This document shows positions 1 through 40,603 of a stretch of DNA of 40,603 nt, piece after piece (position 1 is the stretch's first letter; each line of letters starts with the position of its first letter). The position numbers and the translations under genes are program-made. The notes beneath the pieces were generated by a model that was not told the DNA's origin, did no database searches, and saw nothing but the letters and a program-made list of their open reading frames with translations. The stretch covers positions 1 to 40,603 of the forward strand of contig CAMOFI010000004.1 of the NCBI GenBank assembly GCA_946613135.1. The letters are read 5' to 3'. The stretch comes from an uncultured Bacteroidales bacterium. Lineage in GTDB: Bacteria; Bacteroidota; Bacteroidia; Bacteroidales; P3.

Positions 1-52
<52 letters not shown>

Positions 53-80
53 TTCTCACTAATTCAATGTACTTTCTTTG

Positions 81-153
<73 letters not shown>

Positions 154-197
154 TTTTTTCCACTTTCAAAGACCGATATTTTTTCGTCAAAAGCGAG

Positions 198-207
198 TGC
201 AAAAGTA
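198..207 (-). promoter_or_regulatory. Bacteroidota-type -7 element upstream of the tRNA-Gly genes
   Basis: tgcaaaagta on + = TACTTTTGCA on -, 45 bp upstream of the tRNA 5' end. Confidence 0.55.
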
Positions 208-236
208 CACACTTTTTTGAATCTGACAAAAAAAAT

Positions 237-2876
237 TCATTTTTTCTTTACAATTTTTTTTATTTCGTTCAACTTCAACAGTGCTTCTATCGGTGTAAGT
301 GTATCAATATCAATATCCAAAATCTTATCTCTTATTTCAAGCAATGTCGGGTCGTCAAGTTGGATAAAACTTAATTGGAACCCCGATTCCGGCACATTTT
401 GGACTTCGTTTTTAACTTTTTTGCCTTTTTTTATGTCCGATATTTTTTCGCTTTTCGACTCCAGAAGTTCGAGCATGGCATTGGCTCGTTTAAGCACTTG
501 GGGTGGCATACCAGCCATTCGGGCCACATGAATACCAAAACTGTGTTCACTACCCCCCATTTCAAGTTTCCTCATAAAAATCACCTTGTTGCCAACCTCC
601 TTGACAGAAATGTGATAGTTCTGTATGCGTTCGTATCTGTCGGCCATCTCTATAAGTTCATGGTAATGGGTAGCAAACATCACCTTTGGACGTGCCTGCT
701 TGTTGTCGTGTAAAAATTCAGTAATTGCCCACGCTATTGATATACCGTCGTATGTGCTGGTACCACGCCCTATTTCGTCGAGAAGAATAAGGCTGCGGTC
801 GCTGATATTGTTAAGGATGCTCGCGGTTTCGTTCATCTCGACCATGAAAGTAGACTCGCCCGACGATATGTTGTCAGATGCGCCGACACGGGTAAATATC
901 TTGTCGACAATGCCTATCGATGCCTGTCTGGCAGGACAGTAGCTGCCAATTTGAGCCATTAGGACTATCAGGGCCGTTTGGCGTAGAAGTGCGGATTTGC
1001 CCGACATGTTAGGTCCAGTTATTATCATGATTTGCTGCTTCTCGCTGTCGAGATATACGTCGTTCGACACATACTTCTCGCCCAACGGCAACTGGGTCTC
1101 TATCACGGGGTGGCGACCTTCCTTGATGTCTATTGTCTTGCCGTCGTTCAATTTAGGACGACAGTATTCGTTGGCAAGAGCCACTGCAGCAAAGCTCTGA
1201 AGACAGTCGAGCTGGGCTATCATCTGGGCATTATATTGTATTGGCTGTATATACTCCGTAAGGGTCTGAAGCATTTGCTCATACAGCTGTGCCTCTATTG
1301 CCTGCATGCGCTCTTCGGCACCAAGTATTTTTGTCTCGTACTCTTTCAGCTCCGGAGTGATATAACGTTCTGCATTGGTGAGAGTTTGGCGCCGTATCCA
1401 TTCTGCAGGGACCTTGTCTTTGTGCGTATTGGTTACCTCAAGATAATAGCCGAAGATATTGTTGAATCCAATTTTCAGCGAAGGGATACCTGTTCGTTCA
1501 CTCTCGCGTTGCTGCAACCCGGCCAGGTAATCCTTACCGTTGCCAGCCAACGACCTTAATTCGTCGAGTTCGGCATTGACACCATCGGCTATCACATTGC
1601 CTTTATCGACTCTCACTGGAGCGTCTTCGTTGATTTCTTTATCGATTTTCTCATATATTGTGCGGCAACTGCTAAGTTGCTCTGCGTATACCGACAACGC
1701 CTTGTTGTCTAATCCGGCGCATATTTTCTTTATCGAATCGATTTCGCCAAGCGATCGTTTAAGCTGTAGGAGCTCGCGTGGATTGATACGTCCCACAGCG
1801 ACTTTCGAAATCAGGCGTTCCAAATCGCCTATACCTCGTATGTGTTGGCGAAGCTCATTGCTCATGTCGCCATTTTGCAGCAGCAAATCGACAATAGAAA
1901 GACGATGTTCTATCACCGACACATCCTTTACTGGCATCACAATCCAACGGCGCATCAGTCTTGACCCCATGGGGGTGAGCGACTGGTCGAGGATGTCTAT
2001 CAGCGTCTTGGCATTCTCATTTGGAGAATAGACGAGTTCCAAGTTTCGTATTGTGAACTTGTCCAACCATACATATTTATCCTCCTCGATACGACTAAGC
2101 TTGCATATGTGCTGCGTCCTGTCGTGCTGGGTGTCTTTAAGGTAGTATAGTGCTGCACCAGCAGCAATAATACCCTGCTCCAGTCCCTCGACGCCGAAAC
2201 CTTTGAGCGACGTGGTTCCGAATTGGGCCGTAAGCAAGTCGGTGGCAAAATCTTCCGTGAAGACCCAGTCGTCAAACGTGTTGGTGTAGTATTTCTCGGT
2301 GAATGTGTCCATAAACCTATGGAGCATCTTTCGCTGCAGAACAACCTCTGTCGGATGGAAATTCTGCATCAACTTGTCTATATAATGTATATCGCCCTGG
2401 GCAACATAGAACTCGCCAGTAGAGACATCCAAAAAACTGATCCCATGTACCTTGTCTGCCAAATGAAGACCACAGAGAAAATTGTTTTCCTTCACTTCAA
2501 GCACCATGTCATTGTACGACACCCCCGGCGTAACCAGTTCTGTGATTCCACGTTTCACCAATCCTTTAGCCGACTTGGGGTCTTCAAGCTGTTCGCAGAT
2601 AGCAACACGGTGGCCTGCTTTTACCAGGCGCGGCAGATATTGTTCCATTGCATGGTACGGGAACCCGGCCATCTCAATATAGGTGCCGGAGCCGTTCGAC
2701 TTGCGCGTCAGTGTGATGCCCAATATGCCGGCACTCTTCACCGCGTCGCTACCATACGTTTCGTAAAAATCGCCCACACGGAACAGCAGCATTGCATCCG
2801 GAAACTTTTTCTTCATTTCCAGATACTGTCGCATCAATGGGGTGTTTTTGTCTGTTTTGGATTCTTTTGCTGACAC
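237..2876 (-). CDS. mutS: DNA mismatch repair protein MutS
   Basis: 879 aa; mismatch-binding region ([16 protein letters not shown]) and ABC ATPase motifs [34 protein letters not shown]. Confidence 0.98.
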
Positions 2877-2939
2877 CTGACTTTTATTTTTAGAATTTTA
2901 AAACGTTAACTGTGAATATTTTACCATACAAATACAAAA

Positions 2940-2949
2940 TGCAAAATTA
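2940..2949 (-). promoter_or_regulatory. Putative -7 element for mutS
   Basis: tgcaaaatta on + = TAATTTTGCA on -. Confidence 0.4.
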
Positions 2950-3107
2950 CACACTTTATCAATTATATATATCAGGGCAAACAAAAATTGATTGCACAAA
3001 AATGTACAATCAATTATAAGACAAGCGTTTTCTTGTTAGTAACTCACATCGGACAATCAGGTTGTGTCCTTCGATGAGCTACAGCTTACAAATAGTCTCC
3101 TCACATC

Positions 3108-3794
3108 TCAATCGCGATTGCCAAGATAAATCATCAGATAATACAGCAGTGTAGCCAGTGACGTGAGGGCAGCAACAACATAGGTATATGCTGCTGAACG
3201 CAGAGCACTCTCAGCATAAGGATGCGTGTCGGGACTGGTGATATTGTGCGTGTTGAGCCACACCAATGCGCGACGCGAAGCGTTGATTTCGACAGGCAGA
3301 GTAATAAACGAAAACAATGTAGTGACAGCAAAAAGAATAATGCCTGCAAGCAACAAAGAAGGAAACTTTTGGACCATCAAAATGCCAATAAAAAGAATCC
3401 ATGGAGTGAATTTGTTGGAAACATTCACAGCAGGCACCAGCTTGGAGCGCAACCCTAACCAATAGTAGGCAGTGGCATGCTGCACGGCGTGGCCACATTC
3501 ATGCGCAGCGACAGCAGCGGCTGCAACGCTCGTACCATGATACACAGCATGACTAAGGTTAAGAGTCTTGTTGACAGGATTATAATGATCGGTAAGGGTT
3601 CCATTCACCTCTTGAACTGTCACATCGCGTATGTCGTTGTCGCGCAACATCTGCTCGGCAACTTCGCGACCTGTCATATTGTAGTTCATTGCAATCTTTG
3701 AATACTTTTTGAATTTTGCCTCGACACTCTTGCTGGCCACAAGGCTCAAAATGAAAAGGATTCCAAAAATAATCCAAATAATCGGTATGTTCAT
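3108..3794 (-). CDS. YugP-like membrane zinc metallopeptidase
   Basis: HExxH motif AAHECGHAVQHA, several TM segments; resembles the neutral zinc metallopeptidase YugP family. Confidence 0.88.
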   Translation of the reverse strand: MNIPIIWIIFGILFILSLVASKSVEAKFKKYSKIAMNYNMTGREVAEQMLRDNDIRDVTVQEVNGTLTDHYNPVNKTLNLSHAVYHGTSVAAAAVAAHECGHAVQHATAYYWLGLRSKLVPAVNVSNKFTPWILFIGILMVQKFPSLLLAGIILFAVTTLFSFITLPVEINASRRALVWLNTHNITSPDTHPYAESALRSAAYTYVVAALTSLATLLYYLMIYLGNRD

Positions 3795-3955
3795 GTCTAT
3801 TTTTTTGTTTTACTTTACCAAGTAAAGCTGAAATCTGGAATAATTAAAAATTTAATCAGGAAACGCCAAACATAAGAATAAATTGTATGCATTAACTTTT
3901 TTTAGAAGTAGCAACCAATTATAAAGGATAGAACATCCATATCCGAATATATTTG

Positions 3956-3965
3956 TATCTTTGCA
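3956..3965 (+). promoter_or_regulatory. Bacteroidota-type -7 element upstream of the cobalamin riboswitch
   Basis: TATCTTTGCA immediately before the riboswitch leader. Confidence 0.6.
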
Positions 3966-3967
3966 GC

Positions 3968-4172
3968 CGGTTTGGTCATCGAAAAACGAGTGCAGACACG
4001 CTTTTACGCACTGGACTCCAACAAAGTAGATGTCAAAAGGGAACAATGTGAAATTCATTGACAGTCCCGCTGCTGTAAGTTCAGAACATGGCAGTCCTCC
4101 AAAAAGCCACTGTGTGCCGACACAGGCACATGGGAAGGTTAGGATTGCTCGAACAAAGTCAGAAGACCTGCC
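3968..4172 (+). ncRNA. Cobalamin (B12) riboswitch
   Basis: Conserved blocks in order: gggaacaatgtgaaattcattgacagtcccgctgctgtaag (B12 box region), agccactg, tgggaaggt, agtcagaagacctgcc; directly upstream of btuB. Confidence 0.9.
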
Positions 4173-4216
4173 ATACCACAAAAACAATTAAAGCTCTCGA
4201 GGAAAGGGCATTAATT

Positions 4217-6268
4217 ATGAAAACAAAAAAAACTGACAGATACATATTACATCTCCTTGTCGCCTGCTTATTGTGGGTGGCTTTTGTCGTACCAGCTTCT
4301 GCACAAGACACCAATGCCACCGACAAAAGCAAAAAACTGGAAACTATAGTTGTAAAAAGCAACAAGAAACCTTCAGCAACATTATCTCAAGCGCCCGTCC
4401 AGATTGTCGACATCGAGAAAATGGAGAATTCCGGTGCTTTGCTCCTAAGCGACGCACTGAAACAAATGGCCGGAGTGACACTGCGCGACTATGGCGGAAT
4501 TGGAGGCATGAAAACAGTCTCGGCACGTGGACTCGGCAGCCAATTCAGCACTTTAACCATTGACGGAGTGGCTGTTAACGACTGTCAAAACGGCCAGGTT
4601 GATCTGGGTCGCTACATGATAGGCAACAGCTCTTTCATAAGCCTCAGCAACGGCCAGCCCGACGACATGCTACTATCGGCACGCGCCACCGCCGCAGGCA
4701 GCGTCATCAACATGCAGACTTCCGAGCCTGTCTTCATGCCTGGAGAACACACACATACCGGAATCAGTCTTGAGACAGGAAGTTTTGGACTCTTATCCAC
4801 CGCCCTTTCGCTTCAACAACGCATCGGACGCAAGCTTTCAATATCTGCTTGGGGCAACTGGCTGAAAAGCAACGGCGACTACCCCTTCACTCTGTACTAC
4901 ACCCCATCGCACGACGGCGATTACTCCATCGAACGACGTGAGCACTCCTCCATGTGGATGGTCACTGGTGACATGAATCTTTTTTACCACATATCTTCCA
5001 ACAGGTCGCTTTCCTCCAAGATTCATTATGTTCAGGGCTACCACGACCTGCCTGGCCCCGTGGTGTTCTACGCCACGCGCGGCTCCGAAGACACACGTGA
5101 AAAACTATTCTTCGCACAAGCCAAATACAACTCGTTCATAAAACAAGCAAGTTTTCAGCTGATTGGGAAATATCAGCATACCGAAGATTTATATGAGGAC
5201 TTCTCCGCCCCTACCATAAGTCGCTACCTCAAGAACGAATATAGCCAAAACGAAGGATATCTCTCCGGCACTGTGGTTTGGAAACCTTATATAAAAATAA
5301 ATGCAAGTCTCGCCAGCGACCTATCACTCAACAATCTGCACAGCAACCTGAAGAAAAACAGCAACGTTGAACGTTTCTCATCACTCACAACGCTTGCATT
5401 GCAATACAAAACCAAGCGTTTCAGCTTCAAAAGCAACGCATTGTTCACTTTCGTCAACGAGAATGCCTGCGACAATCCATCCCCCACTACCTACAGACGG
5501 CTATCGCCCTACGTAGGCGCTTCCGTTCAACCCATAGCCTCGAGCAACATACGCATCCGCTTCTTCTTCAAAGACATATACCGAATCCCCAATTTCAGCG
5601 AACTGTACTATTTTGTTATGCCGCTCGACTCTCTCAGACCCGAACGGGCTTCGCAATACAATGTCGGAATAACTGTTCCGACCCAGATGCGCTACAACAG
5701 CGATTCCACAAGATGGCATGTGTGGAGCATGACCTTAGACGCCTACCGCAACAGCATCAAAGACAAGATTATCGCCGTTCCGAAACAGAACATGTTTCTT
5801 TGGTCGACAATGAACCTTGGCATTGTTGACATAACCGGTTTGGACCTAAAAGGGACCTTCGACTGGAATTGGCAGAAAGTCTCACTGAATGCAACTCTCA
5901 CATACAGCTATCAGAAAGCCGTCGACCATACAAATCCTGAAGTCACTAAGATTTACAATAACCAAATCCCCTACACACCGCGTCACAGCGGAGGCATGAC
6001 TCTCTACCTCAAAACTCGTTGGTTTAATTTCGGATACAACTGCATGCTCGTCGGCAAACGGTATTACAGACAACAAAACAACGACGATTCACTGCTTCCA
6101 CCCTACGCCGACCATGGAATCTCTATCGACCGCTCCTTTGAACTGCCCATCGGCGACCTGCGAATTCAATTCCAAATACTTAACATCCTCGACAAGCAAT
6201 ACGAAGTTGTACGCTCTTACCCGATGATGGGACGCAATTTCAGACTGAAAGCCAGCTATTCATTTTGA
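4217..6268 (+). CDS. btuB: BtuB-like TonB-dependent outer-membrane cobalamin receptor
   Basis: Signal peptide from internal Met (MKTKKTDRYILHLLVACLLWVAFVVPASAQ), plug domain (LLSDALKQMAGVTLRDYGGIGGMKTVSARGLGSQFSTLTIDGV), C-terminal barrel ending ...FRLKASYSF; downstream of B12 riboswitch. Confidence 0.9.
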   Translation: MKTKKTDRYILHLLVACLLWVAFVVPASAQDTNATDKSKKLETIVVKSNKKPSATLSQAPVQIVDIEKMENSGALLLSDALKQMAGVTLRDYGGIGGMKTVSARGLGSQFSTLTIDGVAVNDCQNGQVDLGRYMIGNSSFISLSNGQPDDMLLSARATAAGSVINMQTSEPVFMPGEHTHTGISLETGSFGLLSTALSLQQRIGRKLSISAWGNWLKSNGDYPFTLYYTPSHDGDYSIERREHSSMWMVTGDMNLFYHISSNRSLSSKIHYVQGYHDLPGPVVFYATRGSEDTREKLFFAQAKYNSFIKQASFQLIGKYQHTEDLYEDFSAPTISRYLKNEYSQNEGYLSGTVVWKPYIKINASLASDLSLNNLHSNLKKNSNVERFSSLTTLALQYKTKRFSFKSNALFTFVNENACDNPSPTTYRRLSPYVGASVQPIASSNIRIRFFFKDIYRIPNFSELYYFVMPLDSLRPERASQYNVGITVPTQMRYNSDSTRWHVWSMTLDAYRNSIKDKIIAVPKQNMFLWSTMNLGIVDITGLDLKGTFDWNWQKVSLNATLTYSYQKAVDHTNPEVTKIYNNQIPYTPRHSGGMTLYLKTRWFNFGYNCMLVGKRYYRQQNNDDSLLPPYADHGISIDRSFELPIGDLRIQFQILNILDKQYEVVRSYPMMGRNFRLKASYSF

Positions 6269-6311
6269 TACAACCGTAAAACTCATTTAATAATCAACAA
6301 CATAAACAACC

Positions 6312-7382
6312 ATGAAGAAATTATTTAGAACACTCGTTGCAGTTGTGACAATATGCACAACAATGGTTTTCTCATCATGTAAAAAAGAACCGGAAAACCA
6401 ACAGCCTACACCCATTAATGTCAGCGTCGAGACTCCAAGATCTATCGCTCAGGTAGATGGAAACCTCTACATCACATGCTACTATCCTCAATCTGTCATC
6501 CGTTTCGACATGGCACAACAAGCTGTCACTGGTATCTGCAACCTCGGCAACTTCCATCCTGAAGGAATCGCTGCCGTTGGCAACAAACTCTACATTGCCA
6601 GCAGCAACATATCGGACGAAAGCTTCAACTACCACTACGACAACAAACTCTACATTGTTGACATCGAATCGTTCAAGATTGTCGACAGCGTAACGGTGGG
6701 CATCAATCCAAGCAAAGTAAAGAAACTTGACAACAACCACATCGTATTCAATACCCTTGGTGATTACGCAACCGATTTTGGCGGTCTTTGGGTAATGAAC
6801 ACCAACAGCAAGGAAATCACTGCAGTAAGCACCAACCTGTACAATTTCGATGTATACAGTGGCGACATTTATGGCTACACAAGCCCTTATGGCACTCTGG
6901 GTTTCTACAAAATTAACGGCAGCTCTCTAGAAGCCACCGAATTAGGCATACAATGGAATGCCACCGACAATCCTTACGGCATCAATGTCAACCCCAACAA
7001 CGGCAATATCATAGTCCTCTCCGACGGCAACTACACAGCCTCGGGCGACTGCTACGTCTACTCCAACAACGGCGATGTCCGCATGAATGCTGTCCAGCTC
7101 GGCAACCTGCCTTCTAAGGCTGTAGCCGTTAGCGGAGACGATATTATCGTATTGAACGAGGGCAGCTGGGGCGGCAACAATGCCGGTGTAAGTCGCGTGA
7201 ATGCTTCCACCGCTACAGCTTCCGTCAACTATTTCGAAGATGCCAACGGTCGCGGACTTGGCGACGTCGCACAAGACATGATTATCGTGAACGGAAAGGC
7301 CTACATTACCGTTTCTTTCAGCAACAGCATTGAAGTCATGGATATAGCTACCGGCAAATCAACCAGGATATCGACCAAATAA
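6312..7382 (+). CDS. btuG: BtuG-like surface lipoprotein, YncE/DUF5074-type beta-propeller
   Basis: Lipobox MVFSSC|KK, repeated propeller blades, VLNEGSWGGNNAGVSR motif; second gene behind the B12 riboswitch and btuB. Confidence 0.8.
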   Translation: MKKLFRTLVAVVTICTTMVFSSCKKEPENQQPTPINVSVETPRSIAQVDGNLYITCYYPQSVIRFDMAQQAVTGICNLGNFHPEGIAAVGNKLYIASSNISDESFNYHYDNKLYIVDIESFKIVDSVTVGINPSKVKKLDNNHIVFNTLGDYATDFGGLWVMNTNSKEITAVSTNLYNFDVYSGDIYGYTSPYGTLGFYKINGSSLEATELGIQWNATDNPYGINVNPNNGNIIVLSDGNYTASGDCYVYSNNGDVRMNAVQLGNLPSKAVAVSGDDIIVLNEGSWGGNNAGVSRVNASTATASVNYFEDANGRGLGDVAQDMIIVNGKAYITVSFSNSIEVMDIATGKSTRISTK

Positions 7383-7467
7383 AAAACAACTCACCGACTC
7401 CTTTCTTCTCCGTCAATCAGTCGGACAACACAACCAAGGATTCACTCATTATCTGTATATATTTGGA

Positions 7468-7500
7468 ATGGCCGTCAATAAAGACGGCCATTTATTTTTC
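7468..7500 (+). terminator. Rho-independent terminator after btuG
   Basis: ATGGCCGTC-aataaa-GACGGCCAT followed by TTATTTTT. Confidence 0.88.
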
Positions 7501-7558
7501 TGAAGAGCTATAAAAACAGAATATCACACCACCATTTCTGCACAATCTGCCTGAATTA

Positions 7559-8398
7559 TCAAATAATCTTTGGCAATTTGTGTTCGCGGAAATAGTCGGT
7601 GTCTATGCAACGTCCGTCCTCGCCAGCAAGGGCTTTGCGGAACTCGTCGAAGGTTCTGTGAGCCATGTATATAACATTGTACACATCACCTACGTTGTCT
7701 ATAAAATGCGCATCACTGTCGGTTATGAAGTTAAACCGTTTGAGGTAAGCAAATTTCTTTAGGATCTCGCTCTTCGATGTCCTGAAATTGATTTCAAGGC
7801 CATCGGCACGCAAGTCGGGAGGAACAAAACCCAGCTGGCTCATGAGCGACGTGGTTCCTTTGTTGATATGTGCCGGCACAAAGAGGCCACCTATTCGATG
7901 CACCTCATCATATATCCCGTCAATGTCTACATCTATCGCATTGAGAAGGTGATATTCCTCTTCGCCTACTATCTCCTCATTTTCGTCGACTATGAGCTGA
8001 TATCCGAACCTGTCTTCATCGTTTGGTATAGGCGGGAGATGTGCGTCCAAAAATTCCTGAAATGCATCAAGTTGCTCGTCATTAGCAAAATAGCAAAGGC
8101 AGTGTGTCTCCTCTTGCGAGGTTACCTCCACTCCTCCAAGCACAAACAGACCATTCTCTCGACCTATCTTCTGAGTCACCTTTACCTGGCGCGTGGTATT
8201 GTGGTCCGAGATTGCAATCATATCCAGTCCCCTTGCCAACGCACGCCTTACAATGGCCGTAGGGCTCATCTCGAGGTCGCCGCACGGAGAAAGAACAGTA
8301 TGGATATGCAGATCTGCTTTATATGGATAAAGTTCCATTTCAAGAGTCTTTTTCTCGCCTTGACAAAGTGAGCTTGCCGGCTTGCCGGCTTCGAGCAC
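7559..8398 (-). CDS. PHP-domain metal-dependent phosphoesterase
   Basis: PHP motifs KADLHIHTVLSPCGDLE, AISDHNTT, PAHINKG, ITDSDAHF; true start may be internal (MELYPYKADLHIHT). Confidence 0.9.
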   Translation of the reverse strand: MLEAGKPASSLCQGEKKTLEMELYPYKADLHIHTVLSPCGDLEMSPTAIVRRALARGLDMIAISDHNTTRQVKVTQKIGRENGLFVLGGVEVTSQEETHCLCYFANDEQLDAFQEFLDAHLPPIPNDEDRFGYQLIVDENEEIVGEEEYHLLNAIDVDIDGIYDEVHRIGGLFVPAHINKGTTSLMSQLGFVPPDLRADGLEINFRTSKSEILKKFAYLKRFNFITDSDAHFIDNVGDVYNVIYMAHRTFDEFRKALAGEDGRCIDTDYFREHKLPKII

Positions 8399-8462
8399 TT
8401 CCGAACATGTTTAATGCAGCGGGAAAGCTCGCTTTGGTCATTTGGCTTGACGAAAACATTCG

Positions 8463-8798
8463 TCAGGCATTCAGCATCTGGTAGATTTTACCTGCTGTCT
8501 CGAACGTTTCAGCTTCAGTACTCAAAAATGGTATACCTTCCTCGTTGCTCTGCTCGAGGGTGTCCTCGCTGGCAGTTAGGCCTTTTACCAATATGACGGC
8601 TGCCAGTTCTTTGAGCGATGCAATTGCCATCACGTTCTTATGAGTCTGAAGGGTAATCCATATGTTTCCCATTTCGGCATTTCCCATAACATCACTCAAA
8701 AGATCCGACACATAGCATCCCTCTACTTCTTTATCAAGACCCTGGGCTCCGGAAAGCACTTTAAGGTTTAATGCATCAACAATCTCTCTTACTTTCAT
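8463..8798 (-). CDS. DRTGG-domain protein
   Basis: 111 aa; resembles stand-alone DRTGG domain proteins (MKVREIVDALNLKVLSGAQGLDKEVEGCYVSDLLSDVMGNAEMGNIWIT); upstream of and on same strand as the PHP gene. Confidence 0.8.
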   Translation of the reverse strand: MKVREIVDALNLKVLSGAQGLDKEVEGCYVSDLLSDVMGNAEMGNIWITLQTHKNVMAIASLKELAAVILVKGLTASEDTLEQSNEEGIPFLSTEAETFETAGKIYQMLNA

Positions 8799-8849
8799 AT
8801 TACTCTATATTTAAGATTATTAAACAAATATTGATTTCTTTATTGGATT

Positions 8850-8860
8850 TACAAAGATAC
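8850..8860 (-). promoter_or_regulatory. Bacteroidota-type -7 element for the DRTGG-PHP pair
   Basis: acaaagatac on + = GTATCTTTGT on -. Confidence 0.5.
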
Positions 8861-8937
8861 AAAAAAAGTGTAATGTAGTTTGTGTTTTTTTTATTTTTCT
8901 CACTTTACAATACATCAGTCTCTGCCTCTCTGCACTG

Positions 8938-9411
8938 CTACTCATTATGGTATGGCTCGTGATGAAGGATGGTAAATGCCCTATATAGCTGTTCGACAAA
9001 AAAGAGGCGTACCATCTGGTGGTTGAATGTCATCATCGACAACGAGACTTTGTCATTGGCAGCAGAATACACTTTCGGCGAGAAACCGAATGCGCCTCCT
9101 ATCACAAAAACCATGTTTCGTACTGAGGCATTCATCTGTTTTTGAAGATACTGCGAAAAACCTACCGAAGTGTATTGGGCCCCATGTTCGTCGAGCAGGA
9201 CAACCCTGTCCGATTTGTCTATGTGCTTCAATATCAGCACAGCTTCGCGCTCCCTGATTTCGTCAGGCGAAGCTCCTTTTTGGTCTTTCAACGAAGGAAT
9301 AACAACTATCTCAAAATTAATATAGTGTGTTATGCGCCTGACATAAAGCTGAATACCTTCCTGCAGATATTTCTCGTCGGTTTTGCCGACTACAATTAGT
9401 TTTATGTTCAT
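8938..9411 (-). CDS. rlmH: 23S rRNA (pseudouridine1915-N3)-methyltransferase RlmH
   Basis: MNIKLIVVGKTDEKYLQEGIQLYVRRI..., FVIGGAFGFSPKV, C-terminal LFFVEQLYRAFTILHHEPYHNE; start overlaps upstream stop (TGATG). Confidence 0.95.
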   Translation of the reverse strand: MNIKLIVVGKTDEKYLQEGIQLYVRRITHYINFEIVVIPSLKDQKGASPDEIREREAVLILKHIDKSDRVVLLDEHGAQYTSVGFSQYLQKQMNASVRNMVFVIGGAFGFSPKVYSAANDKVSLSMMTFNHQMVRLFFVEQLYRAFTILHHEPYHNE

Positions 9412-10433
9412 CAGTGTACCAATATAAATATGAAAGGGGCCACTTTCAGGGCCTTTCGCATCCTGCGACGCTCCCCACAACGCTGTGGTGTATGGTCTGG
9501 TGCCTTGTCGATCCGTTTGTTGTAATAGCGGCTGTACCACGCCTTCGGGCCTCGCCGGTATTGGTTGTACCTGCCTGGCAATACGACGACATTGAAACCA
9601 TACGGCGATAGCAGCTCGCGATAATCGTCGATTGGCAGTATTCGTTCCGTCCAGCTGCCAGTTCGTGGATCGCAGGTATTATACTTGTCGAGAAGAAGGT
9701 TGGGCGACCGCGCATCGACGGCACGCAAAACATCGTCGTACTTTAGGCCTCGAGTATTGTCGGCCCAAAAATCCAGTTCCCGATCCGACATATCGGGATA
9801 ACTCTTTTGAATATAGTCGCGACGCATATGCCAAAAGCCTTTTTTTATGGCAGTACCCATTTCGTCGGCAATCATGGCTTTATGCAGTTTCCTTACAACA
9901 CGATGGTTATAGGGCGAAGAGGCCGTGGTGAATATCATTTTCATTCGCGGCGATATCTCGTGCAGGCAAGCAAAAAAATCGTCAAGGACATAGATGTGTT
10001 CTATAACATCCATTGCAAGCAAGCCGTCAGGGATCACGCTGTTCTCTGCGCACCATGTTTTCAACGTCGTTGCATCGCCTTGCAACATCGCATCGGGCAT
10101 TGTTCCAAGCTGATTGCCAATCATGCTTGCCATTTTCAGCGAGTCAGGATTATAATCAACATAAATCACCCTATAAAATCCAAGCTTTTTGGCAAGAATA
10201 CTCAGAATACCGTGTCCGCCACCGAAGTCCACTATTGTTGTCTCGTCGGGTGATTTGCCGCATGTTTCCAATATCTGTTCCAAGATGTTGCGATATATTT
10301 CCAAATAGTATTCCACAGCATTTAGCGTACGTTTCAGTGCGGCCTTGCAACTTTGCGACAAATCCATCTTGCGAGGATTTAATTCGGAAAGCGTCGCTAC
10401 CATTTCTGACAGTATAGTATCTGTTGAATTCAT
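9411..10433 (-). CDS. Class I SAM-dependent methyltransferase
   Basis: Motif I VDFGGGHGILSILAKKLG and acidic VIYVDYNPDSL; probable start MNSTDTILS (ORF extends to 10463). Confidence 0.82.
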   Translation of the reverse strand: MNSTDTILSEMVATLSELNPRKMDLSQSCKAALKRTLNAVEYYLEIYRNILEQILETCGKSPDETTIVDFGGGHGILSILAKKLGFYRVIYVDYNPDSLKMASMIGNQLGTMPDAMLQGDATTLKTWCAENSVIPDGLLAMDVIEHIYVLDDFFACLHEISPRMKMIFTTASSPYNHRVVRKLHKAMIADEMGTAIKKGFWHMRRDYIQKSYPDMSDRELDFWADNTRGLKYDDVLRAVDARSPNLLLDKYNTCDPRTGSWTERILPIDDYRELLSPYGFNVVVLPGRYNQYRRGPKAWYSRYYNKRIDKAPDHTPQRCGERRRMRKALKVAPFIFILVH

Positions 10434-10443
10434 AGCCAATAGA

Positions 10444-11403
10444 TTATTTATGGAATTTGGCAATTAGCCCTATTAGACTGTTTGAGCATTTGCTTATTTC
10501 GAAAAACTGTGTCTGTTTTGCACCAAACGAACGATAGAAATACTCTATTCCTGCGTCCATACTGCCTTCAAAATCAAAAGACAGTGTTTTGTCCGACAGA
10601 TATTTTAGAAGCATCCAAAACAATAGTTCACTATGGCCGTTTTTGTGCAACTCCATATTTTGTGCCGACATTAAGGAATATGCACAGTGGCTGTCGAAGA
10701 CTACAAAACGCGCTGCCAACAGCCGGTCTTCCTGATCGTATAGCGAAGCTATAACGCCATTGCCGCGCTCGACAGCAGTGCTGCACACGCGATCTATAAA
10801 ACTCTTTTCCAGCACGTCTTTACGTCCTTTTGCATTCCAATAGCTGTGGTGAAAAGCAGCAAACTCCGATGCCGACATATTGTATCGCACCAATGTTGTC
10901 TGCACATAACGCCTTATTTTGCGTTGTCTTTTTTCCGGGTCGAACGCATCGAACACACGCTGAGGATCGGTAATATCGGCAATGCGGTATGTGTAGCGTG
11001 TGGTTTGCTTGTATCCAGCCCAATAAAATGGTAGCCAATTGGTTATCAATGGCGAAAAATTTTGCAAGAAAAATTTCGGACCTGTCGAGTCAATTTGATT
11101 GATGAGCTGGGCGACAGTCCTGTTTTCAAAATCAAGCCTATGGCTCTCAGTAAGATTCTTCGGATAAAAGAATACGGGCCCCGAGAACTGGGTCAGTTGA
11201 GGCTCGACAATATACGTCATGCCGAACTTTTTGCCATAATGATAAGGCATAGCACCCATAAGCCTGTCGCCATCGAAGGCCAAGGCCACATCCCATTGCT
11301 TGCCGGAACATACAGTTTCCATCCACCAATGCTGCAAAAAAAGGGGAACATAGTATTCCCCAGATTCGCAAATCATCTTGTATTTTTCCTTATTGGACAA
11401 CAT
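10444..11403 (-). CDS. FemAB/GNAT-like acyltransferase-fold protein
   Basis: 319 aa; WMETVCSGKQWDVALAFDGDRLMGAMPY, DQEDRLLAARFVVFDSHCAYSLMSA, LSFDFEGSMDAGIEYFYRSFGA pattern typical of FemAB/GNAT-like proteins. Confidence 0.6.
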   Translation of the reverse strand: MLSNKEKYKMICESGEYYVPLFLQHWWMETVCSGKQWDVALAFDGDRLMGAMPYHYGKKFGMTYIVEPQLTQFSGPVFFYPKNLTESHRLDFENRTVAQLINQIDSTGPKFFLQNFSPLITNWLPFYWAGYKQTTRYTYRIADITDPQRVFDAFDPEKRQRKIRRYVQTTLVRYNMSASEFAAFHHSYWNAKGRKDVLEKSFIDRVCSTAVERGNGVIASLYDQEDRLLAARFVVFDSHCAYSLMSAQNMELHKNGHSELLFWMLLKYLSDKTLSFDFEGSMDAGIEYFYRSFGAKQTQFFEISKCSNSLIGLIAKFHK

Positions 11404-11604
11404 GTATGCTTTTTATGTTGATGATTAAGAAACTTCGCATCCCGCTATATGGCCAAGCGCGCTACTATTATTTCTTTTACCTTTTCCCGACACCCTACCC
11501 GAGCGGAGCAATGGACATTGGTCTTTCGTCAAAAAAAGCTGACGGACGAACAGTTTGTGCATTGACCCACTTATCGGCTCACCGCTCGCGACGGTCATCA
11601 GTTT

Positions 11605-12546
11605 TCACTGAATGGTGATCGACACACGGTTATTTGCTATACGGCCTTCGTATGTGGCGTTGTCGCCAATGGGATCGGCCGTGCCTTTGGCTTCGATTTC
11701 GATACGGAAATCGTTAACGCCGCGAGCAATCAAGCGTTTTTTGACTTCCACAGCACGCTGCCTGGAGAGGCCTAGATTATATGCCTCTGTTCCGCTATTG
11801 TCGCTATATCCGCGCAACATCACCTCGAGGCGTTCGTTTTGAAGCAGATAGACGGCAAGACTGTCTATCATGGGTTCCCAGCTTTCGACAACGGTGGCAT
11901 CGTTGGGGAAAAACTTGATATCTTTAAAAGTTTTGGCTCCTTCGGCAGCAGAAGGGAACATGTTGATTTTCTTGGTCCCAAAATACATCAGCAATCCAAC
12001 ATGTATAAGTCCTTCCGACGGCTGTTCGGTGGAGAAAAATTCACTCCCCTGCCAGTAACGGTAGTCCACCTGTGCTACCGAAAGTTGCATCTTGTTCCTC
12101 ATTTTCTCCTCTGTGGCCCATCCTTGGAATGTCTTCAGCGCCTCGAGCGCCTCTGCCCTTCCTTGTTCGATGAGTTGCTCGCGTGTTGCATCGTCCTGCA
12201 CATTAGGGTTTACCGCAAAAAGAGCGCAAATACGCATTGGCGAACGTGTCACCGTAGTCAGATAATTCATCACCGGCATAAAAGTGCCCCATTCCGGATG
12301 TCGCTCCTCAACAAGTGTAGGAATTGTAGAATAGTCGAAATCACAAAAATAAATCTTTTTCGCATCGAAAGTGGTAAACTTCCATATCGAATCGTAGTCA
12401 CTCTTGCGCACCTTCTGTTTACCCTCGACGAACGGACTCTGCTCCTTTGCCCCTCGTCGCGAGTTCTGGGCTTCAACAGTAGTGCATTCCATTCCGAAGA
12501 GTGCTATCAATGTTGCCAAAAAGGTTATTCTAAAAAAATTTTTCAT
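11605..12546 (-). CDS. OmpA-family outer membrane protein
   Basis: Signal peptide from MKNFFRITFL; C-terminal OmpA domain MLRGYSDNSGTEAYNLGLSRQRAVEVKKRLIARGV...RIANNRVSITI. Confidence 0.88.
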   Translation of the reverse strand: MKNFFRITFLATLIALFGMECTTVEAQNSRRGAKEQSPFVEGKQKVRKSDYDSIWKFTTFDAKKIYFCDFDYSTIPTLVEERHPEWGTFMPVMNYLTTVTRSPMRICALFAVNPNVQDDATREQLIEQGRAEALEALKTFQGWATEEKMRNKMQLSVAQVDYRYWQGSEFFSTEQPSEGLIHVGLLMYFGTKKINMFPSAAEGAKTFKDIKFFPNDATVVESWEPMIDSLAVYLLQNERLEVMLRGYSDNSGTEAYNLGLSRQRAVEVKKRLIARGVNDFRIEIEAKGTADPIGDNATYEGRIANNRVSITIQ

Positions 12547-12688
12547 CGGTTTTTCTTTTTTGATGATATAGTATCGATTAAATACAATGACCATGTCTTC
12601 CATTTGACTATAATGCAGCCTGCAATCACATAAGATTTCAATACCCCTCCCTTACCTAACGCTTAACGGACCGGATTATTGCTTTTTC

Positions 12689-13372
12689 CTATTCCATTTG
12701 TGGATCAATCAGTGTGCCATCCTCGCAGCAGACAACTCGTGCGGGGAATTTGTCCATCATCATGAAATCGTGAGTCGAGATTAGCATCGAAACTCCAGAA
12801 GTACGATTTATCTCGGTTAACAGATGCATTATTTCGCTCGATGTTATAGGGTCGAGGTTGCCTGTCGGCTCGTCGGCAAGTATCAGGTCTGGAGTGTTGA
12901 CCAACGCTCTTGCTATTCCTACACGCTGACGCTCTCCCTCCGAGAGTTTGTATGTCTGGTATGCGGCCTTGTCGGCAACGCCTACAGCTGTCAGCACCTC
13001 CATGATGCGATCGTCGATAAGGCTTTTCTTCTTCCATCCTATACTCTTAAGTACAAAGGCTATATTGTCATACACATTGCGGTCGGTAAGCAACTGGAAG
13101 TTCTGGAACACTATGCCAAGCCTGCGGCGCAGCAGCGGCACCTGACGACGCTTTATGTTCGACAAGTTGAATCCGCACACCACCGCACTGCCCTCCTCCA
13201 GAGGACTGTCAGCATATAGCGTACGGAGCAATGAGGTTTTGCCGGCACCGCTCTTGCCGATAAGGTACACAAACTCCCCCTTCTGCATCGTGAAGTTGAC
13301 ATGCCTCAGCACAACACCTTCTTCATGGCTGACTGTCACATTATTGAGCGATATGATCTGTTCACTGTCCAT
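12689..13372 (-). CDS. ftsE: FtsE-like cell-division ABC transporter ATP-binding protein
   Basis: Walker A GKSGAGKTSLLR, signature LSEGERQRVGIARALVN, Walker B LILADEPTGNLDP. Confidence 0.88.
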   Translation of the reverse strand: MDSEQIISLNNVTVSHEEGVVLRHVNFTMQKGEFVYLIGKSGAGKTSLLRTLYADSPLEEGSAVVCGFNLSNIKRRQVPLLRRRLGIVFQNFQLLTDRNVYDNIAFVLKSIGWKKKSLIDDRIMEVLTAVGVADKAAYQTYKLSEGERQRVGIARALVNTPDLILADEPTGNLDPITSSEIMHLLTEINRTSGVSMLISTHDFMMMDKFPARVVCCEDGTLIDPQME

Positions 13373-13507
13373 TTTGTTGATCTTGCTTACTTATTGTCTT
13401 TTTTTTCACTTTATTTGGCTTGGCCTCACGACCATCTTTTTCTATTTTGCTTGTATCTAACGACAAAATCAGTATAATATTATGCAAAAGCAAAAATAAA
13501 TACCATT

Positions 13508-15025
13508 TCAACGATAACGCCAAAAACCTGGAATAAATAGTATCAATATCGTAAGACACTCCAACCTGCCCAAAAGCATCAACAACGAACACACCCATTT
13601 GGCCACAACAGGGAATGTAGCATAGCTCCCGAAACCGCCACAGTCGCCGAGGCCGGGACCATAGCCTGTAATGCACCCGAACACTGCTCCCAACGACTCT
13701 GTCGCACCAACTCCGCACAAAAGCAACAGCAACAGTGCCAACACCATTGTAACCGCAAAAACGACAAAAATAACCTTCACGTTCACAATGATATCCTTCG
13801 ACACCGGTTTGCCATTCAGCCGCACAGGATTATAGGCATGGGGATGCAGGCTGTCGACGAGGCCGTTACGCACATCCCTGAACAAAATCAGCACACGCAT
13901 TATCTTGACTCCTCCTGTTGTCGAACCTGCCATACCTCCACACAGGCACAGCACCAAAAACAAGAAAACCACCGGTGTCCACCACTGGTTGGTGTCTGCC
14001 ACGACACTGCCTGTAGTAGTAAGCACACTCACAGTCTGCACCACTGCCAGCCGTATCGAGTCGGGCCACGCATAACCATGGAACAATCCAAGCACTAATG
14101 CCACAAATGCCACAGAGAGGAAAATCGTGACAACATAAAAAACGAATTGGTCGAGCTTGTGTTTTATCCGGCTCCATCTGAATGTAAAAAAGCCATACAG
14201 CAACGCGAAATTGACTCCACCCAGAAACATGGAGCCCGCAAGTATATACTGCTGCAGCGGATCGAGGCGTGCTATACTGTCCGAATAGATAGAAAATCCG
14301 CCTGTCGATATATTGGTGAATGTCATATTCACCGACTCCCACAACGTCATGCCCGACAGCAACAACGCGACAACAAAAACAACAGTAAGAGCCACATAGA
14401 TAAAAAGAGTATGCTGCACCGTCGCTTGCATCGATGTGGTAGTCTTGACACTGTTGTCTGCCACGCTGGCTTCTGCCGTATAGAGACTGTATTTGTTCAT
14501 ACCCATCTGCGGCATGATTGCAAGAACCAGCAACACGATTCCAAAACCACCAAACCACTGCGACAGGCTACGCCACAAAAGCACCGAAGGCGGCAGGGTC
14601 TCGACGTCACTGAATATTGTCGCTCCGGTCGAAGTGATCCCCGACATCGACTCAAAAAAAGCATCCGTAAACGACGACACGCAGCCTGTCAACACAAAAG
14701 GCAACGTGCCGAAGAGTGTCAACAAAAGCCATATCATCGCAACAATAACATATGGCAAGCGAGCATCCTGGTTGACCTGAACAAGCGATCGTACCCGCTC
14801 GTAACGCATCTTTCTAAGAACAATACCCGCAGCTATTGTCAACAACGAACCTGTCAGTATGCGCCACCAAGTGCCGTCGGAATAGTGAAGAGCCGGAACA
14901 AGACAGCCCATCATCACCGTACCCTCTCCTATCAGCGATGTACCGACAAGTGAGAATGCCTGCATCTGCGGTTGCCTGCGGTCAGCAGCGTACTTTAATG
15001 GCAATTTTGTTTTTCCCAGACTCAT
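13508..15025 (-). CDS. trkH: TrkH-family potassium uptake protein (second paralog)
   Basis: Four filter-like segments TSTGAT, STGGFS, TTTGSV, GYGPG; polytopic membrane protein. Confidence 0.92.
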   Translation of the reverse strand: MSLGKTKLPLKYAADRRQPQMQAFSLVGTSLIGEGTVMMGCLVPALHYSDGTWWRILTGSLLTIAAGIVLRKMRYERVRSLVQVNQDARLPYVIVAMIWLLLTLFGTLPFVLTGCVSSFTDAFFESMSGITSTGATIFSDVETLPPSVLLWRSLSQWFGGFGIVLLVLAIMPQMGMNKYSLYTAEASVADNSVKTTTSMQATVQHTLFIYVALTVVFVVALLLSGMTLWESVNMTFTNISTGGFSIYSDSIARLDPLQQYILAGSMFLGGVNFALLYGFFTFRWSRIKHKLDQFVFYVVTIFLSVAFVALVLGLFHGYAWPDSIRLAVVQTVSVLTTTGSVVADTNQWWTPVVFLFLVLCLCGGMAGSTTGGVKIMRVLILFRDVRNGLVDSLHPHAYNPVRLNGKPVSKDIIVNVKVIFVVFAVTMVLALLLLLLCGVGATESLGAVFGCITGYGPGLGDCGGFGSYATFPVVAKWVCSLLMLLGRLECLTILILFIPGFWRYR

Positions 15026-15076
15026 GAACTTAAGAAAGTAAAAGAATATTAATCTGTTTTTATTGAACCATATTAC

Positions 15077-16537
15077 TCAAGTCCTTTTCCAGTAATGAGG
15101 CACGAGCAGCGCTGTGAGAGTGAATATCTCAAGACGACCAGCGAGCATCAGCACCGCCATTGTCCATTTGGCAACCGGCATTAGATGCACATAGTCCAGA
15201 CGAGCTCCTATGCTGTTGACAACAGGCGACGGTCCAAGGTTGCCAAGATTTGCCGTAGCCATACAAAGAGCATTAGGGATATCCAATCCGCAAAGTGTGA
15301 GCACAAACGCTCCTATCGTCAAAAGAACCACATAAAGGAACAAGAACGAGAACACTTGTCTCACATGCCCCTCGTCTACAGCCCGTCCGTCGATTCGCAC
15401 CCTTGTCACTGAATGGGGGTGTATCATTCGCACAAAATAATTGCGTATGCCACGGCCCACTATCATCATGCGTTTCATCTTCAGTCCACCACCCGTCGAA
15501 CCCGTCGACGCTCCAACAAACACAAGCAGGAACGTAACAACACTCACTGTTACAGGCCATACCGATGGCGACGAGGTATAGAAACCACAGGTGGATACAG
15601 CCGACGCCACATGAAACATCGCAAATCCGAGATTCCCGAACGTTAAGCCATCACCGGCCACAACAAACGAAACAAAACAGAACAGCACGGCTATAACATA
15701 CACCGAGCAGTATCGCTTCAACTCTTCATCATCGCGCAAGGAACGCCATTTGCCGGAAAAAAAACTGTAAAGCAAAGCGATGTTGACTCCCGCCAGGAAC
15801 ATAAACAACGTGATGCAGCCATGCGAAAAAAGCGAAAACGAGGCCATACCGTCGTCATGCGTCATAAAACCGCCCGTCGACACTGTACTCAATGCAGTGC
15901 ATAACGAATCGACAAACCCATTGCCTCCAACCATCAGCAACACAAACAAAGCAACCGTCAGCACAGAATACACCGTCCACATCAGCACCACACTGCGTCC
16001 CAATCGGGGATGAAGGCGGCGCTGCAGCGTTCCTGAAAATTCCGCCTCATACAGCCTGGCACTCCCTTCATTCAGACGACGAAGAATAGCCACGACAAAG
16101 AGTATCAATCCCAGTCCTCCTATCCATTGCGACGTGCTGCGCCACACGAGCAGTCCTTTAGGCATCTCGTCCAATCCACTCAGCACCGACGACCCCGTCG
16201 TCGTAAACCCCGACATCGACTCAAACACCGCGTCGGTGAAATTCTGCACCGAACTTGTGAAAAGGTATGGCAATGCTCCCATCAAAGGAATCACCGTCCA
16301 AATGGTAACAGTAAACCAGACAGCATCGCGTGCATGGAGTTCGTTTGAAGCTCCTGCACCGGCAAAGTTCCGCATGAAAAGCCCTATGGCAAGAATACAC
16401 GCCGCAGCCAACGTAAGCCCAAACTGCGACCCGTCTGCGTAGTAAATCGATATCGCCACGGGCAACATCATTGCTACTGCCATAATTATCAGCAGCATAC
16501 CCAACACTCTAAACAGCAGTCTGGCATTTATTCTCAT
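15077..16537 (-). CDS. trkH: TrkH-family potassium uptake protein (first paralog)
   Basis: Filter-like segments TTTGSS, STGGF, STCGFY, NLGPS; start overlaps trkA stop (TGATG). Confidence 0.92.
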   Translation of the reverse strand: MRINARLLFRVLGMLLIIMAVAMMLPVAISIYYADGSQFGLTLAAACILAIGLFMRNFAGAGASNELHARDAVWFTVTIWTVIPLMGALPYLFTSSVQNFTDAVFESMSGFTTTGSSVLSGLDEMPKGLLVWRSTSQWIGGLGLILFVVAILRRLNEGSARLYEAEFSGTLQRRLHPRLGRSVVLMWTVYSVLTVALFVLLMVGGNGFVDSLCTALSTVSTGGFMTHDDGMASFSLFSHGCITLFMFLAGVNIALLYSFFSGKWRSLRDDEELKRYCSVYVIAVLFCFVSFVVAGDGLTFGNLGFAMFHVASAVSTCGFYTSSPSVWPVTVSVVTFLLVFVGASTGSTGGGLKMKRMMIVGRGIRNYFVRMIHPHSVTRVRIDGRAVDEGHVRQVFSFLFLYVVLLTIGAFVLTLCGLDIPNALCMATANLGNLGPSPVVNSIGARLDYVHLMPVAKWTMAVLMLAGRLEIFTLTALLVPHYWKRT

Positions 16538-17880
16538 CAGCTAAACAATTTCGACACCCGCTCCATGGCATTGGGAAGGGCAAACACTACCACCTTGTCC
16601 TTTTCGCGCAGCTGTGTGTCTCGAGTAGGCAGCAACGTTTCACGACCTCTGATGATGCCACCAATTGTGGCACGACCTTCAGGCAGACGCAACTCGCCAA
16701 TCGGCACTTTCGTGGCATCGGAATGCCGTCCCACGACAAACTCTATCAGCTCTGCATTCGTGCCACTGAGCCATTTGCTGCTTACCGCATCGCCCTTCAC
16801 GATGAAACGGGCTATATAACTCGCCGTGATAAGTTTTTTGTTGATGATAGTGTCAATACCTATATCCTGCGATATATTTATGAAACCCGTGTTCTCGACC
16901 AGTGCAATGGTCTTCTTGATGCCAAGCTTACGGGCATGCAGACACGTCAGAACATTTGTTTCCGACGAGTCCGTAACAGCAATAAAAGCATCGTTGTTCG
17001 CCAACCCCTCTTCCTTCAGCAGCTCTATGTCCGTAGCATCTCCGTTAATAATCAGCGTCCTCGACAGCACCTCTGCAAGATCCTTGCAGCGCCTACGGTT
17101 CTGCTCTACAAGCGTTATGCGCTTCTCACCCTCCAGCGTCTGTGATGCAAAACGCCCTATCCGGCCTCCGCCGGCAATCATCACCTTCTTTATCTCAAAG
17201 TCTGCACCGCCGGCAATACGCTTCACCCCGTCCATCTGGTTTGCCTTGCTCACGATATAAGCCATGTCGCCATCCTCAAACTCTGTGTCGGAATGCGGTA
17301 TTATGGTCTCTCCATGTCGCAAAAGCGCAACAATACGCACCTGAAGCGACGAATACAGCTGCGACGACTCCTTGACCGACTTGCCTACCACCGGCGATTC
17401 ACCCCTAAGCCTTACCACATACATCGTAAGTAATCCACCGCTGAAATCGAAAAACTCCGTCGCCACCGTATGGTGCAGCAGATTTGTAATCTCCTTGGCA
17501 GCAATGCGTTCCGGACACACCATCTCATCCACGCCCAAGTCACGGAATGTCTCCCTGTGCTTAGGCGCAAGCAACTCCGCATTGGTTATTCTGGCCACCG
17601 TCTTTTTAGCGCCAAGACGTTTGCCAAGTATACATGTCATCAGGTTGAACGGTTCATCGTGCAATACCGACAACAGCAAGTCACACTCGTTCACCCTTGC
17701 CTCCTCAAGCACCTTTGGCGATGTCGAGTCCCCCACTATCGTAAGAAGATCGGTCTCCTTCTCCAGTCTTGCAAGCAACTCCGAGTGTGGATCTACCACC
17801 GTAATGTTATAATCCAATTGCGACAACGACTTCGCCAAGTAGAATCCCACCTCTCCGTCTCCGGCAATTATAATATTCAT
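16537..17880 (-). CDS. trkA: Trk system K+ transporter regulatory subunit TrkA
   Basis: Two Rossmann/RCK repeats (MNIIIAGDGEVGFYLAKSL; KVMIAGGGRIGRFASQTL) each with a TrkA-C region. Confidence 0.95.
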   Translation of the reverse strand: MNIIIAGDGEVGFYLAKSLSQLDYNITVVDPHSELLARLEKETDLLTIVGDSTSPKVLEEARVNECDLLLSVLHDEPFNLMTCILGKRLGAKKTVARITNAELLAPKHRETFRDLGVDEMVCPERIAAKEITNLLHHTVATEFFDFSGGLLTMYVVRLRGESPVVGKSVKESSQLYSSLQVRIVALLRHGETIIPHSDTEFEDGDMAYIVSKANQMDGVKRIAGGADFEIKKVMIAGGGRIGRFASQTLEGEKRITLVEQNRRRCKDLAEVLSRTLIINGDATDIELLKEEGLANNDAFIAVTDSSETNVLTCLHARKLGIKKTIALVENTGFINISQDIGIDTIINKKLITASYIARFIVKGDAVSSKWLSGTNAELIEFVVGRHSDATKVPIGELRLPEGRATIGGIIRGRETLLPTRDTQLREKDKVVVFALPNAMERVSKLFS

Positions 17881-18437
17881 CGTATTGTATATTTCTTCTT
17901 TTTAACCACAGGTTCTTCAGGCTGCTCCTCGTCAATCACCTCGAGCAACTCCTGCTCTACGTGTACCACCATAGCCATACTAATGCCAGTTATCTCCACA
18001 GCAAAATTGCCCTCGTCACAGTCACCGACAAGCACGCCTTCCTTGCCTTCTAAACTGCCGCTGCTTATCCTTACGCGACTGCCCAGCTTCAGCTGTTCCA
18101 TAGTACGTATCTGTATGCTCAGCTCAGACGCAATAAAGTCCTTCATCATCTGTATCTCACGTTCAGGTATAACAGCCACACCACCACCGAATTTCACTAT
18201 ATGCGACACCCCCTGCACCTCCGTAATCCGTGTCTGGTCCTTACCTGTAATCTTCACAAACACATACGACTTAAGCATTGGAACCTCCACCCACTTCTTG
18301 CGATCGCTCCACGAATGCAGCTGCCGCAGCAACGGCAAATAAGCCTCATACCCTTTTTCTCTCAAATTTTTCTCCGCCACTTTCTCGGCCCGCGGATTAG
18401 TATATAGTGCAACCCATTGAGGTTCTGACGTAAGCAT
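17877..18437 (-). CDS. NusG-like (UpxY-type) transcription antiterminator paralog
   Basis: NGN domain WVALYTNPRAEKVAEKNLREKGYEAYLPL...PMLKSYVFVKI and KOW-like LGSRVRISSGSLEGKEGVLV; 4-nt ATGA overlap with trkA. Confidence 0.88.
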   Translation of the reverse strand: MLTSEPQWVALYTNPRAEKVAEKNLREKGYEAYLPLLRQLHSWSDRKKWVEVPMLKSYVFVKITGKDQTRITEVQGVSHIVKFGGGVAVIPEREIQMMKDFIASELSIQIRTMEQLKLGSRVRISSGSLEGKEGVLVGDCDEGNFAVEITGISMAMVVHVEQELLEVIDEEQPEEPVVKKKKYTIR

Positions 18438-18614
18438 AACAATATAAGTTTATTTTGTACCTAAATAATAAACTGCAAAAATATTCATTTTTTTCAAAAC
18501 ACAAACGCGGTACCGTTATTTTTTAAATAACAAAAACAGCTCAGGACCATATCCTGCAACACATAAGCCAATTATCGTAAAACTTGACAATGCGGAATTA
18601 AGTTGTGCTTATTT

Positions 18615-18630
18615 TTTTGTCGCGACAAAA
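18615..18630. promoter_or_regulatory. 16-bp perfect palindrome TTTTGTCGCGACAAAA, possible operator
   Basis: Perfect inverted symmetry in the divergent intergenic region between the nusG-like gene and the nitroreductase. Confidence 0.4.
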
Positions 18631-18725
18631 TAAATATACTTGTCGTCCGTTAAAAACACATACTTAATAAATCAACAGTAAAACGATCCAACATAATCAA
18701 ATAATTTCCAAAACCGAACATCGAC

Positions 18726-19481
18726 ATGCAAAATGCTGAAGAAATAATGCTAAGCCACCGTTCAATCAGAAAATTCCAAGAGCGTCCCATTGAACCCGAA
18801 AAAATGGACCGCATACTGCAATGTGGGACAAGAGCCTCAAACACTGGCAACATGCAAATATATAGCATCATCGTCACGCAAGACTCCGACAACATCAAGG
18901 CTCTCTCCAAGCTCCATTTCGGACAAGGTGCCTCCGCACCAGCATTCATAACTGTCTGTGTCGACGTGAACCGTTACCACCACTGGTGCAGATTGCGCGG
19001 ATGCGACGAACCTTACGACAACTTCCTATGGCTTATGTCGGGCACCGTCGACGCTTCGCTCGCAGCACAAAACATCTGCATAGCCGCCGAAGCCGAAGGT
19101 CTCGGATTTTGCTACCTCGGCACCGTCCTCTACAATACCGCCGCCATCGCACAACTCCTCGACCTGCCTCGCGGCGTTGTGCCTGTAGTTACGCTATGCA
19201 TGGGCTATCCCGCCGAACAACCCGAACAAAGCGAACGGTTGCCTCTCGAAGGTGTCGTACACCAAGAAAAATACCACGACTACTCCGACCAGCAAATCAA
19301 CGACATACACCGCATACGCGAAGAGTTCCCCTTCAACAAGGAAATGGTCCGCATCAACAAAACCGACAACCTCGCTCAAATATTCACACAAATCAGATAC
19401 CCACACAAAGACAACGTCGCAATCTCGCAAGCCCTGCTCGACTTTGTAGAACAGGCTGGCATGATGAACAACAAACTATGA
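18726..19481 (+). CDS. Nitroreductase-family NAD(P)H-dependent oxidoreductase (NfsA-like)
   Basis: HRSIRKFQERPIEPEKMDRILQCGTRASNTGNMQIYSIIV; FCYLGTVLYN...LDLPRGVVPVVTLCMGYP. Confidence 0.9.
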   Translation: MQNAEEIMLSHRSIRKFQERPIEPEKMDRILQCGTRASNTGNMQIYSIIVTQDSDNIKALSKLHFGQGASAPAFITVCVDVNRYHHWCRLRGCDEPYDNFLWLMSGTVDASLAAQNICIAAEAEGLGFCYLGTVLYNTAAIAQLLDLPRGVVPVVTLCMGYPAEQPEQSERLPLEGVVHQEKYHDYSDQQINDIHRIREEFPFNKEMVRINKTDNLAQIFTQIRYPHKDNVAISQALLDFVEQAGMMNNKL

Positions 19482-20968
19482 GCACAACATCTTCTATAAA
19501 GAAAATCTTTTCCGACTCTATCATCTATGGACTCAGCTCCATAGTCGGACGATTCCTCAACTACCTGCTCGTTCCCCTCTATACCTACACACTTGTCAGC
19601 TCAGGCAGCTACGGCATCGTAACCAATTTCTATGCCTATTCCGCACTCCTGCTCGTGCTTCTCACCTTCGGTATGGAAACAACGTTCTTCTACTTCGCCA
19701 ACCGCGACAAAGAGAACTACCAGAAAGTATTCTCCACATCATTATATCTTGTCGGATGCGTGGGCGCCACTTTCGTTCTGCTTGTAAACCTCTTCATACT
19801 TCCCATATCAAATGCAGTAGGCTACGCAGACCATCCTGAGTATATCCGCATAATGGCCATTATCGTCGCCTTCGACGCTTTCCAAGCCATCCTCTTCGCC
19901 TTCCTACGTTTCAAAGGTCGCGCATGGAAATTCGCCATCCTCAAGCTGCTTTTCATCGTTTTCAACATTGGAATAAACCTTTTTGTTTTCCTCGCCGCCC
20001 CAAAACTCGCCCTATCCCATCCCGACATGATGCGCTGGTACTCTGTCGACAACCAAGTATTATACATCTTTCTGGTCAACCTGATCTGTACCGTACCCAT
20101 AACGCTCGGATTCTTACCCGAATTGCGCAATCTGCGTTTCGGTGTCGACCTCAAACTCGTCCACAGCATGCTGCGCTACACTTGGCCCCTGCTGCTCCTC
20201 GGCCTCGCCGGCATCCTCAACCAGGTGGCCGACAAAATATGCTTCCGCTTCATCATCCCTGGCGAAGAAGGCGACGCCCAACTCGGCATCTATGGTGCAT
20301 GCGCCAAAATAGCAATGATAATGGCCATGATTACCCAAGCTTTCCGATACGCCTACGAGCCCTTCGTCTTCAGTTCCGGACGCACTAAAGAGAGCAAAGA
20401 AAGCCAAGCTCTTGTAATGAAATACTTCGTAATGTTTACGCTCCTCGCCTTCCTCGCCGTCGTCGCCTACATGGACATCCTCAAACATATAATATCGCCT
20501 CGCTACTGGGAAGGGTTGCGCGTCGTGCCTATAGTCATGATGGCCGAAATCTTTATGGGCATCTACTTCAACCTCTCCTTCTGGTACAAACTCATTGCCA
20601 AGACCTGGTGGGGCGCCATATTGTCTGCAATTGGATGCATCGTCCTGCTCGCTGTCAACTTCATTTTTGTGCCCAAATACGGGTATATGGCCTGTGCTTG
20701 GGGAGGCTTCTGCGGCTATGGGGTATGCATGATACTGAGCTACCTCATCGGACAGCACTACAACAAAATCGAATATCCCGTAAAAACCATTCTTGCATAT
20801 TTTACAGTGACGATAGCCCTGTTTGTCGTCATGGGATTCACAAAGACATTGCCGCTCGCCCTGTCTCTGACAATCAACACGCTCCTTCTATTGGCATATG
20901 TTGCAATTGTGGCCTACAACGAGCGCGATCTATTAGCCAAAGTATTGCGCCGCACCAAGGCCAGCTGA
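19478..20968 (+). CDS. Wzx-like oligosaccharide flippase / polysaccharide biosynthesis protein
   Basis: Start MSTTSSIKKIFSDSIIYGLSSIVGRFLNYLLVPLYT with ATGA overlap to the nitroreductase; ~12 TM pattern. Confidence 0.88.
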   Translation: MSTTSSIKKIFSDSIIYGLSSIVGRFLNYLLVPLYTYTLVSSGSYGIVTNFYAYSALLLVLLTFGMETTFFYFANRDKENYQKVFSTSLYLVGCVGATFVLLVNLFILPISNAVGYADHPEYIRIMAIIVAFDAFQAILFAFLRFKGRAWKFAILKLLFIVFNIGINLFVFLAAPKLALSHPDMMRWYSVDNQVLYIFLVNLICTVPITLGFLPELRNLRFGVDLKLVHSMLRYTWPLLLLGLAGILNQVADKICFRFIIPGEEGDAQLGIYGACAKIAMIMAMITQAFRYAYEPFVFSSGRTKESKESQALVMKYFVMFTLLAFLAVVAYMDILKHIISPRYWEGLRVVPIVMMAEIFMGIYFNLSFWYKLIAKTWWGAILSAIGCIVLLAVNFIFVPKYGYMACAWGGFCGYGVCMILSYLIGQHYNKIEYPVKTILAYFTVTIALFVVMGFTKTLPLALSLTINTLLLLAYVAIVAYNERDLLAKVLRRTKAS

Positions 20969-20984
20969 CTTCTGAACATACCAC

Positions 20985-21188
20985 TTACAGGACCTTGCTG
21001 CATTCGGAATAGGTCGTGCCAAAATCCACCTGTTCCATCTGCACACATGTCTTGCCCTCTTCTTCAAGCTGAGCGATATCGAATTCGTCAGCATCTCCGT
21101 CATACCGGTAGCAGCGACATGTCTTGCCGCACGACACCACAAACAACATTGCAACAATAATCAGAATGTATATCTTTTTTGTTCTCAT
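20985..21188 (-). CDS. Small Cys-rich lipoprotein (member of 3-paralog set)
   Basis: 67 aa; lipobox LFVVSC|GKTCRCYRYDG, then KTC and SEC. Confidence 0.75.
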   Translation of the reverse strand: MRTKKIYILIIVAMLFVVSCGKTCRCYRYDGDADEFDIAQLEEEGKTCVQMEQVDFGTTYSECSKVL

Positions 21189-21449
21189 GAGACTGTCTAA
21201 TGGTAACCTCTAAAAAATCGTTTAATTATCTTCGTTGACATTTCTTTGACTCTGAAAAGCAAACAAGTTTTCTTTTCTCTCGCTTTGCGAAACGTTCGCG
21301 TTTTGCCTGGTACAAGCTCCTGTGGAGCGCGTAGAGGAGCCTGCGAGTGGGCTGCTAGTCCTCCTTCATAGTTTAATCAAATGTCGGACTAAATTCGTTC
21401 AATTCGCCGTTTTTTTAAATAATTATTAGAGGTGTCGTAATGAAAAAAC

Positions 21450-22580
21450 TTAATTCTTAATCCACTCACCTATCTCTTCTTCATCAATATTCCTATACGA
21501 ATACGTGGTCTCTATCGCACCGTCTTTCATCAGCAACACCAATGGGAACGAGCCTCGTGTGATTTTCAGAAACAGGTCCTTGTCTATTCGCATCTCTCTA
21601 AAGCGCATAGAATGCGATTTTTCGTAGAATGCCTCGTATTTCGTCTCGTCGGCAACTTTGGGGAATATGTAGACAATATTATCATGCGATGCTCCTGTTC
21701 GCTTCACTATCGTCGAAATCTTGTCTGCCGCCAAGCGGCAATAGCCGCACGCCGGACTGAAAAAAGCCACTACATGTTTGCCATTGTCCAAACCTGCATC
21801 CGACAGTCGGTCGACATCTTCCGACTCCGTCAGTTCTTCCTCTTCCTGCATAGCCTCGTCCTCCTCCACTCCATCTATCTGTTCAAGAAGCAGCTGTGAA
21901 TCAAAATATTCGCTATTGCTTTTATAAAACCAATTATCGGGAGGGGTCTGCACGAATACGGTAACTATAGGTATTAGCACAAGAGCAGTCGTCACATACC
22001 AACGTTTATAGAACTTGAACGATGCCAAAACCCCGACGCTCATCATGACCAGCATCATCACAAGAGCCAAACGGTCGAGAATATGCAACGAAAATATCAT
22101 ATAAACTGTTAGCAAGGCAGCCGTAATCACATAAACCACAACGACAAGCCACCAGCGCGGATACCACTCTTCTGAAGTGTATTTCATCACAAACAACAAC
22201 ACCAACACCAGCACCGCATTCTTGACTATCGACTGGATTGGATTGAAAGGCATCAACTCGCCGAAACAATGACAGCTATCGGTACGACCTATCAGTTGTG
22301 CATAGACAAGAAACACAATAAAACAGACAAGGAACAGCAATGTGGCCACCACGGTAAATCTGTGGTAACGATGTGATATCAGAGCAGTTCCAATTATCAA
22401 TTCGACTGCTATAAGCAATCTCGACAGGTAAAAGCAGGTCGTCAATGAGAAGAGTCCGAAACTGTACACATAAATCTCAAAAACATCTATGCTTACGAAT
22501 TTCGACACTGCCGAAAAAACAAAAAGCATGCCGACAAGTATCTTCAATACCGAGGCACTGATTCTTAACGTCTTTTCCAT
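21450..22580 (-). CDS. MauE/DoxX-like redox membrane protein fused to a C-terminal thioredoxin-like domain
   Basis: N-terminal TM bundle VGMLFVFSAVSKFVSIDVFEIYVYSFGL with TDSCHCFGELMPFNPIQSIVKNAVL; C-terminal FFSPACGYCRLAADKI (CxxC). Confidence 0.82.
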   Translation of the reverse strand: MEKTLRISASVLKILVGMLFVFSAVSKFVSIDVFEIYVYSFGLFSLTTCFYLSRLLIAVELIIGTALISHRYHRFTVVATLLFLVCFIVFLVYAQLIGRTDSCHCFGELMPFNPIQSIVKNAVLVLVLLFVMKYTSEEWYPRWWLVVVVYVITAALLTVYMIFSLHILDRLALVMMLVMMSVGVLASFKFYKRWYVTTALVLIPIVTVFVQTPPDNWFYKSNSEYFDSQLLLEQIDGVEEDEAMQEEEELTESEDVDRLSDAGLDNGKHVVAFFSPACGYCRLAADKISTIVKRTGASHDNIVYIFPKVADETKYEAFYEKSHSMRFREMRIDKDLFLKITRGSFPLVLLMKDGAIETTYSYRNIDEEEIGEWIKN

Positions 22581-22592
22581 CGGACGCTCAAA

Positions 22593-22886
22593 TTAAGGCA
22601 ATACACTGACCGTATCTACGTCAAGTTCGCTGCACTTCACTTTACGAACGGTATAAACGACAGGACCCGTATCTTTCGTCCTGAAAGTCATCTCGTAGAT
22701 ATGGTCACATTTCATGCTACGTTCCACATTGACGACGGCAGTATCGGCACGCGTCACGGTGTCAGCATTGATAACAATAGTGTAATTGTCACTTACACAA
22801 TGGCAATAACGGCTTTTCTTGCATGCCGCCACCGACAGTATAACAACAACTGCGGCAACAATGGCCAGAAGTCTTTTCTTGTTCAT
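22593..22886 (-). CDS. Small Cys-rich lipoprotein (member of 3-paralog set)
   Basis: 97 aa; ILSVAAC|KKSRYCHCVSDNY, later MKC and VKC; 12-bp gap to downstream MauE-Trx gene. Confidence 0.75.
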   Translation of the reverse strand: MNKKRLLAIVAAVVVILSVAACKKSRYCHCVSDNYTIVINADTVTRADTAVVNVERSMKCDHIYEMTFRTKDTGPVVYTVRKVKCSELDVDTVSVLP

Positions 22887-22897
22887 CTCTCGTTTAA

Positions 22898-23143
22898 TTA
22901 TTCGTTTTCATTCAAACCGAAATCATAATCCGTACAAAGCACCGAGTCGGTAACGTCGTGCGATGTGACCGAATGCAGATCGTATAGCACATAACGCAGC
23001 TGCTCGCATGACCCTTTGTCTATCTTTATAATTCGCTCGTATGACTCGCCGAGCACTGCACAATGACACTCTCGTTCCTTCGAGCACGATGCCATCGCAA
23101 GGAGCATTAATACCCCGACAGAGAATAAAACAATCTTCTTCAT
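22898..23143 (-). CDS. Small Cys-rich lipoprotein (member of 3-paralog set)
   Basis: MKKIVLFSVGVLMLLAMASC|SKERECHCAVLGE, later GSC and VLC; 11-bp gap to next lipoprotein; ORF can extend to 23158. Confidence 0.75.
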   Translation of the reverse strand: MKKIVLFSVGVLMLLAMASCSKERECHCAVLGESYERIIKIDKGSCEQLRYVLYDLHSVTSHDVTDSVLCTDYDFGLNENE

Positions 23144-23217
23144 TTTATTGATTATCATCTTTTTTCTCTAAAAAATATCATTATTCGACAATAGCTTGTT
23201 TACTACTGAATTCAAAA

Positions 23218-23227
23218 TGCAAAAGTA
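23218..23227 (-). promoter_or_regulatory. Bacteroidota-type -7 element for the lipoprotein/MauE-Trx operon
   Basis: tgcaaaagta on + = TACTTTTGCA on -. Confidence 0.5.
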
Positions 23228-23256
23228 ATTATTTTTTCTCAAACAAAGAAAAAAAA

Positions 23257-23898
23257 TTATAAAACACTACATACCATCAATCCATCACGCATACCAATCA
23301 TCACGTTTTCAACTCTTTCGTCCTTCTCCACCTTCTTGTTAAAACTATCTATCAGCATTGTGTCACAATCGTGATATCGCTCGGTATCCAACACCTTGCG
23401 TCCCCAAAGCACATTGTCTATTACTATCAATCCTCCTTTCCTCACATACGGTAATAGCATTTCATAATATTCTTCCATCCCTCTTTTGTCGGCATCGACA
23501 AAAACCATGTCAACCGGTGTAGGGTCCGACGCAAGAACCTGTGGGATCATCCGCCTTGCATCCCCTATATGGAGTCTTACTCGATCGCTCACTGCTGCTG
23601 ATTCCAAATTATGGACAATCCTGGATTCCAGCTCTTCGTTGATTTCAAACGTGTGAACTATTCCCTCTTTCGACAATCCCCGAGCAAGACATATCGTGGA
23701 GTATCCCACAAAAGTGCCGACCTCTACGACACGACGCGCCGACAACGAGCGACAAAGAATCGTCAGCAGTGCCCCCTCGTGCGAGCCACACACCATCTGG
23801 GGTTGTGCTGTGTGCAACGCTGCCCACCGTTCCACTCGGTTGAGCACTTCGTCCGCCTGTATGCTGTGATTTTCTATGTATTCCGCTTCGGAAGTCAC
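23257..23898 (-). CDS. O-methyltransferase, family 3 (COMT-like)
   Basis: VVEVGTFVGYSTICLARGL, DMVFVDADKRGMEEYYEMLLPYVRKGGLIVIDNVLW; 2-bp gap after ftsK. Confidence 0.92.
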   Translation of the reverse strand: MTSEAEYIENHSIQADEVLNRVERWAALHTAQPQMVCGSHEGALLTILCRSLSARRVVEVGTFVGYSTICLARGLSKEGIVHTFEINEELESRIVHNLESAAVSDRVRLHIGDARRMIPQVLASDPTPVDMVFVDADKRGMEEYYEMLLPYVRKGGLIVIDNVLWGRKVLDTERYHDCDTMLIDSFNKKVEKDERVENVMIGMRDGLMVCSVL

Positions 23899-23900
23899 GG

Positions 23901-26546
23901 CTATAGGTTGCTGAGTATTTCCTCAAGAGTCACTTCATCCTTCACCAGCACTTCGCGGGCTTTCGAGCCATTATACGGGCCGACGATGCCAGCTGCTTCC
24001 AACTGGTCGATAATCCTTCCTGCTCTATTATAGCCCAACGACAACTTGCGCTGCAGTAGCGACGTGCTGCCAAATTGCGACGCCACCACCAGACGTGCAG
24101 CATCGTTGAAGAACTCGTCTTTCGACTTGGCATCGAAATCCCTGTTGGGTGCATCGTTTTCGTCCAGGTATTCGGGAAGCACAAAGCCCTCGCCTTCGGC
24201 ATATCCACGCTGGTCGCCGATAAACTGCACAAGTCGTTCGATTTCGGGCGTGTCGATAAGGGCGCACTGCAGTCGCACCAAGTCCTTGCCGGCAAGGGAT
24301 ATAAGCATATCGCCACGACCAATAAGCTGCTGAGCGCCACCGGTGTCAAGAATGGTTTTACTGTCGATGCCGCTGGTGACGCGGAATGCAACACGTGCCG
24401 GGAAGTTGGCCTTGATGGTTCCAGTGATGATATTGGTAGTTGGACGCTGGGTTGCGATGATGAGGTGTATACCCACAGCACGAGCCAACTGTGCAAGTCG
24501 GCAGATCGGAAGTTCCACCTCCTTGCCGACGGTCATAATCAAGTCGCCAAACTCATCGATCACTACGACGATATATGGCAGATAACGATGACCGTTATCA
24601 GGATTCAGCATACGTTTGCAGAACTTCTCGTTGTACTCCGTTATTTTACGCACCTTGGCGGCTTTGAGCAGGTCGTAGCGCGTATCCATCTCGATACACA
24701 GCGAGTTAAGCGTTCGCACCACCTTCTTCACATCAGTGATTACAGGCTCTCGCTTGTCGGGATCCTTGCTCAATTCGTCAGGCATCACAGCGAGGTAATG
24801 GCGCTCTATTTTGGAATAGAGTGAAAACTCCACCTTCTTGGGGTCGATCAGCACCAACTTCAGTTCCGAAGGATGCTTAGTATATAGCAGCGACGCCAAC
24901 ACTGCATTGAGGCCCACCGACTTACCTGTACCTGTCGCACCTGCCATCAGCAGGTGAGGCATCTTGGCCAAATCTGTAATGAAACACTCGTTGCTGATAG
25001 TCTTGCCGAAAGCAACAGGCAACTCCATCTTGGCCTTTCGGAACTCGTCGCTTTCGAGCATAGTCTTCATAGCCACAATCTGCGGTTTGGCATTGGGCAC
25101 CTCTATTCCAATGTTGCTTTCGCCCGGGATTGGCGCAATGATACGTATTCCAAGAGCTGCCAGCGACAGTGCAATGTCGTTTTCGAGACCCTGTATCTTG
25201 CTGATACGCACACCACGTGCCGGCTTGATCTTATATAGCGTCACCGTAGGTCCTGGCTGGGCCGAGATTTCGGTGACTTCGATGCCATAGTCGCGCAGAG
25301 TATCGACAATGCGGTCCTTGTTGGCAACAAGCTCCTCCTTCGAAACTTTAACGTTCTTCTGTTCCCAATCCTCAAGGATGTCGGTATTGGGCATTATATA
25401 ATCCTTCAAGTCCAACTTAGGATCGTACGGCTCGTCAATGCCGTAATGCACTCGATAGTCGTCAGGATCGGTTCCAATTTCTTCCTCATTGCCTTGGGCG
25501 CCCTCGTCTCCACGATTGTCGGTCTCCGGCACATCATTGACAGTGAAAATCGGTTCACCTGACCTGCCAGCCCGTCGGTTCACACGTTCAAACTCATCGT
25601 TGATGTCGAATGTAACCCTACCGCCATCGTCGTCATCGACGTTGCTTTCTGCAGAAGGCTGTTGGCGTGGTTCTTCCGACGTCCTGTCACTTCCGCTCTG
25701 CCCTCTAACGATGTCGTCTAAGTGGGTGTCGGGTTCAAAATCAGCGCCTTCGTTCGTGTCTTCATCCCCCTCTTCATCGTCCGTCTCGTCATCGTCTTGC
25801 CCGCCACTGCCTATCACTCTTCCCCAAAGGCGAGCGAAGAATCCAGGTCTGTCCTCTTCCTCTTCGCCATCCTCATCACCATCCTCTTCTTCAACAACTT
25901 CAGGACGAGCAGCCCTCTCCTGCGGGCGCAGCCTGCGCTCCGGAATACGGATGCGGACATGGTGAACCATAACGAGAAAAAGACAGGCCAAGAAAAGCAG
26001 CAGAATCGGAAGACCGATATGCAACAAGCTGAACAGCACACGGGCAAACTCTATTCCGACCACTCCTGAAAGCGTAGCAGCAAGCGTATGCTGCTCTCCA
26101 TCCTCCGGATTGGCAATCCACCCTATTGTTATGCTGAGCCACATCACCCAAAACAAGACAGACCACAGGCACTTCCTGAATTTGCGGTTGTCGTTCCATA
26201 GCGTGCTGCGTGGTGCCTTATCGGGCTTACGTTCCCTATTCTTGGAAATCAGACGCATGCCATAAACAAAAAGAAGAAAACAGAGCCCCAACGACGCTAT
26301 GCCGAATGTGCCGTTCACCAAACACGAGGCAAGCCAGCCCCCAAAGGTGCCGCACCAATTGTCCGCCCTCAGCGGCTCTGCCCCTGAGAATACAAATGAG
26401 AGCACATAACTGGTGATGGCTACAAACGAATAGAAAGCGAAGAGCATATAGAATGCACCCCTCGCCACAGCAAACTGAGAGGAGGCCAGAAAATGTTTCA
26501 GGCCTCCCTCTTTTGTGGGTTTTACTTTTTTCTTCTTCTTTGGCAT
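23901..26546 (-). CDS. ftsK: DNA translocase FtsK/SpoIIIE
   Basis: N-terminal 4-TM region, acidic linker, motor with HLLMAGATGTGKSVGLNA, and C-terminal gamma domain (ASQFGSTSLLQRKLSLGYNRAGRIIDQLEAAGIVG). Confidence 0.97.
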   Translation of the reverse strand: MPKKKKKVKPTKEGGLKHFLASSQFAVARGAFYMLFAFYSFVAITSYVLSFVFSGAEPLRADNWCGTFGGWLASCLVNGTFGIASLGLCFLLFVYGMRLISKNRERKPDKAPRSTLWNDNRKFRKCLWSVLFWVMWLSITIGWIANPEDGEQHTLAATLSGVVGIEFARVLFSLLHIGLPILLLFLACLFLVMVHHVRIRIPERRLRPQERAARPEVVEEEDGDEDGEEEEDRPGFFARLWGRVIGSGGQDDDETDDEEGDEDTNEGADFEPDTHLDDIVRGQSGSDRTSEEPRQQPSAESNVDDDDGGRVTFDINDEFERVNRRAGRSGEPIFTVNDVPETDNRGDEGAQGNEEEIGTDPDDYRVHYGIDEPYDPKLDLKDYIMPNTDILEDWEQKNVKVSKEELVANKDRIVDTLRDYGIEVTEISAQPGPTVTLYKIKPARGVRISKIQGLENDIALSLAALGIRIIAPIPGESNIGIEVPNAKPQIVAMKTMLESDEFRKAKMELPVAFGKTISNECFITDLAKMPHLLMAGATGTGKSVGLNAVLASLLYTKHPSELKLVLIDPKKVEFSLYSKIERHYLAVMPDELSKDPDKREPVITDVKKVVRTLNSLCIEMDTRYDLLKAAKVRKITEYNEKFCKRMLNPDNGHRYLPYIVVVIDEFGDLIMTVGKEVELPICRLAQLARAVGIHLIIATQRPTTNIITGTIKANFPARVAFRVTSGIDSKTILDTGGAQQLIGRGDMLISLAGKDLVRLQCALIDTPEIERLVQFIGDQRGYAEGEGFVLPEYLDENDAPNRDFDAKSKDEFFNDAARLVVASQFGSTSLLQRKLSLGYNRAGRIIDQLEAAGIVGPYNGSKAREVLVKDEVTLEEILSNL

Positions 26547-26617
26547 ACGCCTTTATTTATTTTCCTTTGTGTAACGATTGTTGGCGATACAATATCTTTG
26601 CAGGTTAGGAAACGTCC

Positions 26618-27370
26618 TTATTCCTCTTCCTGCATGTATTTCAGTTCTTCCTGTATTTGCTCAAACAGCTTGGTGAAATCCTCATCAGAGATACTCTCAT
26701 ATCCGCTCGGAAGGAGCATGTCGACCTCTTTCACTTTGCCTTTCTTTATCTCGGAAGCGGTGAGAGTCAGCTGACGGCCTTCGCCAAGATTCATGGCATA
26801 TTCCAAAGCGACACCCTTGACACCATTGAACAGGAAATTGACATCGGGACCCATCTCGTCATTATACCATATAACAGTGGGTTTGTCTTCTCCCTCTTCG
26901 TTAAACACATGTATCACAGCTTTTTTAGCAGTAACACCGGCTATAGTCTTGGTCTCGCCAGCCACATATTCGATGTAGAAGCCCTCCGTAACGGGAACTG
27001 TCAGGCTGTCTATATCCTGCTGACTGTACTCATGTGTAGCAAGAATCTTGCTCGATCCGCTATAATCAAGCTCTATATCCTGCTGCGAGAAAAACATCAT
27101 CAGCTGGCTAAGGTCCATGCACACAAACTGTTTGTGACCATCGATCAACACATTGCTTGCAAACGGGTTATTGAGGAAAATAGCACTGGAGGTTAAAACC
27201 TTACTGTCATACACTTTAAGCTCGGCAGTAGCTATCTGTTCGGGCACCTTCATGGCCTCTTCGCCAGTCGACTCAACCGTATAAGTAATAGTCCCTTTGA
27301 ATGTATTCTGAGCAAAGGCTCCACATACTGTGGCTAATGATATCGCCACAAATGTCATGATTTTTTTCAT
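26618..27370 (-). CDS. Secreted protein of unknown function (DUF4412-like)
   Basis: Signal peptide MKKIMTFVAISLATVCGAFAQ; GTITYTVESTG start and beta-rich repeats; upstream of ftsK. Confidence 0.6.
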   Translation of the reverse strand: MKKIMTFVAISLATVCGAFAQNTFKGTITYTVESTGEEAMKVPEQIATAELKVYDSKVLTSSAIFLNNPFASNVLIDGHKQFVCMDLSQLMMFFSQQDIELDYSGSSKILATHEYSQQDIDSLTVPVTEGFYIEYVAGETKTIAGVTAKKAVIHVFNEEGEDKPTVIWYNDEMGPDVNFLFNGVKGVALEYAMNLGEGRQLTLTASEIKKGKVKEVDMLLPSGYESISDEDFTKLFEQIQEELKYMQEEE

Positions 27371-27446
27371 AGATGTGTGTTTATTATTAATCTAAATTAA
27401 TGTTTACCAATATTAAAAACAATAACGCAGTTTGTTTGATTTTATT

Positions 27447-28853
27447 TTACAAAACTTCTTCGATCTGCCACATTTTATTCGAATTGGACCCTTTGATTAG
27501 GATTGTGGCTCCTTCGATGGGGTTGTTCTTCAGGCAGTCCACGACGTCGGCGCTGGTGGCAAACCACCTGACCCGCTCGGCACCCTCTGCAAAGCGGAAC
27601 TCTTCGCCGACAAGATAGGCCATCTCAAAACCACTTCTCACCACCAGGTCGAGGAGTTCTTTGTGTTCCGACTTCGACCCTGCACCGAGTTCCTTCATGC
27701 CGCCAAGCATCACTATCTTGTGCGATGCCTTCATGTTGGAGAAATTCTCCACCGCAAGTCGCATGCTCGACGGATTGGCATTATAGCAGTCTAATATCAA
27801 GTCGTTATGCCCGGTCTTTTTGAACTGCGAACGGTTGTTGGAGGGTTCGTACGCTTCGATTGCCTGCTTGATGTCGAACAGGTCGACATTGAAATACCGA
27901 CCTACACACACCGCGGCCATTGCGTTGTAGTAATTGTATCCTCCTATCAACTGCGACTGGACGGTATATACCACGTCACCATCTTCGAAATAGAATTTCA
28001 TATATGGGTCGGAAGCGACAAACGAGCCCTTGTATTCGGCCGACTCGGCACTGCCATACGTCACCACCGACGCCATGGGAAGGTTCACTCCGCGAGGACA
28101 GAAGCCTTCCTCGTAGTCCGACGGAGTTGCTCCAGGTATAGAAGGGACCACCCCTGGAAGCACAGACGGGCTGCTCGGCAGCTGTGCCATCTTCTCTGCC
28201 TTTTCCATCAGCACCTCGTCGTCGGCATTGACAAATATCACTCCCGCCATTGCCGCAAGGTGTTTGTACAGCTCCGTCTTCGTTCTTACAACACCCTTGA
28301 AAGAACCAAAGCCTTCCAAATGCGCCTTACCCACATTCGTTATCAAACCGAACTCAGGGTTAGCTATGCCACACAGAAAATCAATCTCGCCAGGATGGTT
28401 GGCTCCCATCTCGATGATTGCAATCTCGGCATCCGACGGTATAGACAACAGTGTGAGCGGCACTCCGATATGGTTGTTGAAGTTACCTTGAGTAGCCCAT
28501 GTCTTGTAGCGTTTCGCAAGCACAGCATTAACAAGCTCCTTGGTTGTCGTCTTGCCGTTTGTGCCTGTAATGCCTATCACCGGTATTTCGAGCTTGCTGC
28601 GATGGTACCTTGCAAGTTCCTGCAACGCCTTCAGCGCATCCGGAACCACCACACAGCGTTCGTCTGACTTTACGTCAGGATTGTCGACGATGCACAGAGC
28701 CGCGCCCTTTTCCAATGCCTGTGGCGCAAAACTATTACCGTCGAAATTGTCACCTTTCAATGCAAAGAACAGGCTGCCTTCCTTTACCTTGCGCGAGTCT
28801 GTTGTCACATCGCGCGACTTGAGGTACACCTCATAAATGTCTTCAACATTCAT
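27447..28853 (-). CDS. murF: UDP-N-acetylmuramoyl-tripeptide--D-alanyl-D-alanine ligase MurF with internal insertion
   Basis: VIGITGTNGKTTTKELVNAVL, ATQGNFNNHIGVPLTLL, DCYNANPSSMRLAVENF; start at MNVEDIYEVY (ORF extends to 29009). Confidence 0.95.
   Translation of the reverse strand: MNVEDIYEVYLKSRDVTTDSRKVKEGSLFFALKGDNFDGNSFAPQALEKGAALCIVDNPDVKSDERCVVVPDALKALQELARYHRSKLEIPVIGITGTNGKTTTKELVNAVLAKRYKTWATQGNFNNHIGVPLTLLSIPSDAEIAIIEMGANHPGEIDFLCGIANPEFGLITNVGKAHLEGFGSFKGVVRTKTELYKHLAAMAGVIFVNADDEVLMEKAEKMAQLPSSPSVLPGVVPSIPGATPSDYEEGFCPRGVNLPMASVVTYGSAESAEYKGSFVASDPYMKFYFEDGDVVYTVQSQLIGGYNYYNAMAAVCVGRYFNVDLFDIKQAIEAYEPSNNRSQFKKTGHNDLILDCYNANPSSMRLAVENFSNMKASHKIVMLGGMKELGAGSKSEHKELLDLVVRSGFEMAYLVGEEFRFAEGAERVRWFATSADVVDCLKNNPIEGATILIKGSNSNKMWQIEEVL
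28088..28126. repeat. Hairpin 1 inside murF insertion
   Basis: CTCCG+CGAGGA (28088-28098) pairs with TCCTCG (28108-28113) and CGGAG (28122-28126); 8-nt bulge. Confidence 0.75.
28131..28158. repeat. Hairpin 2 inside murF insertion
   Basis: TCCAGG (28131-28136) / CCTGGA (28153-28158). Confidence 0.6.
28160..28187. repeat. Hairpin 3 inside murF insertion
   Basis: GCACAG (28160-28165) / CTGTGC (28182-28187). Confidence 0.6.
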
Positions 28854-28881
28854 ATCGTTTAGTTTTTGTGTTTTCCGTGTT

Positions 28882-28913
28882 CTTCCAGCCTGCCAATGGC
28901 TGTCAGGCTGAAG
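28882..28913. repeat. Hairpin in murF upstream region
   Basis: CTTC(c)AGCCTG ... CAGGCTGAAG inverted repeat. Confidence 0.6.
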
Positions 28914-28932
28914 CAGTGTTGCAACATATATC

Positions 28933-28963
28933 AAAAAAGGGTTCTCGCTTAAAGAACCCTTTT
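28933..28963 (-). terminator. Rho-independent terminator after tRNA-Pro
   Basis: AAGGGTTCT-cgcttaa-AGAACCCTT with a T-run on the - strand. Confidence 0.88.
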
Positions 28964-28967
28964 CCTG

Positions 28968-29041
28968 TCGGGGCGAGAAGACTCGAACTTCCGACCCCTT
29001 GCACCCCATGCAAGTGCGCTAGCCAACTGCGCCACGCCCCG
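28968..29041 (-). tRNA. tRNA-Pro(GGG)
   Basis: CGGGGCG...CGCCCCG acceptor stem; anticodon arm CTTGC-ATGGGGT-GCAAG; T-loop GTTCGAGTC. Confidence 0.92.
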
Positions 29042-29098
29042 AACTGAATCATGCATCTGTATCATCGAAAAAACTGCTTTTCTCTCCTCAAATGCGGG

Positions 29099-29108
29099 TG
29101 CAAAAGTA
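29099..29108 (-). promoter_or_regulatory. Bacteroidota-type -7 element for tRNA-Pro
   Basis: tgcaaaagta on + = TACTTTTGCA on -. Confidence 0.55.
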
Positions 29109-29177
29109 CTACTTTTTGCAATACTGACCAAATTTTTTTTGCCTTTCGACCGAATTTATTTGGTCATATTTATATAA

Positions 29178-31862
29178 CTATCTAATTAGCACCACAGTCC
29201 CCTTCTGTACTATTTGGTCATACGGGTGGGTTATTTTATGGCATGATATGACATAAGTGTATACTCCCATAGGACATTTTTTCCCATTTTGGGCATTTCC
29301 GTCCCACGGTTTTTCGGGATCAAACGACTCGAACACCATCTGTCCTCTACGATCGTATATGATGATATGGTAGCGCTGCACATCGTTCATCTTGACCGCG
29401 AAGGTATTGTTCGTGCTCTCTTCGGGAGTGAATGCATTAGGTGCCCATACTGTTGTATGGTCTACGTATACGGTGATAGTAGTTGTGTCGAAACACATAT
29501 ACGGGTTGTACGCCCACAGACGCACCGATATCGAATCCACATCGTCAGGCACCATGTAGCTCACTCGCGGTTCCGTACGTTCCTCGCCATAGGGGAACTC
29601 CCACTTGCATGAAGTAGAATACTCGCTCAAATCGGTAAACACAGCCTCCATCTGACCCAACGACACAGTCTTGGGCGACACCTCGCCTCTTGCTATCGGC
29701 TGCGGCTCTACAGCCACAGTGGTGGACTTGGAATTGAAGCAGACTCCATTAGTGGCATTGACGGTATATACTGTCGTACTTGATGGGTTAACGATGATAT
29801 GGCTGTTGTTCTCCTGTCCTCCAAGCGAGGGGTCTGCCGGCTGGGCAGTCCAGTTGAAACTCTCTGCAGTGGTAGTGATTGTTATCTCTGCATTTTCGCC
29901 TCCACACACTCCTCCTCCATCGGTGATTGTAATATCAGGTATTGTGTCGACAACGATAAGGACCGAGTCTTTACCGTAGCACTCGGCTCCAGAGGTAAGG
30001 CCATAGATAACATACATCGTTGTGCTGTCAGGCACATAGGTGTGCGATGTCGCATCAACAAATGTCGCCTGATTGTCCCACGAGTATTTGTTGCTTCCCG
30101 ATGCGGTGATAATTGTCGACTGGCCTTCGCACACCCTCGTAGGCGAAGCAGCAACATGCACCTCAGGCAATTGTATGACTACAACATGCATTGAGTCTAT
30201 ATCCTCCCATATCTGGCCGTTCCATGTGATGTACGAATAGGAAGTATATGTTGCAGACTCTGTTGGATTGATGTATATTGTATCTGCATACATTTCAATA
30301 GGGTTAGGATTGCCCGACACGTACCACACACAGCTGTCGGCGCCACGCACGCCCAAAGTCAGAGGCTCGTCGGCACAAATCATTGTATCACTCGTAATAA
30401 AGGCAAAATTTCGTCTTACGCCTATCTGCATCGTGTCCGACCCATAATTGCCGCACGAGTCCTGTACCTCACACAACCAACGGGCATCCGGTGCCGTGCC
30501 TACAATAATCGATGCTGCATTGGGACGCTCTTGTCCGTTGGTCAGATTTCTCCATTTTATCGACCTGTTGGGCATACCTCCTGTGATTACCGAACGCAAC
30601 TCAATCTGGTTTGACATGTTCATCAGCGTGTCGCGTTCGATAGTGACTTCCAACGGGTCGGTATCAATTATGTTGAACGAAACCGAATCGGAACGAGGGC
30701 AGCCATTCTCTGCCGAAAGGACAAACTTTGCATATTCCACTCCGTCAACACCTTCGGATTCAACATCCATGTAAGGCTGGATTGTCAACAAGAAAGTGTC
30801 TGTGTTGGCTGGGAAAAAGACGTATGGGTTTACCATGGCAAAATCGACACCGTTGGTGGCGGTGCCTTCAAAATCAATATTGATACGTGTAGGCGTCGAC
30901 AGTTGGTGAGGACGACTCATCTTGATGGTTGCCACACATCCCTCATAAAGGTCGCTGGGCATACCTGGGTTGGCGGCATTGACGAAATTAAAATCGATTG
31001 CATTCGAACTCAAGCTGTTGGCTTCAAGAAAAACACCTGAATCATAATCGTTATCACCCAAATCGGCTATGGCCATCTTCAGATGGTAGGTCTGGCAAGG
31101 AATAACCTTGGCCTCGGCAGTAAGTACGGTTGTAAAACCACCATACGTAATCATCGTGCTACCAGAGTTGTTGACATAATACTGCGTATTGTTCAGAAGG
31201 CACGGCGTTGCAGTCCCTGCAGCAACACCGCCATTGACATTGTTGATCGATATGATATTATTACTATTGGGGATCAACGCTATATTTTTGGCACTGTACA
31301 TACCGCCATTAGGATTAATTCCCGTAAGAAAGAATCCAAAGATGTCATTATAGTCCGAGCATACAAAACCAGGATATTCTTCCGATGCAAAAACATATCT
31401 GAACTTGATAGAGTCCGAAAGAGGGACAAAGTCAAATTCAAGCACGGCACAGTCATTAACGGCGGTATTTCCTGCATAGTTCATCAATTCGGCACATGAA
31501 TAGTTGGTTCCTGCCGAGGAACTATGAGTAGCTGAACTCTCTTGACCAACAGCATACGACACCGCTCCAGTTCCAATGATTATACCCTCAGTTATGCCGA
31601 GATTAGTAGAAGTAGCGCCAGTAGAAAAACGCCCAATCGCATTACTGGCAACAGCTCCCGTAGAACCATTAAAACGCACGTTGGACACCGTGACACCTTG
31701 ACCAACCAATACGTTCTGCACCAACGAGTCGATTGTCCATCCCGCCGGCAAGGACAAGCCTTGCGTGACTTGCAACTGTGCCGACACTTCTCTGATGCCA
31801 AACAACATAAAAAGTACGACCATTATTGGCGCCGTATACCTAAACATGCTACGTGTATTCAT
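29178..31862 (-). CDS. Choice-of-anchor L-type secreted protein with T9SS type B (gliding-motility-associated) C-terminal sorting domain
   Basis: Signal peptide; N-terminal GITEGIIIGTGAVSYAVGQ...FVFASEEYP-like block (FRYVFASEEYPGFVCSDYNDIFGFFL); C-terminal VWAPNAFTPEESTNNTFAVKMNDVQRYHIIIYDRRGQMVFES...PWDGNAQNGKKCPMGVYTYVI. Confidence 0.9.
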   Translation of the reverse strand: MNTRSMFRYTAPIMVVLFMLFGIREVSAQLQVTQGLSLPAGWTIDSLVQNVLVGQGVTVSNVRFNGSTGAVASNAIGRFSTGATSTNLGITEGIIIGTGAVSYAVGQESSATHSSSAGTNYSCAELMNYAGNTAVNDCAVLEFDFVPLSDSIKFRYVFASEEYPGFVCSDYNDIFGFFLTGINPNGGMYSAKNIALIPNSNNIISINNVNGGVAAGTATPCLLNNTQYYVNNSGSTMITYGGFTTVLTAEAKVIPCQTYHLKMAIADLGDNDYDSGVFLEANSLSSNAIDFNFVNAANPGMPSDLYEGCVATIKMSRPHQLSTPTRINIDFEGTATNGVDFAMVNPYVFFPANTDTFLLTIQPYMDVESEGVDGVEYAKFVLSAENGCPRSDSVSFNIIDTDPLEVTIERDTLMNMSNQIELRSVITGGMPNRSIKWRNLTNGQERPNAASIIVGTAPDARWLCEVQDSCGNYGSDTMQIGVRRNFAFITSDTMICADEPLTLGVRGADSCVWYVSGNPNPIEMYADTIYINPTESATYTSYSYITWNGQIWEDIDSMHVVVIQLPEVHVAASPTRVCEGQSTIITASGSNKYSWDNQATFVDATSHTYVPDSTTMYVIYGLTSGAECYGKDSVLIVVDTIPDITITDGGGVCGGENAEITITTTAESFNWTAQPADPSLGGQENNSHIIVNPSSTTVYTVNATNGVCFNSKSTTVAVEPQPIARGEVSPKTVSLGQMEAVFTDLSEYSTSCKWEFPYGEERTEPRVSYMVPDDVDSISVRLWAYNPYMCFDTTTITVYVDHTTVWAPNAFTPEESTNNTFAVKMNDVQRYHIIIYDRRGQMVFESFDPEKPWDGNAQNGKKCPMGVYTYVISCHKITHPYDQIVQKGTVVLIR

Positions 31863-31886
31863 GATAAAAAAATATTTTTTTCGAGA

Positions 31887-31896
31887 TGCAAAAATA
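31887..31896 (-). promoter_or_regulatory. Bacteroidota-type -7 element for the T9SS cargo gene
   Basis: tgcaaaaata on + = TATTTTTGCA on -. Confidence 0.5.
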
Positions 31897-32013
31897 CTAC
31901 TTTTTTTTATATAAACTGCTTTTTAGAAGTTTTATTGTAATAAATAAAACAAAAATTAACAGTCTGTCGTATCAATCTCATCGTTATAAACCACTTGCAT
32001 TGTCATTTTTATT

Positions 32014-32044
32014 CAACACAAAAAAAATGCAACACAAAAAAAAT
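32014..32044. repeat. Two-copy ~16-bp tandem repeat (caacacaaaaaaaatg / caacacaaaaaaaaa)
   Basis: Direct reading just beyond the 3' end of the PorE-like gene. Confidence 0.7.
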
Positions 32045-33544
32045 TTAACGTTCAAAGACAAACGACACCGTCCGCGACGAGACTGCTACAGCCGACAGCA
32101 TAGAGACATCCTCATCGTCTTCCGTTCCATCAAACACACCAGTTGCTGTTTCGATGCTCGTCAGTGCTACACCTTTCGACTTCAAATATTCTGTAATGGC
32201 TCGAAGCCTCGACTGGTTCACCAAGTTGCAGAAAGGTATGTCGGCACTTTGATTGAACGAAGACACAACCCTCAACTTCAGGTTCGGGTTTTCAGTCAAA
32301 AAACGTGCCACAGCGTCCATCCTTGTCCTGCCGGAAGACGACAGTTCGCTTCCAACCGACGAGCTGAACAAATCACCGTAACGATAGTCCTCGCCCACAA
32401 CAAATGCATTGAGTGTCACGTCTTTTGTATCACGAAAATACAGACTATTCTCATCACCGCGAAGGGCGACGTAGTTATGTCGTAGCTGGAAATGTTCTGG
32501 CGCGACATACACAAGCTCATATTCCATCCCCGGCTGCAAAAAAACCGTATAATCACCGTTTCCGTCAGCATCGACAGTAACGGCATCTTTCCCATTGGTC
32601 CGCACCACTACTGAAGCGCCCTCGACAGGCATGCCGTTCTGTCCGCTTATTGTACCTGACAGCCTGACACAGTCCAACCTGCCCGAAAAGCTGTTCAAAC
32701 GCTGTTTGCCTTCAGAATCTCTCGACAGCCACCATCCTCTGGTTCCGTTGTCCGACAGCGTGAGCCCTACATCGTCGCCCGACGAGCAGAATGGCTTGTG
32801 CATACTATATACAGCACAACGGCCAATGGGGAACATAGTCACCGTGTCGCCCGTCTGCTCTGCAGCTACCAGGCGGGAAGCATAAATGTCGTACCCTCCA
32901 TAGCCGCCGACACGACCGTCGGAAGAAAACATCAGGAAATCGCCATGAATTGCGGGCATAATCTCATTACCCTCTGTATTGATCCTGTAACCCATATTTT
33001 GCGGAAACTGCCACTCGTCGTTCTTCCATTCGCTGTACCACAAATCAAGACCACCAAATCCCAAAGGACAATTGGACGAGAACACCATCACCCTGCCATC
33101 CGAGGAAAAGACAGGATGTTCAATGGTGAATGAAAATCCGCCAGGCTTGATGCGCCGAACCGCATACTTGCCTGCCTTTTTCTCGTATCGCTCGAAGAGG
33201 TAGCTGTTACCCTTCGAATCGCGCCTGGTGATATATAAGCGGCCCGTCGGAATATGCTCTACCGCATAAGTCATCTTTGAGTCTATCTCGAGCATTGAGG
33301 TATCCACCTCAGCAAAGCCGATAGAGCCATCGCCCGCAACGGCCGAGAACAGCATTCCTCCAGAGGCAAAATGCAGACGGCCTCCGGCAAACGACATCTC
33401 GTCGATTTCCGACGGAAGCACGAAATCTGAAAGAACCTCATGACCGACAGAACGGTTTTCACAGTATTTCTCTACAATCTGCGACATCGAACAGTGAGAC
33501 GATGCCAGCATCAACAAAATGATTATATACTTTTTGATTTTCAT
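32045..33544 (-). CDS. PorE-like protein: PD40 propeller + carboxypeptidase-regulatory-like domain + degenerate OmpA-like C-terminus
   Basis: Propeller segments HPVFSSDGRVMVFSSNCPLGFGGLDLWYSEW, MPAIHGDFLMFSSDGRVGGYGGYDIYAS; CRD LSGTISGQNGMPVEGASVVVRT; OmpA-like MDAVARFLTENPNLKLRVVSSFNQSA...QSRLRAITEYLKSKGV; ATG at 33544 preferred over TTG at 33553. Confidence 0.75.
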   Translation of the reverse strand: MKIKKYIIILLMLASSHCSMSQIVEKYCENRSVGHEVLSDFVLPSEIDEMSFAGGRLHFASGGMLFSAVAGDGSIGFAEVDTSMLEIDSKMTYAVEHIPTGRLYITRRDSKGNSYLFERYEKKAGKYAVRRIKPGGFSFTIEHPVFSSDGRVMVFSSNCPLGFGGLDLWYSEWKNDEWQFPQNMGYRINTEGNEIMPAIHGDFLMFSSDGRVGGYGGYDIYASRLVAAEQTGDTVTMFPIGRCAVYSMHKPFCSSGDDVGLTLSDNGTRGWWLSRDSEGKQRLNSFSGRLDCVRLSGTISGQNGMPVEGASVVVRTNGKDAVTVDADGNGDYTVFLQPGMEYELVYVAPEHFQLRHNYVALRGDENSLYFRDTKDVTLNAFVVGEDYRYGDLFSSSVGSELSSSGRTRMDAVARFLTENPNLKLRVVSSFNQSADIPFCNLVNQSRLRAITEYLKSKGVALTSIETATGVFDGTEDDEDVSMLSAVAVSSRTVSFVFER

Positions 33545-33549
33545 CTTCC

Positions 33550-35991
33550 TCAAATTAATACAAGGGGCAGAACCTCCGACATCTCTGAAACATAATGGAA
33601 TGTAAGACCTGAAAGATAAGCCTGGTCTATGTCTTCGACATCGCGGCGGTTTTCTTCACAGAGTATAATGTCGGTGATTCCTGCACGTTTGGCAGCAAGG
33701 ATTTTCTCTCGTATTCCACCAACAGGGGTGACGGCGCCACGGAGTGTAATCTCGCCTGTCATCGCATAGTCGTTGCGCACCTTGCGACCCGTAAAGGCAC
33801 TGACCATAGCAGTAAACATGGTAACACCTGCCGATGGGCCATCCTTAGGAGTGGCACCTTCGGGCACATGGATATGCAGGTTGCACGACTCGAAGACCGA
33901 CTCGTCTATTCCCAACGCAACGGCATTGGCCTTGATATATTCGTATGCAAGCGTGGCCGACTCCTTCATGACGTCGCCCAGATTGCCTGTCATTGTCAGA
34001 TTGCCTTTCCCTTTCGAGGTGCAGGCTTCGATAAAAAGAATCGTGCCTCCCACCTGAGTCCATGCCAGACCCGTGACGACAGCCACCCTCGGCTCGTTAC
34101 CGCGACGCTCGCTTTGGTGGATCGGCAAGCCTAACACCGGACGCAATTCACTCACCGCAATCTTTTTCTCCACCTCCAAACCGCTGGCCACCTTTACGGC
34201 GCGGTTGCGTATCATCTTGGCAATCATCTTCTCGAGCTGACGGACTCCCGACTCGCGGGTATAGTCGTCGACAATGCGGCGCAACACCTCGGCAGGGAAT
34301 GTGAAATCGGTGCGTTTGAACCCGTTTTCCTTCAGCTGACGAGGAACAAGATACTGCTTGGCTATCTGCAGCTTTTCTTCCATGATATAGCCAGGCACCT
34401 CAATCATCTCCATACGGTCTATCAAGGCTGGATGAATGCTCGACGTAGAGTTGGCCGTAGCGATGAAAAGCACATTGGACAGGTCGTAGTCTACATCAAG
34501 ATAATTGTCATGAAATGCCATATTCTGTTCAGGGTCAAGCACCTCAAGCAATGCCGCCATCGGATCACCGCTGTAGTTGTTGGCCTGCACTTTGTCAATC
34601 TCATCGAGCACAAATACCGGGTTGCTGACTTTGGCTTTGATCATACCATTGATGATGCGTCCGGGCATCGCACCCACATATGTGCGGCGATGGCCTCTGA
34701 TCTCGGCTTCGTCGTGTATGCCTCCCAGCGCAATTCTTACATACTCGCGTCCAAGTGCCTGGGCTATGGACTTGCCGAGCGATGTCTTGCCAGTGCCCGG
34801 AGGCCCTACAAGACACAGCACCGGCGACTTGCGCTGGTCGGTAAGATTCAACACCGCCATCATCTCGAGCACACGCTCCTTGACTTTCTCTAGTCCGAAA
34901 TGGTTCCTGTCGAGTCTGCGGCGTGCCTTTTCCATATCGTTATTGAAAGAGCCTCGCTTGCCCCATGGCAAATCGAGCATCAGGTTCAGATAGTTGAGCT
35001 GAACGCTATAGTCGGGCGAGGCCTGCGGGGTGCGAAGCAGTTTGTCCATCTCGTGGTTGAAGTGTTCACCAACTTCGGGCGGCCATGGCATGTTTGCCGC
35101 ACGACTACGCATCTTGCTGATTTCCGCATCGTTTGAGTTGCCACCCAGTTCCTCCTGAATGACATGCATCTGCTGGTTCAGGAAGTACTCTCTCTGCTGT
35201 TTGTCCATGGTTATCTGAGTCTTTTCCTGAATCTCGTGGCGCAGACTCTCTATCGACTCCATGGCCTTGATATGCGATATCAACGAGAGAATACGGTCTG
35301 AGTATGTGGGCAGTTCCAGCAACTCCTGCTTTGCAGCAATGTCGATATCTATATGGGACGAAATGAAATTGACGAGCATACGCAAACCGCGTATCTCTTT
35401 AAGTGTCTTGATGGTTATATCGTTAGGGTTTACCGAGCGCAAGTATGCCGAATACTTTTTGACGAGTATTCTCGCCGACTCGCTCTCGTCCTTTGTAAGT
35501 CCCTGTGCACTGTCGGCATTCTCTGCGCTGAGGCGTACGCCTTTGAGAAACGGCTTGTTCGACACAATGTCGCCCAACCTGAAGCATCCACATCCTCTCA
35601 TTATGCCTATCACCTCATTGTTGGGCATATCGATAACCTTGACAACCTGGGCTATACATCCAATATCATAAAGGTCCTTTCTGTCAGGCACCTCGTTCAT
35701 CTCGTTTCGTTGGGAAACCACACCAATATACTCGCCCTTTTCGGAGGCATGGCGAAGCAACTTCAATGACATCGTACGTGTAACGTTGATAGGCGTTATA
35801 GTGCCTGGGAACAGCACATTGCCTGTCATGGGGAGTATAGGTATGATATCTGGAAACGACGCACTTGTCTCGAAAAGGAAATCGTCAATACTAGCATCTT
35901 CCGACATCGGAACAACCTCAATCATCGCCGAACTCAGTCTCTCCGGATCCATCATTTCCTTAAATAATTCATCAATATACTTATTGTTCAT
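33550..35991 (-). CDS. lon: ATP-dependent protease Lon (LonA)
   Basis: LON N-domain, Walker [16 protein letters not shown], catalytic [15 protein letters not shown]. Confidence 0.98.
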
Positions 35992-36140
35992 ATATACTAT
36001 TATACTATCTTAGAAATACAATCAAAACAAGAATGTTTTACGGCACGACAAGATAAATGTTTCGTTTCCTCCATTTAAAAATCACTTTAAAACACCACAC
36101 TCCTGGTTGTCTTACCCGTTTTTGCTGGAACACAACAAAA

Positions 36141-36165
36141 AAAAGCTCTTGCAAGAAGAGCTTTT
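36141..36165 (-). terminator. Rho-independent terminator (possibly bidirectional) after rpmE2
   Basis: AAAAGCTCTT-gcaag-AAGAGCTTTTT with flanking A/T runs. Confidence 0.85.
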
Positions 36166-36189
36166 TCCTAACATTTAACCTAAAACAAA

Positions 36190-36453
36190 CTACTTATTAT
36201 TTTTGTTGTATCTTTTGTACTTGCTCATAAACTTGTCGACGCGTCCAGCGGTGTCAACCAGTTTCAGCTTGCCAGTGAAGTAGGGATGCGAAGTGTTGGA
36301 GATTTCAAGTTTCACAACGGGATACTCATTACCATCGGTATAGACAACAGTGTCTTTGGTGTTGGCGCAGCTCTTGGTGAGGATCATATTGTCGTTGGAC
36401 ATGTCTTTGAACACAACAAGTCTGTAGTTCGAGGGATGGATTCCTTTTTTCAT
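36190..36453 (-). CDS. rpmE2: 50S ribosomal protein L31 type B
   Basis: MKKGIHPSNYRLVVFKDMSND...EISNTSHPYFTGKLKLVDTAGRVDKFMSKYKR. Confidence 0.96.
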   Translation of the reverse strand: MKKGIHPSNYRLVVFKDMSNDNMILTKSCANTKDTVVYTDGNEYPVVKLEISNTSHPYFTGKLKLVDTAGRVDKFMSKYKRYNKNNK

Positions 36454-36537
36454 TGTCTTGATTTTTATGCCGTTTTAAACAGTGGTTTTGTAAACGATTG
36501 TTATAAAATAATTGATTCTTTCCTTTAATTTGAGTTT

Positions 36538-36547
36538 GCAAAAGTAC
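36538..36547 (-). promoter_or_regulatory. Bacteroidota-type -7 element for rpmE2
   Basis: tgcaaaagta on + = TACTTTTGCA on -. Confidence 0.55.
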
Positions 36548-36731
36548 AAACATTTTTCATACTGACAAAATGTTTTTTCATTATCCTCACGAGTTACCAT
36601 CTTACCCATTTACTTTCCAATATTTTACGCATGAACTTTTTTGTCACGTTTAAGCACAATTAATTCTGTTTTCCGTCGTTACTTATAGCAAAAAAACAGA
36701 ATTCCGCCCCACACACTTAACAATCCTTTGC

Positions 36732-37745
36732 ATGAAAAAAAGAAAATACAGAATCCTGTGGATTGACGAGGAGCCTGACACATTAGGTTTTACCGAGCGA
36801 TGCAACAAACTCGACATAGATGTGATAAAATACAACAGCTGGGACCGTGCCAAAGAGGTTCTTGACAGCCGCTTCGACTCTTTCTCTGCCATTGTGCTCG
36901 ATGCCTATTGTGTGCTGACTGCCGGCGAACCTGCCAACGCGGATTTTCTATATCAGGCCGTGCGCGAGCTAAGCATCATCTATGCCCAGCATGAGGAGTC
37001 TCTGCCCTGGTATGTGCTCTCGTCGGGCACAATGCCCGATTTCCACAAGACCATCGACCGCATCGGTATGGGCGACCGCGAAGAGATGACAACAGAATGG
37101 GGAGAACTGTTCTACAACAAAAACAACGACCTGGACAGCCTTTGCCAAGCCATACGGCACGCAGTGACTTTGAAAAAAGACAACAAAATCAAAGCCCTCT
37201 ACCGCGAGGTGTTCGACATCATGGACAAGAACTTCCCTTCTGATGTCGAACAGACCATGCTTGACATTCTGATGGCCCTGCATTTCCCCGAAGAGAACCG
37301 CAAATTCGACGCTGTACTTTACTACACACAGTTGAGACGAATACTCGAACACCTTTTCAGGGCCTTAAACAAGATGGGCATCCTTCCTGACGAGGTGATG
37401 GGGCAGAACGACAAGGTCAACCTCGCCAACTCGTCGCTCTACCTCTCCGGCCGTGAAGTGAACATCGGACAAGGCAAAATGTACCGCTACGGGAAAGCCG
37501 GCCAGTACGTATTTCCTCCTGTCACTGCACAGCTCGTCAAGAACATACTATATGTGGCCAACAAAAACGCGCATACCGTCGAACTCGACAACAAAGGACG
37601 GAAAATAATCACAAGCTACTACAATGCACAGCATTCAAACAACCTGTTGTTTGGCTATGCACTGCATCTTTGCGACGTGATAGTCTGGTTTGGACGTTTT
37701 GCTGACAACTTCGAGAAAAGACCAGAAGCCTATCAGTCAAAATAA
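36732..37745 (+). CDS. Receiver (REC)-like domain protein with unrecognised helical C-terminal domain
   Basis: REC signature residues: ILWIDEEP, AIVLDAYC, YVLSSG, LFYNK; C-terminal region contains QLRRILEHLFRALNKMG. Confidence 0.7.
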   Translation: MKKRKYRILWIDEEPDTLGFTERCNKLDIDVIKYNSWDRAKEVLDSRFDSFSAIVLDAYCVLTAGEPANADFLYQAVRELSIIYAQHEESLPWYVLSSGTMPDFHKTIDRIGMGDREEMTTEWGELFYNKNNDLDSLCQAIRHAVTLKKDNKIKALYREVFDIMDKNFPSDVEQTMLDILMALHFPEENRKFDAVLYYTQLRRILEHLFRALNKMGILPDEVMGQNDKVNLANSSLYLSGREVNIGQGKMYRYGKAGQYVFPPVTAQLVKNILYVANKNAHTVELDNKGRKIITSYYNAQHSNNLLFGYALHLCDVIVWFGRFADNFEKRPEAYQSK

Positions 37746-38491
37746 AGGATCTGTCGGGTAATGACCTGATAAAGATAACCCTCGGTCGGCGTAACGTGGT
37801 AGACATAAGCCTGAGTCCAATTGCCATATTCATCATAATAATATGTATATAGGAACGCCTGACGAAGGGTGGTAAGGTAGTAGGAACACTTCTCCGCAAG
37901 GAATCCGTCAGTGTCGTAACGGAATTTGTCCGTACCCTTGTAAATGGAATTCTCGCCTTCCGAATAGGTGGCATACTGCACATACCCTACATCGTTATAT
38001 TCATAATTTGTCACAGACACCTCGCGACCCTTTTCGTCTACGGTAGTCACCGAACGAAGCCTGTTGTCTTTGTCGTACTTGTACACCGTCTTCTCCTCAA
38101 GTGAGTCCACAATGCCCAACATGTCGGCAACAATAGTATGGTTTTTATTGTCGTATTTGTATGTCGTCTGCGACAGCAGCTCACTGTACGGCTCGTGGGT
38201 ACGGAGATCCTTTATCAGACGATTCTTTTTGTCATAGGTATACACAACGATGATCACCGGATTGCCGATAGTGTCATAATATGTGTTTTGTATAAAATAC
38301 CCGTCTTCGTTGAAATTATTGCGTACCGGATGTCCTACGATGCGCCCTTGAGGAGTACGTACGGTGGTGAGCATCGACTTGACCGGCCCTTTAAGGTGCT
38401 CTTCTTGTATATCCGGATTGAACCGCTGAGCCCGGCCCACAACGCTAAATGCCATAAATAAAGCAGCAACAACGACTATTCTGAGTTTCAT
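37733..38491 (-). CDS. Secreted YD/RHS-repeat-like protein
   Basis: Signal peptide MKLRIVVVAALFMAFSVVGRAQ; repeats such as YTYDKKNRLIKDL, YKYDNKNHTI, YKYDKDNRLRSVTTVDEKGREVS. Confidence 0.65.
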   Translation of the reverse strand: MKLRIVVVAALFMAFSVVGRAQRFNPDIQEEHLKGPVKSMLTTVRTPQGRIVGHPVRNNFNEDGYFIQNTYYDTIGNPVIIVVYTYDKKNRLIKDLRTHEPYSELLSQTTYKYDNKNHTIVADMLGIVDSLEEKTVYKYDKDNRLRSVTTVDEKGREVSVTNYEYNDVGYVQYATYSEGENSIYKGTDKFRYDTDGFLAEKCSYYLTTLRQAFLYTYYYDEYGNWTQAYVYHVTPTEGYLYQVITRQILYFD

Positions 38492-38510
38492 ATTACTTTG
38501 TATTTTGAGA

Positions 38511-38520
38511 TGCAAAGATA
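38511..38520 (-). promoter_or_regulatory. Bacteroidota-type -7 element for the YD-repeat gene
   Basis: tgcaaagata on + = TATCTTTGCA on -. Confidence 0.55.
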
Positions 38521-38684
38521 CGAACTTTTTCTGGAAAAACTAATATTTGTTATAATTTTTAATATTGCCACACGATTTTTGAGTTTTATGCGTTATTGAT
38601 TAGTTTTACGTATTTTTAAGAATAAAATCCAGTCTTTTTAATCTCTGACTCGCTACACCTACAGGAAACAACATATCAAAAAAA

Positions 38685-40127
38685 ATGAAACACCCGAAAC
38701 TAATCCTATTCTTTTGTCTCTGTCTTGCCACCACAGGAATGCAGACTGCCATGGCCGCCTCGCCGAAAAAGAAAACGCCATACAAAGGCTATCGCTTCTC
38801 ACTCTTCATCTATGGAAACACGGACAGCATCATGTATCTGGGCAACTACTACGCCGGCGGCACCTACGCTTTCGACACCGCACGCATCTCTCCCAAAGGC
38901 ATGTTTGTGTTCGAAGACAAAGAGCGTGAGCTCAAACCAGGTCTCTACTTCTTCACTAATCCATCGGGCAACTATGTCGAGTTCGCCGTATACGGCAACG
39001 AAAAACTCAATTTCCACTTTGACACTGAAGAACCGGGGTGGCAGAACAACATGCACGTGAAAGGTTCGAAAGAAAACGAGCTGCTGTTCAGATACCACCA
39101 GATAAACCGCCGCATATACAAGACTATCGATTCTGTAAAGAGTTTCATGACCGACAGCAACGAATTTGAAGCCTTCCGCAGGAAACAGTTAGCCCGTATG
39201 GACAGCCTCAAGATGTCAATCATCGAGAGCAACCCGAACAGCCTGCTTTCGCTCCTGATGAATGCCACTCGCGAACCCGCAGTCCCTACCGAAGACACCA
39301 ACGGAAACAAACTCAGCTCCTTCCAACGGTGGGAATACTACATGGACCACTATTTCGACTACTCTCGGCTTGACGACGACGCTCTTATACGCACTCCCGA
39401 CATGATCTTCCACAAACGGCTCAACTACTATCTCGACGTATGCCTCAAAAACGCCCCGTCCGAAACCATCATAAAATATGTGGACAAACTCATCGACAAA
39501 GCACGCCCCTCAAAAGAGAACTTCCGATACCTTGTACACACCATAGCCGAGAAATATCTGCAAAGCAATATCATGAGCTACGACGCCATTTACGTACACA
39601 TGGTAAACAAATACATTGCATCGGGCGACTGCTTCTGGATGTCGCCGACAACCATAGACAACAACGTGAAACGTGCCGAGATTTGGGAAAAACTGCTACT
39701 CGGCAAACCAGCTCCCCCACTGATTATGCGCGACGACAAAGGACAGGTGCAAAGCCTCTACAACCTCAACCACAAATACACCCTGCTGGTTTTCTGGTCT
39801 CCGACATGCGGACACTGCAAGACTGCAATACCCGAACTGTACCAGCGCTTTGCTCAATACCGCGACAAATACGATATCGCAGCATATGCCATTCTGAGCG
39901 AGCCCGACGACCACACCAGACCCCTTTGGCATGAGTTCATCAAAAACCACAACCTCGATTGGATTAACATCGATGGCGGAGAAGCCAATATCGACTGGCA
40001 CGAAGTGTACGACGTGGAAACCACGCCTCAAATATACCTCCTCGACAAAGACAAGAAAATCCTTGCGAAAAAACTCAGCGCCAACACCTTCGAAGAAGTT
40101 CTCAGAGCCATCGAACACATTGAATAA
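38685..40127 (+). CDS. TlpA-like thioredoxin-fold protein with DUF4369/DUF5106-like N-terminal region
   Basis: Signal peptide; C-terminal LLVFWSPTCGHCKTAIPELYQRF (CxxC). Confidence 0.85.
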   Translation: MKHPKLILFFCLCLATTGMQTAMAASPKKKTPYKGYRFSLFIYGNTDSIMYLGNYYAGGTYAFDTARISPKGMFVFEDKERELKPGLYFFTNPSGNYVEFAVYGNEKLNFHFDTEEPGWQNNMHVKGSKENELLFRYHQINRRIYKTIDSVKSFMTDSNEFEAFRRKQLARMDSLKMSIIESNPNSLLSLLMNATREPAVPTEDTNGNKLSSFQRWEYYMDHYFDYSRLDDDALIRTPDMIFHKRLNYYLDVCLKNAPSETIIKYVDKLIDKARPSKENFRYLVHTIAEKYLQSNIMSYDAIYVHMVNKYIASGDCFWMSPTTIDNNVKRAEIWEKLLLGKPAPPLIMRDDKGQVQSLYNLNHKYTLLVFWSPTCGHCKTAIPELYQRFAQYRDKYDIAAYAILSEPDDHTRPLWHEFIKNHNLDWINIDGGEANIDWHEVYDVETTPQIYLLDKDKKILAKKLSANTFEEVLRAIEHIE

Positions 40128-40150
40128 TCCATTATAATCCACCATCACAA

Positions 40151-40603
40151 ATGAAAAAAACATTATTCATCATCAGCTGTGCCATGTTGCTTATGACCAC
40201 AGCATGCAAAAACAATGACAATATGGACAACCCATTCTTAGGGGAATGGAACACACCCTACGGCATCCCCGACTTCTCTAAAATCAAGCCCGAGCATTAT
40301 ATGCCTGCCTTTGAAGAAGGCATAGCACGCCAAAAAGCCGAAATCGACGCCATCACCAGCAACTCCGAAGCGCCGACTTTCGCCAACACCATCGAGGCTC
40401 TCGAACAGAGCGGCGACCTGCTGAACGAGGTCAGCGCCGTCTTCTTCAACCTGGCCGAGTGCATCAACAGCCCTGAAATGGAGAAGATCGCCGAAGAGGC
40501 CACTCCGCTCGTCTCCGCCCACAGCGACGACATTATGCTCAACACCAAGCTCTTCGAGCGCGTCAAGGCCGTCTACGAGCAGCGCGAATCCCTCGGACTC
40601 GAC
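40151..40603 (+). CDS. M3-family metallopeptidase (Dcp-like) lipoprotein, 3' truncated by window end
   Basis: MKKTLFIISCAMLLMTTACKNNDNMDNPFLGEWNTPYGIPDFSKIKPEHYMPAFEEGIARQKAEIDAI; open to window end. Confidence 0.82.
   Translation, partial: MKKTLFIISCAMLLMTTACKNNDNMDNPFLGEWNTPYGIPDFSKIKPEHYMPAFEEGIARQKAEIDAITSNSEAPTFANTIEALEQSGDLLNEVSAVFFNLAECINSPEMEKIAEEATPLVSAHSDDIMLNTKLFERVKAVYEQRESLGLD

Follow-up and report, generated by a model that had tools for sequence, protein, structure and literature searches.

The window analyzed here, a 40,603-nucleotide stretch from an uncultured gut Bacteroidales bacterium (genome assembly of 1.74 Mb, 75% complete), carries on its minus strand four neighboring open reading frames whose sequences and coordinates are exactly those given in the original prediction. 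The first two encode the short lipoproteins LpA (22898-23158, minus strand; 86 aa, mature form C-SKERECHC...C...C) and LpB (22593-22886, minus strand; 97 aa, mature form C-KKSRYCHC...C...C). They are followed by a fusion of a MauE domain and a thioredoxin domain (MauE-Trx; 21450-22580, minus strand; 376 aa, with seven predicted transmembrane helices) and, further downstream, by the lipoprotein LpC (20985-21188, minus strand; 67 aa, mature form C-GKTCRC...C...C). The cysteine layout proposed as common to the three lipoproteins is indeed present in each, with CxC, C, and C coming after an SPII-type lipobox. The tight spacing claimed for the first three genes was likewise borne out, with measured gaps of 11 bp between LpA and LpB and 12 bp between LpB and MauE-Trx. 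Among named relatives, the sheep-rectum Bacteroidales bacterium RGIG6229 is closest, with a MauE-Trx that is 69% identical.

LpC had been described as lying apart, just downstream of the enzyme gene. Its position is as described, with a spacing of 261 bp, and the correction concerns the cause of this separation: the spacer holds an inserted, MITE-like dispersed repeat of 228 bp (21206-21433, no strand assigned) with the ends ACCTCTAA...TTAGAGGT. The repeat possesses imperfect terminal inverted repeats, and 31 matches to the MauE-LpC spacer were found in the genome, several of them at contig ends; the element looks like a MITE-type insertion. In the nearest relative (locus L003), LpC and the end of mauE-trx share four bases (ATGA). 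An insertion of this type between mauE-trx and LpC suggests that the separate position of LpC is recent and local. A structured RNA in the spacer was rejected as an explanation, as no Rfam match was found there. Elsewhere in the window, the plus strand carries a cobalamin riboswitch (Rfam RF00174, 78 bits) at 3995-4189, next to the ORF at 4088-6268, and the protein encoded at 29178-31862 contains a CHU_C type IX secretion signal domain.

A family of small CxC lipoproteins

LpA, LpB, and LpC belong to one family: when each of them was used on its own to start an iterated profile, with the signal peptide included, the searches converged on equally large sets (199 ORFs in 70 loci), and a profile built from the mature parts only still recovered all three. 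The family pattern consists of the lipidated cysteine followed by CxC, C, and C. Exactly five cysteines were found in 217 of the 220 members (80/81 LpA, 82/84 LpB, and 55/55 LpC), leaving four non-lipidated ones in these 217. The lipidated cysteine and the two CxC cysteines never vary in mature LpA, LpB, or LpC, and each of the two later cysteines is kept in at least 98% of them. Where dS was unsaturated, dN/dS was approximately 0.02-0.14 for LpA and 0.03-0.07 for LpB, so that both genes are under purifying selection. LpA is moreover about as conserved as MauE-Trx, which together with the purifying selection ruled out a fast-evolving toxin or antigen.

Searches of LpA, LpB, and LpC against Pfam and NCBIfam returned no model at its cut-off, and searches against PADLOC and PDB sequences returned no match; the lack of a PADLOC match ruled out a defence system. 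The sole PHROGs match was a weak one of LpB to phrog_542 (E 0.0027), a family annotated as of unknown function, and at curated cut-offs none of the three lipoproteins falls into a described family of Pfam, NCBIfam, PADLOC, PHROGs, or the PDB. Lipoprotein carriers comprise 116 of the 120 genomes of the genus and 61 of the 62 near-complete ones. Judged by these searches, the CxC lipoproteins appear to be an uncatalogued family that is present almost genus-wide. Mature LpA was modeled by AlphaFold2 as a four-stranded structure (mean pLDDT 84.8), for which Foldseek retrieved nothing below E = 2 from the PDB.

In Bacteroidota, lipoproteins are exported to the surface by virtue of a K-(D/E)2 motif or an acidic cluster after position Cys+1 (PMC5080379). 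By this definition, a K/Q-(D/E)2 signal was found in none of the 220 lipoproteins, in which the charge at positions +2 to +6 is mostly positive. Surface exposure was ruled out on this basis, and the lack of a surface-export signal indicates that the lipoproteins probably face the periplasm.

The MauE-thioredoxin fusion

The membrane protein belongs to the MauE family (PF07291), with a score of 66.5 bits against a Pfam gathering cut-off of 27. The AlphaFold2 model (mean pLDDT 94.4) displayed seven membrane helices, a CxC pair (C103/C105) in the TM3-TM4 loop, and a C-terminal thioredoxin domain with a CGYC motif (C278/C281) and a cis-proline (Pro346); both the loop and the domain are predicted to be periplasmic. 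Two of the helices are extra ones, present in 25 of the 89 homologs, while most homologs are of a five-helix form. Given that both five and seven are odd numbers, the thioredoxin domain and the C-x-C loop would lie on the same side of the membrane in either form. Residues K27, E60, C103, C105, G107, K120, N121, C278, C281, and P346 are invariant across the 89 homologs, K27 and E60 being membrane residues.

The original prediction of a C-terminal CGYC thioredoxin domain gained structural backing. The Pfam Thioredoxin model scored only 15.8 bits, under its cut-off of 23.5, whereas the modeled fold, the CxxC motif, and the cis-proline together place the domain in the thioredoxin fold, with C278, C281, and P346 invariant. 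Its Foldseek matches (E <= 1e-3) included a secreted Mycobacterium oxidoreductase, Bacteroides oxidoreductases, ResA, TlpA, and DsbF-type proteins. Within C-x-x-C, 78 of the 89 homologs have Tyr or Phe as the second of the two variable residues. Another thioredoxin-like domain of the TlpA type is found in the window at the C-terminus of a DUF4369/DUF5106 protein (38685-40127).

The CHC motif that had been noted in the membrane protein is present, with the correction that it corresponds to the MauE-family C-x-C-[FLM]-G. The C-x-C-x-G element after TM3 (C103, C105, and G107) is invariant in the 89 homologs, and a separate MauE paralog in the same genome (L002, G000:C104), for which no lipoprotein neighbor was detected, carries SDCGCFG; beyond these proteins, we presume the element to be a trait of the MauE family as a whole. 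On sequence grounds, the CHC of MauE-Trx is thus best regarded as a MauE-family motif and no copy of that of the lipoproteins, and the common CHC was rejected as a sign of kinship between them. No match of MauE-Trx to VKOR (PF07884) or DsbB (PF02600) was found, and its score of 54.2 bits against a cut-off of 250 places it outside the BT_3928 family (NF045576).

CxC is a common metal-ligand motif, and two of the Foldseek matches of the thioredoxin domain, 4txo and 4txv, are mixed-disulfide complexes of TlpA. Both observations would suit lipoproteins that carry copper, zinc, or an iron-sulfur cluster, with MauE-Trx keeping the ligand cysteines reduced for metal loading, the role that TlpA plays toward Sco and cytochrome oxidase subunit II. 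We consider such metal carriers very unlikely, since no His or Met ligands are conserved next to the lipoprotein cysteines, neither a metal transporter nor a cuproprotein was noticed among the neighboring genes, and the LpA fold has no significant match in the PDB.

Linkage, distribution, and unlinked paralogs

Across the family, 60 of 90 loci around MauE-Trx displayed the arrangement LpA-LpB-MauE-Trx-LpC, with two lipoproteins upstream and one downstream, and a further 21 displayed LpA-LpB-MauE-Trx with no downstream lipoprotein. Six had no lipoprotein, two of these being overlapping stretches of one locus. Stop and start codons of the operon genes frequently overlap, with 3-bp overlaps being common. 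In the order-wide sample, lipoprotein matches were found in 18 of 395 Bacteroidales genomes and MauE-Trx (taken as present at E <= 1e-14, counted by hand) in 43, and all 18 fall within these 43. The six lipoprotein-positive genomes that gave no seed all have MauE-Trx (hypergeometric p ~2e-7, uncorrected for phylogeny). In a 399-genome sample of the phylum, the lipoprotein profile matched only the window's own genome. The lipoprotein and MauE-Trx set, as traced by profile matches, thus recurs across the genus and the family and is sparser in the order. The profile check that had been suggested was run with a positive outcome, in that a mature-lipoprotein profile recurs beside MauE-Trx across Bacteroidales with an invariant cysteine pattern.

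The genes might merely be neighbors, with the lipoproteins playing a role unrelated to redox chemistry; indeed, the surrounding FtsK/O-methyltransferase/flippase context is also largely conserved within the genus. We regard such fortuitous synteny as highly improbable, as the adjacency persists in other families and at loci with different flanks, the genome-level co-occurrence is 18 out of 18, and the cysteines are invariant in both the enzyme and the lipoproteins. The distance matrix of each lipoprotein correlates with that of the enzyme (Mantel r 0.73-0.80), a correlation largely expected from common phylogeny alone.

Linkage is nevertheless not strict. All 150 genus matches among those listed lie within 2.5 kb of MauE-Trx, a figure biased by a profile seeded from operon members, whereas an LpC-type profile placed 94 of 140 genus matches far from the operon and 8 at ~7-9 kb from it. 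With this LpC-type profile, at least one distant copy was found in 48 of 63 genomes. The window's own genome carries, unlinked on another contig (G000:C31:14647-15212), a tandem pair of CxC lipoproteins (L160 and L161), and two incomplete genomes (G010 and G053) have lipoprotein matches and no MauE-Trx match at 1e-20. The many unlinked paralogs suggest that MauE-Trx probably acts in trans on a wider set of lipoproteins. The simplest reading of these distributions would make the operon a hub that reaches beyond its own trio, in which the enzyme has several clients and some are encoded next to it. Outside the family, no lipoprotein was detected near most of the sampled MauE-Trx genes, which implies other roles or other clients there.

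Three further arrangements were observed. Four CxC lipoproteins form a tandem array distant from MauE-Trx (L152, G269:C1). In a single case, an LpC-type lipoprotein of a relative lies ~900 bp from a DsbD_TM match (L164, G101:C1:111370). Finally, a same-genus MauE-Trx with no detected lipoproteins (L059/L092, G009:C245) is preceded by a 358-aa ORF that, by eye, is radical SAM-like.

Proposed disulfide module and known systems

The original prediction that the lipoproteins are substrates or redox partners of MauE-Trx is well supported as far as association goes (18/18 genomes), whereas the client relation is what we infer, as are the chemistry with its direction and the electron acceptor. Among ten members of the genus, DsbB (PF02600) and VKOR (PF07884) were found in none and DsbD_TM in all ten; a reductive arm is present in these ten genomes, and a classical oxidase was not found. 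Given this combination, MauE-Trx is a candidate to fill the oxidative role. We somewhat favor a periplasmic disulfide module, in which MauE-Trx is an oxidoreductase, most likely in oxidation or isomerization, and the lipoproteins are its clients.

In this model, MauE-Trx would act as an inner-membrane thiol-disulfide oxidoreductase whose MauE core uses the C-x-C of the periplasmic TM3-TM4 loop for disulfide exchange with its fused thioredoxin domain (C-x-[YF]-C). The thioredoxin domain would in turn act on the small lipoproteins, each of which has four cysteines (CxC, C, and C) besides the lipidated one, and these dedicated clients would gain two disulfides or have their disulfides shuffled. 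The four non-lipidated cysteines and the lack of an export signal would fit periplasmic clients with two disulfides. The LpA, LpB, and LpC copies of the operon would be produced in step with the enzyme, the unlinked paralogs would be served in trans, and the electrons would be handed on by the MauE core, perhaps to quinone.

The isomerases/reductases DsbC and DsbG likewise use C-G-Y-C and C-P-Y-C as active sites. With such an active site, and with the reductive ResA and TlpA beside DsbF among the fold matches, the reaction may run in either direction. Electrons might instead flow reductively, with MauE-Trx drawing them from the membrane or cytoplasm and keeping or repairing reduced lipoprotein cysteines for roles as reductants or peroxide scavengers. 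The folds nearest to that of the thioredoxin domain are of the ResA/TlpA type, of which many are reductive, and strictly anaerobic hosts would presumably tolerate exposed thiols. We nonetheless hold reductive flow to be unlikely, albeit a contender, because a DsbD homolog already provides the reductive arm in 10/10 genomes, neither DsbB nor VKOR is present for oxidation, and the even count of free cysteines suits disulfides.

To our knowledge, envelope disulfide formation in anaerobic Bacteroidales that lack DsbB and VKOR is poorly understood, and the MauE-Trx system may represent an undescribed route to disulfides in bacteria without the two standard oxidases. A bolder and rather improbable extension is that MauE-Trx would be the missing general disulfide oxidase of these anaerobes, adding a third class to DsbB and VKOR, and that the CxC lipoproteins would be no passive substrates but membrane-anchored disulfide carriers that collect oxidizing equivalents at the inner membrane and relay them to envelope proteins. 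The operon names a specific candidate enzyme together with small, easily assayed candidate clients encoded alongside it, making the question of disulfide formation in such Bacteroidales directly testable. In the incomplete library that was searched, we found no paper linking MauE to such lipoproteins and none on Bacteroides disulfide formation with VKOR.

Among known systems, VKOR-thioredoxin fusions and DsbB-DsbA also pass disulfides from a membrane cysteine pair to a thioredoxin-fold partner. The likeness is one of functional analogy only, as MauE-Trx has no VKOR or DsbB homology and its probable lipoprotein clients are encoded in the operon. The BT_3928 family (NF045576) likewise combines a MauE domain with C-x-C-F-G. 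In methylamine dehydrogenase maturation, MauE (PF07291) and MauD similarly pair a MauE domain with a thioredoxin-like partner, and MauE was speculated to form disulfides in the small cysteine-rich dehydrogenase subunit, according to PMC7794033, which cites van der Palen 1997. Here, in contrast, the enzyme and thioredoxin are fused, the proposed clients are small lipoproteins and no dehydrogenase subunit, and no mau genes were seen around the locus. Lastly, candidate RiPP clusters of Streptomyces (decRiPPter, PMC7794033) also place MauE genes beside short predicted precursor peptides; these are actinobacterial predicted peptides and not lipoproteins, and MauD, if present, is a separate gene.
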